A stretch of 64,000 nt of DNA, taken from NCBI RefSeq assembly GCF_001984175.1, contig NZ_MTQP01000064.1, positions 124,001-188,000 of the forward strand. Reading direction: 5' to 3'. How positions within the stretch are numbered: the stretch's first letter is position 1; each line of letters opens with the position of its first letter. Shown piece by piece: positions 1 through 64,000 of this stretch. Under the pieces are notes generated by a model, which ran no database searches, was not told where the DNA came from, and worked only from the letters and a program-made list of their open reading frames with translations. The translations under genes were made by a program, and so were the position numbers. Source of the DNA: Saccharothrix sp. ALI-22-I (GTDB lineage Bacteria > Actinomycetota > Actinomycetes > Mycobacteriales > Pseudonocardiaceae).

Positions 1-11
1 TGGAGCACCCG

Positions 12-399
12 TCACGAGCTACCGCCCGGCCTGCCCCAGATCAGGTTCTTCTCCCACAGTTCGCCCAGCGAGTACTCGGTCAGCCATTCGCCGATCCGTT
101 CGCGATCCGGGCGAGCGAACGTCGAGGCACCGTCGACCCGCTCGACCACGACCAGGTCGTCGAGATCGAACTGGTTCATGAGGGTGACCGACTGCGTGGC
201 GATGAGCACCTGGCTGCGCTCCGACGCCTGCCGCAGCAATGACGCAGCAGCCGCGCAACATCTCGAACACGCGCACGAAGTTGCTCTTGCCCGCGCCGTT
301 GGCGCCGACGAGCACGTTGAGCCGGCCGAGGGATACCGAAGCCGAACGGATCGAGCTGCAGCCCTCGATATCGGTGGGCTTCAGCTCCCTGTCGGTCAC
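12..399 (-). pseudogene. Remnant of an AAA (RecF/SMC-like) ATPase gene with an internal deletion
   Basis: The 5' part encodes an ATPase N-terminus with a Walker A motif (GANGAGKSNF) after a short lead-in. After about 50 codons the frame breaks, and a different frame (12-239) encodes a typical C-terminus of the same family, including a TQS motif and an EYSLGELWEKN stretch, ending at a TGA at 12-14. The family usually runs to about 350-400 residues, so most of the middle, including Walker B, is missing. I read this as one gene reduced by an internal deletion plus frameshift. Such ATPases often occur in defence or overcoming-lysogenisation loci, but no partner is visible here. Confidence 0.75.
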
Positions 400-442
400 G
401 CGATCACTCTACGACCACGGACCGACAGGGAGCCGCACGAAG

Positions 443-1402
443 TCACTCCTCCGGCGGCGACCACACGTCGGAGCGGGACATGCCGGCGGCTCGGCCCTTG
501 GAGGAGATGACGAGGGCCATCTTGCGGGAGGCCTCGTCGATCATCTCGTCGCCGAGCATCACGGCGCCGCGCTTGCCGCCCTTTTCGGACGTGAAGTAGT
601 CGTAGGCGTCGAGGATGTTCTCGGCGTGGTCGTAGTCCTCCTGCTTGGGGCTGTACACCTCGTTGGCCGCGTCGATCTGGCCCGGGTGCAGCACCCACTT
701 GCCGTCGAAGCCCAACGCGGCCGAGCGGCCTGCCACGCGCTTGAAGCCGTCGACGTCGCGGATCTGGAGGTACGGGCCGTCGATGGCCTGCTTGTCGTGC
801 GCACGGGCCGCCATCAGGATCTGCATCAGGATGTAGTGGTAGGCGTCGCCGACGTCGTAGCCGGGCGGCTGCTCGCCGACGACCAGGGACTTCATGTTGA
901 TCGACGCCATGAAGTCGGCCGGGCCGAAGATGATCGTCTCCACCCGCGGCGACGCGACGGCGATCGCGTTGACGTTGATCAGGCCGAGGGCGTTCTCGAT
1001 CTGCGCCTCGATGCCGATCCGCCCGACCTCGTAGCCCATGGTCTTCTCGATCTGGGTGAGCAGCAGGTCGAGCGCGTGCACCTGCTCCGCGGTCTGCACC
1101 TTGGGCAGCATGATGCAGTCCAGGTTCGCGCCCGCGCCCTCCACGACCTCGGTGACGTCGCGGTAGGTCCACTCCGTGGTCCAGTCGTTGACCCGGACCA
1201 CCCGGGCTCGTGAACCCCAACCGCCCTCGTTCAACGAAGCCACGATGGTCTTGCGCGCGTCCGGCTTGGCCAGCGGCGCGCACGCGTCCTCCAGGTCGAG
1301 GAACACCTGGTCCGCGGGCAGCGTGCGAGCCTTGTCGATCATCTTCTGGCTCGATCCGGGCACGGCCAGACACGAGCGACGGGGACGCTGCTGGTCGACC
1401 AC
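443..1402 (-). CDS. CoA ester lyase, HpcH/HpaI-CitE family
   Basis: A 319-residue member of the citrate-lyase-beta-like TIM-barrel family, probably cleaving a malyl-CoA or methylmalyl-CoA type ester to acetyl- or propionyl-CoA plus glyoxylate. Visible motifs are FLDLEDAC (acidic residues of the barrel), RVND with its conserved Arg, and GIEAQIENA with the Glu/Gln pair near the Mg site. The C-terminal third carries GKWVLHPGQID, which is typical of the family. The GTG start at 1402 is chosen because GGAGG lies about 6 nt upstream; an upstream in-frame ATG would give an unconserved Ser/Arg-rich extension. It appears monocistronic. The exact acyl substrate cannot be told from sequence. Confidence 0.88.
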   Translation of the reverse strand: MVDQQRPRRSCLAVPGSSQKMIDKARTLPADQVFLDLEDACAPLAKPDARKTIVASLNEGGWGSRARVVRVNDWTTEWTYRDVTEVVEGAGANLDCIMLPKVQTAEQVHALDLLLTQIEKTMGYEVGRIGIEAQIENALGLINVNAIAVASPRVETIIFGPADFMASINMKSLVVGEQPPGYDVGDAYHYILMQILMAARAHDKQAIDGPYLQIRDVDGFKRVAGRSAALGFDGKWVLHPGQIDAANEVYSPKQEDYDHAENILDAYDYFTSEKGGKRGAVMLGDEMIDEASRKMALVISSKGRAAGMSRSDVWSPPEE

Positions 1403-1516
1403 TGGGGTACCTCCTCGTACCGGCCGGTAACTACTTGTTGTGCGAAGGGTGGCACGCACGCGGGGTGCCCGCTATTTCGTGAGTCACGATTCACAGGCCC
1501 GTGGCAGGCTGAACCG

Positions 1517-1852
1517 GTGGAGATCGAGCAGGTGCTGGACAACGCGCTGCGCAAGGCCGCCGCGATCTGGATCAGGCCGTCCGGCCACGAGCCGCGACTG
1601 GTGTGGGCGCTGTGGCGGGACGGCGCGGTACTGGTGGCCGTCGGCGGCACCGAGCAGGTGGTTCCGGGGCTCGAAGACGGCGTCGCGTGCACGGTGACCG
1701 TCCGCTCCCCCACCACGCACTCGCACCTGGTCGACGCACCCGCGACCGCGTACAGAACAGAGTTGGACGACGAAGCCGCGGCGGCCCTCAAGACAGCCCG
1801 GTTGAACGGCCGCCCGGAGTGGGAATCGGTCTACCGCTTGGAGTTCGCGTGA
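1517..1852 (+). CDS. Conserved hypothetical protein
   Basis: I do not recognise this 111-residue protein. It starts at a GTG (1517), is rich in Ala and charged residues, and has no signal peptide or membrane segment. A central beta-rich stretch (RLVWALWRDGAVLVAVGG) is followed by a TELDDEAAAALKTARL helix. Its stop codon overlaps the start of the downstream kinase gene (GTGA), so the two are probably co-transcribed and translationally coupled. No function is proposed. Confidence 0.7.
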   Translation: MEIEQVLDNALRKAAAIWIRPSGHEPRLVWALWRDGAVLVAVGGTEQVVPGLEDGVACTVTVRSPTTHSHLVDAPATAYRTELDDEAAAALKTARLNGRPEWESVYRLEFA

Positions 1853-2706
1853 TCACTGTTCCCGACGACTTCGGCGCCATCCTCGGCGAGGAGGCGCTGC
1901 CGTGGCGCGCCACCCTGCCCGCCCTGGCCACGAAGTTCTGCGCCCGCTGGCGCCTCACCCCGGACGGCGACCTGCTCAACGGCAACGTCGCCGTCGTCCT
2001 CCCGGTCCGCCGCGCCGACGGCCACCCGGCCGTGCTCAAGCTCACCTGGCAGGACGCCGAGACCCGGCAGGAGCCGCTGGCGCTGCAGAAGTGGGGCGGC
2101 GAGGGCGTGGTGCGACTGCTGGATCACGACGACGAGCACGGCGCGCTGCTCCTCGAACGCCTCGACCACACCCGGTCGCTGATCGACGCACCGCTGGAGG
2201 AGGCACTGGCCGTCACCGGCGGGCTGCTCCGCCGGTTGCGCGTCCCGGCCGGGCCGGAGTTCCGCCGCCACGAGCCGGACGACCTGGTCGAGGAGAACGC
2301 CGGACTGGACCGACCGGTGCCGGGCGGGTTCGTCGAGCAGGCCGGCGAGCTGGGCCGGGAACTCACCGCGAGCGCGGGAAACACGCTGGTCAACGAGGAC
2401 CTGCACTACGAGAACGTGCTGCGCGGCGACCGCGAGCCGTGGCTGATGATCGACCCGAAACCGCTGTCCGGTGACCGCGAGTTCGGCGTGATCCCGTTGC
2501 TGTGGAACAGGTTCGGCGAGATGGACGGTGAACGCGGCCTGCGCGACCGGTTCGCCGCGCTGTGCGATATCGGCGAGCTGGACGTGGAGCGGGCGCGCGC
2601 CTGGACGTTCTACCGCGCGGTGGACAACTGGATGTGGTCCCTGGGCCTCGACCTGGCCGACGCGGCGGCGGCGTGCGAGGCCATCGCGCGCACGTTGCGG
2701 CCGTAA
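1849..2706 (+). CDS. Aminoglycoside/hydroxyurea-type phosphotransferase (APH(6)-like)
   Basis: A 285-residue small-molecule kinase of the aminoglycoside/hydroxyurea resistance family. An N-terminal lobe has the ATP-binding Lys in VLKLTWQDAE. The catalytic loop NEDLHYENVL (catalytic Asp near residue 184) is followed by IDPKP (Mg-binding Asp near 202) and the family-typical GDREFGVIPLLWNR. The GTG start at 1849 overlaps the stop of the preceding hypothetical gene. The family includes streptomycin 6-phosphotransferases, but many chromosomal members have unknown substrates, so resistance is only a possibility. No antibiotic cluster lies nearby. Confidence 0.88.
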   Translation: MITVPDDFGAILGEEALPWRATLPALATKFCARWRLTPDGDLLNGNVAVVLPVRRADGHPAVLKLTWQDAETRQEPLALQKWGGEGVVRLLDHDDEHGALLLERLDHTRSLIDAPLEEALAVTGGLLRRLRVPAGPEFRRHEPDDLVEENAGLDRPVPGGFVEQAGELGRELTASAGNTLVNEDLHYENVLRGDREPWLMIDPKPLSGDREFGVIPLLWNRFGEMDGERGLRDRFAALCDIGELDVERARAWTFYRAVDNWMWSLGLDLADAAAACEAIARTLRP

Positions 2707-2769
2707 AGCCTGGTCATGGGTCCACTGTGGAACGCAGCGCCGAGCCGTTCGGCGGACTAACCTGATCAC

Positions 2770-4023
2770 GTGGTCGCCGTGAACAGGGTTTTTGCCGCTC
2801 AGCTCGCCGGCCTGCCCGTGTTCGGGCCCGACGGCGAGTCCATCGGCAAGGTCCGTGACCTGGTCATCGGCCTGCGGGTGGACCGCCAACCGCCGCGCGT
2901 CCTCGGCCTGGTGCTGGAACTGGCCACCCGGCGGCGCATCTTCGTGCCGATGCTGCGGGTCACCTCGATCGAGCCGAACGCGGTGACGTTGGCCACCGGT
3001 TCGGTCAACCTGCGCCAGTTCCACCAGCGCGCCAACGAGGTGCTGGTCGTCGGCGAACTGCTGGACGCCCGCGTGACGCTCGACTCCGGCACGGTCGTGG
3101 TGCTGGTCGACGCCGCCATGGAACCCACCCGCACCCGCGACTGGCGGATGACCAGGGTGGCGGTCCGGGAGCGCACCGGGAGGCTGTCCCGGCGCGGACC
3201 GGTGCAGGTGCTGCACTGGGAGGAGGTGTCCGGGCTGTCGGCGACCGCGTTGGCCGCGGAGCCGCAGGGCGCCCAGCACCTGGTGGCGGTCTTCGACACG
3301 ATGCGCGCGGCCGACGTGGCGCTCGCCCTGCACAGCCTGCCGGTGAAGCGGCGCTACGAGGTGGCCGAGGCGTTGGACGACGAACGGCTCGCCGACGTGA
3401 TCGAGGAGATGCCCGAGGAGGACCAGAAAGACATGCTGGCGCACCTCGACGACGAGCGCGCCGCGGACATCCTGGAGGCGATGGACCCCGACGACGCGGC
3501 CGACCTGCTGGCCGAGCTGCCCGAGGGGGAGAAGAACCGGCTGCTGGAGCTGATGGAGCCGGAGGAGTCCGCGCCGGTCAAACGGCTGCTGGAGTACAGC
3601 TTCGACACCGCGGGCGGGTTGATGACGCCGGAACCGGTGGTGCTCGCGCCGGACGCGACCGTGGCGGAGGCGCTGGCACACGTGCGCAACCCGGACCTCA
3701 CGCCCGCGTTGGCCAGCATGGTGTTCGTGTGCCGGGCGCCGACCGCGACGCCGACCGGGCGTTACCTGGGGTGCGTGCACATCCAGCGGCTGCTCCGCGA
3801 ACCGCCGTCCGACCTGGTCGCGGGAGTGCTGGACACCGACCTGGCGACGTTGTCGCCGACCGCGTCGCTGGGCGACGTGACCCGCTACTTCGCCGCGTAC
3901 AACATGGTGTGCGGGCCGGTGGTGGACGAGAGCGACCACCTGCTCGGCGCGGTCACCGTGGACGATGTGCTGGACCACCTGCTGCCGGCCAACTGGCGCG
4001 AAACGGGGCTGACCCATGCCTGA
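2770..4023 (+). CDS. Soluble MgtE-N/CBS-domain protein with PRC-barrel-like N-terminus
   Basis: A 417-residue protein with, in order, an N-terminal PRC-barrel-like segment (GKVRDLVIGLRVD), an MgtE N-domain of superhelical repeats rich in acidic DDERAADIL motifs (about residues 180-280), and a paired CBS region (GGLMTPEPVVL, then GAVTVDDVLDHLL). The transmembrane Mg2+ channel of true MgtE is absent, so this is a sensor or adaptor rather than a complete transporter. The next gene, a DUF1003 membrane protein, overlaps it by 8 nt and is a plausible partner. TAACCT (2758-2763) lies 6 nt before the GTG start, fitting a leaderless transcript. The pair sits beside mrp, as in mycobacteria. Confidence 0.87.
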   Translation: MVAVNRVFAAQLAGLPVFGPDGESIGKVRDLVIGLRVDRQPPRVLGLVLELATRRRIFVPMLRVTSIEPNAVTLATGSVNLRQFHQRANEVLVVGELLDARVTLDSGTVVVLVDAAMEPTRTRDWRMTRVAVRERTGRLSRRGPVQVLHWEEVSGLSATALAAEPQGAQHLVAVFDTMRAADVALALHSLPVKRRYEVAEALDDERLADVIEEMPEEDQKDMLAHLDDERAADILEAMDPDDAADLLAELPEGEKNRLLELMEPEESAPVKRLLEYSFDTAGGLMTPEPVVLAPDATVAEALAHVRNPDLTPALASMVFVCRAPTATPTGRYLGCVHIQRLLREPPSDLVAGVLDTDLATLSPTASLGDVTRYFAAYNMVCGPVVDESDHLLGAVTVDDVLDHLLPANWRETGLTHA

Positions 4024-4507
4024 GCTGCTGCCGCGTCGACGGCTCGACCAGCCGCGCACGCCGGGCTTCCGGTTGTCGCTGGACCCGGAGGCGTTCGGGC
4101 GGTTCTCCGAACGGCTCGCCCGGTTCCTCGGCACCGGCAAGTTCCTGTTCTGGCAGACCCTGCTGGTGATCGTGTGGATCACGCTCAACCTGTTCGCGGT
4201 GACGCTGCGCTGGGACCCGTACCCGTTCATCCTGCTCAACCTGGCGTTCTCCACCCAGGCCGCGTACGCCGCGCCGCTGATCCTGCTCGCGCAGAACCGG
4301 CAGGACGACCGGGACCGGGTGTCGCTGGAGGAGGACCGGGCGCGGGCCGCGCAGACGAAAGCCGACACCGAGTACCTGGCGCGTGAGCTGGCCGCGCTGC
4401 GGATCGCCGTCGGCGAGGTGGTGACCCGCGACTACCTGCGCAGCGAGCTGGAACGGGTGTTCCGCGAACGCAAGCGCACCGTCAAGGACGACGTGCCGTC
4501 GTCATGA
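4016..4507 (+). CDS. DUF1003 family membrane protein
   Basis: A 163-residue protein with two hydrophobic helices (about residues 43-63 and 70-90) joined by the typical WDPYPFILLN loop, then QAAYAAPLILLAQNRQDDRDR, the DUF1003 hallmark, and a charged C-terminal helical tail. It starts at an ATG inside the end of the MgtE-N/CBS gene (8-nt overlap), so the two are translationally coupled. It may form a membrane anchor for that protein, which is inference from context. Its 3' end overlaps the converging marR-type gene by 6 bp. Confidence 0.88.
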   Translation: MPELLPRRRLDQPRTPGFRLSLDPEAFGRFSERLARFLGTGKFLFWQTLLVIVWITLNLFAVTLRWDPYPFILLNLAFSTQAAYAAPLILLAQNRQDDRDRVSLEEDRARAAQTKADTEYLARELAALRIAVGEVVTRDYLRSELERVFRERKRTVKDDVPSS

Positions 4508-4966
4508 GGGTTCTTCGGTGCCCAGTCGGTCGCACGTGCGGCCGAACGCCTCCAACCCGGTGTGGTCGAACGCCTCCGCGAAGTGCCGCGCCACGCCCGT
4601 GAGGTGCGTGCCGGACGCGACGCGCAGCCGGTCCAGGCCCTGCGCGGTGAGCACGGCCACCACGCCGCGGCCGTCGCCGTCGGCCCGTTCCCGCAGCACC
4701 AGGCCCGCGCGTTCCAGGCGGTCGACCAGCCTGGTGACGCCGGAGCGGGACAGCAGCACGGCTTCGGCCAGTTCGGTCATCCGCAATCGGTACTGCGGTG
4801 CCTCGGCGAGCTGCACCAGGACGTCGTAGGACGCGAGCGACAGGCGTTGCTCGGCGATCAGTTCGGCTTCCAGAATCCGAGTGAGCCTCGCATGCGCCCG
4901 GAGAAAGGATCGCCACACCCCCAGCTCGGCACGGGTGGGCAACCGGGTAGATCCGGTTTCCGGCAC
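4502..4966 (-). CDS. MarR family transcriptional regulator
   Basis: A 154-residue winged-helix regulator. The recognition region reads MTELAEAVLLSRSGVTRLVDRLE, followed by the beta-wing Arg/Asp turn RERADGDGRGVVAVLT, as in MarR proteins. The start at 4966 (GTG) is chosen because TAACAT lies 8 nt upstream, a leaderless arrangement; another in-frame GTG at 4990 would add eight residues and has no ribosome site. It converges on the DUF1003 gene with a 6-bp overlap and diverges from mrp. The ligand and target genes are unknown. Confidence 0.85.
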   Translation of the reverse strand: MPETGSTRLPTRAELGVWRSFLRAHARLTRILEAELIAEQRLSLASYDVLVQLAEAPQYRLRMTELAEAVLLSRSGVTRLVDRLERAGLVLRERADGDGRGVVAVLTAQGLDRLRVASGTHLTGVARHFAEAFDHTGLEAFGRTCDRLGTEEPS

Positions 4967-5099
4967 GGATACCGATGTTACGGAAAGCACGCGACCGGCT
5001 GCGCGCTGCCCCTGTCTCCGAGGTGACCGACCGGTAGCTTGGAGGTGCACGGTCCGCCGTAGCATGGCGGTCCCACCACATCTTTCGAAGGCGCTTCCA

Positions 5100-6233
5100 G
5101 TGACTCTTCCTTCCGTTGACGACGTGCAGAAGGCGTTGGCCGGTGTGCAGGACCCGGAGATCCGGCGTCCCATCACCGACCTGGGCATGGTGAAGGGCGT
5201 CGTGGTCGGCGGCGACGGGGTCGTGGACGTGGCGGTGTTCCTGACCGTGTCCGGCTGCCCGTTGCGGGACAAGATCACCGCCGACGTGACGGCCGCGGTG
5301 TCCGCGCTCGACGGCGTCACCGGTGTCCGCGTCGAGCTGGACGTGATGAGCGACGCGCAGCGCACCGAGCTGCGCAAGTCGCTGCGCGGTGGCGTCGAGG
5401 AGCCGGTGATCCCGTTCGCGCAGCCCGGGTCGTTGACGCGGGTGTACTGCGTGGCGTCGGGCAAGGGCGGTGTCGGCAAGTCGTCGGTGACGGTGAACCT
5501 GGCCGTGGCGATGGCCGCGCGCGGGCTGTCGGTCGGCGTGGTGGACGCCGACATCTACGGCCACTCCATCCCGCGGATGCTGGGCACGGAGGGCAAGCCC
5601 ACCCAGGTGGAAAAGATGATCATGCCGCCGCAGGCGCACGGCGTGAAGCTCATCTCGATCGGCATGTTCACGCCCGGCAACGCCCCCGTCGTCTGGCGCG
5701 GCCCCATGCTGCACCGGGCGTTGCAGCAGTTCCTGGCCGACGTGTTCTGGGGCGACCTGGACGTGCTGCTCCTGGACCTGCCGCCGGGCACCGGTGACAT
5801 CGCCATCTCGGTCGCGCAGCTCGTGCCCAACGCCGAGATCCTGGTCGTGACGACGCCGCAGCAGGCGGCGGCCGAGGTGGCCGAGCGGGCCGGGGCGATC
5901 GCGTTGCAGACGCGGCAGCGGGTGGCCGGCGTGATCGAGAACATGTCGTGGCTGGAACTGCCGGACGGGACCCGGATGGACGTGTTCGGCTCCGGTGGCG
6001 GCCAGGCGGTGGCCGACTCGCTGACCAAGGCCGTCGGCTCCGACGTGCCGCTGCTGGGCCAGGTCCCCCTCGACCCGCGCGTGCGGGAGCAGGGCGATTC
6101 CGGGACGCCGATCGTGCTGGCACACCCCGAGTCGCCGGCGGGCCAGGTCCTGACGGCGGTGGCGGGCAAGCTGTCGACCCGTTCCCGCGGCCTGGCCGGC
6201 CGCCTGCTGAACGTCTCCCCCGCCGGCCGCTGA
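5100..6233 (+). CDS. mrp: Mrp/ApbC-type P-loop Fe-S carrier ATPase
   Basis: A 377-residue protein with an N-terminal MIP18 (DUF59) domain (about residues 1-90) joined to a MinD/Mrp ATPase. The deviant Walker A is SGKGGVGKSS, then DADIYGHSIPRM, the DLPPGTGD switch, and TTPQQAA. The family assembles or transfers Fe-S clusters to apoproteins in the cytosol. The metal-binding CxxC seen in some Mrp proteins is not obvious here (GVIENMSW lacks it). The start is the GTG at 5100 with GAAGG upstream. Its position next to the sigE cluster mirrors mycobacteria. Confidence 0.93.
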   Translation: MTLPSVDDVQKALAGVQDPEIRRPITDLGMVKGVVVGGDGVVDVAVFLTVSGCPLRDKITADVTAAVSALDGVTGVRVELDVMSDAQRTELRKSLRGGVEEPVIPFAQPGSLTRVYCVASGKGGVGKSSVTVNLAVAMAARGLSVGVVDADIYGHSIPRMLGTEGKPTQVEKMIMPPQAHGVKLISIGMFTPGNAPVVWRGPMLHRALQQFLADVFWGDLDVLLLDLPPGTGDIAISVAQLVPNAEILVVTTPQQAAAEVAERAGAIALQTRQRVAGVIENMSWLELPDGTRMDVFGSGGGQAVADSLTKAVGSDVPLLGQVPLDPRVREQGDSGTPIVLAHPESPAGQVLTAVAGKLSTRSRGLAGRLLNVSPAGR

Positions 6234-6284
6234 CGCCTGCGGGCGCCGGTCCGCGGGTGGTCACCTGTCACCGCTCGCCGCTCG

Positions 6285-6908
6285 CTACTCGCTGCGGAGC
6301 GTGATGTGCTCGTCGGCTTCCCCCGGGGCGAGGGCGCCACCGTAGATCGCCAGACCGTTGGCGAACTCCGTGCCCTGCTCGACGAGGAACTCGATCGTGT
6401 TCTCACCGCGTCGGAGCGCCGTGGCGTCGAACCGCCACGTGTAGTGGGCGCCGCTCCCGTTGTCGGGCCTCACGCGTTGAGACGGCAGCCGTGCACCGTT
6501 CACGATCACCGTGACGTCCGTGCGTCGATCCTCGGTGTCGGGTTGCCACTGGACGTCGGCGGAAAGGCGCGCCGTGAGTTCGACCTGCTCGCCTTCGAAT
6601 TCGCCGAGGGGCACTTTGTACACGAAGCGACCGGAGGAGTTGCCGTAAGCGTGGGCGTGGGTCACGCTCATCTCCTCGTACAGCTCCTTGCGGGACTCGT
6701 AGCCGGGTCCGTCGGGCTGCCACCGGGAGGCTGCGACGTCGTAGGACGACGGTGTGATCTTCACGTCGAGCCTCTTGTCGTCCGCCTGGGACGTAGCCGG
6801 TTGCTGCGGGAGCATCCAGGCGAAGACCGCGACCACCAGCGCCGCGATACCCACGAGTAAGGCGCCCAGGCCCGCGACCGCCCCTGCCCTGGTCCAGGGT
6901 CCCTCCAT
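6285..6908 (-). CDS. Membrane-anchored secreted hypothetical protein
   Basis: A 207-residue protein with one N-terminal transmembrane helix (about residues 10-33) after a short positive segment, and a predicted extracytoplasmic beta-rich domain. That domain has repeated VELTARLSADVQW and DVTVIVNGARLP type strands, suggesting a carbohydrate-binding-like beta sandwich, but I cannot assign a family. GGAGG lies 6 nt before the ATG. It is encoded on the same strand as tatB, upstream of nothing else obvious, and may be an accessory gene inserted between mrp and tatB. Confidence 0.78.
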   Translation of the reverse strand: MEGPWTRAGAVAGLGALLVGIAALVVAVFAWMLPQQPATSQADDKRLDVKITPSSYDVAASRWQPDGPGYESRKELYEEMSVTHAHAYGNSSGRFVYKVPLGEFEGEQVELTARLSADVQWQPDTEDRRTDVTVIVNGARLPSQRVRPDNGSGAHYTWRFDATALRRGENTIEFLVEQGTEFANGLAIYGGALAPGEADEHITLRSE

Positions 6909-7002
6909 GCACTACCTCCACGCTCGCCCTGGCCGAATGGCGGCCCAGGCGGAACCACCACTCACGACGTTCACCCCAACAGGTCGACCGAGCCCGCTTG
7001 CG

Positions 7003-7383
7003 TCAGGTCGCGTCCGGGTCGTACGGCGGGCGTTCGCCCTGCTGGAGGGGCCGCTCATGGGCGGCCGGGCTGCTTGCCGGAGGTGCGGCGGGGTGGCCGT
7101 TGGGCTTCTCGCTGGGCGAGTCGTCCCACAGGTGCTTGGTGATCGCGCGCTTCGGGTCGAAGTTGCGCAGTTCCCGCAGGTCTTCCAACGGCTTGCGCAG
7201 CTGCTCGAACTCCGGCCCCATCTCCTGCTTCAACTGCTCACGCGCGCCGGTCGCGTAGTCGCGCACCTGGCGGACGGTCTTGCCCACCCAGGCCGCGGCC
7301 GAGGGCAGTCGTTCGGGGCCCAGGATGAACAGGCCCGCGATGACGATGATGAGGATCTCAACCCATCCGATGCTGTCGAACAC
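7003..7383 (-). CDS. tatB: Sec-independent (Tat) translocase subunit TatB
   Basis: A 126-residue protein with the classic TatB layout: a short N-terminal membrane helix ([19 protein letters not shown]), the Gly-Pro hinge (LGPERLP), an amphipathic helix, then a polar Pro-rich tail. TatB forms the twin-arginine substrate receptor with TatC; tatA and tatC are not in this window. It starts at a GTG. It lies directly downstream of htrA on the same strand, the order seen beside sigE in mycobacteria. Confidence 0.93.
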
Positions 7384-7447
7384 CCGCGTGTCCCGCCTTC
7401 CGCGCCCCGGCCCGACTCCCGCCCCAATCCGACTGCCAGCGTAGCCG

Positions 7448-8974
7448 TCAGTCGGACCTGAGGGTCACCTGCACGGTCAGCTCCCGGCCCTGCCTGGCCA
7501 GCACGACCGGCACCGTCTCGCCGATTTCATGGTCCCGTACGGCAACGGTCAGCTCGGCGGCGTTGCGGACCATCCGGTCGCCGACCCGGGTGATCACGTC
7601 GCCCTCCTCGATGCCGGCCGCGTCGGCGGCGCCGCCCTCGGGAACGTTCTGCACCTGCGCGCCCTCCGCCGTCTCCGCCGACGCCGACCGCACGTTGATG
7701 TTCATGTCCGCGTGCTTGACCGCGCCGTCGCGGATCAGCGCCTGCGAGACCTTGCGCGCGTAGTTGCCGGAGATGGCGAAGCCCAGGCCCACCGATCCGC
7801 CCGTCTCGGTCCGGATCGACGAGTTGATGCCCACCAGCGCACCGGACGAGTCGACCAGCGCCCCACCGGAGTTGCCGGGGTTGATGGCCGCGTCGGTCTG
7901 GATCGCGTCGTAGGTGACCTGCGGCCCGCCGTTCTCGCCCGCCGCCGTCACCGGGCGGTGCAGGGCGCTGACGATGCCTTCGGTCACGGTGTTCGACAGT
8001 GACAGCGGCGAGCCGATGGCCAGCACGGTGTCGCCCACGGCCAGCTCGTCGGAGTTGCCGAACTGCAGCACGGTCGGGTTGTCCACCTCGACCTTGATCA
8101 CCGCGAGGTCGGTCTTGGAGTCACGGCCGACGACCTGCGCCACGGCCCGCTTGCCGTCGGTGAACACCACGGTCAGCTTCGCCGACGTGTCCTGCACCGC
8201 CGGGGCGACCACGTGGTCGTTGGTCAGCACGTACCCGGCGCCGTCGATGACCACGCCGGAGCCGACGCCCGCCACGTTCGCGCCCTTGAACTCGATCGAC
8301 ACCACGCTCGGGGTGACCCGCTTGGCGATGTCGGCGACCGACCCGACCGGGCGTTCCTTGCCGGGTAGCACCTCGGCGAGCGTGACGCCGCCGTCGGTCA
8401 GCGGGTTGTCGACCCGGCCCAGCAGCCAGCCGACCACACCGCCCCCGGTGCCGACCAGCAGCGCGGCCACCAGCAGCAGGATCAGGCCCATCGGCTTCAC
8501 GCGCCGCCCGAACAGCAGTTCGGGGACGCTGAGCTGCGGACCGGCCTGCGGTTCGGCCTTGGGTTCGGTATCGGGTTGCTCGGTGACGGCGGGCGGGCCG
8601 ATCACGGCCGACGCGCCCGGATCGCGCCACGCGTCGCCCGCGGGCTTGCCCTCCCAGAAGACGGGCTCCACCTCGGGCTCGCCGTTGAGGTCCACCGGCG
8701 GGCGCTGCAAGCGGGTGTCGGCGTCGCCCTGCGGCCGGCCGAACGCCGTGGACAGCGCCTCCGGGGGCGGCGGCGCGAGCTGCACGGAACCGTTGCCGTT
8801 GAGGCTCGGCCGGTCGGCGGAGAACGCGCTCTCCACGCCCTGCGGCCTGCCGAACACCGCCTCCTGGCCGGGGTCCACGGCCGGGCGGTTCAGCGGACGG
8901 GGTGCGAGCCTGCGGTGCACCCCGTCGTCAATGCCCGACCTGGGGGTCCCGTTGCCCTGCTCTGGCTCGCTCAT
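7448..8974 (-). CDS. htrA: Membrane-anchored HtrA/DegP-type serine protease with PDZ domain
   Basis: A 508-residue envelope protease. A long Pro/Gly-rich cytoplasmic N-terminus (about 165 residues) precedes one transmembrane helix ([20 protein letters not shown]), then a trypsin-like domain and a C-terminal PDZ domain ([12 protein letters not shown]). The catalytic triad is visible: His254 in TNDHVV, Asp289 in KTDLAV, Ser369 in NPGNSGGAL. The ATG at 8974 has GGGGAG just upstream; a longer in-frame extension is unlikely. It follows rseA and sigE on the minus strand and should degrade misfolded envelope proteins under sigma-E-type stress. Confidence 0.95.
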
Positions 8975-9057
8975 CGCTCCCCGCACGTCGTCACACCATG
9001 GTTGTCGCGGGGTCAATCGTGCCCGCAGACCGGTGAAGTTGCCGTCAGCGGGCTTGG

Positions 9058-9681
9058 TCAGCGCTCCAGGCCGGTGTCCACCGCCGGGCGCAGCACGCCC
9101 ATCTGCTCGTGGTCGGCGTCGGTCAACGACGGCGCGACGGCGGGCGTGGGCTGCGGGGTGTTGCCCTGCGCGGGCGTGGGCACCGGGTCCTCGCCGCCGG
9201 GGGCGACGAGCACGAGGGCACCGAGCATGAGACCGGAGACGACCACGCCCGCACCCTGGCGTGCGCGTTTACCCCCGAAGAGCCCTGCACCGAAGCGGCC
9301 ACCGCCGCTCGTTCCGAAAGGGCGGGTCTGTCCCAACACGGGACCGCTGCCGAACGCGACCCGGTCGGGCCGCTGCACCGTGACGAGTTGACCGTCCTCG
9401 GTGACCGCGAGGCCGTCCGGCGCGCTGGGCAGCTCGACTTCCTGCGGGATCGCGCCCAACCTGGCCAGCAGACCGGCCGGCGCGCACGGGGCGTCGGCAC
9501 CGCGCACGGCGGACCGCGCCTGCTGCTGCGAATACGCCTCGGCCGCGCAGAACGGGCAGCGCGCCAGGTGCGCGGACGCCCTGCTGTGCGCCGAGGCCGA
9601 CAGCTCGCCGTCGACGAAGGCGACGACCGCGTCGGGCAGCAGGTGCTGCTCGGGCAGTTGCCAACCTCGCAGGTCGGTCAT
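9058..9681 (-). CDS. rseA: Zinc-binding anti-sigma factor RseA-like
   Basis: A 207-residue protein with an N-terminal ZAS domain. The HxxxCxxC motif is visible in [14 protein letters not shown] middle segment is followed by one hydrophobic stretch ([19 protein letters not shown]) and a Pro/Thr-rich tail. Its ATG (9681) overlaps the sigE stop codon, giving stoichiometric translation with the sigma factor it should bind. In mycobacteria RseA is a cytoplasmic or membrane-associated redox-sensitive anti-SigE. The possible membrane helix here is a deduction from hydrophobicity. Confidence 0.92.
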
Positions 9682-10343
9682 GCAGAGTCCTCCTGAACCA
9701 GACCCCGACGGCGTTCCAGTGCGACCCGCAGAGCCTGCCGGCCCCGGTGGATCCTGCTCCTCACGGTACCCAGTTTGACGCCGAGGGTGGCGCCGATCTC
9801 CTCGTAGGAGAGTCCTTCCACGTCACACAGCACGACGGCGGCGCGGAACTCGGGCGGCAACTCGTCGAGCGCGGCCTGGAGCTCCGGGTCGAGGTGCGTG
9901 TCGGCGTAGATCTCCTCGGGCGTCGGGTCGTCGCCCGGGATGCGGTCGGTCTCCTCCGGCAGGGCCTCCATGCGCACGCGCGAGCGGCGGCGGGCCATGT
10001 CGAGGAAGAGGTTCGTGGTGATGCGGTGCAGCCAGCCCTCGAACGTGCCGGGCTTGTAGGACGCGAGGGACCGGAACACCCGGATGAACGTCTCCTGGGT
10101 CAGGTCCTCGGCGTCGTGCTGGTTGCCGGTCAGGCGGTAGGCCAGCCGGTAGACCCGGTCGGCGTGGTCGCGGACCACTTGGTCCCACGAGGGCGCGATC
10201 CAGTCCGCGTCGTCGATGGGCGCGGTCGGTGCGGCGGTCGGCTGCTTCATCGGGCGGTTAAGCACCTCCACTGGGCTGGCTGCCCTGCTGCACGGGTCAA
10301 CGCTCGGCTTCCCTGACGTGTTCCCGATGGTCTTGCTCGTCAT
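9678..10343 (-). CDS. sigE: ECF RNA polymerase sigma factor SigE
   Basis: A 221-residue extracytoplasmic-function sigma factor. Region 2 reads [24 protein letters not shown] and [13 protein letters not shown], and region 4 [22 protein letters not shown] with [14 protein letters not shown]. These match mycobacterial SigE very closely. The start is uncertain: the ATG at 10343 gives a variable N-terminus of about 40 residues, while an ATG at 10250 has GGAGG 12 nt upstream. TCTCAG repeats at 11-bp spacing lie 40-68 nt upstream of 10343, and TATAAG (10371-10376) is a possible -10. The gene is followed by rseA and htrA in one operon. Confidence 0.95.
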
Positions 10344-10370
10344 GCGTTGGGACCTAGAGTGACGGGTTCC

Positions 10371-10410
10371 CTTATAACCATCGTGAGAGTGGGCTGAGAG
10401 CACGCTGAGA
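10371..10410 (-). promoter_or_regulatory. sigE promoter region with three 11-bp-spaced TCTCAG-type direct repeats
   Basis: On the sigE strand three half-sites occur: TCTCAG (10405-10410), TCTCAG (10394-10399) and TCTCAC (10383-10388), each exactly 11 bp apart. OmpR/PhoB-family regulators bind such direct repeats at one-helical-turn spacing. The last copy sits where a -35 box would lie if TATAAG (10371-10376) is the -10, as for an activator. The same array is found before the response-regulator gene at 57966-58001. Confidence 0.6.
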
Positions 10411-10468
10411 ATCCGGGTTGTCGCCGAGAACGGCCCGAACCGCCGCCGGCGGCGTTAGCCTTCCTGCT

Positions 10469-11095
10469 GTGGATGCGCCGACGCGCGAGTACGTGGAGCG
10501 CTACCTGCCCGAGGACGCCGTGGTCAAGGCCGCCAGGGCTCGTGGCGCCGAGTTGGGATGCGTGCCGATCGGGTCCGGCGGCGGGGCGGCGTTGCGGTTC
10601 CTCGCCGCGGCGTTGCAGGCCAAAGCCGTGGTCGAGATCGGCACGGGCGCCGGTGTCGGCGCGTTGTACCTGCTCGGCGGCATGCCCGCGACCGGCGTGC
10701 TGACCTCGATCGATGTCGCGCCGGAACACCAGCGGGCGGCGCGGGTGGCGTTCGCGGAGGCGGGCATCGCGGTGTCCCGGACCCGGTTGATCATGGGTCG
10801 GGCGCTGGAGGTGCTGCCCCGGTTGACCGACGGCGCGTACGACCTGGTGTTCGTGGACGCGGCCAAGTCGGAGTACCCGAAGTACCTGGAGGAGGGCGTC
10901 CGGCTGCTGCGGCCGGGCGGGGTGATCGCGTTCGACAACGTGCTGTGGCACGGACGCGTGGTCGACCCGTCACAACGGGACCCGGACACGGTGGCGATGC
11001 GGGAAGTGGCGCGGGCCGTGCGGGACGACGACCGCCTGGTGGCCGTGATCCTGCCCTTGGGCGACGGGCTGCTGGTAGCGGCAAAGACCGCCTGA
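10469..11095 (+). CDS. SAM-dependent O-methyltransferase (class I, methyltransferase_3)
   Basis: A 208-residue Rossmann methyltransferase. The SAM-binding motif VEIGTGAGVGALYLL (near residue 55) is followed by the acidic SIDVAPEHQ, then DLVFVDAAKSEYPKYLE with the metal-binding Asp, and FDNVLWHGRV, all typical of the catechol/caffeoyl-CoA O-methyltransferase-like family. The start is the GTG at 10469, 7 nt after TAGCCT (10456-10461), so the transcript is probably leaderless. It is divergent from sigE, the same neighbourhood as in mycobacteria (Rv1220c). The substrate is unknown. Confidence 0.9.
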   Translation: MDAPTREYVERYLPEDAVVKAARARGAELGCVPIGSGGGAALRFLAAALQAKAVVEIGTGAGVGALYLLGGMPATGVLTSIDVAPEHQRAARVAFAEAGIAVSRTRLIMGRALEVLPRLTDGAYDLVFVDAAKSEYPKYLEEGVRLLRPGGVIAFDNVLWHGRVVDPSQRDPDTVAMREVARAVRDDDRLVAVILPLGDGLLVAAKTA

Positions 11096-11204
11096 CCCCT
11101 CGCTCGACCGCCCGACACGCCCAAGCCCACCAAGCCCGTCTGGCTGCACTTGACGCCGCACCCGCGCACCCCCGAACTCGAACCCCGGCGCACCGGCACA
11201 CCTG

Positions 11205-11228
11205 CGGACCGGCGGACCGGCGGACCGG
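11205..11228. repeat. Short tandem repeat, three copies of CGGACCGG
   Basis: Three perfect 8-bp units lie in the 400-bp convergent spacer between the O-methyltransferase and glxA-type genes, just before repeat copy 1. The rest of the spacer upstream (11096-11204) is CCC-rich without recognisable genes. Confidence 0.6.
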
Positions 11229-11242
11229 CGAGCCAGGCAACG

Positions 11243-11353
11243 GCTTCGCAGGGGTCCTCGCCAAGGGGACCCCTGCTTTTATCCTGCCGGAGGGGTCCGA
11301 CAATTTCGCGTGGTCAGAGCGCCGCTGTGGATAACCGACCGGGTTGTGGACAG
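11243..11353 (+). repeat. Dispersed hairpin/DnaA-box repeat, copy 1
   Basis: The element starts GCTTCGCAGGGGTCC. A perfect 10-bp stem (11248-11257 with 11267-11276, 9-nt loop) is followed by TTTT, resembling a terminator. The conserved core continues to GACAATT, then a 19-nt spacer, then CTGTGGATAA, the reverse complement of the DnaA box TTATCCACA (11326-11334). A one-mismatch box follows at 11345-11353. AGGGGTCC at 11291-11298 could pair with the second stem arm instead. The remaining spacer, 11354-11495, is G-rich with degenerate GGCGGTCGCGGACAGG-like units and no gene. Confidence 0.85.
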
Positions 11354-11495
11354 CTGTTGTCGGGCTGCGGACGGCCGGGCGGTGGTGGACGGCCAGCGGT
11401 CGGTTGCCGACGGGTGGGGCGGTTGCGGACGAGGCAGGGCGGTCGCGCGCAGGCGGGGCGGTCGCGGACAGGCGAGGCGGGGCGGTTGGTGCTGG

Positions 11496-12455
11496 TCAGG
11501 GGCCGAAGCGGTGGCGGTAGGCGCTGGGGGTCAGGCCGGTGCGGCGGTGGAAGTGGGCTCTCAGGTTGGACGGCGATCCGAGGCCGCTTCGGCGGGCGAC
11601 GACGTCCAGGCGTGATTCGCCGCGCTCGATGAGGCTGCGTGCGAGGTCCACTCGTTCGGCGGTCAGCCAGGCCAGCGGCGTGGTGCCGAGTTCGGCTTGG
11701 AACCGGCGGTGCAGGGTGGCTTGGCTGACGGCGGCACGGCCGGCCAGCGCGGCGACGGTCAGGGGCTCGTCCAGGTGTGCCCTCGCCCAGGTCAGGACGT
11801 CGGCCAGTGAGTCGTCCGGCACCTCGGGCACCGGGCGGGTGACGAACTGGCGTTGGCCGCCGTCACGGTGGGCGGCGAAGACCAGGCGTCGGGACACCGT
11901 GTTCACCACCTCGGTCCCGTGGTCCTGCCGGATCAGGTGCAGGCCCAGGTCCAGGGCCGCGGCACTGCCGGCTGCCGTGTAGATCTGGTCGTCTTGCACG
12001 TACAGCACATCCGGGACCAGCGTCACCTGCGGAAACAGCTCACCGAACAGGTCGGCCCACTGCCAGTGCGTGGTGGCGCGACGGCCGTCCAGCAAGCCCG
12101 CGTGCGCCAGCGTGAACGCGCCGGTGCAGAAGCTGACCAAGCGCGCGCCCCGCTCGTGAGCACGGCGGACCGCGTCGAGCAGCGGTTCCGGCGGGCGGAC
12201 CCAGCTGTCCGGCCGGTTGGACACGATCACGGTGTCAGCGCCGTCGACCTCCGCCAAAGAGGGAACCCCAGTGAGGGTGAAGAAGCCGTGGTTCATCCGC
12301 ACCGGCCCCATGGCGCTCAACGTGAACGAGTACCAGGGCCGATCGCCGAGCTCCGGCCGGCGCAGCCCGAACAGCTCGGTCCCCACGCCCATCTCGAACG
12401 GGTTCGAGCCGGAGTCGACGATCATCACCACGCGGTGCGAGGATTCTGGCGGCAT
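11496..12455 (-). CDS. GlxA family transcriptional regulator (DJ-1/PfpI plus AraC HTH)
   Basis: A 319-residue regulator. The N-terminal half is a class-I-glutamine-amidotransferase-like DJ-1/PfpI domain with a Cys nucleophile-elbow-like segment (RLVSFCTGAFTLAHAGLLDG). The C-terminal 110 residues are an AraC/XylS double helix-turn-helix (VAALAGRAAVSQATLHRRF and LDVVARRSGLGSPSNLRAHF). It lies divergent from a cupin gene with a short gap of about 50 nt and may control it, which is inference. The DJ-1 domain in such regulators is thought to sense metabolites rather than act as a peptidase. Confidence 0.93.
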   Translation of the reverse strand: MPPESSHRVVMIVDSGSNPFEMGVGTELFGLRRPELGDRPWYSFTLSAMGPVRMNHGFFTLTGVPSLAEVDGADTVIVSNRPDSWVRPPEPLLDAVRRAHERGARLVSFCTGAFTLAHAGLLDGRRATTHWQWADLFGELFPQVTLVPDVLYVQDDQIYTAAGSAAALDLGLHLIRQDHGTEVVNTVSRRLVFAAHRDGGQRQFVTRPVPEVPDDSLADVLTWARAHLDEPLTVAALAGRAAVSQATLHRRFQAELGTTPLAWLTAERVDLARSLIERGESRLDVVARRSGLGSPSNLRAHFHRRTGLTPSAYRHRFGP

Positions 12456-12508
12456 GTGCGATTCCTAGCACTCACACCGACGTGACGGCACCGCCCAGCA
12501 TCAGCGGC

Positions 12509-12922
12509 ATGGATCCGATCAACCTCACCGAAGCGCTGGCCAGCTTCGACGCCCTGTGGAGCCCGCGCATCGTCACCACGGTCAACGACTACGACATCCG
12601 CGTCGCCAAAGTCCGCGGCGAACACCTCTGGCACGCCCACGACGACACCGACGAGTTCTTCCTCGTCCTCGAAGGCCGGCTCGACATCGCCTTGGAGGAC
12701 CGCACGGTGCACCTGGAGCAGGGCGACGTGTTCGTGGTCCCCCGAGGCGCACGGCACAAGCCGTCGTCGGAGGCCGGCGCGCGCATCCTGATGATCGAGC
12801 CCAGCGGCACGTCGACCGTCGGGGACCGCCACGAGGAGGTCCCCGACCACGTCGACGCGACCGCCGGCCACGCACTCACCGGCCACGCGCTCGCCGGCCA
12901 CGACGAGGTCAGTGGGCGGTGA
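12509..12922 (+). CDS. Cupin domain protein
   Basis: A 137-residue single-domain cupin. The metal-binding motif [15 protein letters not shown] (His, His, Glu) and the second motif [10 protein letters not shown] (His) are present, so a metal-dependent beta barrel is expected. The ATG at 12509 ([10 protein letters not shown]) matches the usual family start; a GTG at 12482 could add nine residues. The last 14 bp overlap the 3' end of glgC on the other strand. The enzymatic role is unknown; regulation by the divergent GlxA-type gene is plausible. Confidence 0.87.
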
Positions 12923-14123
12923 CACCCTTCCCGAGCACGGTCACCCCACCCGCCGACACGGTGTAGCGCTGCCGGTCCGTCGCCGGGTCCACGCCGATCA
13001 GCGCGCCGTCGGGCACCACGACGTTCTTGTCCAGGATGGCCCGCCGCACCACCGCCCCGCGCCCGATCCGCACGCCCGGCAGCAGCACGCTGCCCTGCAC
13101 CACCGACCCGGTCTCCACGACCACGTCCGAGCTGATCACCGACCCGTGGATGGTGCCGGAGATGATCGACCCCGGCCCCACCATGGAGTCCTCGGCACTG
13201 CCGCCCGCGATGAACTTCGCGGGCGGCAACGGCGGGGTCGCCGTCCGGATCGGCCACGCCTGGTTGTAGAGGTTGAACACCGGCCGCACCGACACCAGGT
13301 CCATGTGCGCGTCGTAGTAGGCGTCGATGGTCCCCACGTCACGCCAGTAGCCGCGGTCCCGGTCGGTCTCGCCCGGCACCTGGTTGTCGGCGAAGTCGTA
13401 GACGTGCGCCTGCCCCTGGTCGACGAGCATCGGGATGATGTCGCCGCCCATGTCGTGGTCGGAGTCGGGGTTGGCCGCGTCCGCGCGCAACGCCTCGATC
13501 AGCGCCTCCGTGGTGAACACGTAGTTGCCCATCGACGCGAAGGTGACCTCCGGGTCGCCCGGCACGTGCGGCGGGTCCGACGGCTTCTCCAGGAACCGGG
13601 TGATCAGCCCGAACTCGTCGGAATCGATGCAGCCGAACGCCTTGGCCTCGGTCCGCGGCACCCGGATGCCCGCGACGGTGACGCCCGCCCCGGTCTCCAC
13701 GTGCTGGTCCACCATCTGCCCGGGGTCCATCCGGTAGACGTGGTCGGCGCCGAAGATGATCACGTGCTCCGGCTTCTCGTCGTTCACCAGGTTCAGCGAC
13801 TGGAAGATCGCGTCCGCGCTGCCGGTGTACCAGCGCGGCCCGAGCCGCTGCTGCGCGGGCACCGGCGTGACGTACTGGCCGAGCACATTGGACAGTCGCC
13901 AGGTGGTCGAGATGTGGCGGTCCAGGGAATGGGATTTGTACTGGGTGAGCACGCAGAGCTTGACGAAACCCGCGTTCACCAGGTTGGACAGGACGAAGTC
14001 CACCAGCCGGTAGTTACCGCCGAAGGGCACCGCCGGCTTTGCCCGGTCGGCGGTCAACGGCCACAACCGTTTGCCTTCGCCACCGGCGAGGACAATTCCT
14101 AGAACATGCGGTTGCCCTTTCAC
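12909..14123 (-). CDS. glgC: Glucose-1-phosphate adenylyltransferase
   Basis: A 404-residue enzyme that makes ADP-glucose from ATP and glucose-1-phosphate. The pyrophosphorylase signature [13 protein letters not shown] lies at the N-terminus, with [16 protein letters not shown], the substrate loop FLEKP and a C-terminal left-handed beta-helix of hexapeptide repeats. The GTG start (14123) lies 7 nt after TAGGGT (14131-14136, complement), so the mRNA is probably leaderless. The gene is divergent from glgM, and the two supply the maltose-1-phosphate/alpha-glucan pathway. The 3' end overlaps the cupin gene by 14 bp. Confidence 0.96.
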
Positions 14124-14130
14124 AGCAACG

Positions 14131-14220
14131 ACCCTAACCGGGTCGGCACCGGCTCACCAACGGCGAAGTAACGCAGACTCGCCTCGTTCACCCGGCTGCC
14201 CCCGGCTGCGGGGTTACGGT
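14131..14220. promoter_or_regulatory. Divergent leaderless promoters of glgC and glgM
   Basis: On the minus strand TAGGGT (14131-14136) precedes the glgC GTG by 7 nt; on the plus strand TACGGT (14215-14220) precedes the glgM GTG at 14228 by 7 nt. Both fit the actinobacterial TANNNT -10 with transcription starting at or next to the start codon. About 80 bp separate the two -10 boxes. No clear -35 is seen. Confidence 0.6.
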
Positions 14221-14227
14221 GAGCGGC

Positions 14228-15385
14228 GTGCGAATTGGACTGCTCACACGGGAGTACCCGCCAGAGGTCTACGGCGGGGCTGGGGTGCACGTCGGTTTCC
14301 TGGTGCCGAGGTTGCGCGAACTGGTCGACGTGGACGTGCACGCCTTCGGCGGGCCGCGCGCGGACGCCAGGGCGCACAACGCGGCGCACGGGCTGGAACA
14401 GGCGAACGCCGCGTTGGCCACCCTGTCGGTGGACCTGGAGATGGCCGCCGCGCTGGGCGACGCGCAGCTCGCGCACTCGCACACCTGGTACGCCAACATG
14501 GCCGGTCACCTGGCCAAACTGCTCCACGGCATCCCGCACGTGGTGACCGCGCACTCGCTGGAGCCGCGCCGGCCGTGGAAGGCCGAGCAGCTCGGCGGCG
14601 GCTACCGGATCTCCTCGTGGGTGGAGCGCACCGCGTACGAGGCGGCGGACGCGGTGATCGCGGTCAGCGAGGGTATGCGGGCCGACGTGCTGGACTGCTA
14701 CCCGGCGTTGGACCCGGCGCGGGTGCACGTGGTCCGCAACGGGATCGACACCTCGGCTTACCACCCTGTTTCCGAAACCGATGCGCTGGTCCGGCACGGG
14801 ATCGACCCGGACCGACCGATCGTGACGTTCGTGGGGCGGATCACCCGGCAGAAGGGTGTCGGCCACCTGGTCGCCGCCGCGCACCGGATCTCGCCGGACG
14901 CGCAGATCGTGCTGTGCGCGGGCGCGCCGGACACCCCGGAGATCGCCGAGGAGACACGCCTGGCGGTGGCGGAGCTGGCGGCGGCCCGGCCGGGGGTGTT
15001 CTGGATCCGGGAGATGCTCCAGCCGGCCGAGGTGCGGCAGATCCTGAGCCGTTCGACGGTGTTCGTGTGCCCGTCGGTGTACGAGCCGCTGGGCATCGTG
15101 AACCTGGAGGCGATGGCGTGCGGGACGGCCGTGGTGGCGTCCGACGTCGGCGGCATCCCGGAGGTCGTGGACCACGGGCGCACCGGGCTGCTCGTGCACT
15201 ACGACGAGAAGGACGTCGAGACGTACCGGACGGCGTTGGCGGACGCCGTGAACGAGGTGCTGGCCGATCCGGAGCGGGCGGCGGCGTTCGGCGCGGCCGG
15301 GCGGCAGCGGGCCATCGAGGAGTTTTCCTGGGCGACCGTGGCCGAGCAGACGGTGGCCGTGTACCGCGCCGCGTTGGGTTCGTGA
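14228..15385 (+). CDS. glgM: GT4 glycosyltransferase, alpha-maltose-1-phosphate synthase GlgM
   Basis: A 385-residue GT-B glycosyltransferase. It begins with the family hallmark LLTREYPPEVYGGAGVHV, continues with AHSHTWYANMAG, and in the C-terminal domain has FVGRITRQKGVGHL and the GT4 EX7E motif (EPLGIVNLEAMA). Actinobacterial proteins of this type transfer glucose from ADP-glucose to glucose-1-phosphate, making maltose-1-phosphate for GlgE. The start at 14228 is preferred over a GTG at 14219 because TACGGT lies 7 nt upstream and homologues begin at the same motif. It is divergent from glgC. Confidence 0.94.
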   Translation: MRIGLLTREYPPEVYGGAGVHVGFLVPRLRELVDVDVHAFGGPRADARAHNAAHGLEQANAALATLSVDLEMAAALGDAQLAHSHTWYANMAGHLAKLLHGIPHVVTAHSLEPRRPWKAEQLGGGYRISSWVERTAYEAADAVIAVSEGMRADVLDCYPALDPARVHVVRNGIDTSAYHPVSETDALVRHGIDPDRPIVTFVGRITRQKGVGHLVAAAHRISPDAQIVLCAGAPDTPEIAEETRLAVAELAAARPGVFWIREMLQPAEVRQILSRSTVFVCPSVYEPLGIVNLEAMACGTAVVASDVGGIPEVVDHGRTGLLVHYDEKDVETYRTALADAVNEVLADPERAAAFGAAGRQRAIEEFSWATVAEQTVAVYRAALGS

Positions 15386-15409
15386 GCACGCGTTTCTGTG
15401 CCGCACAGC

Positions 15410-15434
15410 GATCCCTTAACAGCGTTAAGTGATC
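15410..15434. promoter_or_regulatory. Inverted repeat, candidate operator upstream of the lipoprotein gene
   Basis: GATC(C)CTTAAC and GTTAAG(T)GATC flank a 3-nt centre, giving an almost perfect 25-bp dyad. TTGACA (15437-15442) follows directly and could be a -35, though no matching -10 is evident. The dyad lies 24 nt after the glgM stop codon. Confidence 0.5.
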
Positions 15435-15458
15435 GTTTGACACCGTAGTGTGACGGGC

Positions 15459-15526
15459 GCCACCCCCATCCGAGTGCAACCGGAGGGGGTGGCAATCGCC
15501 TTTACCCAGTAGGGGCAACTACTGGG
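15459..15526 (+). promoter_or_regulatory. Two stem-loops in the leader of the lipoprotein gene
   Basis: Hairpin 1 pairs GCCACCCCC (15459-15467) with GGGGGTGGC (15485-15493). Hairpin 2 pairs CCCAGTAG (15505-15512) with CTACTGGG (15519-15526) around a 6-nt loop and ends 7 nt before the ATG, so it covers the region where a ribosome would bind. Hairpin 1 could also end the glgM transcript, although no T-run follows. Confidence 0.5.
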
Positions 15527-15533
15527 GGCGGCA

Positions 15534-16892
15534 ATGCGATGGCTTGTTCTCCTGCTCGCGTTGGTGGCTGGTGGGTGTGCGACGCCCGCGTTCAGCGCCG
15601 AGCAGGTCAGGTTGACCATCGAGGGCCGGGCGGTGTTGGACGCGCCCGGCTTACAGGCGCGCGCCGAGGCCGAGCTGAGCTACACGTTGTCGTTCGGCTA
15701 CGTGGCCCGGACCGGCAAGGAGGCGGTGAGCTGCTGGTTCGCCCGAACCGGCAAGGCGTTCGAGATCGACACCCGGCTGTGGTGCGGTCCGGTGCAGGTG
15801 CCCGGCACCGCGGCCGCCACCGACTGGGTGCCGGTGCCGTTGAAGGAGGTCGAGCGGGACGACTCCGGGGTGCGGCTGGAGGTCCAGCCGCCGCAGGTGC
15901 CCCCGCTGGGCTCGCGGAGCACACCGGTGGGGAAGCTGGTGCGCACCGACGGCCGGGAGACCAGCGCCGACCAGGGCGTCGGCGAGGCCGGTCCGGACTT
16001 CCTGGCGGTGCTTCCCGACGACGGCCAAGCGCTCGACCCCGCGTCCGCGACGGTGCGGGACGACCAGCTCGAAGTGCACGTGACGGGGTACTCGTCGCCG
16101 TCGGTGTGGCCGACGGCCGAAGGTGACCTGCGGGCCGAGCACGGGGTGGCGTTACGGGTGCTGCGGGTCCGGGTGACCCGGCACAGCGAGGTCGACTCGG
16201 CGTTCGGGCAGACACCGTGGCGCGGCTGGCTGCCGCAGCCGCCCGAGCTGGCGCTGGACGTGCCGGGGCGGCGGCACCGGCTGCCCGCCGACCGGATGCC
16301 GGACAACGGGTCGGCGCTGATCGTCTACACGGTGCCGGTCACGGGCGGGGCGGAGTCGCTGGTGCTCAACACCGTGGGGGCGAAGTCGCTGGAACAGCGG
16401 GTCGAGGTGCCGTCGGGGCTGGTCATCGGTGACGCGCCCGTGGTGCTGCGGCGTGCTCCCGGACCGGAGTCGATGTCGGTGTCGACGCCGGTGGCGGTGG
16501 GCGCGCCGGAGCCGACCGGGTCGGTGGAGGTCGTGCGGGCGCGGTTGGGGCGGCAGCGGCCGGTGTTGTCCAACGGGCAGTACGAACTGGCCACGGTGGG
16601 TCCCGGGATGGCGTTGTTGGAGCTGCGGTTGGAGGGGCACGGGGTGCCGAGCGTGCTCGGGGCGGGGCAGACGGCGGGTCTGCTGGCGGTGACGCTGCCG
16701 AACGGGGAGCCGGCGCGTCAGGTCGGCGCGCGTCACGGCGGGGACACGTTTCCAGTGGCCGTGGTGTTCGAGGTGCCGGAGGACGTGCGGTCGGTGTCGT
16801 TCTCGGTGACGTCGGGGACGGTGACGTTGCCTCAGTTGGGCACGGTCGCGGTGACCGGTGGTGCGGCGGTCGGCGTGCCGCTCGACTTCTGA
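15534..16892 (+). CDS. Large predicted lipoprotein of unknown function
   Basis: A 452-residue secreted protein. The N-terminus is a lipoprotein signal peptide with a lipobox ending LVAGGC (Cys15), so a membrane-tethered extracytoplasmic location is expected. The rest is Val/Thr/Gly-rich with many short beta strands, and I see no known domain. The leader contains a dyad and two hairpins. The 3' end overlaps the converging MFS gene by 61 bp. It may be specific to this lineage; no function is proposed. Confidence 0.8.
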   Translation: MRWLVLLLALVAGGCATPAFSAEQVRLTIEGRAVLDAPGLQARAEAELSYTLSFGYVARTGKEAVSCWFARTGKAFEIDTRLWCGPVQVPGTAAATDWVPVPLKEVERDDSGVRLEVQPPQVPPLGSRSTPVGKLVRTDGRETSADQGVGEAGPDFLAVLPDDGQALDPASATVRDDQLEVHVTGYSSPSVWPTAEGDLRAEHGVALRVLRVRVTRHSEVDSAFGQTPWRGWLPQPPELALDVPGRRHRLPADRMPDNGSALIVYTVPVTGGAESLVLNTVGAKSLEQRVEVPSGLVIGDAPVVLRRAPGPESMSVSTPVAVGAPEPTGSVEVVRARLGRQRPVLSNGQYELATVGPGMALLELRLEGHGVPSVLGAGQTAGLLAVTLPNGEPARQVGARHGGDTFPVAVVFEVPEDVRSVSFSVTSGTVTLPQLGTVAVTGGAAVGVPLDF

Positions 16893-18013
16893 GCCTTCTG
16901 CGCGGTGATGGCGGCTGTGGCCGCCAGCGCCAGCCACACCGTGATCAGGACGACCAGGCCTGGCCAGCCGTGGGCCTGGTACGCGGCGCTGCCCGCCGTG
17001 CCGCCGGTGCTGCTGCCGATGTAGAACGCGAACAGGTAGACGCCCGACGCCTGGCCCCTGGCGTGCTCGGGTGCGCGCGCGCCCACCCAGCCGCTCGCCA
17101 CGGCGTGGGCGGCGAAGAAGCCGCCGGTGAACAGGGTGAGGCCGATGGCGATCGTGATCAGGTTGTCCGGGAGGGTGATGGCGGCGCCCGCCGCCGCCAC
17201 GGCCAGGCCGGCGAGGGTGATCCGGGCGCGGCCGTGCCGGTCGGCCAGCCGGCCTGCGGGAGCCGAGGTGCCGCCCGCCGTGTAGGCGAGGAAGACCAGG
17301 GCGGCGACGCCGGTCGGCAGGCCGAGGTCGGTGGTGAGGCGGAAGCCGATGACGTTGAAGACGGAGATGAACGCCGACACCGCGAGGACGGCGATCGCGT
17401 ACTGGCAGAGCAGGACGCGGTCGGTGAGGGCGTCTTTGAGCGCGCTCGGCCGGCGTTCGGTGTGGTGGCCCTTCGGTAGGAGGAGGGCGGCGGTGACCGC
17501 TGCGGCCGCGCCGAACGCGCCGGCGAGGGCCAGGGCGATGCGCCACGACGTGCCGTCGGTGGCGAGGCCGGTGATGAGGCGGCCGAGCATGCCGCCCGCG
17601 CTGTTGCCCGCGACCAGGGCGCCGATGGCCGCACCGACGTGTGTCTTCTTCGCCTCTTGGGCGAGGAACGCCATGGCGGTCGCCGGGACGCCTGCCGTGG
17701 CGATGCCTTGCAGGGCTCGGGCGGCGATGAGGGTTTCGTAGGTCGGGGCGAGCGGCAGCAGCAGGCCCAGGGCGGCGGCGGTGAGGACGGACCAGACGAT
17801 CACGCGTCGGCGGCCGACGCGGTCGGCGAGGGCGGCCATCGGGAGGACGCCGAGGGCGAGGGCGCCGGTGGCGGCGCTGATCGTGAGGGACGCTTGGGTC
17901 GGGGTGAGGCGGAACTCGTTCGCGATGTCGGGCAGGACCGACTGCGGGGCGTAGAGCAGGGCGAACGTGGCCAGGCCCGTTGCGGCGACTGAGGTGACGA
18001 GGCGGCTTGGCAC
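16832..18013 (-). CDS. Major facilitator superfamily transporter
   Basis: A 393-residue protein with about twelve hydrophobic helices. The MFS loop 2-3 motif is visible as ALADRVGRRRVIVWS, repeated in the second half as GRLADRHGRARITL. It resembles the drug:H+ antiporter (DHA) group of exporters. The GTG at 18013 is chosen because TAGCGT lies 7 nt upstream (18021-18026, complement) and upstream sequence is Pro-rich and unlike a transporter. It is divergent from a LysR regulator, the common arrangement for regulator-controlled efflux. The substrate is unknown. Confidence 0.9.
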   Translation of the reverse strand: MPSRLVTSVAATGLATFALLYAPQSVLPDIANEFRLTPTQASLTISAATGALALGVLPMAALADRVGRRRVIVWSVLTAAALGLLLPLAPTYETLIAARALQGIATAGVPATAMAFLAQEAKKTHVGAAIGALVAGNSAGGMLGRLITGLATDGTSWRIALALAGAFGAAAAVTAALLLPKGHHTERRPSALKDALTDRVLLCQYAIAVLAVSAFISVFNVIGFRLTTDLGLPTGVAALVFLAYTAGGTSAPAGRLADRHGRARITLAGLAVAAAGAAITLPDNLITIAIGLTLFTGGFFAAHAVASGWVGARAPEHARGQASGVYLFAFYIGSSTGGTAGSAAYQAHGWPGLVVLITVWLALAATAAITAQKAQKSSGTPTAAPPVTATVPN

Positions 18014-18069
18014 ATCTTCGACGCTAATCCATGCGTCCAATACGGTGGTTTGCGAGGATCGATGCTGTG

Positions 18070-18936
18070 ATGGATGAATTGGTGCCCCGGTTGGCGGTGC
18101 TGCGGGCGTTGGCGGCGGACGAGCACGTGACCCACGCGGCCGAGTCCGTGGGCGTGCCCCAGCCGACGGTGAGCCGGTGGTTGGCCGCTTTGGGGTCGTC
18201 GTTGGGCGCGCCGGTGGTCGTGCGATCCGGCCGGCGAGTGCGCCTGACCAGGGCCGGTCGGCTGCTCTGTGAGGCAGCGGACCGGGCGCTGGCCGTCCTG
18301 GAGGCCGGACACCGTGCGGCGGCGGAGGAAGTTTCACCCGAACGTGGCCAAGTCGCACTCGGCTTCCTGCACCTTCTGGGCAGGTCAGTCGTACCAACCC
18401 TGGTCAGCGACTTCCGCGCGATTCACCCATCCGTGCGATTCCGCCTGGTCCAGGACTCCCGCCAGGACATCCTGGACCACCTCGCCAACGGCGTGGTCGA
18501 CCTCGCCCTCGTATCCCCGCCGCCGACCGATCCGACGTTCGCGCACGCCGTGGTGCGCGAGGAGGAGCTGGTACTGGTCGTCCCGCCCGGCCACCGCTTG
18601 GCCGGCCGCACGTCGGTGCGAGTGGCGGAGCTGGCGGGCGAGGAATTCGTAGGCCTGGAGCCCGGATACGGCCTGCGACAGATCACCGACGACCTCTGCG
18701 CGGCAGCCGGCTTCGTACCCACCCTCGCGTTCGAGGGCCAGGAAACCGAAACCGTGCGAGGCCTGGTCGCGGCAGGCCTGGGCGTCGCCCTGCTGCCGCA
18801 CGCCGACTCACCGTCCGGCCTCCCCGAAATCCCCCTCACACCCCGCACGGCCCGCGCAATCGCCCTGGTCTGGCCCGCCGACACCCCCCTCCCACCCGCC
18901 GTCCACGCCTTCCGCGACCACGCGCTCGCCACCTGA
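18070..18936 (+). CDS. LysR family transcriptional regulator
   Basis: A 288-residue regulator with an N-terminal winged HTH (HVTHAAESVGVPQPTVSRWL, then GAPVVVRSGRRVRLTRAG) and a LysR substrate-binding domain (from about residue 90). It starts at the ATG at 18070, or the GTG three bases earlier. Its divergence from the MFS gene, with 56 bp between starts, suggests that it controls that exporter; TACGGT at 18041-18046 could be its -10. The effector is unknown. Confidence 0.92.
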   Translation: MDELVPRLAVLRALAADEHVTHAAESVGVPQPTVSRWLAALGSSLGAPVVVRSGRRVRLTRAGRLLCEAADRALAVLEAGHRAAAEEVSPERGQVALGFLHLLGRSVVPTLVSDFRAIHPSVRFRLVQDSRQDILDHLANGVVDLALVSPPPTDPTFAHAVVREEELVLVVPPGHRLAGRTSVRVAELAGEEFVGLEPGYGLRQITDDLCAAAGFVPTLAFEGQETETVRGLVAAGLGVALLPHADSPSGLPEIPLTPRTARAIALVWPADTPLPPAVHAFRDHALAT

Positions 18937-19344
18937 CCCCACCGCCCGGCCCGCCACCCCTCGCCCACCAATGGCCACCCGCCCGCCGATCCCGCGCGCC
19001 CAGGCAGCCGATTCCTCCCACCTGCCGACCCCGCACCCGCCCAGCCGATCGTGCCCACCGGCCGGCCGATCGCGCTCGCCGGCTGAGCCGCTGGCCGGTC
19101 GATCTCGCCTACCCGTTCGTCGGCGTGGCTTGGGCCGGGTCGGCTTGGGCCGGGTCGGACAGCTTGGGTCGGGGGGTCGGCGGGTTCGGCTGGGTCGGCG
19201 GCTGGGGATTGGCAACTCACGGCGGGTCGGCGGCTGGGTGGGTGACGGCGGGGCTGGGGGCGTGGGTGGTGGTTTGGCCGGGTTGCGGTTCCTCGATTCA
19301 ACCGAGGGGCGGTAACGGTGTTTCCGTACAATTCGGGGCGATGA
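18937..19344. repeat. Gene-free convergent spacer with strand-asymmetric, imperfectly palindromic repeats
   Basis: This 408-bp spacer separates the LysR gene from the aminopeptidase gene. The left half (to about 19110) is C-rich with repeated GCCGATC and CAGCCGA words; the right half (about 19115-19280) is G-rich with GGGTCGGC words, so the halves can pair imperfectly. Two perfect 15-bp tandem copies of GGCTTGGGCCGGGTC occupy 19127-19156, with a weaker third copy after them. A small CCTCG/CGAGG hairpin lies near 19290-19307. No supported gene is seen. Confidence 0.6.
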
Positions 19345-20817
19345 TCACCCGATCGTGTTGGTCGGGGTTTCGGTGTAGGTCTCGACTAGCTCGATCAGGG
19401 TTCGGGCGGCGAAGCCGGTTGCGCCTGCCACTACCTCGTCGTACACCTTGTCCGCCCTCGCGGGGCCGGCGATGTCCAGGTGGGCCCACGGCACGTTGCC
19501 TACGAACTCGCGCAGGAACAGGGCCGCGGTGATGCCACCCGGTCCCGGCGGGCATTGGCGGACGTCGGCGATGTGGCTTTGGACGTCCTCCGCCAGGTCC
19601 TCCAGCAGGGGCATGCGCCACCAGGATTCGCCTGCCGCGGTGCCGGCCTCCGCAACGCGGGCGGCCAGGGTGTCGTCGGTGGCGAAGAAGCCGCCGGTGC
19701 GGACGCCGAGGCTTACCTTCATCGCGCCTGTGAGAGTCGCCACGTCCACCAGCACGTCCGGCTTCAGGTTGTGGACGGCGTAGGCCAGGGCGTCTGCCAG
19801 GACCAGCCTGCCCTCGGCGTCGGTGTTCGTCACCTCGGTGGTGATCCCGCCGTATTGGGTGATCACATCACCCGGTCGGTACGCGGAGCCGGACACGTGG
19901 TTCTCGGCCGCCGGGACCAGGCCGGTCACGCGCACGGGCAGGCTCTGCTTGGCGATGCCGATCATCGCCGCCACCACCGCCGCACCGCCGGACATGTCCG
20001 TCCGCATCAGGTGCATGCCGTCGGCCGGCTTGATGGAGATACCACCGGTGTCGAACGTGATGCCCTTGCCCACCAGCACCAGGTGCGGCTGGCCGGCCTC
20101 GGTCCCCGGCCACGTCAGCTCGATGAACCTCGGCGGACGGGACGAACCACCACCCACCGCCAGCACACCGCCGAAGCCCTGCTCGGCCAGCCACTGCTCG
20201 TCACGGATGTCGACTTGGAGACCCGGCACCGCCCGTGCCGCGCGAGCCGCCGCGGCGGCCAACCAGGACGGATCTTTGACGTTTGACGGTGTGTTCGCCA
20301 GATCCCGGCTCAACGACGTCGCCGCCGCCAACGTGTTCGCCTTCCGCACGACGTCCGCGAACCCGGACGCGAGCCCCGCAGCGGTCGCTACCAGGCGCAA
20401 TGACCTCACCCGTTTCGGCGGCTCCTCCCCGGTCACCTTGAACCGGTACCCGCCCACCGCCGCACCCAGCGTGAACGCCGCCACCGCCGATGCCGTCACG
20501 TCATCCGGCAGCAGCACGTCGAACGTCGTCCCGCCCGCCTTCTCCGCATCCGCGTGCAGCGCCCGCACCAGCGACGCCCCCGCCCTGCGCCAGTCGCCCG
20601 GCCCACCGTCACCCACACCGACGACCCACGTCCGCCCCTGCTTGGACGTCGCGCCGGCCTTCCCGCTCACCTCAGCGACGTCCAGGTCCGCCTCCGACGC
20701 ACCCGGCCCGAACCGCACCGGGTCACCGGGGAACGCGACGAGCACCGCGGGCACACCTCGCCGGAGGGTGTCGGCCACCTCGACGGTGACCAGCGGGGTG
20801 GGCAGGGGTGCTCGCAC
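19345..20817 (-). CDS. pepA: Leucyl aminopeptidase, M17 family
   Basis: A 490-residue two-domain metallo-aminopeptidase. The C-terminal catalytic domain has the M17 signature NTDAEGRLVLADAL, the Lys/Asp ligands in GKGITFDTGGISIKP and MRTDMSGGAAV, and the Zn-binding Asp/Glu residues are intact. It removes N-terminal residues from peptides in the cytosol. The GTG start (20817) has GGGAGG about 5 nt upstream. It is convergent with the LysR gene and otherwise stands alone. Confidence 0.93.
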   Translation of the reverse strand: MRAPLPTPLVTVEVADTLRRGVPAVLVAFPGDPVRFGPGASEADLDVAEVSGKAGATSKQGRTWVVGVGDGGPGDWRRAGASLVRALHADAEKAGGTTFDVLLPDDVTASAVAAFTLGAAVGGYRFKVTGEEPPKRVRSLRLVATAAGLASGFADVVRKANTLAAATSLSRDLANTPSNVKDPSWLAAAAARAARAVPGLQVDIRDEQWLAEQGFGGVLAVGGGSSRPPRFIELTWPGTEAGQPHLVLVGKGITFDTGGISIKPADGMHLMRTDMSGGAAVVAAMIGIAKQSLPVRVTGLVPAAENHVSGSAYRPGDVITQYGGITTEVTNTDAEGRLVLADALAYAVHNLKPDVLVDVATLTGAMKVSLGVRTGGFFATDDTLAARVAEAGTAAGESWWRMPLLEDLAEDVQSHIADVRQCPPGPGGITAALFLREFVGNVPWAHLDIAGPARADKVYDEVVAGATGFAARTLIELVETYTETPTNTIG

Positions 20818-20970
20818 GGGGACCTCCCGGTGAGGCCGACGGAAGTCGGCGAGGGCGATAGGGGGCGACAGACGTCAGGTCAGCCGACCAGGGTTACAAC
20901 GTCGCACGTCGCAGGCTCGCCACGACGCCTACAGGGCACGGCGTCACCAGGCTCGTCACGACGTAGCGAT

Positions 20971-20998
20971 GCCCCGGTTCCACAGTGGAAACCGGGGC
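20971..20998 (-). terminator. Hairpin downstream of the DUF3117 gene
   Basis: GCCCCGGTT (20971-20979) pairs with AACCGGGGC (20990-20998), and the inner bases CCAC/TGG extend the stem around a 2-nt loop. It lies 26 nt beyond the DUF3117 stop codon on the minus strand, a usual place for a terminator, but lacks a strong T-run. Confidence 0.6.
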
Positions 20999-21023
20999 CT
21001 CGACGCTTTCTAGCTCCGGCTGG

Positions 21024-21191
21024 TCAGCCGGCGGCTGCCTTGAGGGCGTCGCCCAGGGCGTTGGCCTCATCCGCCGACATCTCGACGACGAGGCGCCCAC
21101 CACCCTCGAGCGGAACGCGCATCACGATGCCACGCCCCTCCTTGGTCACCTCGAGGGGACCGTCGCCGGTCCGGGGCTTCATGGCCGCCAT
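21024..21191 (-). CDS. DUF3117 family small conserved protein
   Basis: A 55-residue protein beginning MAAMKPRTGDGPLEVTKEGR and containing IVMRVPLEGGGRLVVEMS, nearly identical in pattern to the actinobacterial DUF3117 protein (Rv1211 type). No catalytic motif is known. It is short enough to be missed by length-filtered gene calls. The ATG at 21191 has GGAG about 6-10 nt upstream. Its place between the glg genes and tag matches mycobacteria. A hairpin follows the stop. Confidence 0.9.
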   Translation of the reverse strand: MAAMKPRTGDGPLEVTKEGRGIVMRVPLEGGGRLVVEMSADEANALGDALKAAAG

Positions 21192-21452
21192 CGCGTGCTC
21201 CCTCCGTCAACATCTTCCCCGTCCGACCAGGGCCGGATACTCCGGCCATTCTCCCCTATGCGGACTCGGCAGCGAAACCGAACCGATCTTTCCGACCCGC
21301 CGGTGGCCGGTTGACGATCTTCACCGAGCCGTCGATCAGCGCCAGGATCACCGTGCGCCAACGACTTCAGTGCCCCCGCCGGCCGTCACCTGGTCGTGAC
21401 CATCGACGGCGCTGTGGCGTGTCGCGGGGTGGCCCTGACAGACTCGGTTCTC

Positions 21453-22232
21453 GTGCGAGCCCGTTCCGCGCTCTTCGACGTCTACGGCGGCCACCTCCGC
21501 GAGCGGGGTGGTGCGGCGACGATCGCCGCGCTCGTCCGGTTGCTGGAGCCGCTTGACTTCGCCGCGCCCGCTGTGCGCACGGCGGTGTCGCGCACGGTGC
21601 GGCAGGGTTGGCTGGAACCCGTCCGCCTGCCGGGCGGTCCCGGCTACGCGATGACGCCCCGCGCGGAACGGCGGCTGGACGAGGCGGCGGCCCGCATCTA
21701 CCGCACCCGGCCGTCCACCTGGGACGGTCGGTGGCACGTGGTGGTGCTGGAGGAGCTGCCCGCGCGTGAGGCGCGGGAGCGGCTGGCCTCCTCGCTGCAA
21801 CTGCTCGGTTACGGCCCGCTCGGCCCGGTGACGTGGATCGCACCGCGCCCGTCCCCGGAGCTGGCGGACGTGCTGGCGGGCGAGGGTGTGCGGGCGAGCA
21901 CGTTCCACGGCGAGCACGAGGGCGACCCGGCCGAGTTGGCCGCCCGCGCGTGGGACCTGGCCACGCTGGGCCGGGACTACGCGCGGTTCGTCGCCGAGTG
22001 GGAGCCGGTGGTGTCCGCTGTGGACGGTACGTCGCCGGCCCAGGCGTTCGCCGCCTCGCAGCGGTTCCTGCACGCGTGGCGCAAGTTCCTGTTCCGCGAT
22101 CCCGGCCTGCCGCGCGAACTGCTGCCCGCCGACTGGCCGGGCACGGACGCGGCCGAGTTCTTCGACCGGCACACCAACCGCCTCGCGCCCGCGGTGGCCA
22201 AGTTCGTCGACGACAGCCTCGCCCATCACTGA
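21453..22232 (+). CDS. PaaX family transcriptional repressor
   Basis: A protein of about 259 residues with the PaaX layout: an N-terminal winged helix beginning ARSALFDVYGGHLRERGG and AVRTAVSRTVRQGWLE, then a central domain (TWDGRWHVVVLEELP) and a C-terminal domain (RKFLFRDPGLPRELLPADWPG). PaaX proteins repress phenylacetate catabolism and respond to phenylacetyl-CoA. The start is uncertain; the GTG at 21453 fits homologues best. The next gene, an enoyl-CoA hydratase, lies 14 nt downstream and is probably in the same operon. Confidence 0.88.
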   Translation: MRARSALFDVYGGHLRERGGAATIAALVRLLEPLDFAAPAVRTAVSRTVRQGWLEPVRLPGGPGYAMTPRAERRLDEAAARIYRTRPSTWDGRWHVVVLEELPAREARERLASSLQLLGYGPLGPVTWIAPRPSPELADVLAGEGVRASTFHGEHEGDPAELAARAWDLATLGRDYARFVAEWEPVVSAVDGTSPAQAFAASQRFLHAWRKFLFRDPGLPRELLPADWPGTDAAEFFDRHTNRLAPAVAKFVDDSLAHH

Positions 22233-22246
22233 CCGGAGGTCTTCCC

Positions 22247-23026
22247 GTGTCCGAACTCCTCATCGACGACGCTGACGGCGTTCGCACCTTCACGCTCAAC
22301 CGGCCCGAGTCGTTCAACTCGTTCACGGTGGCGTTGAAGGAGCGGTTCCTGGAGGCCGTGGTCAAGGCCGCCGAGGACGACGACGTGCGGGCGGTGGTCA
22401 TCACCGGCGCGGGGAAGGCGTTCTGCGCGGGTCAGGACCTCAAGGAGCACATCTCGCTGCTGGAGGCGGGCGACCCGGCGCCGTTGAACACGGTGGAGCA
22501 GCACTACAACCCGCTGATCAAGACGATCGTGGGCATGCCGAAGCCGGTCATCGCGGCGGTGAACGGCATGGCGGCGGGCGCGGGCGCGTCGCTGGCGTTC
22601 GCCAGTGACCTGCGGATCGCCGGGGCGGGCGCGAAGTTCCTGATGGCGTTCGCGAACGTGGGCCTGACCGCGGACTCCGGCGCGTCGTGGACGTTGCCGC
22701 GGCTGATCGGGCACGGCCGGGCGATGGAGATGATGCTGCTCGCGCAGCCGGTGGACGCGGAGGAGGCGTTGCGGATCGGCATGGTGGGCCAGGTGGTGCC
22801 GGACGGCGAGGTGCTGTCCACGGCGCAGGCGCTGGCCCGCAAGCTGGCCGCCGGGCCGACCACGGCCTACGCCAAGATCAAGGAGGCGATGGCGTTCTCC
22901 GGTGAGCTGGCGGCGGCGCTGGACGTGGAGGCGCGCACGCAGGCGGAGGCGGGCGCCACGGCGGACCACCGGGAGGCGGTGGCCGCGTTCGTGGCCAAGC
23001 GCAAGCCGAACTTCACCGGCCGCTGA
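22247..23026 (+). CDS. Enoyl-CoA hydratase/isomerase family protein (PaaG/PaaB-like)
   Basis: A 259-residue crotonase-fold enzyme. The oxyanion-hole motifs are AFCAGQDLKEH and AVNGMAAGAGASLAFASDLRIA, and the second catalytic region reads GLTADSGASWTLPRLIG. An Asp occupies the position typical of the PaaG ring-1,2-epoxyphenylacetyl-CoA isomerases, which agrees with the preceding PaaX-type regulator. GGAGGT lies 6 nt before the GTG start. Other phenylacetate genes are absent here, so a broader acyl-CoA role is possible. Confidence 0.9.
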   Translation: MSELLIDDADGVRTFTLNRPESFNSFTVALKERFLEAVVKAAEDDDVRAVVITGAGKAFCAGQDLKEHISLLEAGDPAPLNTVEQHYNPLIKTIVGMPKPVIAAVNGMAAGAGASLAFASDLRIAGAGAKFLMAFANVGLTADSGASWTLPRLIGHGRAMEMMLLAQPVDAEEALRIGMVGQVVPDGEVLSTAQALARKLAAGPTTAYAKIKEAMAFSGELAAALDVEARTQAEAGATADHREAVAAFVAKRKPNFTGR

Positions 23027-23077
23027 ACCGGCTGCCCGACCGGCGCTGAACCGGCCGCTGGACCGCCCGCCGACCGC

Positions 23078-23623
23078 TCAGCCGGCCCGGAAGCAGGCCG
23101 CGATGTGGTCGTCGACCATGCCGGTGGCCTGCATCAGCGCGTAGCAGGTGGTGGGGCCGAGGAACACGAAGCCGCGGCGCTTCAGCTCCTTGGCCAACGC
23201 CTTCGACTCGGGCGTGACGGCGGGCACGTCGGCGATCGTGGCCGGCCGTTGGTGGTGTTCGGGCGCGAACGACCACAGCAGGTCGTCCAGCGGCACGTCG
23301 AGTTCGGCGATCGCGCGGGCGTTGTTGATCGTGGCGTTGATCTTGGCCCGGTTGCGGACGATGCCCGCGTCGGCCATCAGCCGGTCGAAGTCGGCCGGCC
23401 CGAACTCGGCCACGAGCTTGGGCTCGAAGCCCGCGAACGCGGTCCGGAAGTTCTCCCGTTTGCGCAGGATGGTGATCCAGGACAGACCGGACTGGAACGA
23501 TTCGAGCGCCATCCGCTCGAACATCGCCACCTCACCGTGCAGCTCGACACCCCACTCGGTGTCGTGGTACTCGATGTAGTCCGGCGTGCTGTTGCCCCAC
23601 GGGCAGCGGACGAGGTCGGTCAT
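23078..23623 (-). CDS. tag: DNA-3-methyladenine glycosylase I
   Basis: A 181-residue base-excision repair enzyme that removes N3-methyladenine from DNA. It begins CPWGNSTPDYIEYHDTEWG, the family start with the Zn-binding Cys and His, and ends with MVDDHIAACF, which supplies the second His/Cys pair. The core ESFQSGLSWITILRKRENFR is diagnostic. The ATG at 23623 has GGGAG upstream. It lies in the usual actinobacterial context near the DivIVA-like and DUF3117 genes. Confidence 0.95.
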   Translation of the reverse strand: MTDLVRCPWGNSTPDYIEYHDTEWGVELHGEVAMFERMALESFQSGLSWITILRKRENFRTAFAGFEPKLVAEFGPADFDRLMADAGIVRNRAKINATINNARAIAELDVPLDDLLWSFAPEHHQRPATIADVPAVTPESKALAKELKRRGFVFLGPTTCYALMQATGMVDDHIAACFRAG

Positions 23624-23656
23624 GCGGTGCACTCCCAGGCGGCACGGTATGGCGCT

Positions 23657-23767
23657 GCTTCGCGAGGGTCCCCGCCAGGGGGACCCCCGGTTTTGATCCT
23701 GCCGGCTGGGACCGACAATTCCGGGTCGTCGAGCCACACCTGTGGACAACTGCCGGGCTGTGGATAA
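23657..23767 (+). repeat. Dispersed hairpin/DnaA-box repeat, copy 2 (two DnaA boxes)
   Basis: GCTTCGCGAGGGTCCC begins the element; GGGTCCCC pairs perfectly with GGGGACCC, and TTTTGATCC follows. The conserved core ends GACAATT. After the 19-nt spacer comes CTGTGGACAA, giving the actinobacterial DnaA box TTGTCCACA in reverse (23741-23749), and a second box TGTGGATAA at 23759-23767. It lies upstream of tag but in the opposite orientation, between two minus-strand genes. Confidence 0.85.
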
Positions 23768-23829
23768 GTGCCCGGCCGCGTGCCGGAGTGCGCGCGTGGT
23801 GCAGGAGCCGCGGACGGTCGTGCCGAGCG

Positions 23830-23965
23830 TCCACTCGCCATGCCGGTCCGCGTTGTGCCGGTCGACGCCGCCCCACCCCATGCCGTGCCGGTCCGTGCCG
23901 GTCCATGCCGTGCAGTTCCACGCCGTCCCAGGCAGTGCCGTGCAGGTCTGCGCCGTCCCCGCCCG
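23830..23965. repeat. Degenerate minisatellite-like tandem repeats
   Basis: Loosely repeated words such as GCCGGTCC(G/A)TGCC and TGCCGTGCAGGT fill this stretch between repeat copy 2 and the DivIVA-like gene. Unit lengths vary from about 10 to 15 bp, and no gene is supported. Confidence 0.5.
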
Positions 23966-23987
23966 TGCGTCAGTCCGGACCTGCAGG

Positions 23988-24371
23988 TCAGGCTGGGTCA
24001 CGCTCGGGCTCCCGGTCGTGTTCCGGTTCCCGGTCGTGTTCCGGCTCCGGCTCCCGCTCCGATTCCCGCTGCCGCTCGACGTCCAGTTCGGCTTCGAGTT
24101 CGGCGACCCGGGCGCGCAGTTGCTCGACCTCGGTGGCCAGGCGGTCGAGCGCCCAGTCCACCTCGGTCATCTTGTAGCCGCGCAGGACCTGCTGGAACTT
24201 CAGGTCGCGCACGTCGTCGGGGGTCACGTCATCGGCCGGCAGGCGGGTCGGCGACGCGCCCGGCGGCAGGGGGGCCAGTTCCTCGCCACGCCCGAACACC
24301 AGCGCGGCCAGCAGGAACACCACGGCCGCCACGAGCGCCATGACGACGATGTAGATGAGCGCTGAGGTCAC
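23988..24371 (-). CDS. Membrane-anchored DivIVA-domain-like protein
   Basis: A 127-residue protein: one N-terminal membrane helix (ALIYIVVMALVAAVVFLLAALVFG), then the DivIVA-like FQQVLRGYKMTEVDWALDRL, a coiled-coil segment (EVEQLRARVAELEAELDVER) and an acidic/basic tail of EPEHDR repeats encoded by 18-bp tandem DNA units near 24010-24050. Homologues sit between tag and folP2 in actinobacteria (Rv1209 type). A role near the cell pole or envelope is inferred from the DivIVA motif only. The start at GTG 24371 follows from the helix. Confidence 0.82.
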   Translation of the reverse strand: MTSALIYIVVMALVAAVVFLLAALVFGRGEELAPLPPGASPTRLPADDVTPDDVRDLKFQQVLRGYKMTEVDWALDRLATEVEQLRARVAELEAELDVERQRESEREPEPEHDREPEHDREPERDPA

Positions 24372-24398
24372 AACACGATCGTGACACACACCCGCCGG

Positions 24399-25076
24399 TC
24401 AGACCGACGAGAACGCCACACACCGGCGCGCCAGAACGGCGAGCCGAAGCTCGATCACGAACGAGACGAGCGTCGCGGCGCCCACCGGTGGCGACATGAC
24501 CAGCCTCGTCACGTCCAGGTAGGCGGTGGCGGCCAGGATCGCCACGTTGCCGAGCACGGTCACGGCGACCGCGCCGACGGCGACCGCGCCCGCGAGCCTG
24601 GACAGGGTCACGGTGCTCAGCGTCGTCCGGGCGAGTCGCCGTCCGACCAGCAGCGCCACGATCGCCACGCCGGCCACGATCCACGCCGTGGTGTCGTTGA
24701 AGCGGGCGATCGCGAGGTACCAGTCGGGCGGCGGTGCGTCGAAGTCGTTCCAGGCGCCGATCCAGAACCTGCGGTTCAGCTCCCACATGACGAAAGTCAG
24801 CGGGATGACCAGCATCACCGCTCGCAACGTGCGCGCGCCGTGTGCCAGGCCGAGCAGGCCCTGGTACTCGCGGGCGATGGTGGTGACCGGTCCGAACTCG
24901 GCGACGGCACGGCGTTGGGCGGCCTCCTCGGTGAGTCCGCCGTCCCGGTGCGCGGCGGCGGCGTCGTGGAGGCTGTCCCGCGCTTCGGCGAGCAGGTCGT
25001 CCTTGACGTGCTCCGGGCCGCGCAGCCGCCGGTCCAACGCGGTCACGTAGTCGTCGATCAGGCCTGCGCCGGCCAC
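24399..25076 (-). CDS. Permease-prefix-domain membrane protein
   Basis: A 225-residue protein. The first 80 residues resemble the permease prefix domain that accompanies PadR regulators (DDYVTALDRRL, EEAAQRRAVAEFG), followed by about four membrane helices. GGAGGT lies 5 nt before the GTG start, and the gene overlaps the padR stop by 19 bp, so they form one operon. In such pairs the PadR protein usually regulates the membrane partner, and an antimicrobial-resistance link is known for some families. The exact role is unknown. Confidence 0.8.
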   Translation of the reverse strand: MAGAGLIDDYVTALDRRLRGPEHVKDDLLAEARDSLHDAAAAHRDGGLTEEAAQRRAVAEFGPVTTIAREYQGLLGLAHGARTLRAVMLVIPLTFVMWELNRRFWIGAWNDFDAPPPDWYLAIARFNDTTAWIVAGVAIVALLVGRRLARTTLSTVTLSRLAGAVAVGAVAVTVLGNVAILAATAYLDVTRLVMSPPVGAATLVSFVIELRLAVLARRCVAFSSV

Positions 25077-25396
25077 GGGCCACCTCCCAGCACGCCCTCG
25101 ATCGCGGTGGTGAACTCGCGCCACGCGGTGCGCTCGGCGGCCAGGGCCCGTTGACCAGCCTTGGTGAGCCGGTAGGTGCGGCGCTGACGGCCGCCGACGG
25201 TGCTCCACTCGCTGGCCACGAGTCCGGCCGTCTCCAGTCGGCGCAGGGCCGGGTAGACGGTGCCGGTGGGCAGGTCCAGCGCGCCGCCGCTGCGCTTCTG
25301 CAACGCCTCGATGATGGCGTAGCCGTGCAGCTGGCCGCCGTCGAGCGTGGCCAGCAGGAGCGCGTCGAGATGACCTCGCAACGCGTCGGACTTCAT
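25058..25396 (-). CDS. PadR family transcriptional regulator
   Basis: A 112-residue winged-helix protein. LDALLLATLDGGQLHGYAII is the PadR start, LPTGTVYPALRRLETAGL the recognition helix, and GGRQRRTYRLTKAGQRAL the wing. TAGACT (25405-25410, complement) lies 8 nt before the ATG, so the transcript is probably leaderless. It is divergent from cydA, with about 90 bp between the starts, so a role in cyd control cannot be excluded, although control of its own operon is more likely. Confidence 0.92.
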   Translation of the reverse strand: MKSDALRGHLDALLLATLDGGQLHGYAIIEALQKRSGGALDLPTGTVYPALRRLETAGLVASEWSTVGGRQRRTYRLTKAGQRALAAERTAWREFTTAIEGVLGGGPWPAQA

Positions 25397-25484
25397 GGGT
25401 AGTGAGTCTACGGGTCAGGACAGGGGTAGGAATCCGGGACATCCCCGATGTTGCATTGCCTGCCTACATATAACGTCCCTACTC

Positions 25485-26651
25485 ATGGATGCTCTCGGAC
25501 TGGCCCGGCTCCAGTTCGCCACCACCACGTCGTTCCACTTCCTGTTCGTGCTGCTGACGCTCGGACTGGTGACCGTGGTCGCGGTGACGCAGACCCGGGC
25601 CACGCTGTCCGCCAACCCCGTGCACGCGCGGATGACGCGCTTCTGGGGTCGGCTCTACGTGGTCAACTACGCGCTCGGCATCGCGACCGGCATCGTCATG
25701 GAGTTCCAGTTCGGGCTGAACTGGTCGGGCCTGTCGACGTTCGCGGGCGACGTGTTCGGCGCGCCGCTGGCGCTGGAGACGCTGGTGGCGTTCTTCCTGG
25801 AGTCCACGTTCCTCGGCCTGTGGATCTTCGGCTGGGACCGGCTCGACAAGTGGGTGCACCTGGCGCTCATCTGGCTGGTCACGCTGACCGCTTACGCCTC
25901 GGCGTTCTGGATCATGATGGCGAACGCGTTCCTCCAGCACCCCGTCGGGCACGAGCTGCGGGACGGCGTGCTGCGGATGGTCGACTTCTCCGCCCTGCTC
26001 GCCAACCCGACGTTCGGCATCGCGTTCCTGCACGTGTGCTTCGCCGCGCTGACCGTCGGCGGCGTGTTCCTGACCGGGGTCAGCGCCTACCACTTCATCC
26101 GGCGCACCACCGAGGTCGAGTTCTTCCGCCGGTCGCTGCGGCTGGGCGTGGTGCTCACCGCCGTGGCCACGCCGTTGCTGGTCGGGGTCGGGTTCGCGCA
26201 GTTCCCGATCGTGCAGGAGTACCAGCCGGAGAAGTTGGACACGGTCGGCGCGCTCGACGGGAGCGGGCTCGGGTTCATGATCCAGATCGGGTTCGTGCTG
26301 CTGCTGGTGAGCTGGGCGACGGTGCCGCTGCTGTTCCGCGACTGGGTGGTGAAGCTGCGGTTCCCGCTCTACCTGATGGTGGTCGGCATCCCGCTGCCGT
26401 TCGTCGCGGCGATCGGCGGGTGGCTGTTCCGCGAGATCGGGCGGCAGCCGTGGCTGGTGCAAGGGCTGCTGACCACGTCCGACGCGGTCTCGCACGTGAG
26501 CCGGGACCAGATGCTCGTGTCGTTCATCGCGTTCACGGCGGTGTTCGCGGTGCTGGCGATCGCCGACTGGGTGCTGATCGCCCGGCTGGCGCGGCGCGGA
26601 CCGGTGTCGTCCGACGAGTCGCCCGTGTCGCCGCTCGTTCCGGCTCTGTGA
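25485..26651 (+). CDS. cydA: Cytochrome bd ubiquinol/menaquinol oxidase subunit I
   Basis: A 388-residue polytopic subunit. His18 in FHFLFV is the expected b595 ligand. The motifs GRLYVVNYALGIATGIVMEF, NPTFGIAFLHVCF and GWLFREIGRQPW are conserved. The protein is shorter than the usual 450-520 residues, mainly because the quinol-binding Q-loop is short. TAACGT (25471-25476) lies 8 nt before the ATG. cydB follows 14 nt after the cydA stop, then cydD and cydC. The complex reduces O2 with high affinity in the membrane. Confidence 0.95.
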   Translation: MDALGLARLQFATTTSFHFLFVLLTLGLVTVVAVTQTRATLSANPVHARMTRFWGRLYVVNYALGIATGIVMEFQFGLNWSGLSTFAGDVFGAPLALETLVAFFLESTFLGLWIFGWDRLDKWVHLALIWLVTLTAYASAFWIMMANAFLQHPVGHELRDGVLRMVDFSALLANPTFGIAFLHVCFAALTVGGVFLTGVSAYHFIRRTTEVEFFRRSLRLGVVLTAVATPLLVGVGFAQFPIVQEYQPEKLDTVGALDGSGLGFMIQIGFVLLLVSWATVPLLFRDWVVKLRFPLYLMVVGIPLPFVAAIGGWLFREIGRQPWLVQGLLTTSDAVSHVSRDQMLVSFIAFTAVFAVLAIADWVLIARLARRGPVSSDESPVSPLVPAL

Positions 26652-26665
26652 GGGGTGGTTGTGTC

Positions 26666-27511
26666 GTGGAAGGTGTGTGGGTCGGCCTGCTGGCGTTCCT
26701 GACCTGCGGGTACTTCGCGTTGGCCGGGTTCGACTACGGGGTGGGGGTGCTGCTGCGGGTCGTCGGGCGGGACGAGCGGTCGCGGCGAGTGGTGCTGCGG
26801 GCGGTGACGCCGTTCTTCCTCGGCAACGAGGTGTGGCTGGTCGCGGCGGTGGGCGTGCTGTTCGGTGCGTTCCCCCGGCTGGAGGGCGAGCTGTTGTCGT
26901 CGCAGCACACGGTGTTCTCGGTGCTGTTGGCCGGTTTGGTGTGCTTCACGGTCGCGGTGCAGTTGCGGTCGCCCGCTTGGGATTTCCTGTTGGTGGGCGG
27001 GGCTCTGGTGGTCGCGGTGAGCTGGGGTGTGCTGCTGGGACGTGTGCTCGGTGGGCCGTCGGTGCTGTGGGGTGCGGGGTTGTTGGTGTTGTTCTCGTTG
27101 CACGGTGCGGTTTTTCTGGCTTGGCGGCTGCCGGGCGAGTTGCGACGACGGGCGGTGCGGCTGGCGGTTTTGCTTGTGCTGCCTTGTGTCGCGTTCGTGG
27201 TGGCGGCGGTTTTCACGGCCGGATCGGTGGCTGTGCCTGCGTTCGGGTTGGTGGCGGTGATCGCTGTCGGCCTGTTGGGCGGGGCTTGGGTGGCGTTGCG
27301 TGCTGAGCGGTATCGGGTGGCTTTTGCTTGCACTGCTTTGGTTTGCGCGCTACCGGTGGTGGCGGTGTTCGGGGCTCGGTCGGTGGTGACGGTGTCGGTG
27401 ATGGCGGATCTGTCGACGTTGCGGGTGTTGACGTGGGCGGCGGTCGTGGTGGTGCCGTTGGTGTTGGCGTTCCAGTGGGCTACCTGGTGGATGTCCCGTG
27501 CGGCACGTTGA
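26666..27511 (+). CDS. cydB: Cytochrome bd oxidase subunit II
   Basis: A 281-residue membrane protein with about eight helices. The N-terminal AGFDYGVGVLLR and FLGNEVWLVAAVG motifs identify CydB. It is shorter than the usual 330-380 residues. A GTG at 26648 is possible, but the GTG at 26666 gives the cleanest membrane start. The 3' end overlaps the start of cydD by 14 nt, so the exporter genes are translated with it. It pairs with CydA to carry the haem d/b595/b558 oxidase. Confidence 0.93.
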   Translation: MEGVWVGLLAFLTCGYFALAGFDYGVGVLLRVVGRDERSRRVVLRAVTPFFLGNEVWLVAAVGVLFGAFPRLEGELLSSQHTVFSVLLAGLVCFTVAVQLRSPAWDFLLVGGALVVAVSWGVLLGRVLGGPSVLWGAGLLVLFSLHGAVFLAWRLPGELRRRAVRLAVLLVLPCVAFVVAAVFTAGSVAVPAFGLVAVIAVGLLGGAWVALRAERYRVAFACTALVCALPVVAVFGARSVVTVSVMADLSTLRVLTWAAVVVVPLVLAFQWATWWMSRAAR

Positions 27512-29120
27512 TCGGCGGTACGCGGTCGTTCTCGGTGTGTTGGCGGTCGTCACGGCGGTGGTCGTGTTGGGGCAGGCCGAGGTGTTGGCTTCGGTGCTGT
27601 CCGGTGGCTGGTCGGCGTGGTGGCTGGTGGCGGTGGTTGTGGCGCGCGGGGTCGTGGTGTGGGGCGGGCGGGTCGTGACGCAGCGCTTCGCGTCGTCGAC
27701 GAAGGCTTCTCTGCGCAAGCAGGTGCTGCGCGGTTCTGCCGGGCCGTCGGTGCGGGCCGGGTCGGTGGTGACATTGGTGGTGAAGGGGCTGGACGCGGTC
27801 GAGCCGTACTTCGCCGGGTACCTGCCCCAGCTCGCGGTGGCGGCCGTCGTGCCGGTCGCGGTGGTGGTGCGGCTGTCGTTCGCCGACCTGACGTCGGCAG
27901 TGGTGGTCCTGGTGACGTTGCCGCTGGTGCCGGTGTTCGCCGCGCTGGTCGGGCTGCACACCCGCGATCGGACGCGGGCGCAGTGGGCCGGGTTGGCGGT
28001 GCTGGGCGGGCATTTTCTGGACGTGGTGCGCGGGTTGGGCACGTTGAAGGTGTTCGGGCGGGCGGCGGCGCAGGCCGGGACGGTGCGGGCGATGGCGGGG
28101 GCGCACGCGGCGTCGACCATGCGGACGTTGCGGGTGGCGTTCCTGTCGGCGTTGGTGTTGGAGCTGGTGGCGACGCTGTCCGTGGCACTGGTGGCGGTGC
28201 CGGTGGGGTTGCGCCTGCTGCACGGCGGGGTGACGTTGCAGGTGGCGCTGTTGGTGTTGTTGCTGGCACCGGAGGCTTACCTGCCGTTGCGTTCGGCCGG
28301 CGCGCAGTTCCACGCGTCCGCCGAGGGATTGGCGGTGCTGGAGGCCGCGGCTGCGCACGGACCCCCGCCCAGCGCTTCGCACGGGTCGCCGCCAAGGGGA
28401 ACCCTTGATTTGATCCTGCCAGAAGGGACCGACAAATCCACGCCATCGGGCACGGCCTGTGGACAACCGGCCGTCCGGCACGCCGTGACGGTGACCGGGG
28501 CTCGGGCGCCGGACCTGCGGACTGCCGAGATCGTGGTGGACCGGGTGGTGGTGCGGTATCCGGGGCGGGACGCGCTGGGTGGGATGTCGTTGCGCATCAC
28601 GCCTGGTGAGCGGGTGGCGTTGGTGGGGCCGAGCGGGGTCGGGAAGAGCACGTTGCTGGCGGTGCTGATGGGGTTCGTGACGCCCGCGTCCGGGCGAGTG
28701 CTGGTCGGTGGGGTGGACTTGCGGGAGGTGGACCGCGAGTCGTGGTTGCGGCAGCTCGCGTGGGTCCCGCAGCGGCCGACGCTGTTCCCCGGCACGGTCG
28801 GGGAGAACATCGCGTTGGGGTCTGGCGGTGGCGTTCGGGACGTTCGGGCTGCGGCTGCGGCGATGGGGTTGGAGCACTTGGTCGATGCCGAGCACGCTCT
28901 GTCGTCGGGTGAGCGACAGCGGGTGGCGTTGGCGCGGGCGCTGGTGCGGGACGACGCTCGGATGCTGCTGTTGGACGAGCCGACGTCCCGGTTGGACAGC
29001 GGGACCGAGGAGGCCGTGCTGCACGCCACCCGACGGCTGACGTCCGGACGCACGGCGTTGATCGTCGCGCACCGGCCGGTGATGCTCGGCGAGGTCGACC
29101 GGGTGGTGGCGTTCGGGTGA
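27498..29120 (+). CDS. cydD: ABC exporter subunit CydD (cysteine/glutathione-type, needed for cytochrome bd assembly)
   Basis: A 540-residue half-transporter: six predicted membrane helices in the first 270 residues, then a nucleotide-binding domain with Walker A GPSGVGKST, Q-loop AWVPQRPTLF, signature LSSGERQR and Walker B MLLLDEPTS. CydDC exports thiols (and possibly binds haem) for bd oxidase maturation. Residues 293-323 are unlike any homologue: they are encoded by repeat copy 3, a 93-bp insertion that keeps the frame, in the linker before the NBD. The start is a GTG inside cydB and the end overlaps cydC. Confidence 0.93.
   Translation: MRHVDRRYAVVLGVLAVVTAVVVLGQAEVLASVLSGGWSAWWLVAVVVARGVVVWGGRVVTQRFASSTKASLRKQVLRGSAGPSVRAGSVVTLVVKGLDAVEPYFAGYLPQLAVAAVVPVAVVVRLSFADLTSAVVVLVTLPLVPVFAALVGLHTRDRTRAQWAGLAVLGGHFLDVVRGLGTLKVFGRAAAQAGTVRAMAGAHAASTMRTLRVAFLSALVLELVATLSVALVAVPVGLRLLHGGVTLQVALLVLLLAPEAYLPLRSAGAQFHASAEGLAVLEAAAAHGPPPSASHGSPPRGTLDLILPEGTDKSTPSGTACGQPAVRHAVTVTGARAPDLRTAEIVVDRVVVRYPGRDALGGMSLRITPGERVALVGPSGVGKSTLLAVLMGFVTPASGRVLVGGVDLREVDRESWLRQLAWVPQRPTLFPGTVGENIALGSGGGVRDVRAAAAAMGLEHLVDAEHALSSGERQRVALARALVRDDARMLLLDEPTSRLDSGTEEAVLHATRRLTSGRTALIVAHRPVMLGEVDRVVAFG
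28374..28466 (+). repeat. Dispersed hairpin/DnaA-box repeat, copy 3, inside cydD
   Basis: GCTTCGCACGGGTCG through TGTGGACAA (DnaA box TTGTCCACA in reverse, 28458-28466) matches the other copies, with the same 19-nt spacer. The element is 93 bp, exactly 31 codons, encoding ASHGSPPRGTLDLILPEG and on to CGQ. The stem is degraded to about 4 bp here, so it would not terminate transcription within the operon. Confidence 0.85.
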
Positions 29121-30562
29121 GGCGACTGGTGCCGGCGGTGGTTGCCGGGGTTGCCGCCGAACTGGCCGGGATCGGGCTGATGACGACCGCTGTGTGGCTC
29201 ATCATGCGTGCCGCCGAGCAGCCGCCGTTGTCGGCGTTGACGGTGGCGATCGTGGCGGTTCGGGCGTTGGCCGTCACACGTGGTGGTATGCGGTACGTCG
29301 AGCGGTTGGCCGGGCATTCGGCGGTGTTGCGGCACCTGGCGGAGGTTCGGGGACGGGTTTACGACGCGTTGGTGCGCCGGCCGTTGAACGGTGGTGACGC
29401 GCTCACCCGGCTCGTGTCCGATGTGGACTCCATGCAGGATGCGTTGTTGCGCTGTCTGTTGCCGGGCGCGGTGGCGGTGGTCGTTGGCGTGATCGCCTTG
29501 GTGGCTACGGGGTTTGCCTGGCCGTTGCTGGTTGGGTTGTTGGTGACCGTATGTGTCATCCCTTGGGCCGCTCATGCGCTCGCGGTACGGCACCTGCGGG
29601 CGCTGGCACCGTTGCGGTCGGCGTTGGCGGAGCAGACCGTGGTGCTTCTGGACGGCGCTGCCGAGCTGACCGCGTTCGGGGCGCTGGAGCGGGAACTGGC
29701 CGCGACCGGGCAGGTGGTCGACTCGCTGGCCGAACGGGAACGGCGGGGCGGCCTCGGTGCGGCGGCACTGGCGGCCGTGGCGGTGGGGGTGCAGTTCGGG
29801 GTCGCGTTGGCGTTCCTGCTGTCGGGCGCGCCCGCGCACGTCGTGCTGGGCTCGGTCGCCGTGCTGGAGGTGGCGTTGCCGCTGGCGTCGGCCGCCCAAC
29901 GGTGGGCTGAGGTGCACGGATCGGTCCGCCGCGTGCGCGAGGTGCTATCCAGGCCGGAGGAAGCCGCGCCACCGGAAACAGAGCTGCCCGTCGGTCGTGT
30001 CGGGGTCGTGGGCGCCAGCGGGGCAGGGAAGAGCACGTTCCTGCGACAGCTGGCCGCCGCGCACCCCGGCCTCGCCAAGGGCGTGCTGGACGACGCACAC
30101 GTCTTCCACGCCACCGTCGAGGCCAACGTCCGCCTCGCCCGCCCCGACGCGTCACAGCATGACCTGGACCGGGTGGCCGCGTTGGTGGACCTGGACGTCC
30201 CCTGGGACACCGTCGTCGGCGAAGACGGCGACTCACTGTCCGGTGGCCAACGCCAACGACTGCTCCTAGCACGAGCGCTGTTGGCCGACCCCGAAGTCCT
30301 GCTCCTGGACGAACCGGTCGAAGGCCTGACCATCGACCACGGTGACGCCGTTCTGCACAAAGTGCTCGACCACACCACCCGAACGGTCGTCCTGGTCACC
30401 CACCGCCTGGCACCGCTGGTCGACTTCGACCACATCCTGGTGTTCGAAGACGGCCGGATCACCCAGCAGGGCACCCACGCCGACCTGATCGACACCCCCG
30501 GCTACTACCGCGACCGCTGGAGCACCGAACGCCTGCCGGTGACCGCCAACAGTCGCCGATAG
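29117..30562 (+). CDS. cydC: ABC exporter subunit CydC
   Basis: A 481-residue half-transporter and the partner of CydD. Its membrane domain is followed by an NBD with Walker A GASGAGKST, signature LSGGQRQR and Walker B VLLLDEPVEG, with a His in the switch (LVTHRL). The stretch between Walker A and the signature is only about 68 residues, roughly 20-25 fewer than usual, with the beta-subdomain and Q-loop Gln reduced to KGVLDDAHVF. The GTG start overlaps the cydD stop. The ATPase may rely on the CydD site; activity is not shown by sequence. Confidence 0.93.
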   Translation: MRRLVPAVVAGVAAELAGIGLMTTAVWLIMRAAEQPPLSALTVAIVAVRALAVTRGGMRYVERLAGHSAVLRHLAEVRGRVYDALVRRPLNGGDALTRLVSDVDSMQDALLRCLLPGAVAVVVGVIALVATGFAWPLLVGLLVTVCVIPWAAHALAVRHLRALAPLRSALAEQTVVLLDGAAELTAFGALERELAATGQVVDSLAERERRGGLGAAALAAVAVGVQFGVALAFLLSGAPAHVVLGSVAVLEVALPLASAAQRWAEVHGSVRRVREVLSRPEEAAPPETELPVGRVGVVGASGAGKSTFLRQLAAAHPGLAKGVLDDAHVFHATVEANVRLARPDASQHDLDRVAALVDLDVPWDTVVGEDGDSLSGGQRQRLLLARALLADPEVLLLDEPVEGLTIDHGDAVLHKVLDHTTRTVVLVTHRLAPLVDFDHILVFEDGRITQQGTHADLIDTPGYYRDRWSTERLPVTANSRR

Positions 30563-30600
30563 GGACCCCAACTCACGTCCACAAATGACTCGGCCGGAAC

Positions 30601-31461
30601 TCAGGCCAACGCCCGCAACACCCGCGCCGGCGGACGGGTGCCCGTGATGCTCGCCACCATCTCCACCACCCGACGGGTCTGCCGCACCTGGTGCGCCCGG
30701 AACACCTTCGCGCCGGTCCACGCGGCCACCGACGTCGCCGCCAGCGTGCCGTCCACCCGGTCCTCCAGCCCCGTGCCCAGGGTCTCACCGATGAAATCCT
30801 TGTTGGACAACGCCATCAGCACCGGCCACCCGGTCGCCACCAGCTCGTCCAGCCGCCGCAACAGCTCCAAGCCGTGCCAGGTGTTCTTGCCGAAGTCGTG
30901 CGTCGGGTCGATCAGCACACCGGCCGCCGGCACGCCCAGCGCCACCATCCGCTCGGCCCGCTCGACCAGTTCCGCCGCCACGGACGCCACCACGTCGGTG
31001 TACCGGACCCGGTGCGGATCGGTGCGCGGCTCCAGGCCACCGGTGTGCGAGCAGACGATGCCGACACCGAACTCCGCCGCCACCTCCGCCAACGCCGGGT
31101 CCGCGCCCGCCCACGTGTCGTTGATCAGGTCCGCGCCCGCCGCGCACACCGCGCGCCCCACCTCGTGCCTCCACGTGTCGACGCTGATCACCAGGTCCGG
31201 GTACCGCTCACGCACCGCCGCGACGAACGGCACGACCCGGCGCGCCTCCTCGGCGGCGTCCACCACCTCGCCTTTGGAACCGGCCTTCACCCCGCCGATG
31301 TCGACGATGTCCGCGCCGTCGGCGACCGCCCGGTCCACCGCGGCCATGGCGGCGGTGTCCTCGAACGTCGCGCCGCGGTCGTAGAACGAGTCGCGCGTCC
31401 GGTTGACGATCGCCATCACCAGCGCACGGTCTTGGGCGACCTCTCGTGAACCGAACAGCAT
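30601..31461 (-). CDS. folP: Dihydropteroate synthase-like protein (FolP2 type)
   Basis: A 286-residue TIM-barrel protein of the pterin-binding family. The motif TRDSFYDRG, the barrel segments SVDTWRHEV and IDPTHDFGKNTWH, and the C-terminal AWTGAKVFRAHQV are present. The usual DHPS signature GGESTRP is replaced by IGGVKAGSKGEV, as in mycobacterial FolP2, which lacks DHPS activity. The protein may bind or make a different pterin-like compound. The ATG at 31461 fits homologues; upstream sequence is not conserved. It converges on cydC with a 38-bp gap. Confidence 0.9.
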   Translation of the reverse strand: MLFGSREVAQDRALVMAIVNRTRDSFYDRGATFEDTAAMAAVDRAVADGADIVDIGGVKAGSKGEVVDAAEEARRVVPFVAAVRERYPDLVISVDTWRHEVGRAVCAAGADLINDTWAGADPALAEVAAEFGVGIVCSHTGGLEPRTDPHRVRYTDVVASVAAELVERAERMVALGVPAAGVLIDPTHDFGKNTWHGLELLRRLDELVATGWPVLMALSNKDFIGETLGTGLEDRVDGTLAATSVAAWTGAKVFRAHQVRQTRRVVEMVASITGTRPPARVLRALA

Positions 31462-31514
31462 GACCGCATCGTGCCACGGCACAGCAATGGGTGAGCTGAG
31501 TCACAGGCCGTTGC

Positions 31515-31551
31515 TACTCGTGAGTATCCCTAGTGTTTACTCACCGGTAAC
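31515..31551. promoter_or_regulatory. Two dyads overlapping the promoter of the S15-type hydrolase gene
   Basis: TACTC-GT-GAGTA (31515-31526) and GTTTACTCACCGGTAAC (31535-31551) are inverted repeats of the kind TetR-family repressors bind. TAGTGT (31531-31536) between them could be the -10 box. No TetR gene is adjacent. Confidence 0.45.
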
Positions 31552-31588
31552 ACCCTGCGTGATTCCGGTCACGGTCAAGGAGGACCTC

Positions 31589-33079
31589 GTGCGCCGATCA
31601 CTCCCCCTGCTGCTCGCCGCCCTCATGGCGCTCGTCCTGGCGCCACCCGCCCAGGCCGCGCCCGGTTTCGCGGTGGCCTACGAGACCATCCCGGGCCAGG
31701 GCGGCACCCCGCTCAAGGCCTTCGTCGTCACGCCCACCGGACGCGGCAGCGGACCGTTCCCGCTGCTCGTGCTGCCGTCGAGTTGGGGGGTGGGCAACAT
31801 CGAGTACGTCGGCGCGGCGGCCAAGCTCGCCTACGAGTCCGGCTACTCGGTGATCAGCTACACCTCCCGCGGGTTCTACGACTCGGCCGGCGAGATCGAC
31901 GTGGCCGGGCCGGACACCGTGGCCGATGTCAGCCGGGTGATCGACTGGGGCCTCGCCCGGGCGAACGGCGACCCCGGGCGCATCGGCGTCGGCGGCATCT
32001 CCTACGGCGCCGGCCAGTCCCTGCTCGCCGCCGCGGCCGACCCGCGGATCAAGGCCGTCACGGCGCTGAGCACGTGGACCGACCTGGCCCGCTCGCTCTA
32101 CCCGAACGAGACCGTCAGCGCGCAGGCCGTCGAACTCCTGCTGACCGCCGGGAAGCTGACCGGCCGCCCCGGTCCGGTGCTGCGCGAGGCGGAGACCGCC
32201 TACCGGGAGGACCGGTTCACCGACGTCCTGCCCATCTCGCCGCCGCGCTCCCCCGCGTCCAAGGTGTCGTCCATCAAGGCCGCGGTGATGATCGGCAACG
32301 CGTGGAACGACGGGCTGTTCCCGCCCGGCCAGATCACCGACTTCTTCGGCGCGCTGGGCAGCCCCAAGCGGCTCATGCTGTCCCCCGGCGACCACGCCAC
32401 CGCCGAACTGTTCGGCGCGGCCGGGCTGCCCAACGAGATCTGGACGTCCGTCGGCCGTTGGTTCGACCACCACCTCAAGGGCGTGGACAACGGCATCGAC
32501 CGCGAGCACCCCGTGCAGGTCAAGCCGAACAACGGCGGCGGCTGGCGTTCGTTCCCGTCATGGGCGGCGGCCACCACGAGGACCGACACGGTGCCGTTGA
32601 CGGCGGACCGGATCGGCGCGGGCCGGGCGACCATCGCGGAAAGCGGCACGGTCCTGGTGTCGGGCGCGTTGCAGGGCTTCCTGAGCATCCCCGTGGGCGT
32701 GGCGACGCCGCTGATCGACCGGGGCTCGGCGGCGGTGTGGCACGGGCCGGTGCAGTGGACCGCCACCACCGTCAGCGGCACGCCACGCGCGCACCTGACG
32801 GTGACCCCGAGCGCCGCCAAGACCACGCTCTACGCCTACCTGTACGAGGTGAACCCGCTGGGCCTGGGCGCGCTGGTCACGCACAAGCCCGTGACTCTCA
32901 CCGGCACCGGCACGCGGGCCGTCGACCTGGACCTGGAACCGGTGGTGTGGAACGTGTCGCCGGGCAACCGGCTGGTGCTGGTCGTGGACACTGTGGACGG
33001 CCGCTACAAGGGTTCCAGCGCGCTCGGCTCGTCCGTGACGTTCGGCGCGGATTCATGGCTGACGGTGCCACGGGGTTGA
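31589..33079 (+). CDS. Secreted alpha/beta hydrolase, CocE/NonD (X-Pro dipeptidyl-peptidase S15) type
   Basis: A 496-residue protein. A signal peptide (about residues 1-26, ending APPAQAA) precedes an alpha/beta-hydrolase domain with nucleophile motif GGISYGAGQS, Asp in NAWNDGLF and His in GDHATAE, then a C-terminal jelly-roll domain (LTVTPSAAKTTLYAYL). Homologues hydrolyse esters, acyl peptides or glycerolipids. AAGGAGG lies 5 nt before the GTG start. It resembles the hydrolase Rv1215c of the same mycobacterial region. Two dyads over the promoter suggest repressor control. Confidence 0.88.
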   Translation: MRRSLPLLLAALMALVLAPPAQAAPGFAVAYETIPGQGGTPLKAFVVTPTGRGSGPFPLLVLPSSWGVGNIEYVGAAAKLAYESGYSVISYTSRGFYDSAGEIDVAGPDTVADVSRVIDWGLARANGDPGRIGVGGISYGAGQSLLAAAADPRIKAVTALSTWTDLARSLYPNETVSAQAVELLLTAGKLTGRPGPVLREAETAYREDRFTDVLPISPPRSPASKVSSIKAAVMIGNAWNDGLFPPGQITDFFGALGSPKRLMLSPGDHATAELFGAAGLPNEIWTSVGRWFDHHLKGVDNGIDREHPVQVKPNNGGGWRSFPSWAAATTRTDTVPLTADRIGAGRATIAESGTVLVSGALQGFLSIPVGVATPLIDRGSAAVWHGPVQWTATTVSGTPRAHLTVTPSAAKTTLYAYLYEVNPLGLGALVTHKPVTLTGTGTRAVDLDLEPVVWNVSPGNRLVLVVDTVDGRYKGSSALGSSVTFGADSWLTVPRG

Positions 33080-33120
33080 CAGCGCAGGCTGCGCCGGGGC
33101 CGACCGGGCTCGACGGTCAT

Positions 33121-33212
33121 GCTTCGCAGGGGTCCTCGCCAAGGGGACCCCTGCTTTGATCTTGCCAGAAGGGTCCGACAATTGCGGGTGCTCGGACGCG
33201 GCCTGTGGACAA
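33121..33212 (+). repeat. Dispersed hairpin/DnaA-box repeat, copy 4
   Basis: The element begins GCTTCGCAGGGGTCC with the perfect 10-bp stem seen in copy 1 and a CTTTGATC run after it. The core ends GACAATT, the 19-nt spacer follows, and TGTGGACAA (DnaA box TTGTCCACA in reverse) lies at 33204-33212. It sits 41 bp after the hydrolase stop and in the same direction, a terminator-like place. Confidence 0.88.
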
Positions 33213-33309
33213 GTGCCGAGCGTGGCCCGTGCTCGACGCGAACCTGACCCGCGGACCTGACCCGCGAACCTGACAGCGGTTGACAGGATTTCCTGCCAGG
33301 ATCCCCGCC

Positions 33310-33681
33310 ATGGAATCGAAGTCGACGTTCAAGATCACCAAATGGGACCAGACCGCCTACGACGAGGCGGAGCCGCAGCTGGGCCGGGTGCTCGTGGACA
33401 AGGCGTACAACGGGGTCATGGAGGGCACGAGCACCGCCGAGCTGACCACGTGCCAGCCATCCGAAAGCTCGGGCGGCTACGTGGGCACCGAGCGGTTCGT
33501 CGGCACGCTGGACGGCCGGGCCGGGACGTTCGTGCTCCAGCACGGCGCGGTCATGTCGGCGGAGGGCGCGCGGTTCTGGGGCCACATCGTGCCCGGATCG
33601 GGCACCGGCGAGCTGGCCGGGATCTCCGGCACGGCCCGGCTGGAGCACGAGCTGATCACCCTGGACCACGACCTTGGCTGA
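33310..33681 (+). CDS. DUF3224 family protein
   Basis: A 123-residue protein that fits the DUF3224 beta-barrel family: the start FKITKWDQTAYDEAE, then GYVGTERFVGTLDGRAGTFVLQHGA, and the terminal GTGELAGISGTARLEH. Members are lipocalin-like and of unknown function. The ATG at 33310 follows repeat copy 4 by about 100 bp. Its stop codon lies within the start of the downstream winged-helix gene, an 8-nt overlap. Confidence 0.88.
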   Translation: MESKSTFKITKWDQTAYDEAEPQLGRVLVDKAYNGVMEGTSTAELTTCQPSESSGGYVGTERFVGTLDGRAGTFVLQHGAVMSAEGARFWGHIVPGSGTGELAGISGTARLEHELITLDHDLG

Positions 33682-34717
33682 CCGGGAACGGGTGATCGCC
33701 TACCGGGTCGCCGCGCACCAGTTCGACCGGACCACCACCGAGGCGTCCGCCCTGCGCGTGTTCGACCTCGGGTTGCAGGACTCCGAGCGGTCGGCCGTGC
33801 CCGCGTTGGCGGCCCGGCTGGACCGGGTGCCCGACCTGGACGCCTTCACCCTCACGTGGAGCGTGCGGGGCGCGCCGCACTGGCACCGCGCCGACGAGGT
33901 GCCGGCGTTGGCGGCCCGGCTGTGGCCGTTGAGCGACGCCGACGCGGTGGCCCGGATGAACCGGCCGCCGATCGACAACGGCCTGGAGGTGCTGCACGAC
34001 GTCGCGACCGCACTGCGGGAGGTGGTGACGGAGCCGATGACGAAGGGCGAGGCGTCGTCCCGGCTCACCCCCCGCGTCCAGCCCGCCGTCACCGGCTGGT
34101 GCCGGGGCTGCGACGCCACGCACGTGTTCGACCCGATCTTCCGGCTCGCCGTGCTCCCCGCCGGGCTGCGATTCGACCCGGCGGAGAAGACCGTGACGTT
34201 CGTGCCGCTGGAGAACCGGCACGACGTGCCCGACGCCTCCCACGGCTTCGGCGCCCTCATCGCCGACTACCTGCGGCTGCACGGCCCGGCCGGACCGTCC
34301 GAGGTGGCGCACTACTTCGGCGCGCCGGTGCGCGAGGTGAAGGACGTGTGGCCCGACGACCTGGTCGCCCTCTCCAAGCGCGAGTGGCTGCCCGCCGACC
34401 GGATCGAGGCGTTCGAGAACCCACCGGAACCCGAGGTGGTGCGGCTGCTCCCGCCGCTCGACCCGTACCTCAACGCCCGCGACCGCGACCTGCTGGTACC
34501 GGACAAGGCGCACCAGAAGGAGGTGTGGCGCATCCTCGGCCGGCGCGGCGCGCTGCTCGTGGACGGCGAGATCATGGGCACCTGGCAGGCCAAGACGACC
34601 GGCTCCCGGCTGGACGTGAAGGTGTCGCCGTTCGTACCGCTGGACGTCGACATGTTCACCGAGGAAGCCACCCACCTGGCCACCGCCCGCGGCCTCGACG
34701 AGGCCAAGTTGCACTGA
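33674..34717 (+). CDS. Winged-helix DNA-binding protein (PF06224, AlkZ/YcaQ-related)
   Basis: A 347-residue protein of the helix-turn-helix_42 family, whose characterised members include DNA glycosylases that unhook interstrand crosslinks. It starts VIAYRVAAHQFDR, with a central winged-helix region (GPAGPSEVAHYFGAPVREVKDVW) and a C-terminal LLPPLDPYLNARDRDLLV segment. The predicted start is a TTG (33674) overlapping the preceding stop; the GTG at 33692 is the alternative. The catalytic QxQ/QxD motif of AlkZ is not clearly present, so activity is uncertain. Confidence 0.82.
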   Translation: MADRERVIAYRVAAHQFDRTTTEASALRVFDLGLQDSERSAVPALAARLDRVPDLDAFTLTWSVRGAPHWHRADEVPALAARLWPLSDADAVARMNRPPIDNGLEVLHDVATALREVVTEPMTKGEASSRLTPRVQPAVTGWCRGCDATHVFDPIFRLAVLPAGLRFDPAEKTVTFVPLENRHDVPDASHGFGALIADYLRLHGPAGPSEVAHYFGAPVREVKDVWPDDLVALSKREWLPADRIEAFENPPEPEVVRLLPPLDPYLNARDRDLLVPDKAHQKEVWRILGRRGALLVDGEIMGTWQAKTTGSRLDVKVSPFVPLDVDMFTEEATHLATARGLDEAKLH

Positions 34718-34773
34718 TTGGTCAACCGCAACCCCCGACGCGACCTCGCCCGCCGTCTGCGGAGCAGCGGCAA

Positions 34774-35310
34774 TCAAACACCACAGGCGTCGAGGGCTGC
34801 GTCAACGTCGTCGGTGACGACCAGCGAGTCCAGCGCGAACCGGGACACGAACCCGCGTCCGTGCAGCTCGGCCAGCCACTCCAGCAGACCGCGGTAGTGG
34901 CCGTCCACGTCGAGCAGCACCACCGGCTTCGCGTGCATGGCCAACACCCGCGACGTCCACACCTCGAACAGCTCCTCGCAGGTGCCGATGCCGCCGGGCA
35001 ACGCCAGGAACGCGTCGCCGTGCGCCTCCATCAACGCCTTGCGGTCGCGCATGTTGTCGACCACCAGCAGGTCGTCGGCGTCGGTGTCGGCCAGTTCGCG
35101 GTCCACCAGGCCGCGCGGGATCACGCCGGTGGTGCGGGCGCCGCCCTCACGGGCCGCCCGTGCCACCGCGCCCATCATCGACGTGCGGCCACCGCCCCAC
35201 GCCAGCGACCAGCCCCGGTCCGCGATCCGCTTGCCGACCTCGGCCGCCAACTCCAGGTAGCTGTCGGGGACCGTCCGCAACGATCCGCAGTACACCGTCA
35301 CCGTGGTCAA
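34774..35310 (-). CDS. LOG family protein (TIGR00730), first of a pair
   Basis: A 178-residue Rossmann-fold protein with the LOG motif LPGGIGTCEELFE and the nucleotide site WGGGRTSMMG. LOG proteins hydrolyse nucleoside monophosphates such as cytokinin ribosides to free bases. The start is a TTG (35310) that overlaps the preceding stop (TTGA); the next in-frame GTG would remove the first three residues. It follows a second, longer LOG gene on the same strand. Confidence 0.9.
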   Translation of the reverse strand: MTTVTVYCGSLRTVPDSYLELAAEVGKRIADRGWSLAWGGGRTSMMGAVARAAREGGARTTGVIPRGLVDRELADTDADDLLVVDNMRDRKALMEAHGDAFLALPGGIGTCEELFEVWTSRVLAMHAKPVVLLDVDGHYRGLLEWLAELHGRGFVSRFALDSLVVTDDVDAALDACGV

Positions 35311-36071
35311 TGTGCGTCCGCCCAGGCCTTGTGCGCGTCGTTCACCACGCGCACCGCGTCGTCGATGTCGTCGGTCAGGTACAGCAGGTCCAGGTCCTTC
35401 TCACCGACCTTGCCGCTGGCCAGCACCGAGTCGCGCACCCAGTCGTACAGGCCCTGCCAGTAGGCCTTGCCGAACAGCACCACCGGGAACTTCGTGACCT
35501 TCTTCGTCTGCACCAGGGTCAACGCCTCGAACAGCTCGTCCAGCGTGCCGAACCCGCCCGGCAGGCAGATGAACGCCTGCGAGTACTTGATGAACATGGT
35601 CTTGCGCACGAAGAAGTAGCGGAAGTTCACGCCCAGGTCGACCCACGGGTTCAGGCCCTGCTCGAACGGCAGCTCGATGCCCAGACCGACGGAGAACCCG
35701 CCCGCCTCCGAACAGCCCCGGTTGACCGCCTCCATCGCGCCCGGACCACCGCCGGTGATCACCGCGAACCCGGCCTCGGCCAGCGCGCCGCCCAGCTTGC
35801 GGCCGGTCTCGTACTCGGGGTGGTCACGGCCGGTGCGGGCGGAACCGAACACGGTCACCGCGCTGGGCAGCTCGGCCAACGCGCCGAAACCCTCCACGAA
35901 CTCCGCCTGGATGCGCAGCACCCGCCACGGGTCGGTGTGCACCCAGTCGCTCGGGCCGCGCGAGTCCAGCAACCGCTGGTCCGTGGTGGTCAGCTCGTCG
36001 CGGCGCCCACGACGCAGGACGACCGGTCCGCGCTGCTTCTCCCTGGGGTGCTCGTCCACGCTGTCCGTCAT
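35307..36071 (-). CDS. LOG family protein (TIGR00730), second of a pair
   Basis: A 254-residue LOG protein with an extra N-terminal Arg-rich segment. GSARTGRDHPEYETG, the TGGGPGAMEAVNRG phosphate loop and LPGGFGTLDELFE mark the family; it matches the mycobacterial Rv1205 type that makes cytokinin bases. TAGACT (36079-36084, complement) lies 7 nt before the ATG, so transcription is probably leaderless. It leads the operon containing the shorter LOG gene and follows dapE, as in mycobacteria. Confidence 0.92.
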   Translation of the reverse strand: MTDSVDEHPREKQRGPVVLRRGRRDELTTTDQRLLDSRGPSDWVHTDPWRVLRIQAEFVEGFGALAELPSAVTVFGSARTGRDHPEYETGRKLGGALAEAGFAVITGGGPGAMEAVNRGCSEAGGFSVGLGIELPFEQGLNPWVDLGVNFRYFFVRKTMFIKYSQAFICLPGGFGTLDELFEALTLVQTKKVTKFPVVLFGKAYWQGLYDWVRDSVLASGKVGEKDLDLLYLTDDIDDAVRVVNDAHKAWADAH

Positions 36072-36099
36072 TAGCTGGAGTCTAGTGGCGGGTGACCGG

Positions 36100-37161
36100 T
36101 CAGCTCAGGAAGCGGGTCAGGACTTCAACGCAGTGCCGGATCTGGTTCACCGGGACGTTCTCCTGCTGCGTGTGCGCCAGCAGCGGGTCGCCGGGGCCGT
36201 AGTTGACCGCGGGCATGCCGAGGGCGGCGAACCGGGCCACGTCCGTCCAGCCGAGCTTGGCGACGGGGGTGCCGCCGGCGGCCTCGATCAGTTCTCGCGT
36301 GGTCGGCGCGCTGAGGCCGGGCAGGGCGCCCGGGGACATGTCGGTGACCGTGACGTCGTAGCCGTCGAACAGCTCGCGCAGGTGCTGTTCGGCCTGCGCC
36401 GGCGTGCGGTCGGGGGCGAACCGGTGGTTGACGGTGAGAACGGCCTCGTCCGGGACGACGTTGCCCGCCACCCCGCCGCTGATCTTCACCGCTTGCAGGC
36501 CCTCGCGGTACAGGCAGCCGTCGATGTCGACCTGGCGGGGCTGGTAGGCCTCCAAGCGGCGCAGGGCCTCGCCGATGGCGTGGATGGCGTTCACGCCCAT
36601 CCAGCCGCGGGCGGTGTGGGCGCGGACGCCCTTGGTGCGGATGTCGATGCGCATCGTGCCCTGGCAGCCCGCCTCGATCACGCCGTTGGACGGCTCGCAC
36701 ACGATCGCCAGGTCGCCCTTCAGCCACTCCGGCAGGTCGCGTTCGATGCGGCCGAGGCCGTTGCGGACGGCTTCGATCTCCTCGCAGTCGTAGAACACGA
36801 AGGTCAGGTCGTGGCGCGGGTCCTGGACGGTGGCGGCGAGGTTCAGCATCACCGCGTCACCGCCCTTCATGTCGACCGTGCCGCAGCCGTGCAGGATGCC
36901 GTTCTCCAGCCGGGACGGCAGGTTGGCGTTGATCGGCACGGTGTCCAGGTGGCCGGCCAGCACGACGCGGGTCGGCCGGCCGAGGTTCGTGCGGGCCAGC
37001 ACGGCGTTGCCGGACCTCGCGACTTCGAGGGTGGTCTGCTCCTTGAGCGAGCGTTCGACGAGGTCGGCGAGGCGGGCTTCGTCGCCGGAGACGCTGGGCA
37101 CGTCGACCAGCGCGGCGGTCAGCTCGACGGGATCGGCGGCTAGGTGCAAGGTGTCGGCCAC
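36100..37161 (-). CDS. dapE: Succinyl-diaminopimelate desuccinylase
   Basis: A 353-residue M20 metallopeptidase-like enzyme of the lysine/DAP pathway: N-succinyl-LL-DAP to LL-DAP plus succinate. The metal ligands are visible in AGHLDTVP (His/Asp) and [12 protein letters not shown], with CEE in [10 protein letters not shown] and [13 protein letters not shown] later. The GTG at 37161 is chosen because TAACGT (complement, 37169-37174) lies 7 nt upstream. It is divergent from dapD with only 25 bp between the starts, so the two pathway genes are co-regulated by shared promoter DNA. Confidence 0.95.
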
Positions 37162-37168
37162 TTGGCGC

Positions 37169-37178
37169 ACGTTACCGT
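37169..37178. promoter_or_regulatory. Overlapping divergent -10 boxes of dapE and dapD
   Basis: TACCGT (37173-37178) lies 8 nt before the dapD GTG on the plus strand; TAACGT (complement, 37169-37174) lies 7 nt before the dapE GTG. They share two base pairs, so polymerase can occupy only one direction at a time and each -35 region lies within the other gene. Confidence 0.65.
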
Positions 37179-37186
37179 TGGTCCCC

Positions 37187-38158
37187 GTGAGCACCGCAAA
37201 CCCCACCGGCGCGTACGGCGTCGGACTCGCCACCGTCACCCCTACCGGCGCTGTGCTGGACACGTGGTTCCCGTCGCCGTCGCTCGGGTCCGCCGAGTCC
37301 GGCGTGGCGCTGCTGTCGTCCGCGGAGATCTCGGCTGCGCTCGGTGAGGCCGCCGCCAAGCAGCTCGGCGCGGACGCCGAACGTGACGTGGAGGTGGTCG
37401 GCGTCCGGGTCGGCATCGCGTCGCTGTCCGACGCGCCCACCTCCACCTACGACGTGTGGCTGCGGCTGCACCTGCTGTCGTCGCGGCTGGTCCGGCCGCA
37501 CGGGGCGAACCTGGACGGCGTGTTCGGGCTGCTCAACAACGTGGTGTGGACGAACTTCGGGCCGTGCGCGGTGGAGGGGTTCGAGCAGACCCGCCTCCGT
37601 CTGCGCGCCCGTGGCCCGGTGACCGTTTTCGGGATCGACAAGTTCCCCCGCATGGTCGACTACGTCGTGCCGTCCGGTGTGCGGATCGCCGACGCCGACC
37701 GGGTGCGGCTGGGTGCGCACCTGGCGTCCGGCACGACCGTGATGCACGAGGGTTTCGTGAACTTCAACGCCGGCACCCTGGGCAGCTCGATGGTCGAAGG
37801 CCGCATCTCCGCCGGAGTGGTCGTCGGTGACGGTTCGGACGTCGGCGGCGGCGCGTCGATCATGGGCACCCTGTCCGGCGGCGGCAAGCAGGTCATCTCC
37901 GTCGGCGAGCGCTGCCTGATCGGCGCGAACGGCGGCGTGGGCATCTCGCTGGGCGACGACTGCGTCGTCGAGGCGGGCCTCTACATCACCGCGGGCACCA
38001 AGGTCACCGGCGCCGACGGCACCGTGGTCAAGGCCGGCCAACTCTCCGGCATGTCCAACCTGCTGTTCATCCGCGACTCCGTCTCCGGCGCCGTCAAGGT
38101 CCTCCCCCGCAAGGGCACCGGCGTAGAACTCAACGCCGCCCTCCACTCCAACGACTGA
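37187..38158 (+). CDS. dapD: 2,3,4,5-tetrahydropyridine-2-carboxylate N-succinyltransferase
   Basis: A 323-residue hexapeptide-repeat acyltransferase that succinylates tetrahydrodipicolinate in lysine/DAP synthesis. The C-terminal half is a left-handed beta-helix ([54 protein letters not shown]). The N-terminal region matches the actinobacterial DapD type. The start is the GTG at 37187, directly served by a predicted leaderless promoter. The spacer after it contains a large palindrome before dapC. Confidence 0.95.
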
Positions 38159-38180
38159 CCGTCCGCCACTCACCTGACAC

Positions 38181-38280
38181 GAACGTTCAACTCGCCTGTT
38201 CCGAACGTTGGACACGCGCGTGTCCGACGTTCAGAACGCGCGTGTCCAACGTTCGGGACAGGCGAATTCAACGTTCGGAA
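38181..38280. terminator. Giant palindrome of 22-bp units between convergent dapD and dapC
   Basis: Left arm 38181-38221 pairs with right arm 38236-38277 over about 40 bp with few mismatches, around a 14-nt loop. Each arm is made of units starting GAACGTT(G/C) at 22-bp spacing, with GGACACGCGCG blocks. It occupies most of the 131-bp spacer between the dapD and dapC stop codons, so a bidirectional terminator is the simplest role. Confidence 0.75.
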
Positions 38281-38289
38281 CGGGCGGGG

Positions 38290-39372
38290 TCAGGGGGTTA
38301 GGCGGTCTGCGGCGGTGGCGATGCGGTCGTCGGTCGCGGTGAGGGCGATGCGGACGTGCTTGTCGCCGGTGGGGCCGTAGAAGGTGCCGGGGGCGGCCAG
38401 GATGCCGCGGTCGGCGAGCCAGGCGATGGTGTCCCAGGCGTTTTCGCCGTCCCGGGTGGACCACAGGTAGAGGCCGGCTTCGGAGTGGTCCACGGTGAAC
38501 CCGGCCTTGGTCAACGCGGGCAGCAGCAGGTCACGACGTGCCCGGTAGCGCTCGCTCTGCTCGGCCACGTGCGCGTCGTCGCTCAACGCCGCCGTCATGG
38601 CCGCCTGCACGGGCCGGGGCATGATCATGCCCGCGTGCTTGCGCACCTCCAGCAACGACGCCACCAACGCCGGATCACCCGTCACGAACCCCGCCCGGTA
38701 CCCGGCCAGGTTGGACGACTTCGACAGCGAGTGCACGGCCATCAAGCCGTCCAGGCTCCCGCCGTTCACCGAAGGCAGCAGCACCGACACCGGCTGCGCC
38801 GTCCACGACAACGCCAGGTAGCACTCGTCGGACGCGACGACCGCCCCCACCGCACGGGCATCCGCCACGGCCTGCGCCAACTGCGAGGCGTCCTGCACCC
38901 GACCGGTCGGGTTGGACGGCGAGTTCAGCCACACCAACCCCGTCCCGGGCGGCGGCGGCTCGCCGTCGGCCAGCCGCACCGGAGTCGCACCGGCCAGCCG
39001 CGCGCCCACCTCGTAAGTCGGGTACGACAACGCCGGGATCGCCACCACGTCACCCGGCCCCAGGCCCAGCAACGTCGGCAGCCAGGCCACCAGCTCCTTC
39101 GACCCGATGGTCGGCAGCACCGCCACGGGGTCGAGCGCCGGCACACCGTGCCGCCGCGTCAACGCGCCGACCACGGCCTCCCGCAACTCCACGACACCGT
39201 GCGTGGTCGGGTAGCCGGGCGAGTCCGCGACCGTGCCGAGGGCGCGCTGGATCAGCTCCGGGACCGGGTCCACCGGCGTGCCGATGGACAGGTCGACCAC
39301 GCCACCGGGGTGCGTGCGCGCCTTGGCGGCGTGGTCGGCCAGCGAGTCCCACGGGAAGTCCGGCAGCCTCAT
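38290..39372 (-). CDS. dapC: N-succinyldiaminopimelate aminotransferase
   Basis: A 360-residue PLP-dependent aminotransferase of fold type I. The pyridoxal Lys is in SLSKSSNLAGYR, and DLSIGTPVDPVPELIQRALG is the DapC-type N-terminus. It converts N-succinyl-2-amino-6-ketopimelate to N-succinyl-LL-DAP, between DapD and DapE. The ATG at 39372 matches homologues; a GTG at 39417 overlapping the fdxA stop would add 15 residues. It is downstream of fdxA on the minus strand, the standard actinobacterial pair. Confidence 0.93.
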   Translation of the reverse strand: MRLPDFPWDSLADHAAKARTHPGGVVDLSIGTPVDPVPELIQRALGTVADSPGYPTTHGVVELREAVVGALTRRHGVPALDPVAVLPTIGSKELVAWLPTLLGLGPGDVVAIPALSYPTYEVGARLAGATPVRLADGEPPPPGTGLVWLNSPSNPTGRVQDASQLAQAVADARAVGAVVASDECYLALSWTAQPVSVLLPSVNGGSLDGLMAVHSLSKSSNLAGYRAGFVTGDPALVASLLEVRKHAGMIMPRPVQAAMTAALSDDAHVAEQSERYRARRDLLLPALTKAGFTVDHSEAGLYLWSTRDGENAWDTIAWLADRGILAAPGTFYGPTGDKHVRIALTATDDRIATAADRLTP

Positions 39373-39413
39373 CCGAGCCGCACCCGACCTGCCCGAACCA
39401 GGGTTACCCGAAG

Positions 39414-39740
39414 TCACTCGTGCGACGCCTGCGGCGGGAGAGCCTTGATGAAGCCCGGGTCCGCGCTGACCTTGCCGACCTTGGAGGCCCCACCGGGGGA
39501 GCCCAGCTCGTCGAAGAAGTCCACGTTCGCCTTCGTGTACTCCTTCCACTCGTCCGGCACGTCGTCCTCGTAGTAGATGGCCTCCACGGGGCACACCGGC
39601 TCGCAAGCACCACAGTCGACGCACTCATCCGGGTGGATGTACAGCATCCGGTCGCCTTCGTAGATGCAGTCGACGGGGCACTCTTCGATGCACGCCTTGT
39701 CGAGCACGTCCACGCACGGCTGGGCGATCACATAGGTCAC
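39414..39740 (-). CDS. fdxA: Seven-iron ferredoxin (FdxA/FdxC)
   Basis: A 108-residue ferredoxin. The first cluster motif [17 protein letters not shown] has the spacing of a [3Fe-4S] site with one Cys out of register, and the second, [12 protein letters not shown], binds [4Fe-4S]. The C-terminal tail ([15 protein letters not shown]) is typical of actinobacterial FdxA. GGAG lies about 5 nt before the GTG start. It carries low-potential electrons in the cytosol and is co-transcribed with dapC. Confidence 0.95.
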
Positions 39741-39886
39741 TGCGCTCTCCTGCTCTTGTTCTGGTCCACACCGCGCAAGCCGGAGAGTACGCGGCGGATT
39801 CGATTGTCCAACGGTCAGGCTTGCCTTATCAGCACCGTGCTCCAGCTCACAGACCGCCGCTCACCTGCACCCGGCACGATGCGGGG

Positions 39887-40624
39887 GTGGAGCACGTCAC
39901 CGAGTTGGAGCAACGGTGCGCGGACGCGTGGCCGGCGTTGGTGGACCGACCGCTCGGGCAGTGGCGGCTGCGCGCCGCCGGCGGGTTCACCGGACGGGCG
40001 AACAGCGCGCTGACCACGGGTGATCCGGGTCTGCCGGTCGCCGACGCGTTGGCCGAGGTGATCGGGTTCGCGACCGCGCACGGCATCACACCGACCGCCC
40101 ACGTGGTCATCGGAGCACCCGCCGAGGCGGGGGTCGAGGCGGCCGGTTGGCGGGTCGATCTCGATCACCCGGGTGGCGCGGAGTCGCTGGTGATGACCGG
40201 CCGGACGGCTGGGTTCGCAACTCCGAAGTCGGCCGACGTGGTCGTGTCGGATTCCCCGGTTCCCGAATGGTGGGAGCTGGCCGCCCAACCGGACCCCACG
40301 GCGGCGCAACGGCACGTGCTGGCGTCCGGGGACAAGGTCGGCTTCGGCACGGTCACCGAACACGGGCAGGTGCTGGCCGCCGTGCGCGGCGCCGTCGTCG
40401 GCGACCTGCTCCACGTGGCACGGCTCGCCGTGCGCCCCGAGGCGCGCAGGCTGGGTCTGGCCCGCCGCCTGATGGGCGGTCTGGCGACGTGGGGGCTCGA
40501 CCACGGCGCGACGACGTGCGCGTTGCAGGTGGCCGAGCACAACAAGCCCGCGATCACGCTCTACGAGTCCCTGGGCTGCGTCGAGCACCACCGCTACCGC
40601 TACTGGGTCTCGAACCACTCGTAG
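39887..40624 (+). CDS. GNAT family N-acetyltransferase
   Basis: A 245-residue protein. The C-terminal half is the GNAT fold: motif A is RLAVRPEARRLGLARRLMGGL (acetyl-CoA pyrophosphate loop) followed by LQVAEHNKPAITLYESLG. The N-terminal half (WPALVDRPLGQWRLRAAGGF) resembles the diverged first GNAT lobe of double-GNAT proteins. The GTG start is preceded by a G-rich but weak ribosome site. The last 25 bp overlap the converging gene. The substrate is unknown. Confidence 0.88.
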   Translation: MEHVTELEQRCADAWPALVDRPLGQWRLRAAGGFTGRANSALTTGDPGLPVADALAEVIGFATAHGITPTAHVVIGAPAEAGVEAAGWRVDLDHPGGAESLVMTGRTAGFATPKSADVVVSDSPVPEWWELAAQPDPTAAQRHVLASGDKVGFGTVTEHGQVLAAVRGAVVGDLLHVARLAVRPEARRLGLARRLMGGLATWGLDHGATTCALQVAEHNKPAITLYESLGCVEHHRYRYWVSNHS

Positions 40625-41325
40625 GCGGCCGCGCGGACCCGTTTCAACGCCGACCGCTCGCCGAAGTAGTCGCCCACCACGCCGACCACGGGCAGCATCC
40701 CCAGCGCCTGGTGGTAGAACCGGCCCCGCGGCCGCTTGTCCAGCTCGTCCTCCAGCTTCCAGAGGACCTTGGCCAGCTTCCAGATCGTCGCGCCGATCGC
40801 CTTGAACGTGGACCGCTCCCGCAGTTCCTCGGTCAGCTCGGCGGTCTGCTCGTCCTCCCGGGGATCGACCGCGCGCCCGTCGACCTCCCGCTGGAACAGC
40901 ACGTGCGCGAGCAGCCGCACCCGGTCCTCGGTCGAGGTGAACCCGTGCTCCCCCGCGATCGCGGACAGCAGCAGTCCCTGCCCCGCCGCGCCCAGCGCGG
41001 ACTGGATCGGCAGCCGGTCGGCCAGCACGCCGCCGATACCGGGCAGGGCCGCGATCAGCGACACCAGCCGGCCGACCCGGTTGAGCCAGAACTCGTCGCG
41101 CTGGTGCACGTCCATCCGGACCCACGCGGCCGTGCCGGGCACCTTCACCGCGGCCAGCTGGTCCCACAGCTTGTCCACGAGCCTGCGGTCGGCGCCTTTC
41201 TCGACCTCCCGGTCGCGCAGGCCGAGCAGGTTCGCGTCACGGAGGGTGTCCAGCAGCGGCCCCGTCGCCCGGACGAACGGCCGCAACGCCCGCACCACGT
41301 CCCGGTCAGTGATCGTCTCGGGCAC
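40600..41325 (-). CDS. Conserved hypothetical protein
   Basis: I do not recognise this 241-residue protein. It has mostly alpha-helical character with moderately hydrophobic segments (GRLVSLIAALPGIGGVLADRL and GMLPVVGVVGDYFG) that may be amphipathic or membrane-touching, and no signal peptide. GGAGG lies 7 nt before the GTG start. It overlaps the preceding small membrane-protein gene (stop at 41306), so the two and mshB form one operon. Function unknown. Confidence 0.75.
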   Translation of the reverse strand: MPETITDRDVVRALRPFVRATGPLLDTLRDANLLGLRDREVEKGADRRLVDKLWDQLAAVKVPGTAAWVRMDVHQRDEFWLNRVGRLVSLIAALPGIGGVLADRLPIQSALGAAGQGLLLSAIAGEHGFTSTEDRVRLLAHVLFQREVDGRAVDPREDEQTAELTEELRERSTFKAIGATIWKLAKVLWKLEDELDKRPRGRFYHQALGMLPVVGVVGDYFGERSALKRVRAAAYEWFETQ

Positions 41326-41698
41326 CGGCCTGCCTCCCCATGTGGGCGCCGACCGCGATGGCGCTCGGCAGCACACCGCCGGCGAACAGCACCAGCGTGC
41401 GCCAGTCGTTGAGGAGCACCACGTCACCGCCCGGACCGAACAGGCCGAACAGCAGCAACGTGCCGATCCACACCAGCAGCGGCGACACCGCGGCCAACGT
41501 GCGGTGCGCGTGCCGTGACGCGGCCAGCACCAGCAGCGGCGTGGTCACGATCGCGAGCACCACCGTGACCGGGAACGGCCAATCCTCCACGCGCGGCAAC
41601 AAGGTGCCGTCCAGCCGCAACGGCAGGAAGAACAGCTCCAGCACCGCGAGCACGAACGCCGCGACCGCGATCCCGACGAGCGCCAGGCGATCGCTCAA
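41306..41698 (-). CDS. Small integral membrane protein (Rv1171-like position)
   Basis: A 130-residue protein with four predicted membrane helices (LALVGIAVAAFVLAVLELFF, FPVTVVLAIVTTPLLVLAA, VSPLLVWIGTLLLFGLFG and TLVLFAGGVLPSAIAVGA). The TTG start (41698) overlaps the mshB stop (TTGA), so it is translationally coupled to mshB. A gene of this size and topology follows mshB in mycobacteria. No function can be named. Confidence 0.82.
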   Translation of the reverse strand: MSDRLALVGIAVAAFVLAVLELFFLPLRLDGTLLPRVEDWPFPVTVVLAIVTTPLLVLAASRHAHRTLAAVSPLLVWIGTLLLFGLFGPGGDVVLLNDWRTLVLFAGGVLPSAIAVGAHMGRQAGARDDH

Positions 41699-42534
41699 TC
41701 CAGCCCCCCGAACAGGTCTGTCTCCGCGCCCTCCGCGGGACCCTTGGCCAGCACGTAGTACTCGGCCTGCACGACGGGCTGCGCGATGCCGTTGGACAGC
41801 GCGTAACTCGCGCCACCCGAACCGTCCTGCCACACGCTGACCTGCGTGGAGTGCGCCCGCAACGCGCGCAGCTTCGCCACCAGGTGCTCGGAGATGTCGA
41901 TGGTGCTGGTGATGACGGCGTCATCGGTGACCGGCAGCTCGCCCTCGGCGGGCAGCCGCCACGGCAGGTCCGCCATCTCCGCCAACGCGGCGGCGCCCGC
42001 CTCCGTCGCCGCACGCGACGTCACGGCGTGGAAAACGCGGTCCACGTCCACCGCCGCCGCCATGGTGATCTGGTGCGCCCGGATGTGGTCGGGGTGGCCG
42101 TAGCCGCCGAACGCGTCGTAAGTGACGACGACCTGCGGCTTCACCGAGGTGATGATCTCCGACAGCGCGGCGACCTGCTCGTCGAACGAGCCGCTCGCGA
42201 ACGCGCGCGGGTGGTTGTTCGCCTCGACACCCGCCATCCCGGAGTCCCGCCAGCGGCCGATGCCGCCCAGGAACCGGTGGTCGGTCACGCCCAGCGCCGC
42301 GCACGCCGATCTCAGCTCGGCGACCCGGTACCCGCCGAGTTGATCGGCGGCGTCCGCGGCCAGCTCCCGGAGCGCCGGCGGGATGATCTCGCCCTCCTCG
42401 CCGAGGGTGCAGGTGACCACGGTGACGTGCACACCCATCGCCGAGTAGCGGGCGATGGTGCCGCCCGTCCACAGGCTTTCGTCGTCGGGGTGTGCGTGTA
42501 CCAGCAGCAGCCTGGGTGGAGCAGTGAGCGTCAC
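41695..42534 (-). CDS. mshB: N-acetyl-GlcN-Ins deacetylase of mycothiol biosynthesis
   Basis: A 279-residue zinc deacetylase of the PIG-L/LmbE fold. The metal-binding AHPDDESLWTGG (His, Asp, Asp) and YGHPDHIRAHQ (second His) are present. It removes acetate from 1-O-(2-acetamido-2-deoxyglucosyl)-myo-inositol, the second step of mycothiol synthesis, and so shows that this organism belongs to the Actinobacteria. TACTCT (42541-42546, complement) lies 6 nt before the GTG start, suggesting a leaderless transcript. Confidence 0.94.
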   Translation of the reverse strand: MTLTAPPRLLLVHAHPDDESLWTGGTIARYSAMGVHVTVVTCTLGEEGEIIPPALRELAADAADQLGGYRVAELRSACAALGVTDHRFLGGIGRWRDSGMAGVEANNHPRAFASGSFDEQVAALSEIITSVKPQVVVTYDAFGGYGHPDHIRAHQITMAAAVDVDRVFHAVTSRAATEAGAAALAEMADLPWRLPAEGELPVTDDAVITSTIDISEHLVAKLRALRAHSTQVSVWQDGSGGASYALSNGIAQPVVQAEYYVLAKGPAEGAETDLFGGLD

Positions 42535-42599
42535 CGGATCAGAGTAGTTGCTGTGTTGGATGGCGCCGCCTCCGGCGTCGCGGGCTCGGTCGCCTGGAA

Positions 42600-42673
42600 G
42601 TCGACCGCTCGCGCCTGATTTTCCGACGATCTAAAAAGCGTGATCGCCGGAAAATCAGTCACGAACGGTCGAC
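42600..42673. repeat. Interrupted palindrome between oppF and mshB
   Basis: Nested arms are seen: GTCGACCG (42600-42607) with CGGTCGAC (42666-42673), CTGATTTTCCG (42615-42625) with CGGAAAATCAG (42648-42658), and CGATC (42627-42631) with GATCG (42642-42646), around an A-rich centre. The AT-rich middle stands out from its surroundings. It could form a cruciform, bind a dimeric protein or mark a small mobile element. Confidence 0.6.
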
Positions 42674-42689
42674 GCGACCTCGCGGGCGG

Positions 42690-42720
42690 GTCAGGGCCAC
42701 CGAATGGCGGTGGCCCTGAC
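42690..42720 (-). terminator. Terminator hairpin after the opp operon
   Basis: GTCAGGGCCACCG (42690-42702) pairs perfectly over 13 bp with CGGTGGCCCTGAC (42708-42720) around a 5-nt loop. It lies 8 nt after the oppF stop codon in the minus direction. Strong GC stems without T-runs are usual terminators in this group. Confidence 0.8.
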
Positions 42721-42728
42721 GACACGCA

Positions 42729-43814
42729 CTAGCCGACCAAAGCCGGCATTACCTCGGCGAAGTGGCAGGCGGAGAGGGTGCCCTCGCCGTCGCCGCGCCG
42801 TTCCAGCTTGGGCTCCTCGACGGCGCAGATGTCCTGCGCCTTCCAGCAGCGGGTGCGGAAGCGGCAGCCCGACGGGGGGTTCACCGGCGACGGAACGTCA
42901 CCGGCGAGCACGATCCGCTGGCGCTGGCGTTCCACCTTCGGGTTCGGCACCGGCACCGCGGACAGCAGCGCCTGCGTGTACGGGTGCATCGGCCGGGCGT
43001 AGATGTCCTCCCGCTCGCCGATCTCGATGATCTTGCCGAGGTACATCACCGCGACCCGGTCGGAGATGTGCCGGACGACCGACAGGTCGTGCGCCACGAA
43101 CAGGTACGCCAGCCCGAGGCGCTCCTGCAACTCCTCCAACAGGTTCACCACGCCCGCCTGCACCGACACGTCCAGCGCGGACACCGGCTCGTCGAGCACC
43201 ACGAGCTTCGGGTTGAGCGCGAGTGCGCGGGCGATGCCGATGCGCTGGCGCTGACCGCCGGAGAACTCGTGCGCGTACCGGTTGCGGTGCTCCGGGTTTA
43301 GGCCGACGAGCTCCATCAGCTCGTTGACCCGCCGCTGCACGTCACCGCCGCCGTCGCCCTCCGGCAGGCCGTGGATCTTGAACGGCTCGGAGATCAGCTC
43401 GTTGATCTGCCAGCGCGGGTTCAGCGAGGCGTACGGGTCCTGGAACACGATCTGCATGTTCCGCCGCACGGTCCGCAGCCCGCGACCGCGCAGCGAGGTC
43501 AACTCGCGGCCCTCGAACTTCACCGAGCCGGACGTCGGCTTGTGCAGCTGGAGGATGGCCCGCCCGGTGGTGGACTTGCCGCAGCCGGACTCGCCGACCA
43601 GGCCCAGCGTCTCGCCCGGGTACAGGTCGAAGCTCACCCCGGACACGGCCTGCACCTGGCCCACGGTGCGCGGGATGATGCCGCCGCCGCGCACCGGGAA
43701 CGACTTGACCAGGTCCTTGACCTCCAACAGCGGGGTCTCGCCCGGACGTCCGCCGGACGCCAGTCCCCCGGCCTGCGGGTTCACCGCCGGAGAATCTTGC
43801 CGAGTCGACGTCAT
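42729..43814 (-). CDS. oppF: Oligopeptide/dipeptide ABC transporter ATPase, OppF type
   Basis: A 361-residue ATPase. Walker A is [13 protein letters not shown]-loop [12 protein letters not shown], signature [11 protein letters not shown], Walker [13 protein letters not shown]. The C-terminal oligo_HPY domain with Cys residues ([14 protein letters not shown]) may bind an Fe-S cluster as in other OppF/DppF proteins. The ATG overlaps the oppD stop (ATGA). It powers peptide uptake with OppD, the two permeases and the binding lipoprotein. A 13-bp-stem terminator follows. Confidence 0.95.
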
Positions 43815-45001
43815 GAGGTCGGGTTCTCCTCTTCTTGCAGCCGCGCTTCCACCACGTCGACGTCCTCGGCGATGGGCATGTCCGGGTTCGCGATGGTCAG
43901 CGAAGCCGGGTTCTCCACCACGCCGATCTCGTCGTGCGCGAACAACCGCTGCGGGTTCTCGATGGTGGCCAGGTGCGCGGAGCGGTGGCACCGCGCGAAG
44001 TGGCCGGACCGGTCGGTCTCCAGCAGCAGCGGCTCGGTCTCGCGGCACTCGTCGATCGCCAGCGGACAGCGCGGCGAGAACGAGCAGCCCTGCGGCAGGT
44101 TCATCAGCGAGGGCGGCGCGCCCTTGATCGGGGTGAGCCGCTTGCCCAGCATGTTCGGGTTCGGGATGGAACCCAGCAGGCCGACCGTGTAGGGCATCCG
44201 CTGGGCCTCGAAGACCTCGTCCACGGTGCCCTGCTCGACCACGGTGCCGCCGTACATCACCTGCACGCGGTCCACCATGCCCGCCACCACGCCCAGGTCG
44301 TGCGTGATGACCACGATGCCGGCGCTCGTCTCGTCCCGGATGCGCAGCAGCGTGTCCAGGATCTGCGCCTGCACCGTCACGTCCAGCGCCGTGGTCGGCT
44401 CGTCCGCGATGATCACGTCCGGGTCGTTGATGATCGCCATGGCGATCATCGCGCGCTGCCGCATACCGCCGGAGAACTCGTGCGGGTACTGCGCCGCGCG
44501 GCGGTCCGGCTGCGGGATGCCGACCAGTTCCAGGGCCTCGACGGCCTTGGTCCAGGCCGCCTTCTTCGACACGTCGTGGTGCGCCCGGTACGCCTCGGCG
44601 AGCTGCCAGCCCACCGTGTACACGGGGTTCATCGACGTCATCGGGTCCTGGAAGATCATCGAGACGCCGTTGCCGCGGACCGGCTGCATCTGCTTGTAGC
44701 TCAGGCCGACGAGTTCGCGGTCCTTGAACTTGATCGACCCGCCGATCCGCGCGGTCTTGGGCAGCAGGCCCATGATCGCCATCGACGACACCGACTTGCC
44801 CGAACCCGACTCGCCCACGACGCCCAGCACCTCGCCGGCGCCGAGGGTGAACGACACGTCCCGCACCGCGTGCACGGTGCCGTCGTCGGTCGGGAAGTCC
44901 ACCGAGAGGTTCTCGACCCGGAGCAGCTTCTCGCCGCCGGAGCCGGCCGTGTTCTCCCAGGCCGAGGACTCGGGTGTCTGCATCACGTCCATCTCACTCA
45001 T
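43811..45001 (-). CDS. oppD: Oligopeptide/dipeptide ABC transporter ATPase, OppD type
   Basis: A 396-residue ATPase with Walker [14 protein letters not shown]-loop [11 protein letters not shown], signature [11 protein letters not shown], Walker [13 protein letters not shown] and a C-terminal oligo_HPY domain ([14 protein letters not shown]). A further acidic tail of about 60 residues ([13 protein letters not shown] and so on) follows, longer than in most OppD proteins. The ATG overlaps the oppC stop by ATGA. Confidence 0.94.
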
Positions 45002-45957
45002 GCCTTCACCCTCTTCTGCCGCGGGTCGAAGGCGTCCCGGAGACCGTCGCCGATGAAGTTCACCGACAGCGAGATCAGCACGATGAACACGAACGGCAGG
45101 AAGAACACCCACGGGTGCAACGTCAACTCGTTCTTGTTCTGGCTGATCATCAGGCCGAGCGACGTGTCCGGGCTCTGCACGCCCAGACCGAGGAACGACA
45201 ACGCGGCCTCCAACAACACCGCCTGCGCGATGGCCAATGTGGCGTTGACGATGATCACGTCAATGGTGTTGGGCAGGATGTGCCGGAAGACGATCCGGAA
45301 CGTGGACGCGCCCAACGCGCGGGCGGCCTCCACGAACTCCTTCTCGCGCAACGACAGCACCATGCCGCGGATCACGCGGGCGACCGACAGCCAGCCGATC
45401 AGGCCCAGGTACAGCGCCACGACCAACCAGTTGCTGTTGCTGCCGCTGCCGCCCGTCACCGAGACCACGAAGGTGTTGCGCGCCAGCACAGCCGCGATGA
45501 TCAGGCTGGGGATGACCAGCAGCAGGTCGATGAAGCGGCTGATCAGGGTGTCGACCCAGCCCTTGAGGTAGCCGGCCAGCGCGCCCAGCACCACGCCGAT
45601 GACCGTGGACAGGAACGCCACGATCATCGCGATCTGCAACGAGAACTGGGTGCCGCGGATGATCTGGGCGACCATGTCGCCACCCAGCCGGTCGGTGCCG
45701 AACGGGTGGTCGCCGCTGGGCGGCAGGTACCGCTTGAAGCCCAGGTCCGTGTACGGGTACTTCCAGAACACGCCGCCCAGGAAGGCGAACAGCACCAGCG
45801 CCACGAACAGGATCAGGCCGAACACGGCCAGCTTGTGCCGGGTGAACCGGCGCAGGATGACCTGCCACTGCTTGCGCGCCGTGGTCGCGTCGAATGTGCT
45901 CGCCTCGCCCTGCGGGGGCGCGGGAGCCTGCGCCACGGGGGAACCGATCTCAGTCAA
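44998..45957 (-). CDS. oppC: Oligopeptide ABC transporter permease, OppC type
   Basis: A 319-residue permease with about six membrane helices and an N-terminal cytoplasmic extension. The EAA loop reads EKEFVEAARALGASTFRIV. The start is most simply the TTG at 45957, which overlaps the oppB stop by 8 nt (TTGACTGA); an internal GTG nine codons on is an alternative. It forms the translocation pore with OppB. Confidence 0.93.
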   Translation of the reverse strand: MTEIGSPVAQAPAPPQGEASTFDATTARKQWQVILRRFTRHKLAVFGLILFVALVLFAFLGGVFWKYPYTDLGFKRYLPPSGDHPFGTDRLGGDMVAQIIRGTQFSLQIAMIVAFLSTVIGVVLGALAGYLKGWVDTLISRFIDLLLVIPSLIIAAVLARNTFVVSVTGGSGSNSNWLVVALYLGLIGWLSVARVIRGMVLSLREKEFVEAARALGASTFRIVFRHILPNTIDVIIVNATLAIAQAVLLEAALSFLGLGVQSPDTSLGLMISQNKNELTLHPWVFFLPFVFIVLISLSVNFIGDGLRDAFDPRQKRVKA

Positions 45958-46948
45958 GGCGAATCCTCGGGTCCAGAACGGCGTACATGATGTCCGCGAT
46001 CAGGTTGAACGCGATGATGAACACGGCCGTCACCATCATGAAGCCGAGCACCTGGTAGGGCTCGATCTTCACGATCGCCTCGATGACGAACTTGCCCATG
46101 CCCGACCAGCCGAACACCGTTTCGGTGATCACCGCGCCACCGAACTGGGCGCCGATGTTGAGCGAGGACACCGTGACGATCGGGATGAGCGCGTTGCGGA
46201 ACGCGTGTCGGAAGATGGACCTGGCCTGCGAAACACCCTTTGCCTGCGCCGTGCGCACGTAGTCGGCGTTGAGGGTCTCCAGCATCGAAGCGCGCTGGAA
46301 ACGGCTGTAGAGCGCGAATTGGATGAGCACCAGGCAGATCGTGGGCAGGACGAAGGCGCCGCTGTACTGGAACACCTGCTCGCCGAAGCCGCCGCTGAAC
46401 CCCTCGCCCGGTGGACCCGCGGTGGTGATCCACCGGTCCGCGCCGATCGACTCCAACCAGTTGTTCAGCTGGATGCCGCCCGCCTTGAGGATCAGGGCTA
46501 CGCAGAACAACGGCATCGAGAACATCGTGAACGATATCCCGGTCGCCGTGTAGTCGAATATCGAATACTGTCTGACCGCGCCGAGGACGCCGACGGCGAT
46601 ACCGAGGAACAGCGCGATGATCTCCGCGCCGAGGACCAGCCGCGCGGTCACACCGAACGCCTTGATCAGCTCTTCCTTCACCGGCCGGCCCGCGTTGCCG
46701 GGGGTGACGGACTCGCCCCAGTCGCCGGTCACGAAGTCTCCCGCCCAGGAGACATAGCGCTCCACGAACGGCTTGTTGTAGCCCGTCCGCTCGTAGGCAG
46801 CGGCGATCTCCGCCGGTGTCCGGGGCTTCTGGAGCTTCCACTCGCCCAGGGGGTCGCCCATGGCGTTGACGAGTCCGAAACAGAGGAATGAAGCGACGAT
46901 CAACAGCGGAATCGAGATCAACAACCGCCGGATTGTGTAACGGAACAT
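45950..46948 (-). CDS. oppB: Oligopeptide ABC transporter permease, OppB type
   Basis: A 332-residue permease: an N-terminal helix (RRLLISIPLLIVASFLCFGLV), the DppB/OppB-type extracytoplasmic segment, and about five more helices with the EAA-type loop ADYVRTAQAKGVSQARSIF. The ATG at 46948 lacks a clear ribosome site. It is separated from oppA by about 145 bp that contain a strong hairpin, so it may be expressed at a lower level than the binding protein. Confidence 0.93.
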   Translation of the reverse strand: MFRYTIRRLLISIPLLIVASFLCFGLVNAMGDPLGEWKLQKPRTPAEIAAAYERTGYNKPFVERYVSWAGDFVTGDWGESVTPGNAGRPVKEELIKAFGVTARLVLGAEIIALFLGIAVGVLGAVRQYSIFDYTATGISFTMFSMPLFCVALILKAGGIQLNNWLESIGADRWITTAGPPGEGFSGGFGEQVFQYSGAFVLPTICLVLIQFALYSRFQRASMLETLNADYVRTAQAKGVSQARSIFRHAFRNALIPIVTVSSLNIGAQFGGAVITETVFGWSGMGKFVIEAIVKIEPYQVLGFMMVTAVFIIAFNLIADIMYAVLDPRIRLD

Positions 46949-46999
46949 GACGAGTCTCTAGTCTCCCTAGGCACCCCCGCGTGCGAGCGTGGGAGCCTA

Positions 47000-47051
47000 C
47001 CGGACGCGGACACCGTCCGGGGGGCCGGTGCTTGTGGCACCGGCCCCCCGG
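47000..47051 (-). terminator. Strong hairpin between oppA and oppB with a nested alternative stem
   Basis: A perfect 15-bp stem (47017-47031 with 47037-47051, 5-nt loop) lies 40 nt after the oppA stop on the minus strand. A second, 7-bp stem (CCGGACG 47000-47006 with CGTCCGG 47014-47020) shares bases with the first, so the two exclude each other. Partial termination or 3' protection of oppA mRNA would give more binding protein than permease. Confidence 0.7.
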
Positions 47052-47092
47052 CGGTTGGGTAATGCTTTAACTATCCGGACCCAAGCCCGACT

Positions 47093-48916
47093 TTACTTCT
47101 TCTGCCAGGCGTAGAGGTTCCAGGTCACGCCACCACCGACACCGATGTAGGAGATCGGGCCGATGTCCGCGCTCGACGCGGCGAAGTCGGGCAGCTGGAA
47201 CAGCGGGATGCTGTGCAGGTCATCACGCATGATCTTGTCCGCTTCGTTCATCATGGTGATGCGCTTCTGGTAGTCCAGTTCGCGGTTCGCGGCAGCCCAC
47301 TTCTCCGTCAACGCGGCGGAGTCGTAGTTGTTGTAGTTACCGGAACCACCCTTGGCCTTCTGCGCGTAGTTGCCGAACGCGCCGGCCTTCAGCGGGGCAC
47401 CGACCCACGCGAACAGCGCGGCGTCGAACTCGCTCGCCGGGAGTCGCTTGTCGTTGAAGTCGGCGGTCTGGTCGTCGATGATCTCGATGCCGGCCTGCTT
47501 GCACTTGTCCTGCAGGATGCGGACGGTGTCGGCACGACGCGTGACGATCCGGTGGCCCAGCTTGAAGGACGCCCGGAACTCACCCTTGGTGTAGATGCCG
47601 TCGGCGCCCTGCTTCCAGCCGCCGTCCTCAAGGGTCTTCTTGGCCGCCGCGACGTCACCGTTGCCGACGTCGCCGTAGTGGTCCTCGTAGCCGACCTCGT
47701 TGGGCTGGAACGTCAGGCTGCCCAGCGGCTTGGCGTTCGGGTCCACGTCCGCCACCAGCTTCTCGACCAGCTGCTGCCGGTCGAAGCACTGGGCGATCGC
47801 CAGGCGCAGGTCCTTGTTGTTCTTGAACAGCGGCAGCGCCATGTTGAAGTCGACGTGCTCGTAGGTCTGGCCACCGGCCGCGAAGACCTCGAACGCGTCG
47901 TCGCCGCGCAGCGACTGGGCCACGGCCGGGTCGGCCTGCGGCGCGATGACCTTGACTTCCTTGTTCTGCAGCTGCTGCGCCGCCGACTGGGCGTCCTGGT
48001 TGGTCTTCAGGATGACCTTGGCCGGACCGCCGGGGTTGCCCCACCACTTCGGGTTGCGCACCAGGACCGTCTGGTCCTTCAGGTCCGCGGACTCGATCAT
48101 GTACGGACCGCCGGACAGCGCGACCGACGGGTCGAAGCCGAGCCAACCCTTGGTGTAGAAGTCGGCGACCTTCTGGACGGTCTCGTCGTTCTGCGTCGGC
48201 AGCACCTTGGTGATGTCCGCGACGCCGCTCTTCTGCTCCAGGATGTGCGCCGGCAGCAGGCTGTCGCTACCGGGCTGCGAGAACAGGCCGCGGTAGTCCG
48301 CGAACGCCTGGTCCTTGAAGAACGTCGTGGTGATGGTCTTGCCGTCTTCGGAGCATTCGAGCTTCTCGATGTTCTCGTAGCCCGTGGGCGACGAGTCGAA
48401 GATCGAGGCCTCGGCGCCGTCCGCACCCTTGACGGTGGCCTTGCTGGCGGCCACCAGCCACTTCAGGTGGAAGTCGTCGCAGTCGATGGCTTCGCCATCG
48501 GACCAGACGGCGGCCTTCTGCACCTTCCACTCGATCGTCTGCGGCTCGCTCGACGTGACCTTGACGGACTCCATCAGGTCGCCGTCGATCTTGATGACGA
48601 CCTTGCCGTCGACCAGTTCGGCGATGTACGGCGAGGGCTGCACGTTCGACAGCGCGATGGTGCTGACGAAGTTGTTCGTCGCGCCGATGTTGTTGTTGTA
48701 GTTGCGGAACGCGTCTTCGACCGCGACCGCGACCTCGCCGATGTCCTCCACCTTCGGACGCTTGAACAGCTCGTCCTGACCCCCGATCGCGCCGGGGTCG
48801 AGGTCCTGTGGCCCGCCTTGGTCGCCGCTGCCCGCTCCGCCGCCACTGCAGGCGCTCAACGCGAGCGCGGCCGTGGTCAACAGCGCAAGCGCCGAGACAG
48901 CCTTTGATCTCCTCAT
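47093..48916 (-). CDS. oppA: Oligopeptide ABC transporter substrate-binding lipoprotein (SBP family 5)
   Basis: A 607-residue lipoprotein. The signal peptide ends at the lipobox LALSAC, followed by a Gly/Ser-rich linker and an SBP_bac_5 domain (EWKVQKAAVWSDGEAIDCDD, RLAIAQCFDRQQL, FQPNEVGYE). It binds peptides outside the membrane and passes them to OppBC. The ATG at 48916 is called; a GTG at 48922, closer to GGAGG, is possible. It is the first gene of the opp operon and the next is oppB beyond a hairpin. A TTGACA promoter lies about 210-240 bp upstream. Confidence 0.93.
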   Translation of the reverse strand: MRRSKAVSALALLTTAALALSACSGGGAGSGDQGGPQDLDPGAIGGQDELFKRPKVEDIGEVAVAVEDAFRNYNNNIGATNNFVSTIALSNVQPSPYIAELVDGKVVIKIDGDLMESVKVTSSEPQTIEWKVQKAAVWSDGEAIDCDDFHLKWLVAASKATVKGADGAEASIFDSSPTGYENIEKLECSEDGKTITTTFFKDQAFADYRGLFSQPGSDSLLPAHILEQKSGVADITKVLPTQNDETVQKVADFYTKGWLGFDPSVALSGGPYMIESADLKDQTVLVRNPKWWGNPGGPAKVILKTNQDAQSAAQQLQNKEVKVIAPQADPAVAQSLRGDDAFEVFAAGGQTYEHVDFNMALPLFKNNKDLRLAIAQCFDRQQLVEKLVADVDPNAKPLGSLTFQPNEVGYEDHYGDVGNGDVAAAKKTLEDGGWKQGADGIYTKGEFRASFKLGHRIVTRRADTVRILQDKCKQAGIEIIDDQTADFNDKRLPASEFDAALFAWVGAPLKAGAFGNYAQKAKGGSGNYNNYDSAALTEKWAAANRELDYQKRITMMNEADKIMRDDLHSIPLFQLPDFAASSADIGPISYIGVGGGVTWNLYAWQKK

Positions 48917-49127
48917 CGACACGTGCCCTCCTAGCACTGGGTTGGAGCGACCGTTTGGGCCGACTTCCACCCATAACCGTGATGTGCCAAACGCGCCCCG
49001 AACCGACACACCGTTGCAGCACGATAAGAACCAGTGCGCGGCATGGTCACTGCCCAAGGGCCGATCGTGACCAAAGGGTGACACGTTGGTCGCAGCATGC
49101 GACTCCGTCGTTACCGGGCGGGAGCGT

Positions 49128-49156
49128 TCGTTAACCGGACGACGGGAATACTGTCA
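49128..49156 (-). promoter_or_regulatory. Candidate housekeeping promoter for oppA
   Basis: On the minus strand TTGACA (49151-49156) is followed after 18 bp by TAACGA (49128-49133). This would give a 5' leader of about 200 nt before oppA. The region 48923-49207 is otherwise free of genes. Confidence 0.5.
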
Positions 49157-49207
49157 ATATTGCACCGGGAACGCATCTTGAAGCCAGTGTTTCGTAAGAG
49201 TCAACGG

Positions 49208-50878
49208 TCAACGGTCTTCGCGTTGCCAGGTCCGCGCGGTGCTCATCGGACCGGCGAACGGTGCACCCGCGCTGACGTTGCCGGCCTCCGGTAGGACCAC
49301 CAGCAGGTCCGCTACCTGGAACAACGGCATCGAGACGGCCTGCTGCCAGAGGATCGGCTCGATCGTCCGCAGGGCGTCGGCGAGCAGCAGCCCGCCACTG
49401 AGGGCCTGCTCGATGACCGGTTGGACCGCTTGGTCGCAGAAACCGGACAGATTCGCCGGAATGGGTGTACCGCCGTCCTCCGGTGACGGGCGACACCCGA
49501 ATGCGGAAGCCAGAACGGCGACCGAATCACCGGTGTCCAGCTGCGGCACGACCGCAATGTCGACGGTCTCATTGGAAGTGGCGGTATCCGACAGATCTTG
49601 GCCGAACAACTGATTGGGCTGCGTTGTCAGGACGCGTGAAGCGATTCCGGACAATGACAGTTGACGCTGAACCTGGTTCGCGATGGTGACGTACGGCTCG
49701 ACACCGGCCGGTGCGGCGATGGTCAACTCCAGCGGCTTGTTGTCACGCCCCCACTGCCCGTCCGTCGGCCGGGTGTAACCCGCCTCGGTGAGCAGTTGCA
49801 CCGGGTCACCGACCTTGGCGGGCATGGTCGGGACGTAGCCGGACTTGCTCGGCGCGACCACCTGGGCGTCGGCGCGCAGGCTCGCGCTCGGACCGCTGCG
49901 GGTGCCGGTGGCGATCAACGCGTCGCGGTCGAGCGAGTTCATGACCGCGGTGCGGACGCGGACGTCCTGCATTCGCGGGGAGGCGGGCCGCAGGAGGAGT
50001 TGGACGACTTCCGGACGCGGTACGACGACCGTGGAGAGCGGGGTGGTCTTGGCCAGTTCCTCGACGTCCTTGATCGCGATCGCGTCGGCGCGGATGAGGG
50101 CGACCTGGTCGTCGCCGGTGTTCAACGCCTCGATCGTGTCGTGCTGGCTGGCCCGGCGCAGGACCAGCCGGTCGAGCGCGGGCGGCTGCTCCCAGAACCG
50201 GTCGTTGCGCTCCAGGATGATCTCGCCGCGCGGCTGGTCCAGGGTGCGGACCGCGAACGGCCCGGCGGTGGCCGGGAAGCTGTCCGAGAGGGCCGCGCTC
50301 CACCCGCCGGGGGCGTCTTTGAGCAGGTGGGCGGGCAGGAGGTTGCGGAACAGGCTCCGCCAGCCGGGGTAGGGCCTGCTGAACACGACCTCGACCACCT
50401 TGCCGCCCTCGCGGCTGGTGATGTCGTCGATCAGCCGGTACCCGGCCGGGTCCACGACGCCGGGCTCCTCCCGCATCCGCTGCCAGAGGTAGACGAAGTC
50501 CTCGGCCGCGATCGGCGCCGAATCCGACCAGCTCGCGTCCCGCCGGAGCGTGTAGGTGACCGTGTACGGTTCCGCGCTGGTCACCTCGGCGCTGACCACG
50601 AGGTCCAGGTCGAGCCGCGGGCTGCCGTCCGCGTCGGTCCGGAAGGTCGACGGCAGCAGCAGCGCGGCCAGCGCGGTGGTGACGGTGCTCTGGGCGGCCA
50701 GGGTGTGCGGGTTGTAGCCGCCCTTGACGTCGTCCATGCCGACGACGATCTCGTTCAGCTTCTCCTTCGGGACGACCGTCATCCCCGGCGTCGACGGCAC
50801 GAGGGGCGGAGGTGGTGTCGCCGAGCAGCCCGCCAGGGCAAACGCAGCCACCACCGCTAGAACCGTTCGCTTCCCCAT
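49208..50878 (-). CDS. lpqW: LpqW-like lipoprotein (SBP family 5)
   Basis: A 556-residue lipoprotein with lipobox ALAGC and an SBP_bac_5 fold (VTYTLRRDASWSDSAPIAAEDF, FRNLLPAHLLKDAP). It is not followed by its own permease and lies directly beside typA, the position of mycobacterial LpqW, which acts in PIM/lipoarabinomannan synthesis at the membrane rather than in transport. Whether that role holds here is inference; it could also serve the nearby opp operon. Function in this lineage is therefore only probable. Confidence 0.8.
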   Translation of the reverse strand: MGKRTVLAVVAAFALAGCSATPPPPLVPSTPGMTVVPKEKLNEIVVGMDDVKGGYNPHTLAAQSTVTTALAALLLPSTFRTDADGSPRLDLDLVVSAEVTSAEPYTVTYTLRRDASWSDSAPIAAEDFVYLWQRMREEPGVVDPAGYRLIDDITSREGGKVVEVVFSRPYPGWRSLFRNLLPAHLLKDAPGGWSAALSDSFPATAGPFAVRTLDQPRGEIILERNDRFWEQPPALDRLVLRRASQHDTIEALNTGDDQVALIRADAIAIKDVEELAKTTPLSTVVVPRPEVVQLLLRPASPRMQDVRVRTAVMNSLDRDALIATGTRSGPSASLRADAQVVAPSKSGYVPTMPAKVGDPVQLLTEAGYTRPTDGQWGRDNKPLELTIAAPAGVEPYVTIANQVQRQLSLSGIASRVLTTQPNQLFGQDLSDTATSNETVDIAVVPQLDTGDSVAVLASAFGCRPSPEDGGTPIPANLSGFCDQAVQPVIEQALSGGLLLADALRTIEPILWQQAVSMPLFQVADLLVVLPEAGNVSAGAPFAGPMSTARTWQREDR

Positions 50879-51067
50879 GAGTACGAGCGTGCCAGACGCC
50901 GCTGACAGTTGACGGCCAGGTCCCGCGACTCCCGCTCCGATTCACCACACACACCCACGCACACGTGGCCGGCGACACACTGCCGACCTCCGCGCGCGGT
51001 CACACGGCCGTCACGCGGCCGCCGCGTGATCGTCCCGCCGACGTCACGCGCCCGTGACGCGGAAAGC

Positions 51068-51103
51068 GACGGGCACCCAGGGCCGTAGCCCTGGGTGCCC
51101 GTC
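51068..51103 (-). terminator. Terminator after typA
   Basis: A perfect 15-bp stem (51068-51082 with 51089-51103, 6-nt loop CCGTAG) lies 30 nt beyond the typA stop codon on the minus strand. TATATATA (51113-51120) lies between it and the stop. The rest of 50879-51067 holds no gene. Confidence 0.85.
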
Positions 51104-51132
51104 AGCACACCCTATATATAAGGAGTAGAAGA

Positions 51133-53034
51133 TCAGCCCCGCAGCTTGTTGCGGTTGCGCTCGCGGCCGCGCTGGTTGGCGTCCAGGATGACCTTCCGCA
51201 CCCGCACGACCTCCGGCGCGACCTCGACGCACTCGTCGGCGGCGCAGAACTCCAGCGCCTCCTCCAGCGACAGCTTCCGCGGCCGGGCCAGGGTCTCCAT
51301 CACGTCCGCGGTCGACGTGCGCATGTTCGTCAGCTTCTTCTCACGGCAGACGTTGACGTCCAGGTCCTCCGCGCGCGGGTTCTCGCCGACGACCATGCCC
51401 TCGTACGCGTCCGCGCCCGGCTCCACGAAGAACGTGCCCCGGTCGGCCAGCTGGATCATCGCGTACGCCGTGATCGACCCGGACCGGTCGGCCACCAGCG
51501 AACCGTTGTGCCTGGTCCGGATCTCGCCGGCCCACGGGGCGTAGCCCTCGGACACCGCGTTCGCGATACCGGTGCCGCGCGTCTCGGTCAGGAACTCGGT
51601 GCGGAACCCGATCAGGCCGCGCGACGGCACCACGTAGTCCAGCTTGATCCGACCGGACCCGTGGCCGGACATGTTCTCCATCCGGCCCTTGCGGTTGGCC
51701 AGCAGCTGGGTGATGGCGCCCAGGTGCTCCTCCGGCGCGTCGATGGTCAGGCGCTCGAACGGCTCGTGCAGCTTGCCGTCGACCGTCTTGGTGACCACCT
51801 GCGGCTTGCCGACGGTCAGCTCGAAGCCTTCCCGCTTCATCTGCTCGACCAGGATGGCCAGCGCCAGCTCACCGCGGCCCTGCACCTCCCAGGTGTCGGG
51901 GCGCTCGGTGGGCAGCACGCGCACCGAGACGTTGCCGACCAGCTCCGAGTCCAACCGGGCCTTGAGCACGCGCGCGGTCAGCTTGGTGCCGCCGCCGCGA
52001 CCGGCCAGCGGGGAGGTGTTCACGCCGATCGTCATCGAGATCGCGGGCTCGTCCACGGTGATCCGCGGCAGCGGCTCGGGGTTGTCCACGTCGGCGAGCG
52101 TGTCGCCGATGGTGATCTCCGGGATGCCGGCGATGGCGACCAGGTCACCCGCGCGCGCCGTCTCGGCGGGCACGCGGTCCAGCGCCTCGGTGATCAGCAG
52201 CTCGGTGATCCGGACCTTCTGGATCGTGCCGTCCTCACGGCACCACGCGACCGTCTCACCCTTGCGGATGGTGCCGGACTCGATGCGGCACAGCGCGATG
52301 CGGCCGAGGAACGACGACGCGTCGAGGTTGGTCACCAACGCGCGCAGCGGCGCGTCCGCGTCACCCATCGGGGCCGGGATGTGCTTGAACAGCACCTCGA
52401 ACAGGACGTCGAGGTTCTCCTCGTCCGGCAGGCCGCCGTCCTCGGGCTGGTTCAGCGACGCCCGGCCGGCGCGCGCCGACGCGTAGACGACCGGCAGGTC
52501 CAGCACCGATTCGTCGGCGCCGACCTCGCTGGCCAGGTCGAGCAGCAGGTCGTGGGCCTCTTCGACGACCTCGGAGATCCGGGCGTCGGGGCGGTCGACC
52601 TTGTTCACCACCAGGATCACCGGCAGACCGGCGGCCAGCGTCTTGCGCAGCACGAACCGGGTCTGCGGCAGCGGGCCTTCGGAGGCGTCCACCAGCAGCA
52701 CGACGCCGTCGACCATGGACAGGCCGCGTTCGACCTCACCACCGAAGTCGGCGTGGCCGGGGGTGTCCACCACGTTGATGGTGACCGGGCCGTCGGGCGT
52801 CTCGCGGCGGACCGCGGTGTTCTTGGCGAGGATCGTGATCCCCTTCTCGCGCTCCAGCTCGCCCGAGTCCATGACCCGGTCGACGAGCTCGGCTCGCGCG
52901 GAGAAGGCGCCGGACTGGCGAAGCATGGCGTCGACGAGTGTGGTCTTGCCGTGGTCAACGTGCGCGACGATCGCGACGTTGCGCAGGTCGTTGCGGACCA
53001 GCGTTTCCTTGATCGACGCGGTGGCCGTGGGCAC
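51133..53034 (-). CDS. typA: Translational GTPase TypA/BipA
   Basis: A 633-residue GTPase. G1 is AHVDHGKTTL, G3 DTPGHADF, G4 NKVDRPDAR; domains II-V and the BipA C-terminal domain follow (PSRGLIGFRTEFLTETRG, MQ-type IQLADRGTFFVEPG). It binds the 70S ribosome and helps assembly and stress or cold adaptation. AGGAG lies 6 nt before the GTG start. lpqW follows, with a strong terminator between them. Confidence 0.96.
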   Translation of the reverse strand: MPTATASIKETLVRNDLRNVAIVAHVDHGKTTLVDAMLRQSGAFSARAELVDRVMDSGELEREKGITILAKNTAVRRETPDGPVTINVVDTPGHADFGGEVERGLSMVDGVVLLVDASEGPLPQTRFVLRKTLAAGLPVILVVNKVDRPDARISEVVEEAHDLLLDLASEVGADESVLDLPVVYASARAGRASLNQPEDGGLPDEENLDVLFEVLFKHIPAPMGDADAPLRALVTNLDASSFLGRIALCRIESGTIRKGETVAWCREDGTIQKVRITELLITEALDRVPAETARAGDLVAIAGIPEITIGDTLADVDNPEPLPRITVDEPAISMTIGVNTSPLAGRGGGTKLTARVLKARLDSELVGNVSVRVLPTERPDTWEVQGRGELALAILVEQMKREGFELTVGKPQVVTKTVDGKLHEPFERLTIDAPEEHLGAITQLLANRKGRMENMSGHGSGRIKLDYVVPSRGLIGFRTEFLTETRGTGIANAVSEGYAPWAGEIRTRHNGSLVADRSGSITAYAMIQLADRGTFFVEPGADAYEGMVVGENPRAEDLDVNVCREKKLTNMRTSTADVMETLARPRKLSLEEALEFCAADECVEVAPEVVRVRKVILDANQRGRERNRNKLRG

Positions 53035-53143
53035 GCGGAACTCCTAGAGCTGTCTGTGCGGGGGAAGCCAGGCGCCGGACGTTGGATCGCGCGCAGCCTT
53101 GACGACAGCCTACCGGGCGGAACGCCCTTACCACACACGTACC

Positions 53144-53170
53144 GTAGGTGAGGTCAGCCTCACCTACCCT
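53144..53170 (+). promoter_or_regulatory. IdeR/DtxR-like iron box overlapping a promoter
   Basis: TGAGGTCAGCCTCACCTAC (53149-53167) agrees with the IdeR/DtxR consensus TWAGGTWAGSCTWACCTWA at most positions. It lies within a wider perfect dyad, GTAGGTGAG and CTCACCTAC (53144-53152, 53159-53167). TACCCT (53165-53170), a possible -10, overlaps it, so an iron-loaded repressor would block transcription of the downstream small gene. Confidence 0.6.
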
Positions 53171-53182
53171 GTGGACACCCGG

Positions 53183-53416
53183 ATGAGTGGAGCACGGCGC
53201 GTGGGCAAGGTCAAGGTGAAGAAGAAGTGTTGTCGGTCTACACCGCGGTGCAAGCGTTGCCCGGTCGTGGTGCTGCTCAAGGCCAGGGAGAAGGCCGCGA
53301 AGAAGGCCGCGAAGCAAGAGCGCAAGGACGAACGCGAAGTCGGCAGGCCCGGCAAGATCGGCAAGATCGGGAAGGTCGGGAAGGTCGCGAAGAAGGACCG
53401 GAAGACGGCCGTGTGA
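53183..53416 (+). CDS. Small Lys/Cys-rich protein, possibly iron-regulated
   Basis: A 77-residue basic protein. After GKVKVKKK it has CCRSTPRCKRCP, a four-Cys cluster with CxxC spacing suited to binding a metal or Fe-S, then Lys/Ala helices and tandem KIGKIGKVGKV repeats. The ATG at 53183 is the likely start; a GTG at 53171 is possible. It is conserved in pattern in actinobacteria as far as I recall, but no function is known. The iron-box dyad upstream suggests expression when iron is low. Confidence 0.7.
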   Translation: MSGARRVGKVKVKKKCCRSTPRCKRCPVVVLLKAREKAAKKAAKQERKDEREVGRPGKIGKIGKVGKVAKKDRKTAV

Positions 53417-53462
53417 GACCCACCACCCGACATGCGCCGGGTGGGACGCGGGCCGCTCGCGG

Positions 53463-53762
53463 CTAGCCCATCACTGCCTCGTTGACCCTGGCCAGCTCGG
53501 GCGCCGTCCGGGTGGCCTGGAACTCGACCACCTGGTACTTCGCCAGCTTGCGGATCGCGAGCGGGTCCGTGGCGAGCAGCGCGTCCAGCTTCCCGCGCAG
53601 CATCGGCCGCGCGATGATCACGCTGCCCACGCGGGGTACCTGACGGCCCGAGGCCAGGAAGCGCCCGGCCTCGTACTGCTTCTTCAGCCACTCCACGTGA
53701 TCCGGCAAGGCGTAGTCGACCTCGTCCAACGGGGCGGTGTACTCCAACAGCACGACGTACAT
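53463..53762 (-). CDS. YCII-related (YciI-like) protein
   Basis: A 99-residue ferredoxin-like alpha/beta protein: starting MYVVLLEYTAPLDEVD, with HVEWLKKQYEAGRFLASGRQ and GSVIIARPMLRGKLDALLATDP, the YCII family core. The family has an Asp/His pair that may be catalytic; the His in DHVEWL is present. The ATG at 53762 is chosen because homologues begin at the same MYVVLLEY; an upstream in-frame region is unconserved. It is divergent from trpS, with 51 bp to its leader peptide. Confidence 0.87.
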   Translation of the reverse strand: MYVVLLEYTAPLDEVDYALPDHVEWLKKQYEAGRFLASGRQVPRVGSVIIARPMLRGKLDALLATDPLAIRKLAKYQVVEFQATRTAPELARVNEAVMG

Positions 53763-53800
53763 GGAAAGAATGTAAACCGCGACACACGGGGGTAACACGG

Positions 53801-53806
53801 TAAGAT
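53801..53806 (+). promoter_or_regulatory. -10 box of the trpS leader
   Basis: TAAGAT lies 7 nt before the ATG of the trpS leader peptide, so transcription should begin at or next to that ATG and the leader peptide would be translated from a leaderless transcript. No good -35 is seen. Confidence 0.6.
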
Positions 53807-53813
53807 CGCGGTT

Positions 53814-53861
53814 ATGCGCACTCTCCACCCGTTCTGGTGGTCCGCCTTCAGGCGGCCCTGA
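53814..53861 (+). CDS. trpS leader peptide with tandem Trp codons
   Basis: A 15-residue reading frame, MRTLHPFWWSAFRRP, with adjacent TGG codons at 53835-53840. Its end overlaps the first stem of the attenuator (CCGCC 53842-53846 with GGCGG 53851-53855). A ribosome stalled at the Trp codons for lack of charged tRNA-Trp would cover this stem and free GGCGGCC for antitermination. This layout is the standard ribosome-mediated attenuator, described for an auxiliary trpS in Streptomyces. Confidence 0.8.
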   Translation: MRTLHPFWWSAFRRP

Positions 53862-53913
53862 GAACTGCGCGTCAGACGAACGCAGGCCGCCCGCTGGGCG
53901 GCCTTCGTGCTTT
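53842..53913 (+). promoter_or_regulatory. Transcription attenuator of trpS
   Basis: The terminator stem pairs AGGCCGCCC (53884-53892) with GGGCGGCCT (53896-53904), a perfect 9-bp stem with a 3-nt loop, then TTCGTGCTTTC. The competing antiterminator pairs GGCGGCC (53851-53857) with GGCCGCC (53885-53891). When Trp-tRNA is scarce the antiterminator should form and trpS is transcribed. Confidence 0.8.
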
Positions 53914-53953
53914 CGGGGGGCCACGTCGAGCGGGCACACCCGAAGGGATGACC

Positions 53954-54919
53954 ATGATCAGGCTGTCCGCGATCACCCCGTCCGGCCCCGTCCAACTGGG
54001 CAACTACCTCGGCGCCATCAGGCGGTGGGCCGCCGAGGGCACCGAAGAGGACGTCTACTTCATCAGCGACCTGCACGCGATGACGACCTCGCACAACCCG
54101 TCGAGGCTGCGATCACTGACCCGGGAGCAGTTGGCGGTGCTCATCGCCGCCGGCGTCGATCCGAGGTCGGTGGCGGTGCAGTCCGACCTGGTCCGCGAGC
54201 TGGGCGCGCTGACGTGGGTGCTGGAGTGCACCTGCACCTACGGCGAGGCCGCCCGGATGATCCAGTTCAAGGAGAAGTCGGAGGGCCGGTCGTCGGTCCG
54301 GTTGAGCCTGCTCACCTACCCGGTGCTGATGGCCGCCGACATCCTGTTGCAGGGCGCGCACGAGGTGCCGGTCGGTGACGACCAGCAGCAGCACGTGGAG
54401 CTGGCCCGGGTGCTGGCGCGGCGGTTCAACGGCACGTACGGCGAGGTGTTCGTGATGCCGCGTTCCGTGGTGCCGCCGACCGCGGCGCGGGTCCGTGACC
54501 TGGCAGATCCGACCCGCAAGATGGACAAGTCCGCCAAGGACGCCGCGGGCACGGTCTTCCTGCTCGACCCGCCTGACCTCGTGCGCCGCAAGATCCAGCG
54601 CGCGGTGACGGACGACCGGGGTGAGGTGCGTTACGCGCCGGACGAGCAGCCGGGCATCGCGAACCTCCTGGAAATCCTGGCGGCGTGCACCCGCAAGGAC
54701 CCTGCGGAGCTGGCGGGCACCCTGAAGGGCTACTCCGAACTGAAGGCCGTCACCGCCGACGCGGTGGTCGAGGAGCTCCGGTCCGTCCGCGAGAAGACAC
54801 AGGAACTCCTCAACGACCCCGCCGAGCTGGACCGCGTACGCGCCCACGGCGCCGAACGCTCCCGCGAACGCTGCAACCACCGCCTGGACGCAGCCCTCCG
54901 CATGTCCGGCCTCGGCTGA
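53954..54919 (+). CDS. trpS: Tryptophanyl-tRNA synthetase, attenuator-regulated (auxiliary type)
   Basis: A 321-residue class Ic synthetase. The HIGH-like region reads PSGPVQLGNYLGAI, with Gln where His is usual, and the KMSKS loop is KMDKS. The specificity region GDDQQQHVELAR and FISDLHAMT are present. The ATG at 53954 is chosen because GAAGGG lies 6 nt upstream. The variant motifs and the Trp-codon attenuator resemble the auxiliary, indolmycin-resistant TrpRS of Streptomyces, so a second housekeeping trpS is probably elsewhere; resistance itself is not proven here. Confidence 0.93.
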   Translation: MIRLSAITPSGPVQLGNYLGAIRRWAAEGTEEDVYFISDLHAMTTSHNPSRLRSLTREQLAVLIAAGVDPRSVAVQSDLVRELGALTWVLECTCTYGEAARMIQFKEKSEGRSSVRLSLLTYPVLMAADILLQGAHEVPVGDDQQQHVELARVLARRFNGTYGEVFVMPRSVVPPTAARVRDLADPTRKMDKSAKDAAGTVFLLDPPDLVRRKIQRAVTDDRGEVRYAPDEQPGIANLLEILAACTRKDPAELAGTLKGYSELKAVTADAVVEELRSVREKTQELLNDPAELDRVRAHGAERSRERCNHRLDAALRMSGLG

Positions 54920-54920
54920 C

Positions 54921-55074
54921 CCCCTTCGAGAGTCGAACCTCCAAGTCCCGAGAGTCCTGCGTTCCGGTACCCCGAGTTCAACACTCAGGTCGGTCGGCCC
55001 GTGTCCTGAGCGTTGAATTCAGGGGTCCTGAGCGTTCGACTCTCGCGGTCTGGAGGTTCGACTCTCGGAGGGGT
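54921..55074. terminator. Giant palindrome of 22-bp units between convergent trpS and the NUDIX gene
   Basis: Left arm 54921-54989 pairs with right arm 55005-55074; the outer 17 bp (CGAGAGTCGAACCTCCA, 54927-54943, with its complement at 55051-55067) are perfect. Each arm holds three units of 22-23 bp built on TGAGCGTTGAATTC or GGTTCGACTCTCG. The palindrome fills the whole spacer from stop codon to stop codon, consistent with a bidirectional terminator. Confidence 0.75.
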
Positions 55075-55904
55075 TAGGGGAGGAGGGGGTGTAGGGCGGG
55101 GAGGAGGACGCGGTCCGCGGGGAGCCAGTCGAGGGTGTCCAGGTCGGCTGCGGTGAGCCAGCGGAGGGCGTGGTGTTCGACGGCTTCGGGTTCGCCGTCC
55201 GTGAGGTGGGCGGCGAACACCCGGAGGAGGAGGTCGGAGCGCAGGGGGACGTCGGGGCCTACCTGGTCGCCGGGCTCCACGGTGACGTTCAGTTCCTCGC
55301 TGCACTCGCGGACCACGGCGGCGTGATCGGTCTCGTCGGGCTCCACGCGTCCGCCTGGTAGTTCCCACTTGCCTGCGGCGTCGGCGGGGTAGGAGCGTTG
55401 CTGGGCCAAAAGCAGGCCGTTGCGGATGATTGCGGCACCTACTACTACGCGCGCGCTCCGCAACTCCACGCTGCGTTGCGACACGGCCGCAGCACGCGCT
55501 TGCAGGACCTTCAACGCCAAACCCCGCCCCACGAGCACGTCGGCCAGGCGTCCGAACGGCCCACCGGGGCTGGACCACTCCACCGAGTCGACCACCATCG
55601 TGCCGCCGCCGGTGTGCAGCAGGTCCGTGACCAGCGTGAACCGGGGCAACGGCCCACCGACCAGCTCCGCCGACACCCCCGTGGTGTCGGCCCGCGTCAC
55701 GACCAGCCTCCCGTTGACCGGCCCCACCGACCCGGCCAGCTCCGCCCCCACGAACAGCACCGGCCCGCCCAAGATCCGCACGCCCAGGCCACGGACCGCA
55801 CGGGCCAGCAACCGGGCGTCCAACAACGCGGCGGCGACCGTCCGCAACGGGGCGTCGACCAGCGTGGTGGTTCTGAGCTCGGGCACGAACGACGATCCTG
55901 CCAT
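55074..55904 (-). CDS. SRPBCC-like domain fused to a NUDIX hydrolase
   Basis: A 276-residue two-domain protein. Residues 1-150 look like an SRPBCC/polyketide-cyclase-like fold (VDAPLRTVAAALLDARLLARAV, then TDLLHTGGGTMVVDSVEW). From about residue 155 a NUDIX/MutT domain follows, with box GGRVEPDETDHAAVVRECSE then EL: the glycine at the end of the box is replaced by Asn. It should hydrolyse a nucleotide derivative, with the first domain perhaps binding a hydrophobic ligand. The ATG at 55904 is called; a GTG two codons upstream is possible. Confidence 0.85.
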   Translation of the reverse strand: MAGSSFVPELRTTTLVDAPLRTVAAALLDARLLARAVRGLGVRILGGPVLFVGAELAGSVGPVNGRLVVTRADTTGVSAELVGGPLPRFTLVTDLLHTGGGTMVVDSVEWSSPGGPFGRLADVLVGRGLALKVLQARAAAVSQRSVELRSARVVVGAAIIRNGLLLAQQRSYPADAAGKWELPGGRVEPDETDHAAVVRECSEELNVTVEPGDQVGPDVPLRSDLLLRVFAAHLTDGEPEAVEHHALRWLTAADLDTLDWLPADRVLLPALHPLLP

Positions 55905-55936
55905 CAGCACGACCGGTCACCAGCCACAGCCGGCCA

Positions 55937-57205
55937 TCACCGGAAGAGCGGCCAGCGCACCTCCAGCCGGGCGCCGCCCTCAGGCGACTCACCGGCCCGG
56001 ATCGTGCCCTTGCGCCGACGCACCAGGTGCGCGACGAGAGCCAACCCCAACCCGAACCCGCCGGTGGCACGTCCGCGGTCCGATTCGACCCGGTAGAAGC
56101 GGTCGAACACCTTCTGCCGGTGCTCCTCGGGGATGCCGTGGCCGTCGTCGTCCACCAGCAGCCGCACTTCACGCGCGGCCGGCAGCACCGAGATCCGGAT
56201 GAACGTGCGGGCGTAACGGGCCGCGTTGCGCAGCAGGTTGTCCAGCACCAGTTCGACCTCGGTCCCCGCGGCGGAGATCAGGCACGCGCTGATCGGCGCG
56301 GCGATCTGCACCAGCAGTTCCGTCTCGCCCAGCCGGTCCACCGCGGCATGCGCCTGCAACACCAGGTCGACGGGCTCGGCGCGGGGCAGTTCGCCGGTGT
56401 CCGCCCGCGCCAGGATCAGCAACGCGTCGACCAGCGCGGACATCCGCACCGACTCCTCCACCACCGATTCCAGCACCTCGATGGAGAAGTCCGGGTCGGG
56501 GTGCGCCACCGCCACCTCGGCCTGCGCCCGCACGGACGTCACCGGTGACCGCAGCTCGTGCGCGGCGTCACCGGTGAACCGGCGCAGCCGTTCGGTGGCC
56601 TCGTCCCGTCGGGCCAGCAGGGCGTTCAACGCCTCCGCAAGCGCTTGCAGCTCGTCCCGTGCGGCCGGCACCGGCAGCCGTTGACCGCGCGGCAGCTCAC
56701 CCGCCGCCACCCGCATCCGCTCCACCGGCCGCAACGACGACCGCACGGCCAGCCACGTCGCTATCCCCACCAGCCCCGCGACCAGCACCGCGGCCACGGC
56801 CAGCCACCGCGTGCCGAGGCTGTTGGCCTCCTGGTAGCCGACGAGCGTGTCACCGGCGACGTGCAGCTGCGGCGTGCCGTCGGCCGTGAACTCCACCCGC
56901 CCGATCCACCGGTGCGCGCTGGACCCGTCGATCCGCAGCACGGGTTCACCGGCCTTGAGCCGCCGGATGTCCGCCGTCGTCAGGTCCGGCCGAGGACCGC
57001 CGTCCAACGGGTTGCCCGCGGTGTCCAGCACGCGCATGTTCCCTGATCTGGCCAGCTCCGAGTCCACCGCGCTGACCTGCACGAACCCGATCAGGCGGGG
57101 GGCGAGCAGGGTCAACGCAAGCAGGCACAGCAAGGCCACGCCGGTCGCCACGACGGTGATCCGGAACCGCAGCGTGCGCCGCAGCCACCACCGGCGCGGG
57201 TTCAC
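55937..57205 (-). CDS. Two-component sensor histidine kinase
   Basis: A 422-residue kinase: two membrane helices (about residues 14-40 and 138-158) around an extracytoplasmic sensor of about 95 residues, a HAMP-like segment, dimerisation/phosphoacceptor region FTGDAAHELRSPVTSVRAQ with the phosphorylated His, and HATPase motifs DNLLRNAARYA (N box), DDDGHGIP (G1) and GGFGLGLAL (G2). The GTG start overlaps the regulator stop by GTGA. It faces the envelope, in keeping with a stress-sensing role; it resembles MprB-type kinases in layout only. Confidence 0.94.
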   Translation of the reverse strand: MNPRRWWLRRTLRFRITVVATGVALLCLLALTLLAPRLIGFVQVSAVDSELARSGNMRVLDTAGNPLDGGPRPDLTTADIRRLKAGEPVLRIDGSSAHRWIGRVEFTADGTPQLHVAGDTLVGYQEANSLGTRWLAVAAVLVAGLVGIATWLAVRSSLRPVERMRVAAGELPRGQRLPVPAARDELQALAEALNALLARRDEATERLRRFTGDAAHELRSPVTSVRAQAEVAVAHPDPDFSIEVLESVVEESVRMSALVDALLILARADTGELPRAEPVDLVLQAHAAVDRLGETELLVQIAAPISACLISAAGTEVELVLDNLLRNAARYARTFIRISVLPAAREVRLLVDDDGHGIPEEHRQKVFDRFYRVESDRGRATGGFGLGLALVAHLVRRRKGTIRAGESPEGGARLEVRWPLFR

Positions 57206-57930
57206 CTGCGCCTGGTCCCCGCCGAACCCAACGCCGCGTCGAGATCAGGCGTGGACGCCAGGTAGCCGTGGCCGCGCACGGTCCGCACGACCTCGCCAGC
57301 GCCCATCGCGTCCAGCTTGCGCCGCAGGTAGCCGACGTACACCTCGACCGCGTTGCGGGTCGCCGCCTGCTCGTCGCCCCACACCGTGCGCAGCAGCTCG
57401 TCCTTGGTCACCACCGACCCGGCCCGGCTGGCCAGCACGTCGAGCACCGCGTACTCGCGGGGCGACAACGCCACCGGCTCACCGGCCCAACTCACCTCGC
57501 GCATCGCCCGGTCCACCACCAGTTCGCCCAGCTTGAGCCTGCGGCGCGCCAGGTCCGCCGAGTTGCGCCGCAACAACGCCCGCACCTGCGCCACCAGCAC
57601 CACGAACGAGAACGGTTTCACCAGGTAGCCGTCGGCGCCGAGGTCGAGGCCGTCGGCCTGGTCCACCTCGCCGTCCTTGGCCGACACCATCAGCACGGGC
57701 GTGCGCACGCCCTCCGCCCGCATCCGCTGCAACACCCGGTAGCCGGACAGGCCGGGCAGCATGATGTCCAGCAGCACCACGTCGAACGCGCCGGTCAACG
57801 CCACCCTCAGCGCGTTGGGGCCGTCGGCGGCGGTGACCACCTCCATGCCCTCCGCGGACAGGCCGCGTTCCAGCGCGCGGCGTACACCGATCTCGTCGTC
57901 CACAACCAGCACCCGTGGTCTCACGCCCAC
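57202..57930 (-). CDS. OmpR/PhoB family response regulator
   Basis: A 242-residue regulator. The receiver domain has the acidic pair VVDDE, phospho-Asp in LLDIMLPG, and Lys in VKPFS. The DNA-binding domain is the winged helix LSPREYAVLDVLASRAGSVV and EVYVGYLRRKLD, VRTVRGHGYL. It is co-transcribed with the kinase. TCTCAG repeats 36-71 bp upstream match those before sigE and could be its binding sites, including autoregulation. It also lies divergent from the LolA-like/ABC operon. Confidence 0.95.
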   Translation of the reverse strand: MGVRPRVLVVDDEIGVRRALERGLSAEGMEVVTAADGPNALRVALTGAFDVVLLDIMLPGLSGYRVLQRMRAEGVRTPVLMVSAKDGEVDQADGLDLGADGYLVKPFSFVVLVAQVRALLRRNSADLARRRLKLGELVVDRAMREVSWAGEPVALSPREYAVLDVLASRAGSVVTKDELLRTVWGDEQAATRNAVEVYVGYLRRKLDAMGAGEVVRTVRGHGYLASTPDLDAALGSAGTRRR

Positions 57931-57965
57931 AGCATGCCCGGTCAGGGGGACAATCGGCGCGGGAG

Positions 57966-58001
57966 TCTCAGTGCGCTCTCAGCCTCTCAGCGCGGTCTCA
58001 G
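57966..58001. promoter_or_regulatory. Four TCTCAG repeats between the response regulator and the LolA-like operon
   Basis: TCTCAG starts at 57966, 57977, 57985 and 57996, that is with 11-, 8- and 11-bp steps, giving two 11-bp-spaced pairs. Such direct repeats are typical OmpR/PhoB-family binding sites. The array faces both the regulator gene and the operon at 58064. The same arrangement lies upstream of sigE. Confidence 0.65.
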
Positions 58002-58063
58002 GGCCACCGGAGGAGTGTCTGGGTTGTCGGGTCGCAAGGGGCTACCCGGTAGGAGGAGGGGAC

Positions 58064-59206
58064 ATGAACCGGAGAAGGGTGACCGTTGTGGCGGCGGCGG
58101 TCGGTGTGATCGCCGGGGCCACCGGGCTGGGGGTGCTGGCGATGCCCGCCGGCGCGGGGCCCGCACCGGTGCTGCCGGACGTCAGCGCCGAGGCGCTGGT
58201 CGAGTCGGTGCTCAACGCCAAGCCGGCCGCGTTCGGCGGTTCGGTCGCGGTGAACAACGACCTCGGCATCCCGGTCATCGCCGGTGTGCCGCAGCTGTCG
58301 GACGGTGCGAGCACGCTGCGGATGTGGACCGACGGCGAGGGCAAGCTGCGGGCGCAGCTGCCCGGCGGCGACTCGGAGCGCACGTTCGTGGACGACGGCG
58401 AGACCGCGTGGCTGTGGGACTCGGCCGAGCAGACCGTGACCAAGATGCCGCACGGTTCGTTCGAGGAGCGGAAGCCGGAGCTGAAGCCCGGTGAGCAGCA
58501 GGCCGCGCCCGCGGACCCGGTGACGCTGTCCCGCCAGGTGGTGGCGGCGGTCCAGGAGTACAGCGACGTCACCGTCGACGGCACCGCGCGGGTCGCCAAC
58601 CGGCCGGTGTACGAGCTGGTGCTGACCCCGAAGCCGACCGAGAAGACGGTGTTGCGCGAGGTGCGCGTGGCGGTCGACTCGGAGCTGCGGGTGCCGCTGC
58701 GGGTGGCCGTGCTGACCAACGGCACGGACGCGCCCGCCGTGCAGGTCGGGTTCTCCGAGCTGAACGTCGGCCCGCAGGACGCGTCGCTGTTCTCGTTCAC
58801 CCCGCCCGCCGGGGCGAAGGTGAGCGAGCCGGAGTCCCACGAGCCGACGGCGGAGGACAAGGCCGCCGCCGAGAAGGCGATCACCGAGGCGAACCCGCAG
58901 GTCATCGGCGAGGGCTGGGACACCGTGCTGGCCGCACGCGTGCCGCAGGACGCGCTGACGTTCCTCGCCGAGGGGCAGCAGGGTGAGCAGCGCGGCAACG
59001 GCCGCTGGCAGGAGGAGGGCGAAGGCCGGGAGGTCGACGTCCAGGGCCTGCTCAGGCAGCTGGGCAAGCCGCTCAGCGGCGCCTGGGGTTCGGGCACGCT
59101 CATCACCACCCGGGTCGGTGGCGTGCTGATCGCCGACGACGGCCGGGTGGCCGTGGGCGCGGTGCCGGAGCAGGTGCTGGTGGACGCGATCGGTCAGGTC
59201 AAGTGA
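58064..59206 (+). CDS. LolA-like secreted or anchored protein
   Basis: A 380-residue protein with a signal sequence or anchor (VVAAAVGVIAGATGLGVLAM) and a beta-rich LolA/RseB-like fold (LRMWTDGEGKLRAQL, DDGETAWLWDSAEQTVTKM, LVLTPKPTEKTVLREVRVAVD). A charged tail follows. Such proteins bind lipids or act with an export system. GGAGGAGGG precedes the ATG. The next gene, an ABC ATPase, starts within its stop codon, so the protein is probably part of that export system. It is divergent from the two-component system, which likely controls it. Confidence 0.83.
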   Translation: MNRRRVTVVAAAVGVIAGATGLGVLAMPAGAGPAPVLPDVSAEALVESVLNAKPAAFGGSVAVNNDLGIPVIAGVPQLSDGASTLRMWTDGEGKLRAQLPGGDSERTFVDDGETAWLWDSAEQTVTKMPHGSFEERKPELKPGEQQAAPADPVTLSRQVVAAVQEYSDVTVDGTARVANRPVYELVLTPKPTEKTVLREVRVAVDSELRVPLRVAVLTNGTDAPAVQVGFSELNVGPQDASLFSFTPPAGAKVSEPESHEPTAEDKAAAEKAITEANPQVIGEGWDTVLAARVPQDALTFLAEGQQGEQRGNGRWQEEGEGREVDVQGLLRQLGKPLSGAWGSGTLITTRVGGVLIADDGRVAVGAVPEQVLVDAIGQVK

Positions 59207-60222
59207 CCACTTCGACCAGCGCACGGGTGGGGTCGGCCGCTTCGGCGGCCGGCTCCACCCCGGTCTTCGCGGCCCGGACGCGGGGACTGCGCAAGGTGTA
59301 CGGGCGCACGGTCGCGGTGGACCGGGTGGACCTCGACGTGCCGGAGGGCGCGGTGCTCGGGATGCTCGGACCGAACGGGTCGGGCAAGACCACCACGATC
59401 CGCATGCTGCTCGGGCTCGTGAAGCCGACCGAGGGGGAGGTCGAGCTGCTGGGCAAGGCGCTGCCCGACGGCGTCGCGCAGGCGTTGCCGCACGTGGGCG
59501 CGCTGGTCGAGGGTCCGGGGTTCCACCCGTTCCTGTCCGGCCGGGAGAACCTGCGGCGGGCGGCGGCGTTCGAACCGCTGCTGGCCACCGGTGACATCCG
59601 GCAGGCCGTGGAGGACGCGTTGGAGCGGGTCGGCCTCATGGCCGCCGCGCACCGCCGTTACCGGGGGTACTCGCTGGGCATGAAGCAACGGCTGGGGCTG
59701 GCCTCGGCGCTGCTCGTGAAGCGGAAGTTGATCGTGCTGGACGAGCCGACCAACGGCCTGGACCCGGCGGGCACCCGCGAGGTGCGCCGGGTGATCGCCG
59801 ACCTGCACGCGTCGGGCAGCACGGTCGTCGTGTCGTCGCACCTGCTCAGCGAGATCGAGGCGACGTGCACGCACGTGGCCGTGCTACACCGGGGAACCGT
59901 TGTCGCGCAAGGCGAACTGGCCGAGTTGCTGCACGCGGACAGCAGCTCGCTGCTGATCGTCACGCCGGACGTGGACGACGCGTTGAACGCGTTGCGCGCC
60001 GGGCGGATCTCGGCCCGTCCCATCGAGGATGGCGTCCGGGTCGAGCTAATGGGCACGACCGCGCCCGTGGTGCTGGAGACGTTGGTGCACGCGGGGGTCG
60101 CGGTGCACGAGGCGCGCCGGCACCGCACCGGCCTGGAGGAGCTGTTCGCGCGGCTCACCGAGGCCGAGGAGTCCGACCACAACCTGTCCGCGGTGGACAC
60201 GATCGAGGAGGGGACCCGATGA
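59203..60222 (+). CDS. ABC transporter ATPase, exporter type
   Basis: A 339-residue ATPase. Walker A is GPNGSGKTTTIR, the Q-loop region GALVEGPGFHPFLSG, the signature YSLGMKQRLG, and Walker B LIVLDEPTNGLDPAG with a downstream His. It belongs to the DrrA/CcmA-like group that works with a separate membrane subunit. Its start overlaps the LolA-like stop (GTGA), and its stop overlaps the permease start (ATGA), so the three are one operon. The substrate may be a lipid or antibiotic-like compound. Confidence 0.93.
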   Translation: MTTSTSARVGSAASAAGSTPVFAARTRGLRKVYGRTVAVDRVDLDVPEGAVLGMLGPNGSGKTTTIRMLLGLVKPTEGEVELLGKALPDGVAQALPHVGALVEGPGFHPFLSGRENLRRAAAFEPLLATGDIRQAVEDALERVGLMAAAHRRYRGYSLGMKQRLGLASALLVKRKLIVLDEPTNGLDPAGTREVRRVIADLHASGSTVVVSSHLLSEIEATCTHVAVLHRGTVVAQGELAELLHADSSSLLIVTPDVDDALNALRAGRISARPIEDGVRVELMGTTAPVVLETLVHAGVAVHEARRHRTGLEELFARLTEAEESDHNLSAVDTIEEGTR

Positions 60223-61052
60223 GCGCGCTGGTCGCCACCCGCGCCCCGCTGGGCAGGCAACTGCGCTCGGAGCTGCGCTGGATCCTGCGCCGGCCGCGGA
60301 CGGTGATCGGGCTCGCGTCGCTGTGCCTGGTGCCGATCCTGGCCGGGGTCGGGCTGTGGTTCGCGGTGGACGGCGACGGCCCCGCCGGACCGGGTCTGGC
60401 CGCGATCATCGCGGGCAACGGCCTGGTGCTGCCGGTGTTCACGCTGTTCCTGGCGCTGCCCCTGCTGCTGCCGCTGGTGGGTGCGATCTGGGCGGCCGAC
60501 GGGCTGGCCGGTGAGGCGCAGCACGGCACGTTGCGCGGGTTGATGATCTCGCCGGTCGGCCGGATCAGGCTGCTGGGGATCAAGGCGTTCGGCGTGGCGA
60601 CGATGTCGTTGGTCGCGGTCACGTTGATCGCGTTCGTCGGTGCGATCACCGGTGTGGTGCTGTTCGGCGGCGAGGGGATGCTCACGCTGTCCGGCTCCAC
60701 GCTGTCGTTGGGCGAGGCGCTCGGGCGGATCGTGCTGACGATCCTGCTGGTCACCGTGCAGGTGTGGGGTGTGGCGGCGATCGCGATGGCGATCTCGGCC
60801 TGCACCGAGCACCCGCTGGTGGTGATGGCCGCGACGATGGCCGGTGTGATCGTGTTCGCGGTGCTGGGCGCGTTCAGCGCGCTTGACTGGCTGCACCCGT
60901 ACCTCATCACGTCGGCGTGGCAGGGCCTGGTCGACGTGATGCGCGACCCGTTGCCGACCGAGGAGTTGTGGCGCAGCACGGCGTTGGCGGGGTGCTACAT
61001 CGTGATCGGGATGTCGCTGGCGGCGATGCGGTTGGTCACCAAGGACAATTAG
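60219..61052 (+). CDS. ABC transporter permease (ABC-2 type)
   Basis: A 277-residue membrane protein with about six helices: LGLASLCLVPILAGVGLW-like first helix, a long extracytoplasmic loop region, then TMSLVAVTLIAFVGAITGVV and AMAISACTEHPLVVMAATM. It fits ABC-2 permeases that pair with DrrA-type ATPases. The ATG overlaps the ATPase stop. It probably exports the same compound as the LolA-like partner binds. Confidence 0.9.
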   Translation: MSALVATRAPLGRQLRSELRWILRRPRTVIGLASLCLVPILAGVGLWFAVDGDGPAGPGLAAIIAGNGLVLPVFTLFLALPLLLPLVGAIWAADGLAGEAQHGTLRGLMISPVGRIRLLGIKAFGVATMSLVAVTLIAFVGAITGVVLFGGEGMLTLSGSTLSLGEALGRIVLTILLVTVQVWGVAAIAMAISACTEHPLVVMAATMAGVIVFAVLGAFSALDWLHPYLITSAWQGLVDVMRDPLPTEELWRSTALAGCYIVIGMSLAAMRLVTKDN

Positions 61053-61056
61053 GTCT

Positions 61057-61563
61057 GTGTTGCTGGAGACCGAGCGGTTGGCGTTGCGCGCGTTCGTCGA
61101 GTCCGATGTGGACTCGTCAGCCTGGTTGCTCGGTGAGCCGCGGGTGATGCGGTACATCGAGGACGGCAAGCCGGTGTCCCGGGCCGACGTGGAGCGCGTC
61201 GTGCTGCCGAAGGTGCTGGCCGGCGGCTGGTGGGCGGCGCACGAGAAGGCGTCGGGCGCGTTCATCGGCTGGTTCGAGCTGAGTGCGGTGTCGGGGGGTG
61301 TGGCCGAGTTGGGCTATCGGCTACACCCCGACTTCTGGGGCCGCGGCTACGCCACCGAAGGCGCGTCCGCGCTGGTGGCTTGGGGTTTCGCGACCGGGTT
61401 GGAGCGGATCGTGGCCTACACGATGACCGTGAACACCGGGTCGCGGCGGGTCATGGAGAAGGTCGGCCTGAAGTACGTGCGGACGTTCCACGAGGAGTGG
61501 CCGGACTACATCGAAGGCGCCGAACACGGCGACGTCGAATACGCCCTCGACCTCAACCGATGA
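61057..61563 (+). CDS. GNAT family N-acetyltransferase (RimJ/RimL-like)
   Basis: A 168-residue GNAT protein starting LLETERLALRAFVESD, the RimJ/RimL-like start. Motif A is LHPDFWGRGYATEGASALV, followed by AYTMTVNTGSRRVMEKVGL, typical of the family. The GTG start lies 4 nt after the permease stop, so it may be co-transcribed with the ABC genes by read-through. Repeat copy 5 follows the stop immediately and probably ends the transcript. Confidence 0.92.
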   Translation: MLLETERLALRAFVESDVDSSAWLLGEPRVMRYIEDGKPVSRADVERVVLPKVLAGGWWAAHEKASGAFIGWFELSAVSGGVAELGYRLHPDFWGRGYATEGASALVAWGFATGLERIVAYTMTVNTGSRRVMEKVGLKYVRTFHEEWPDYIEGAEHGDVEYALDLNR

Positions 61564-61645
61564 GCTTCGCAGGGGTCCTCGCCAAGGGGACCCCTGCTTT
61601 GATCTTACCGGCGGGGTCCGACGATTTCGGTGCGGAGTCGGGCAC
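61564..61645 (+). repeat. Dispersed hairpin repeat, copy 5, without a DnaA box
   Basis: GCTTCGCAGGGGTCC starts one base after the GNAT stop codon, with the perfect 10-bp stem and CTTTGATC following. The core is GACGATT here instead of GACAATT. The 19-nt spacer position is kept, but the expected DnaA 9-mer is replaced by CGGGGCGCA, so this copy has no box. It lies in a convergent spacer, where it could end both transcripts. Confidence 0.82.
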
Positions 61646-61694
61646 CGGGGCGCATTCAGGCAGGTGAATGGTCCTTTCAGTCGATGACCGCGAC

Positions 61695-62666
61695 TCAGCC
61701 GATGATCGCGACCCCGTCGTGGTCCACGGACAGCGTGACCCGGTCTCCGGGCGACGGGGGCTCGGCGACCGGTGCCACGGCCTCGAAATCGTCGTCCCCG
61801 ATGCGCACCAACAGCCGGACGTGGTCACGGCGGTGCACGCGTTCCAGCACCTCGGCCTCGATCGTGCCGGACGGATCGGTCCGCAGCGCGGTGGCCCGCA
61901 GGCCGACCCGCGCGTCCACGCCGACCAAAGCCCAAGCCACCGAGGCGGGCAGGACCTTGCCGCAGCCCAGGAACCGCGCGGTCTCCACGTCGGCCGGGCG
62001 TTGCCACACCTCCGTGGGCACGCCGACCTGCACGATCCGACCCGCGCGCATCACCGCGACCCGGTCCGCCAGCGTGAACGCCTCGTCGTGGTCGTGCGTC
62101 ACCACCAACGCGGTCGCGCCCGTCTCGCGGAGCAACCGCGCCAGGTCCACCGCCAACTGCTCCCGCAACGCCCGGTCCAGCGCGGACAGCGGTTCGTCCA
62201 GCAGCAGGAGCTTCGGCCGGGGCGCGAGGGCACGGGCCAGCGCGACCCGTTGCTGCTCGCCGCCGGACAGTTCGGTCACCCGCCGCTTCCGGTAGCCGGC
62301 CAGGCCGACCAGTTCCAGCAGCTCGGCCACCCGCTTCTCGCGCGCCTCCCGCTCCACCCGGTGCATCCGCAGCCCGAACGCCACGTTGCCCGCCACGTCC
62401 CGGTGCGGGAACAGCTGACCGTCCTGGAACACCAGCCCGAACCCCCGCCGGTGCACGGGCGTCCCGGCCAAGTCCGTCCCGTCCCACGACACCACGCCCG
62501 CGCCGACGGGCTCCAACCCCGCCACCGCGCGCAGCAACGTCGACTTCCCGCACCCGGACGGCCCGAGCAGCGCGACCACCTCGCCGTCCGCGATGTCCAG
62601 GTCCACGTCGGACACCGCCGGCACCGGGCCGTAGCGGACGCTCAACCCCTTGACCCGCAACGACAT
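61695..62666 (-). CDS. ABC transporter ATPase of the iron/thiamine/spermidine import group (ThiQ/FbpC-like)
   Basis: A 323-residue ATPase with Walker A GPSGCGKSTLLR, Q-loop LVFQDGQLFPHRDVAG, signature LSGGEQQRVAL, Walker B LLLLDEPLSALD and a C-terminal TOBE-like domain (IEAEVLERVHRRDHVRLLVRIGDDD). The ATG overlaps the permease stop by one base, so they form an operon. The group imports Fe3+, thiamine, putrescine or similar; the permease fused from two halves fits ThiP/FbpB. Confidence 0.9.
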   Translation of the reverse strand: MSLRVKGLSVRYGPVPAVSDVDLDIADGEVVALLGPSGCGKSTLLRAVAGLEPVGAGVVSWDGTDLAGTPVHRRGFGLVFQDGQLFPHRDVAGNVAFGLRMHRVEREAREKRVAELLELVGLAGYRKRRVTELSGGEQQRVALARALAPRPKLLLLDEPLSALDRALREQLAVDLARLLRETGATALVVTHDHDEAFTLADRVAVMRAGRIVQVGVPTEVWQRPADVETARFLGCGKVLPASVAWALVGVDARVGLRATALRTDPSGTIEAEVLERVHRRDHVRLLVRIGDDDFEAVAPVAEPPSPGDRVTLSVDHDGVAIIG

Positions 62667-64000
62667 CAGAACTCCCCGCCGCTCGGCACCCGCAACCGCT
62701 CGATCACCAGCACCGCCGCTGTGGTCACCACCATCAGCAACGCGCACGCCGCGTAGGCCATCTGGCTGTTCAACTCCCCCGGCCGCGACATCAGCCGGGC
62801 GATCACCACCGGCAACGTCGGCGCGTCCGGCCGGGCCAGGAAACTCGTCGCGCCGAACTCCCCCAACGCCACCACGAACCCGAACCCGGCCGCCGCCACC
62901 AACGACCGCGACGCCAACGGGAAGTCGACCTCCCGCCACACCCGCCACGGGCTCGCGCCCAACGTCGCCGCCGCCTGCCGCAGCCGTTCGTCCACGGCCC
63001 GCAGCACCGGCAGCACGATCCGCACGATCAACGGCGTCACCACCAGCGCCTGCGCCAACGGCACCAGCAGCGGTGACGTGCGGAAATCGCCGGGCAGGGC
63101 GTCCATCGTGATCAGGTAGCCGAAGCCGAGCGTCACCGCCGACACCCCCAACGGCAGCATCAGCGCGGTGTCCAGGGTTTCCGCGAACCACGAACCGTGC
63201 CGCCGCAGACCCACCAGCACCACCGCCGACACCACGCCGACCAGCAACGCCACCATCGTCGCGTCGGTGGCCGTGCGCACGGAGTTGAGCGCCGCGTCCA
63301 GCCCGGACACCGCCAACGTCCCCCGCTCCCCCGTGCCGGCCAGCGCCGCATACCCGGCGAAGCTCCAGCCGTCATCAGTGGCCAGGGACCGCACCACCAG
63401 CCCGACCACCGGCGTGAGCAGCAAAGACACCACCAGCCAGGCCGCCACGACCACGCCCCACTCGCCACCCACCGGCCGACGCGTCGGCTCGATCCGCAGC
63501 GGCAACGCCTTCTCCCGCTTCCGCCGCGCCAGACCGCCGATCACCAGCACCGCGATCACCGCGGCGAACTGCACCAGCGACAACGCGGCGGCTCCCGACA
63601 GGTCGAACAGCTCCACCGTGCGCAGGTAGATCTCGGTCTCCAGAGTCCGGTGACGGGCGCCGCCCAGCACCAGCACGACACCGAAACTGGTGGCGCAGAA
63701 CAGGAACACCACCGACGCCGCCGACCCGATCGCCGGGGCCAACGACGGCAGCACGACGGACGTGAACGCGCGGACGCGTGACGCACCCAGAGCGCGCGCC
63801 GCGTCCTCCGCACGCCGATCGACCCGCGCCCACAGGCCACCGACCGTGCGGGCGACCACGGCGACGTTGAAGAACGCGTTGGCCAGCACGATCGGCAGCA
63901 CCCCGCCGTCCGGCCACAACGCCCGGAACGCCAGCCCCACCACCACGGTCGGCAGCACGAACGGCACCATCACCGCCGCCCGCACCACCCCCGCGCCGCG
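62666..64000 (-). CDS. Double-domain ABC permease (ThiP/FbpB-like), 5' end beyond the window
   Basis: At least 445 residues are visible, with two permease domains, each with about six helices and an EAA loop (EDAARALGASRVRAF, then RLRQAAATLGASPWRVW). Two fused halves mark ThiP/FbpB-type permeases of iron or thiamine import. The frame remains open to 64000, so the N-terminal start and the binding-protein gene probably lie outside. An AT-poor region, high GC, and no frameshift are seen. Confidence 0.9.
   Translation of the reverse strand, partial: RGAGVVRAAVMVPFVLPTVVVGLAFRALWPDGGVLPIVLANAFFNVAVVARTVGGLWARVDRRAEDAARALGASRVRAFTSVVLPSLAPAIGSAASVVFLFCATSFGVVLVLGGARHRTLETEIYLRTVELFDLSGAAALSLVQFAAVIAVLVIGGLARRKREKALPLRIEPTRRPVGGEWGVVVAAWLVVSLLLTPVVGLVVRSLATDDGWSFAGYAALAGTGERGTLAVSGLDAALNSVRTATDATMVALLVGVVSAVVLVGLRRHGSWFAETLDTALMLPLGVSAVTLGFGYLITMDALPGDFRTSPLLVPLAQALVVTPLIVRIVLPVLRAVDERLRQAAATLGASPWRVWREVDFPLASRSLVAAAGFGFVVALGEFGATSFLARPDAPTLPVVIARLMSRPGELNSQMAYAACALLMVVTTAAVLVIERLRVPSGGEF

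Follow-up and report, generated by a model that had tools for sequence, protein, structure and literature searches.

We found that a short repeat, which occurs five times within the window (the whole 64,000-nucleotide stretch analysed here, positions 124001-188000 of contig C61 of genome G000, 10.3 Mb), carries a DnaA-type box at a fixed distance from its conserved core, and our data confirm that the repeat and its fixed-distance box are real. The repeat is best read as an old, spreading unit that would join a terminator to an antisense promoter. We give a probability of roughly 0.55 to the reading that it forms a two-sided transcription boundary, made of a terminator hairpin and an antisense promoter of the activator-dependent type. 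Read along the preceding gene, the repeat would act as a hairpin of the intrinsic-terminator type. Its opposite strand would present TTRTCCACAG, usually 60-61 nt before the +1 and sometimes with a second box 18-19 nt farther out, then TTGTCRG of the RecA-NDp/PafBC type, a YANNNT -10 and a +1 at the first hairpin bases. We hypothesize that PafBC, activated by single-stranded DNA after damage, would fire the unit, with the box occupied by DnaA or by a regulator sharing its 9-mer, and that the hairpin-capped transcript would run back into the 3' end of the terminated gene. This antisense product would matter. A minority of units face a gene in sense.

A dispersed repeat with a fixed-distance box

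The five copies, starting at 11243, 23657, 28374, 33121 and 61564, can be aligned from GCTTCGC to GACAATT and score 84-106 bits against a covariance model (R1) of 32 copies, which include these five and all come from this genome (30 loci and 2 from the window); the dispersed repeat reported by the first-pass annotation is therefore real. Its single orientation holds within the window, where all copies lie on the same strand (Table 1), but not genome-wide, as strong copies are found on both strands of contig C61. Rfam 15 gave no match in the window at gathering score. We considered DUF222/13E12 genes as a parent of the repeat and rejected them; neither box nor core was present at the two fetched loci of this genome's two DUF222 genes, one locus being cut by a contig end.

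Table 1. Window copies of the repeat and their parts (positions within the window)
Feature	Position	Strand	Score (bits)	Box	TTGTCRG element	-10	Predicted +1	Hairpin	Site and remarks
Copy 1	11242-11337	-	104 (model R1)	TTATCCACA 11326-11334	TTGTCGG 11297-11303	CAGGAT 11281-11286	11274	11248-11276	convergent; O-methyltransferase gene (+) / AraC-type regulator gene (-)
Copy 1, opposite reading: intrinsic-terminator-like hairpin	11248-11286	+						12 pairs, loop 5, tail TTTTATCCTG	same strand as gene ending at 11095
Copy 2	23656-23767	-	94.8	TTGTCCACA 23741-23749 and TTATCCACA 23759-23767, 18 nt apart	TTGTCGG 23712-23718	CAGGAT 23696-23701	~23689		orientation exception; sense toward methyladenine glycosylase gene (-, called 23078-23623; Pfam Adenine_glyco)
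Copy 3	28373-28469	-	84	TTGTCCACA 28458-28466	TTGTCGG 28429-28435	CAGGAT 28413-28418		degenerate	in frame within ABC-transporter gene (called 27537-29120, +)
Copy 4	33120-33215	-	106	TTGTCCACA 33204-33212	TTGTCGG 33175-33181	CAAGAT 33159-33164	33152	33126-33154	41 nt past S15-peptidase-like gene (+)
Copy 5	61563-61658	-	92.8	none	TCGTCGG 61618-61624	TAAGAT 61602-61607	61595	61569-61597	GCTTCGC directly abuts stop codon of GNAT acetyltransferase gene (+, ends 61563)

By sequence match, four of the five window copies contain the DnaA site TTRTCCACA. This 9-mer, which we take to be that of actinobacterial DnaA, occurs five times in the 64 kb, always on the minus strand and always in copies 1-4 (twice in copy 2). 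Since 0.19 occurrences are expected and 0 of 100 shuffles reach five, the earlier statement that all perfect boxes of the window lie inside copies, far above chance, is borne out. We collected 99 distinct copies from several genomes with a weight matrix of the core alone and found a box (one mismatch at most) in 60 of them, 52 with a perfect match. Relative to the start of the core, it lies at -29 in 49 copies and at -30 in 11, always on one strand; other upstream windows hold one in 0.8% of cases. Fourteen of the 99 have a further box at -48. The box is absent from 39 copies, so the earlier claim of a 9-mer conserved at a fixed distance holds for most, not all, copies. By eye, 17 of 21 perfect boxes on contig C61 lie inside copies. 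Boxes relative to a reversed control number 149/34 (this genome), 141/49, 100/30, 68/22 and 56/22 in five genomes with copies, and 43/15, 44/29, 44/17, 44/18, 45/22, 46/21 and 76/23 in seven genomes without; heavy carriers are thus richer in boxes, yet one repeat-free species exceeds two carriers.

The first-pass annotation also described a terminator-like hairpin in every copy. Copies 1, 4 and 5 fold into a 12-pair hairpin of -27 kcal/mol (z -5.3 to -4.7), whereas copy 2 forms a weaker hairpin (z -1.5) and the best fold of copy 3 is a different one (z -1.0). When 1 kb surrounding copy 1 was scanned for terminators, its hairpin was recovered. The repeat thus shows a G+C-rich hairpin followed directly by a T run 3' of a gene, as in intrinsic terminators, though weakly in copies 2 and 3. 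Compensatory change was found in one of 14 hairpin pairs, and this near-absence of covariation gives no RNA-level proof of the stem. Stem wobbles may be asymmetric by strand (45 versus 27, 26 at one position). By eye, pairing of the core GGACCCC with a hairpin arm is unsupported because position 9 varies without compensation. Outside the window, at C61:337398-337480 (L049), a terminator-like hairpin, box and promoter are again joined in sequence unrelated to the repeat: boxes are paired, and the inner box occupies the loop of CCCCCGAG-TTGTCCACAG-CTCGGGGG, 61 nt ahead of the start codon of a protein that by eye is SAF/CpaB-like.

The whole-genome covariance-model search proposed by the first-pass annotation returned 99 matches in this genome, perhaps a lower bound because only 104 candidates were scored. 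The same model gave 0 to 86 matches per genome in 23 other genomes of the genus, seven of which hold no unit, and weak matches in 2 of 16 order-level genomes outside the family. A search of 60 family genomes with stricter filters, under which this genome has 69 matches, returned matches in 12 of them, this one included; the 11 others represent nine other genera and their matches are mostly weak. An exact-pattern scan of named genomes yielded ten stretches, all from Saccharothrix (Pseudonocardiaceae). Among 11 diverged loci from other genera, by eye, just three (L297, L300, L301) have the box, with a TANNNT -10, and another (L305) resembles a gene start. Ten weak model matches lie at 28-189 kb of G022:C1, all on one strand and several about 5 kb apart. 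One of these loci (L191) resembles by eye part of the acyltransferase domain in a modular polyketide synthase, with a box, TTGTCGGAC-N8-TAGCGT and a palindrome in frame.

A promoter-like core and its distance from the box

The consensus of the LexA-independent DNA damage promoter is summarised as tTGTCRgtg, 8 nt and TannnT (PMC5656591). PafBC, for which single-stranded DNA is the activating signal, is outlined as acting at this promoter and contacting a -26 motif together with sigma-A polymerase (PMC6789036, PMC11804915). On its minus strand, the repeat core reads TTGTCRG, ten bases, YANNNT and then the hairpin, and thus closely resembles this RecA-NDp (PafBC) promoter. TTGTCRG stands at consensus spacing from a -10 with A second and T sixth in four of the five window copies, copy 5 being one base off; across the 99 copies, which were found by this core, the A and T reach 0.99 and 1.00. 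The first -10 base is C in copies 1-4 and in 84% of the 99 copies, and T in copy 5 only; position 10 is C in 91%, where the consensus has G. No window copy matches every capital of the consensus, as copy 5 reads TCGTC. Since the first -10 base is mostly not T, we describe the repeat as probably working like a RecA-NDp promoter and do not class it as a member.

The strict pattern TTGTCRG-N10-TANNNT occurs 39 times in this genome, compared to twice for the reversed pattern. By eye, eight of 30 sites examined are repeat copies, while others precede genes, including those for UvrC, UvrA and two NAD-dependent ligases (Pfam). The uvrC gene and both ligase genes have their start codon 29-30 nt past the first T of the pattern; the longest uvrA frame begins 125 nt past it. 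One ligase site (L291) carries the repeat's variant TTGTCGGACCCC. Promoters of the RecA-NDp type at L270, L276, L291 and others in L263-L292, several of them leaderless, make up a predicted damage regulon. At G000:C64:857723-857831 (L288, L289), a repeat copy is followed 86 nt on by a second promoter of this type, TTGTCGGACCTCGTTGCTAGCGT, 29 nt ahead of a start codon, which would make the two tandem promoters. Another copy (L274) lies upstream of a tyrosine recombinase gene.

The box has a ruler of its own. The pattern TTRTCCACAG-N50/51-ATG occurs 143 times compared to eight for the reversed pattern, in 52 of 60 Pseudonocardiaceae genomes sampled, and a box 60-61 nt before leaderless starts could be an operator of DnaA or another regulator. 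Paired boxes are present also in repeat-free species (G012, G016). In 20 stretches fetched mostly for paired boxes, the inner box lies 60 or 61 nt upstream of a start codon in 11 (three pairs among these look orthologous), as it does at C61:337417; three of the remaining stretches are repeat copies and six fitted neither arrangement. A second, looser box stands 18-20 nt upstream in 25 of 34 instances with a frame of at least 60 amino acids, a set that contains two loci in duplicate and may include short frames that are not genes. Loci of this promoter class are L214, L216, L218-L223, L226, L227, L229 and L233-L262. Ten downstream proteins were scanned and matched SLBB+HHH (ComEA-like, with a TIGR01259 score below cut-off), UPF0102/YraN, DUF4192, SAF, DUF559, M23 peptidase and DeoC aldolase; three had no Pfam match. 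A DUF4192 gene of this genome fits the pattern as well. Some genes under these box promoters are DNA-uptake genes, the control of which is described as little known in actinobacteria, as summarised in PMC12849477.

In the repeat, the box lies 60-61 nt from the predicted +1 (60 in all four window copies with a box). Damage-promoter spacing and box distance therefore give one and the same +1 at the hairpin foot, and this agreement between two separate rulers is our main argument for a promoter. The majority consensus of box-bearing gene promoters contains no TTGTCRG, and the box is absent from 22 of 22 non-repeat RecA-NDp-type sites examined, so the combination is special to the repeat.

After noticing that 8 of 8 strict-TA copies examined were without a box, we compared box and -10 post hoc, with orthologous copies that are not independent. 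Where the -10 begins with T, 1 of 11 copies carries the box; where it begins with C, 57 of 83 do (Fisher p 2e-4; this genome alone, 0 of 4 versus 25 of 33, p 0.007). The -10 hexamer averages 4.18 A/T of six without a box and 3.35 with one (p 2e-5; this genome p 0.04). Copies with an inexact TTGTC have the box in 25 of 33 cases versus 35 of 66 with an exact one (p 0.03), and in this genome alone TTGTC exactness is unrelated to the box (p 1.0). The first hairpin arm shows no box-linked difference (p 0.70). Such a trade-off between box and -10 is expected if the box compensates for a weak core promoter.

Orientation, turnover and competing explanations

We examined the orientation of 87 copies to genes predicted by a simple codon-based gene caller, having dropped from the 99 those scoring below 38 (10) or without flank (2). 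Nine lie within genes (five and four by strand) and 78 are intergenic. Of the latter, 71 follow a gene in the orientation of a terminator, 40 in convergent and 31 in tandem arrangements; the stop codon is no more than 264 nt away for 62 of them and more distant for nine. The joining of a terminator-like hairpin to a fixed-distance DnaA-type box is thus supported as anatomy, and in this orientation the predicted promoter would face back into the preceding gene. Seven of the 78 are in sense toward the next gene and none is divergent; in this genome alone, 27 of 29 intergenic copies are in terminator orientation. Sense cases include the window glycosylase and genes that by eye resemble cmk and ppx.

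Flank matches gave 44 orthologous pairs (19 groups, 50 copies). Gapless identity is lowest in flanks (0.32-0.36), intermediate in the spacer (0.505) and highest in core parts (0.69-0.97), the last being inflated because copies were found by their core. Box identity is 0.957 in the 23 pairs preselected for a box in both members; without preselection, the box region is 0.62 identical versus 0.41 just upstream. Thirteen groups are uniform in box state (eight with, five without) and six are mixed. Just 3 of 14 C61 copies have a counterpart on the collinear G005 contig, whereas in the region common to this genome and G013, 7 of 11 do (coordinate reading). Together these data indicate both turnover and retention of the unit. 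The in-gene ABC-transporter copy was read in eight species, absent in five and unreadable in four. All eight orthologues with the copy keep the box 9-mer in frame as TGT-GGA-CAA, although their T run and hairpin decay. Across 51 window genes, these codons have usages of 14%, 3% and 12%. L088 has two boxes, the first ending in CAG and the second in CAA. In L087, L088, L089 and L090, the ABC-transporter linker insertion is enlarged by tandem repeats (AQGSP-type, ASASAS).

A selfish REP- or MITE-like repeat with no host role, spread by a transposase, would account for part of this picture: its motifs would be self-serving or relics, and gene 3' ends would be tolerated insertion sites. We regard this explanation as possible but doubtful. 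The range of 0 to 99 copies inside one genus, the few coinciding copies on the collinear contig, the in-frame insertion in one gene and the presence of in-gene copies in both orientations speak for it. So do the sites on G005:C58 (~37.8-38.5, 157.8, 185.9 and 308.2 kb) that by eye may carry other hairpin repeats where this genome has a copy (AGATCAAAAG..GTCCTCGCCGGACGGGCAGATCAGCAGGATGA, plus a long GGGGGGCGC inverted repeat). Self-serving motifs are, however, hard to reconcile with a box state held in most orthologous groups despite diverged flanks, with rare codons retained in the in-gene copy, with the trade-off between box and -10, and with an orientation of 71:7 without a divergent site. 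By eye, the 99-copy profile has no matching terminal inverted repeats, its conserved ends being GCTTCGC and the box side. A clean target duplication is also missing: one site has ambiguous short repeats, and empty sites and intergenic flanks are too diverged.

The first-pass annotation had instead proposed terminators with DnaA sites that titrate DnaA, mark replication-transcription conflicts or couple termination to the cell cycle, and had suggested a map of strand and distance from the origin. In four complete genomes with chromosomes treated as circles, the map gave no leading/lagging bias (14/36, 19/35, 9/22 and 6/14 copies leading, from 36/40, 35/43, 22/34 and 14/18 matches after rows below 39 bits were dropped; 14, 18, 9 and 6 leading if read as linear), but density does rise toward dnaA (KS p 4e-4, 5e-5, 0.045 and 1e-3). 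That gradient, the box's presumed identity with the DnaA 9-mer, the presence of these 9-mers around dnaA and the excess of boxes in this genome fit titration or conflict marking, although nearness to dnaA may reflect core-gene density alone. Because strand bias is missing and the box is placed like a promoter element, just as in repeat-free gene promoters, these functions are unsupported as stated; with seven of 23 other species of the genus lacking any unit, we consider them unlikely. We judge it more improbable still that the palindromes at the +1 (GGGGTCCCC, GGGGACCCC) are operators of a repressor and not an RNA hairpin. The near-absence of compensatory change would fit operators, as would the other-genus loci L298 and L300, which by eye keep the first palindrome at the +1 with the second arm lost, but the T run and terminator orientation are then left unexplained, and Watson-Crick pairing accounts for 936 of the 1044 stem cells in the genus (87 copies).

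Several observations weigh against our preferred reading, a terminator joined to an antisense promoter: the incomplete match of every window copy to the strict consensus, the 39 copies without a box, the separate occurrence of box and TTGTCRG outside the repeat, the mixed box states among orthologues and the near-absence of compensatory change. The trade-off between box and -10 and the lower box identity without preselection shift its probability in opposite ways. The reading allows a wider proposal that we put forward only tentatively. About 100 units would form a genome-wide net, each ending a transcript and firing antisense after DNA damage or when the cell is in a competence-like state. 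The box would link most of them to a DnaA-type regulon with comEA-, yraN- and pilus-type (SAF) genes, placing DNA-uptake genes and dozens of antisense promoters under one upstream signal.

Relation to known systems

Each part of the unit is known, while the combination was not found described in the literature searched by titles and abstract openings, which is not proof of absence. If our reading is true, dozens of genes carry at their 3' ends a damage-type promoter wired in by a mobile repeat, a regulon overlooked by gene-centred annotation. REP/BIME-type repeats are many-copy hairpin repeats at gene 3' ends with a GTAG-type hairpin foot. Our repeat shares the hairpin, location and copy number with them, but no GTAG-type foot was seen and promoter-like motifs lie inside it. 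The datA/DARS clusters of DnaA boxes and DnaA-regulated promoters contain the TTRTCCACA 9-mer, sometimes in tandem, as does the repeat. Unlike these systems, however, the repeat usually has a single box in each copy. This box stands at a fixed -60 relative to a promoter-like core and is coupled to a terminator-like hairpin.

With the RecA-NDp/PafBC promoters of mycobacteria and other actinobacteria, the repeat shares TTGTCRG, its spacing to a NANNNT -10 and a +1 where leaderless repair genes start. It differs from them in a mostly C-first -10 and in C, not G, at position 10. It also adds an upstream DnaA-type box, places a hairpin instead of a gene at the +1 and is dispersed in about 100 copies. 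The most similar class is that of MITEs with promoters, for example the Correia elements (CREE/NEMIS) of Neisseria, outlined as short dispersed repeats that can supply a promoter, bind host proteins and also occur within genes (PMC2649163, PMC2229807). As far as these outlines go, our repeat is like them short, dispersed, promoter-like and present also in genes; it is set apart from them by the lack of terminal inverted repeats or an established target duplication and by its strict orientation to genes.
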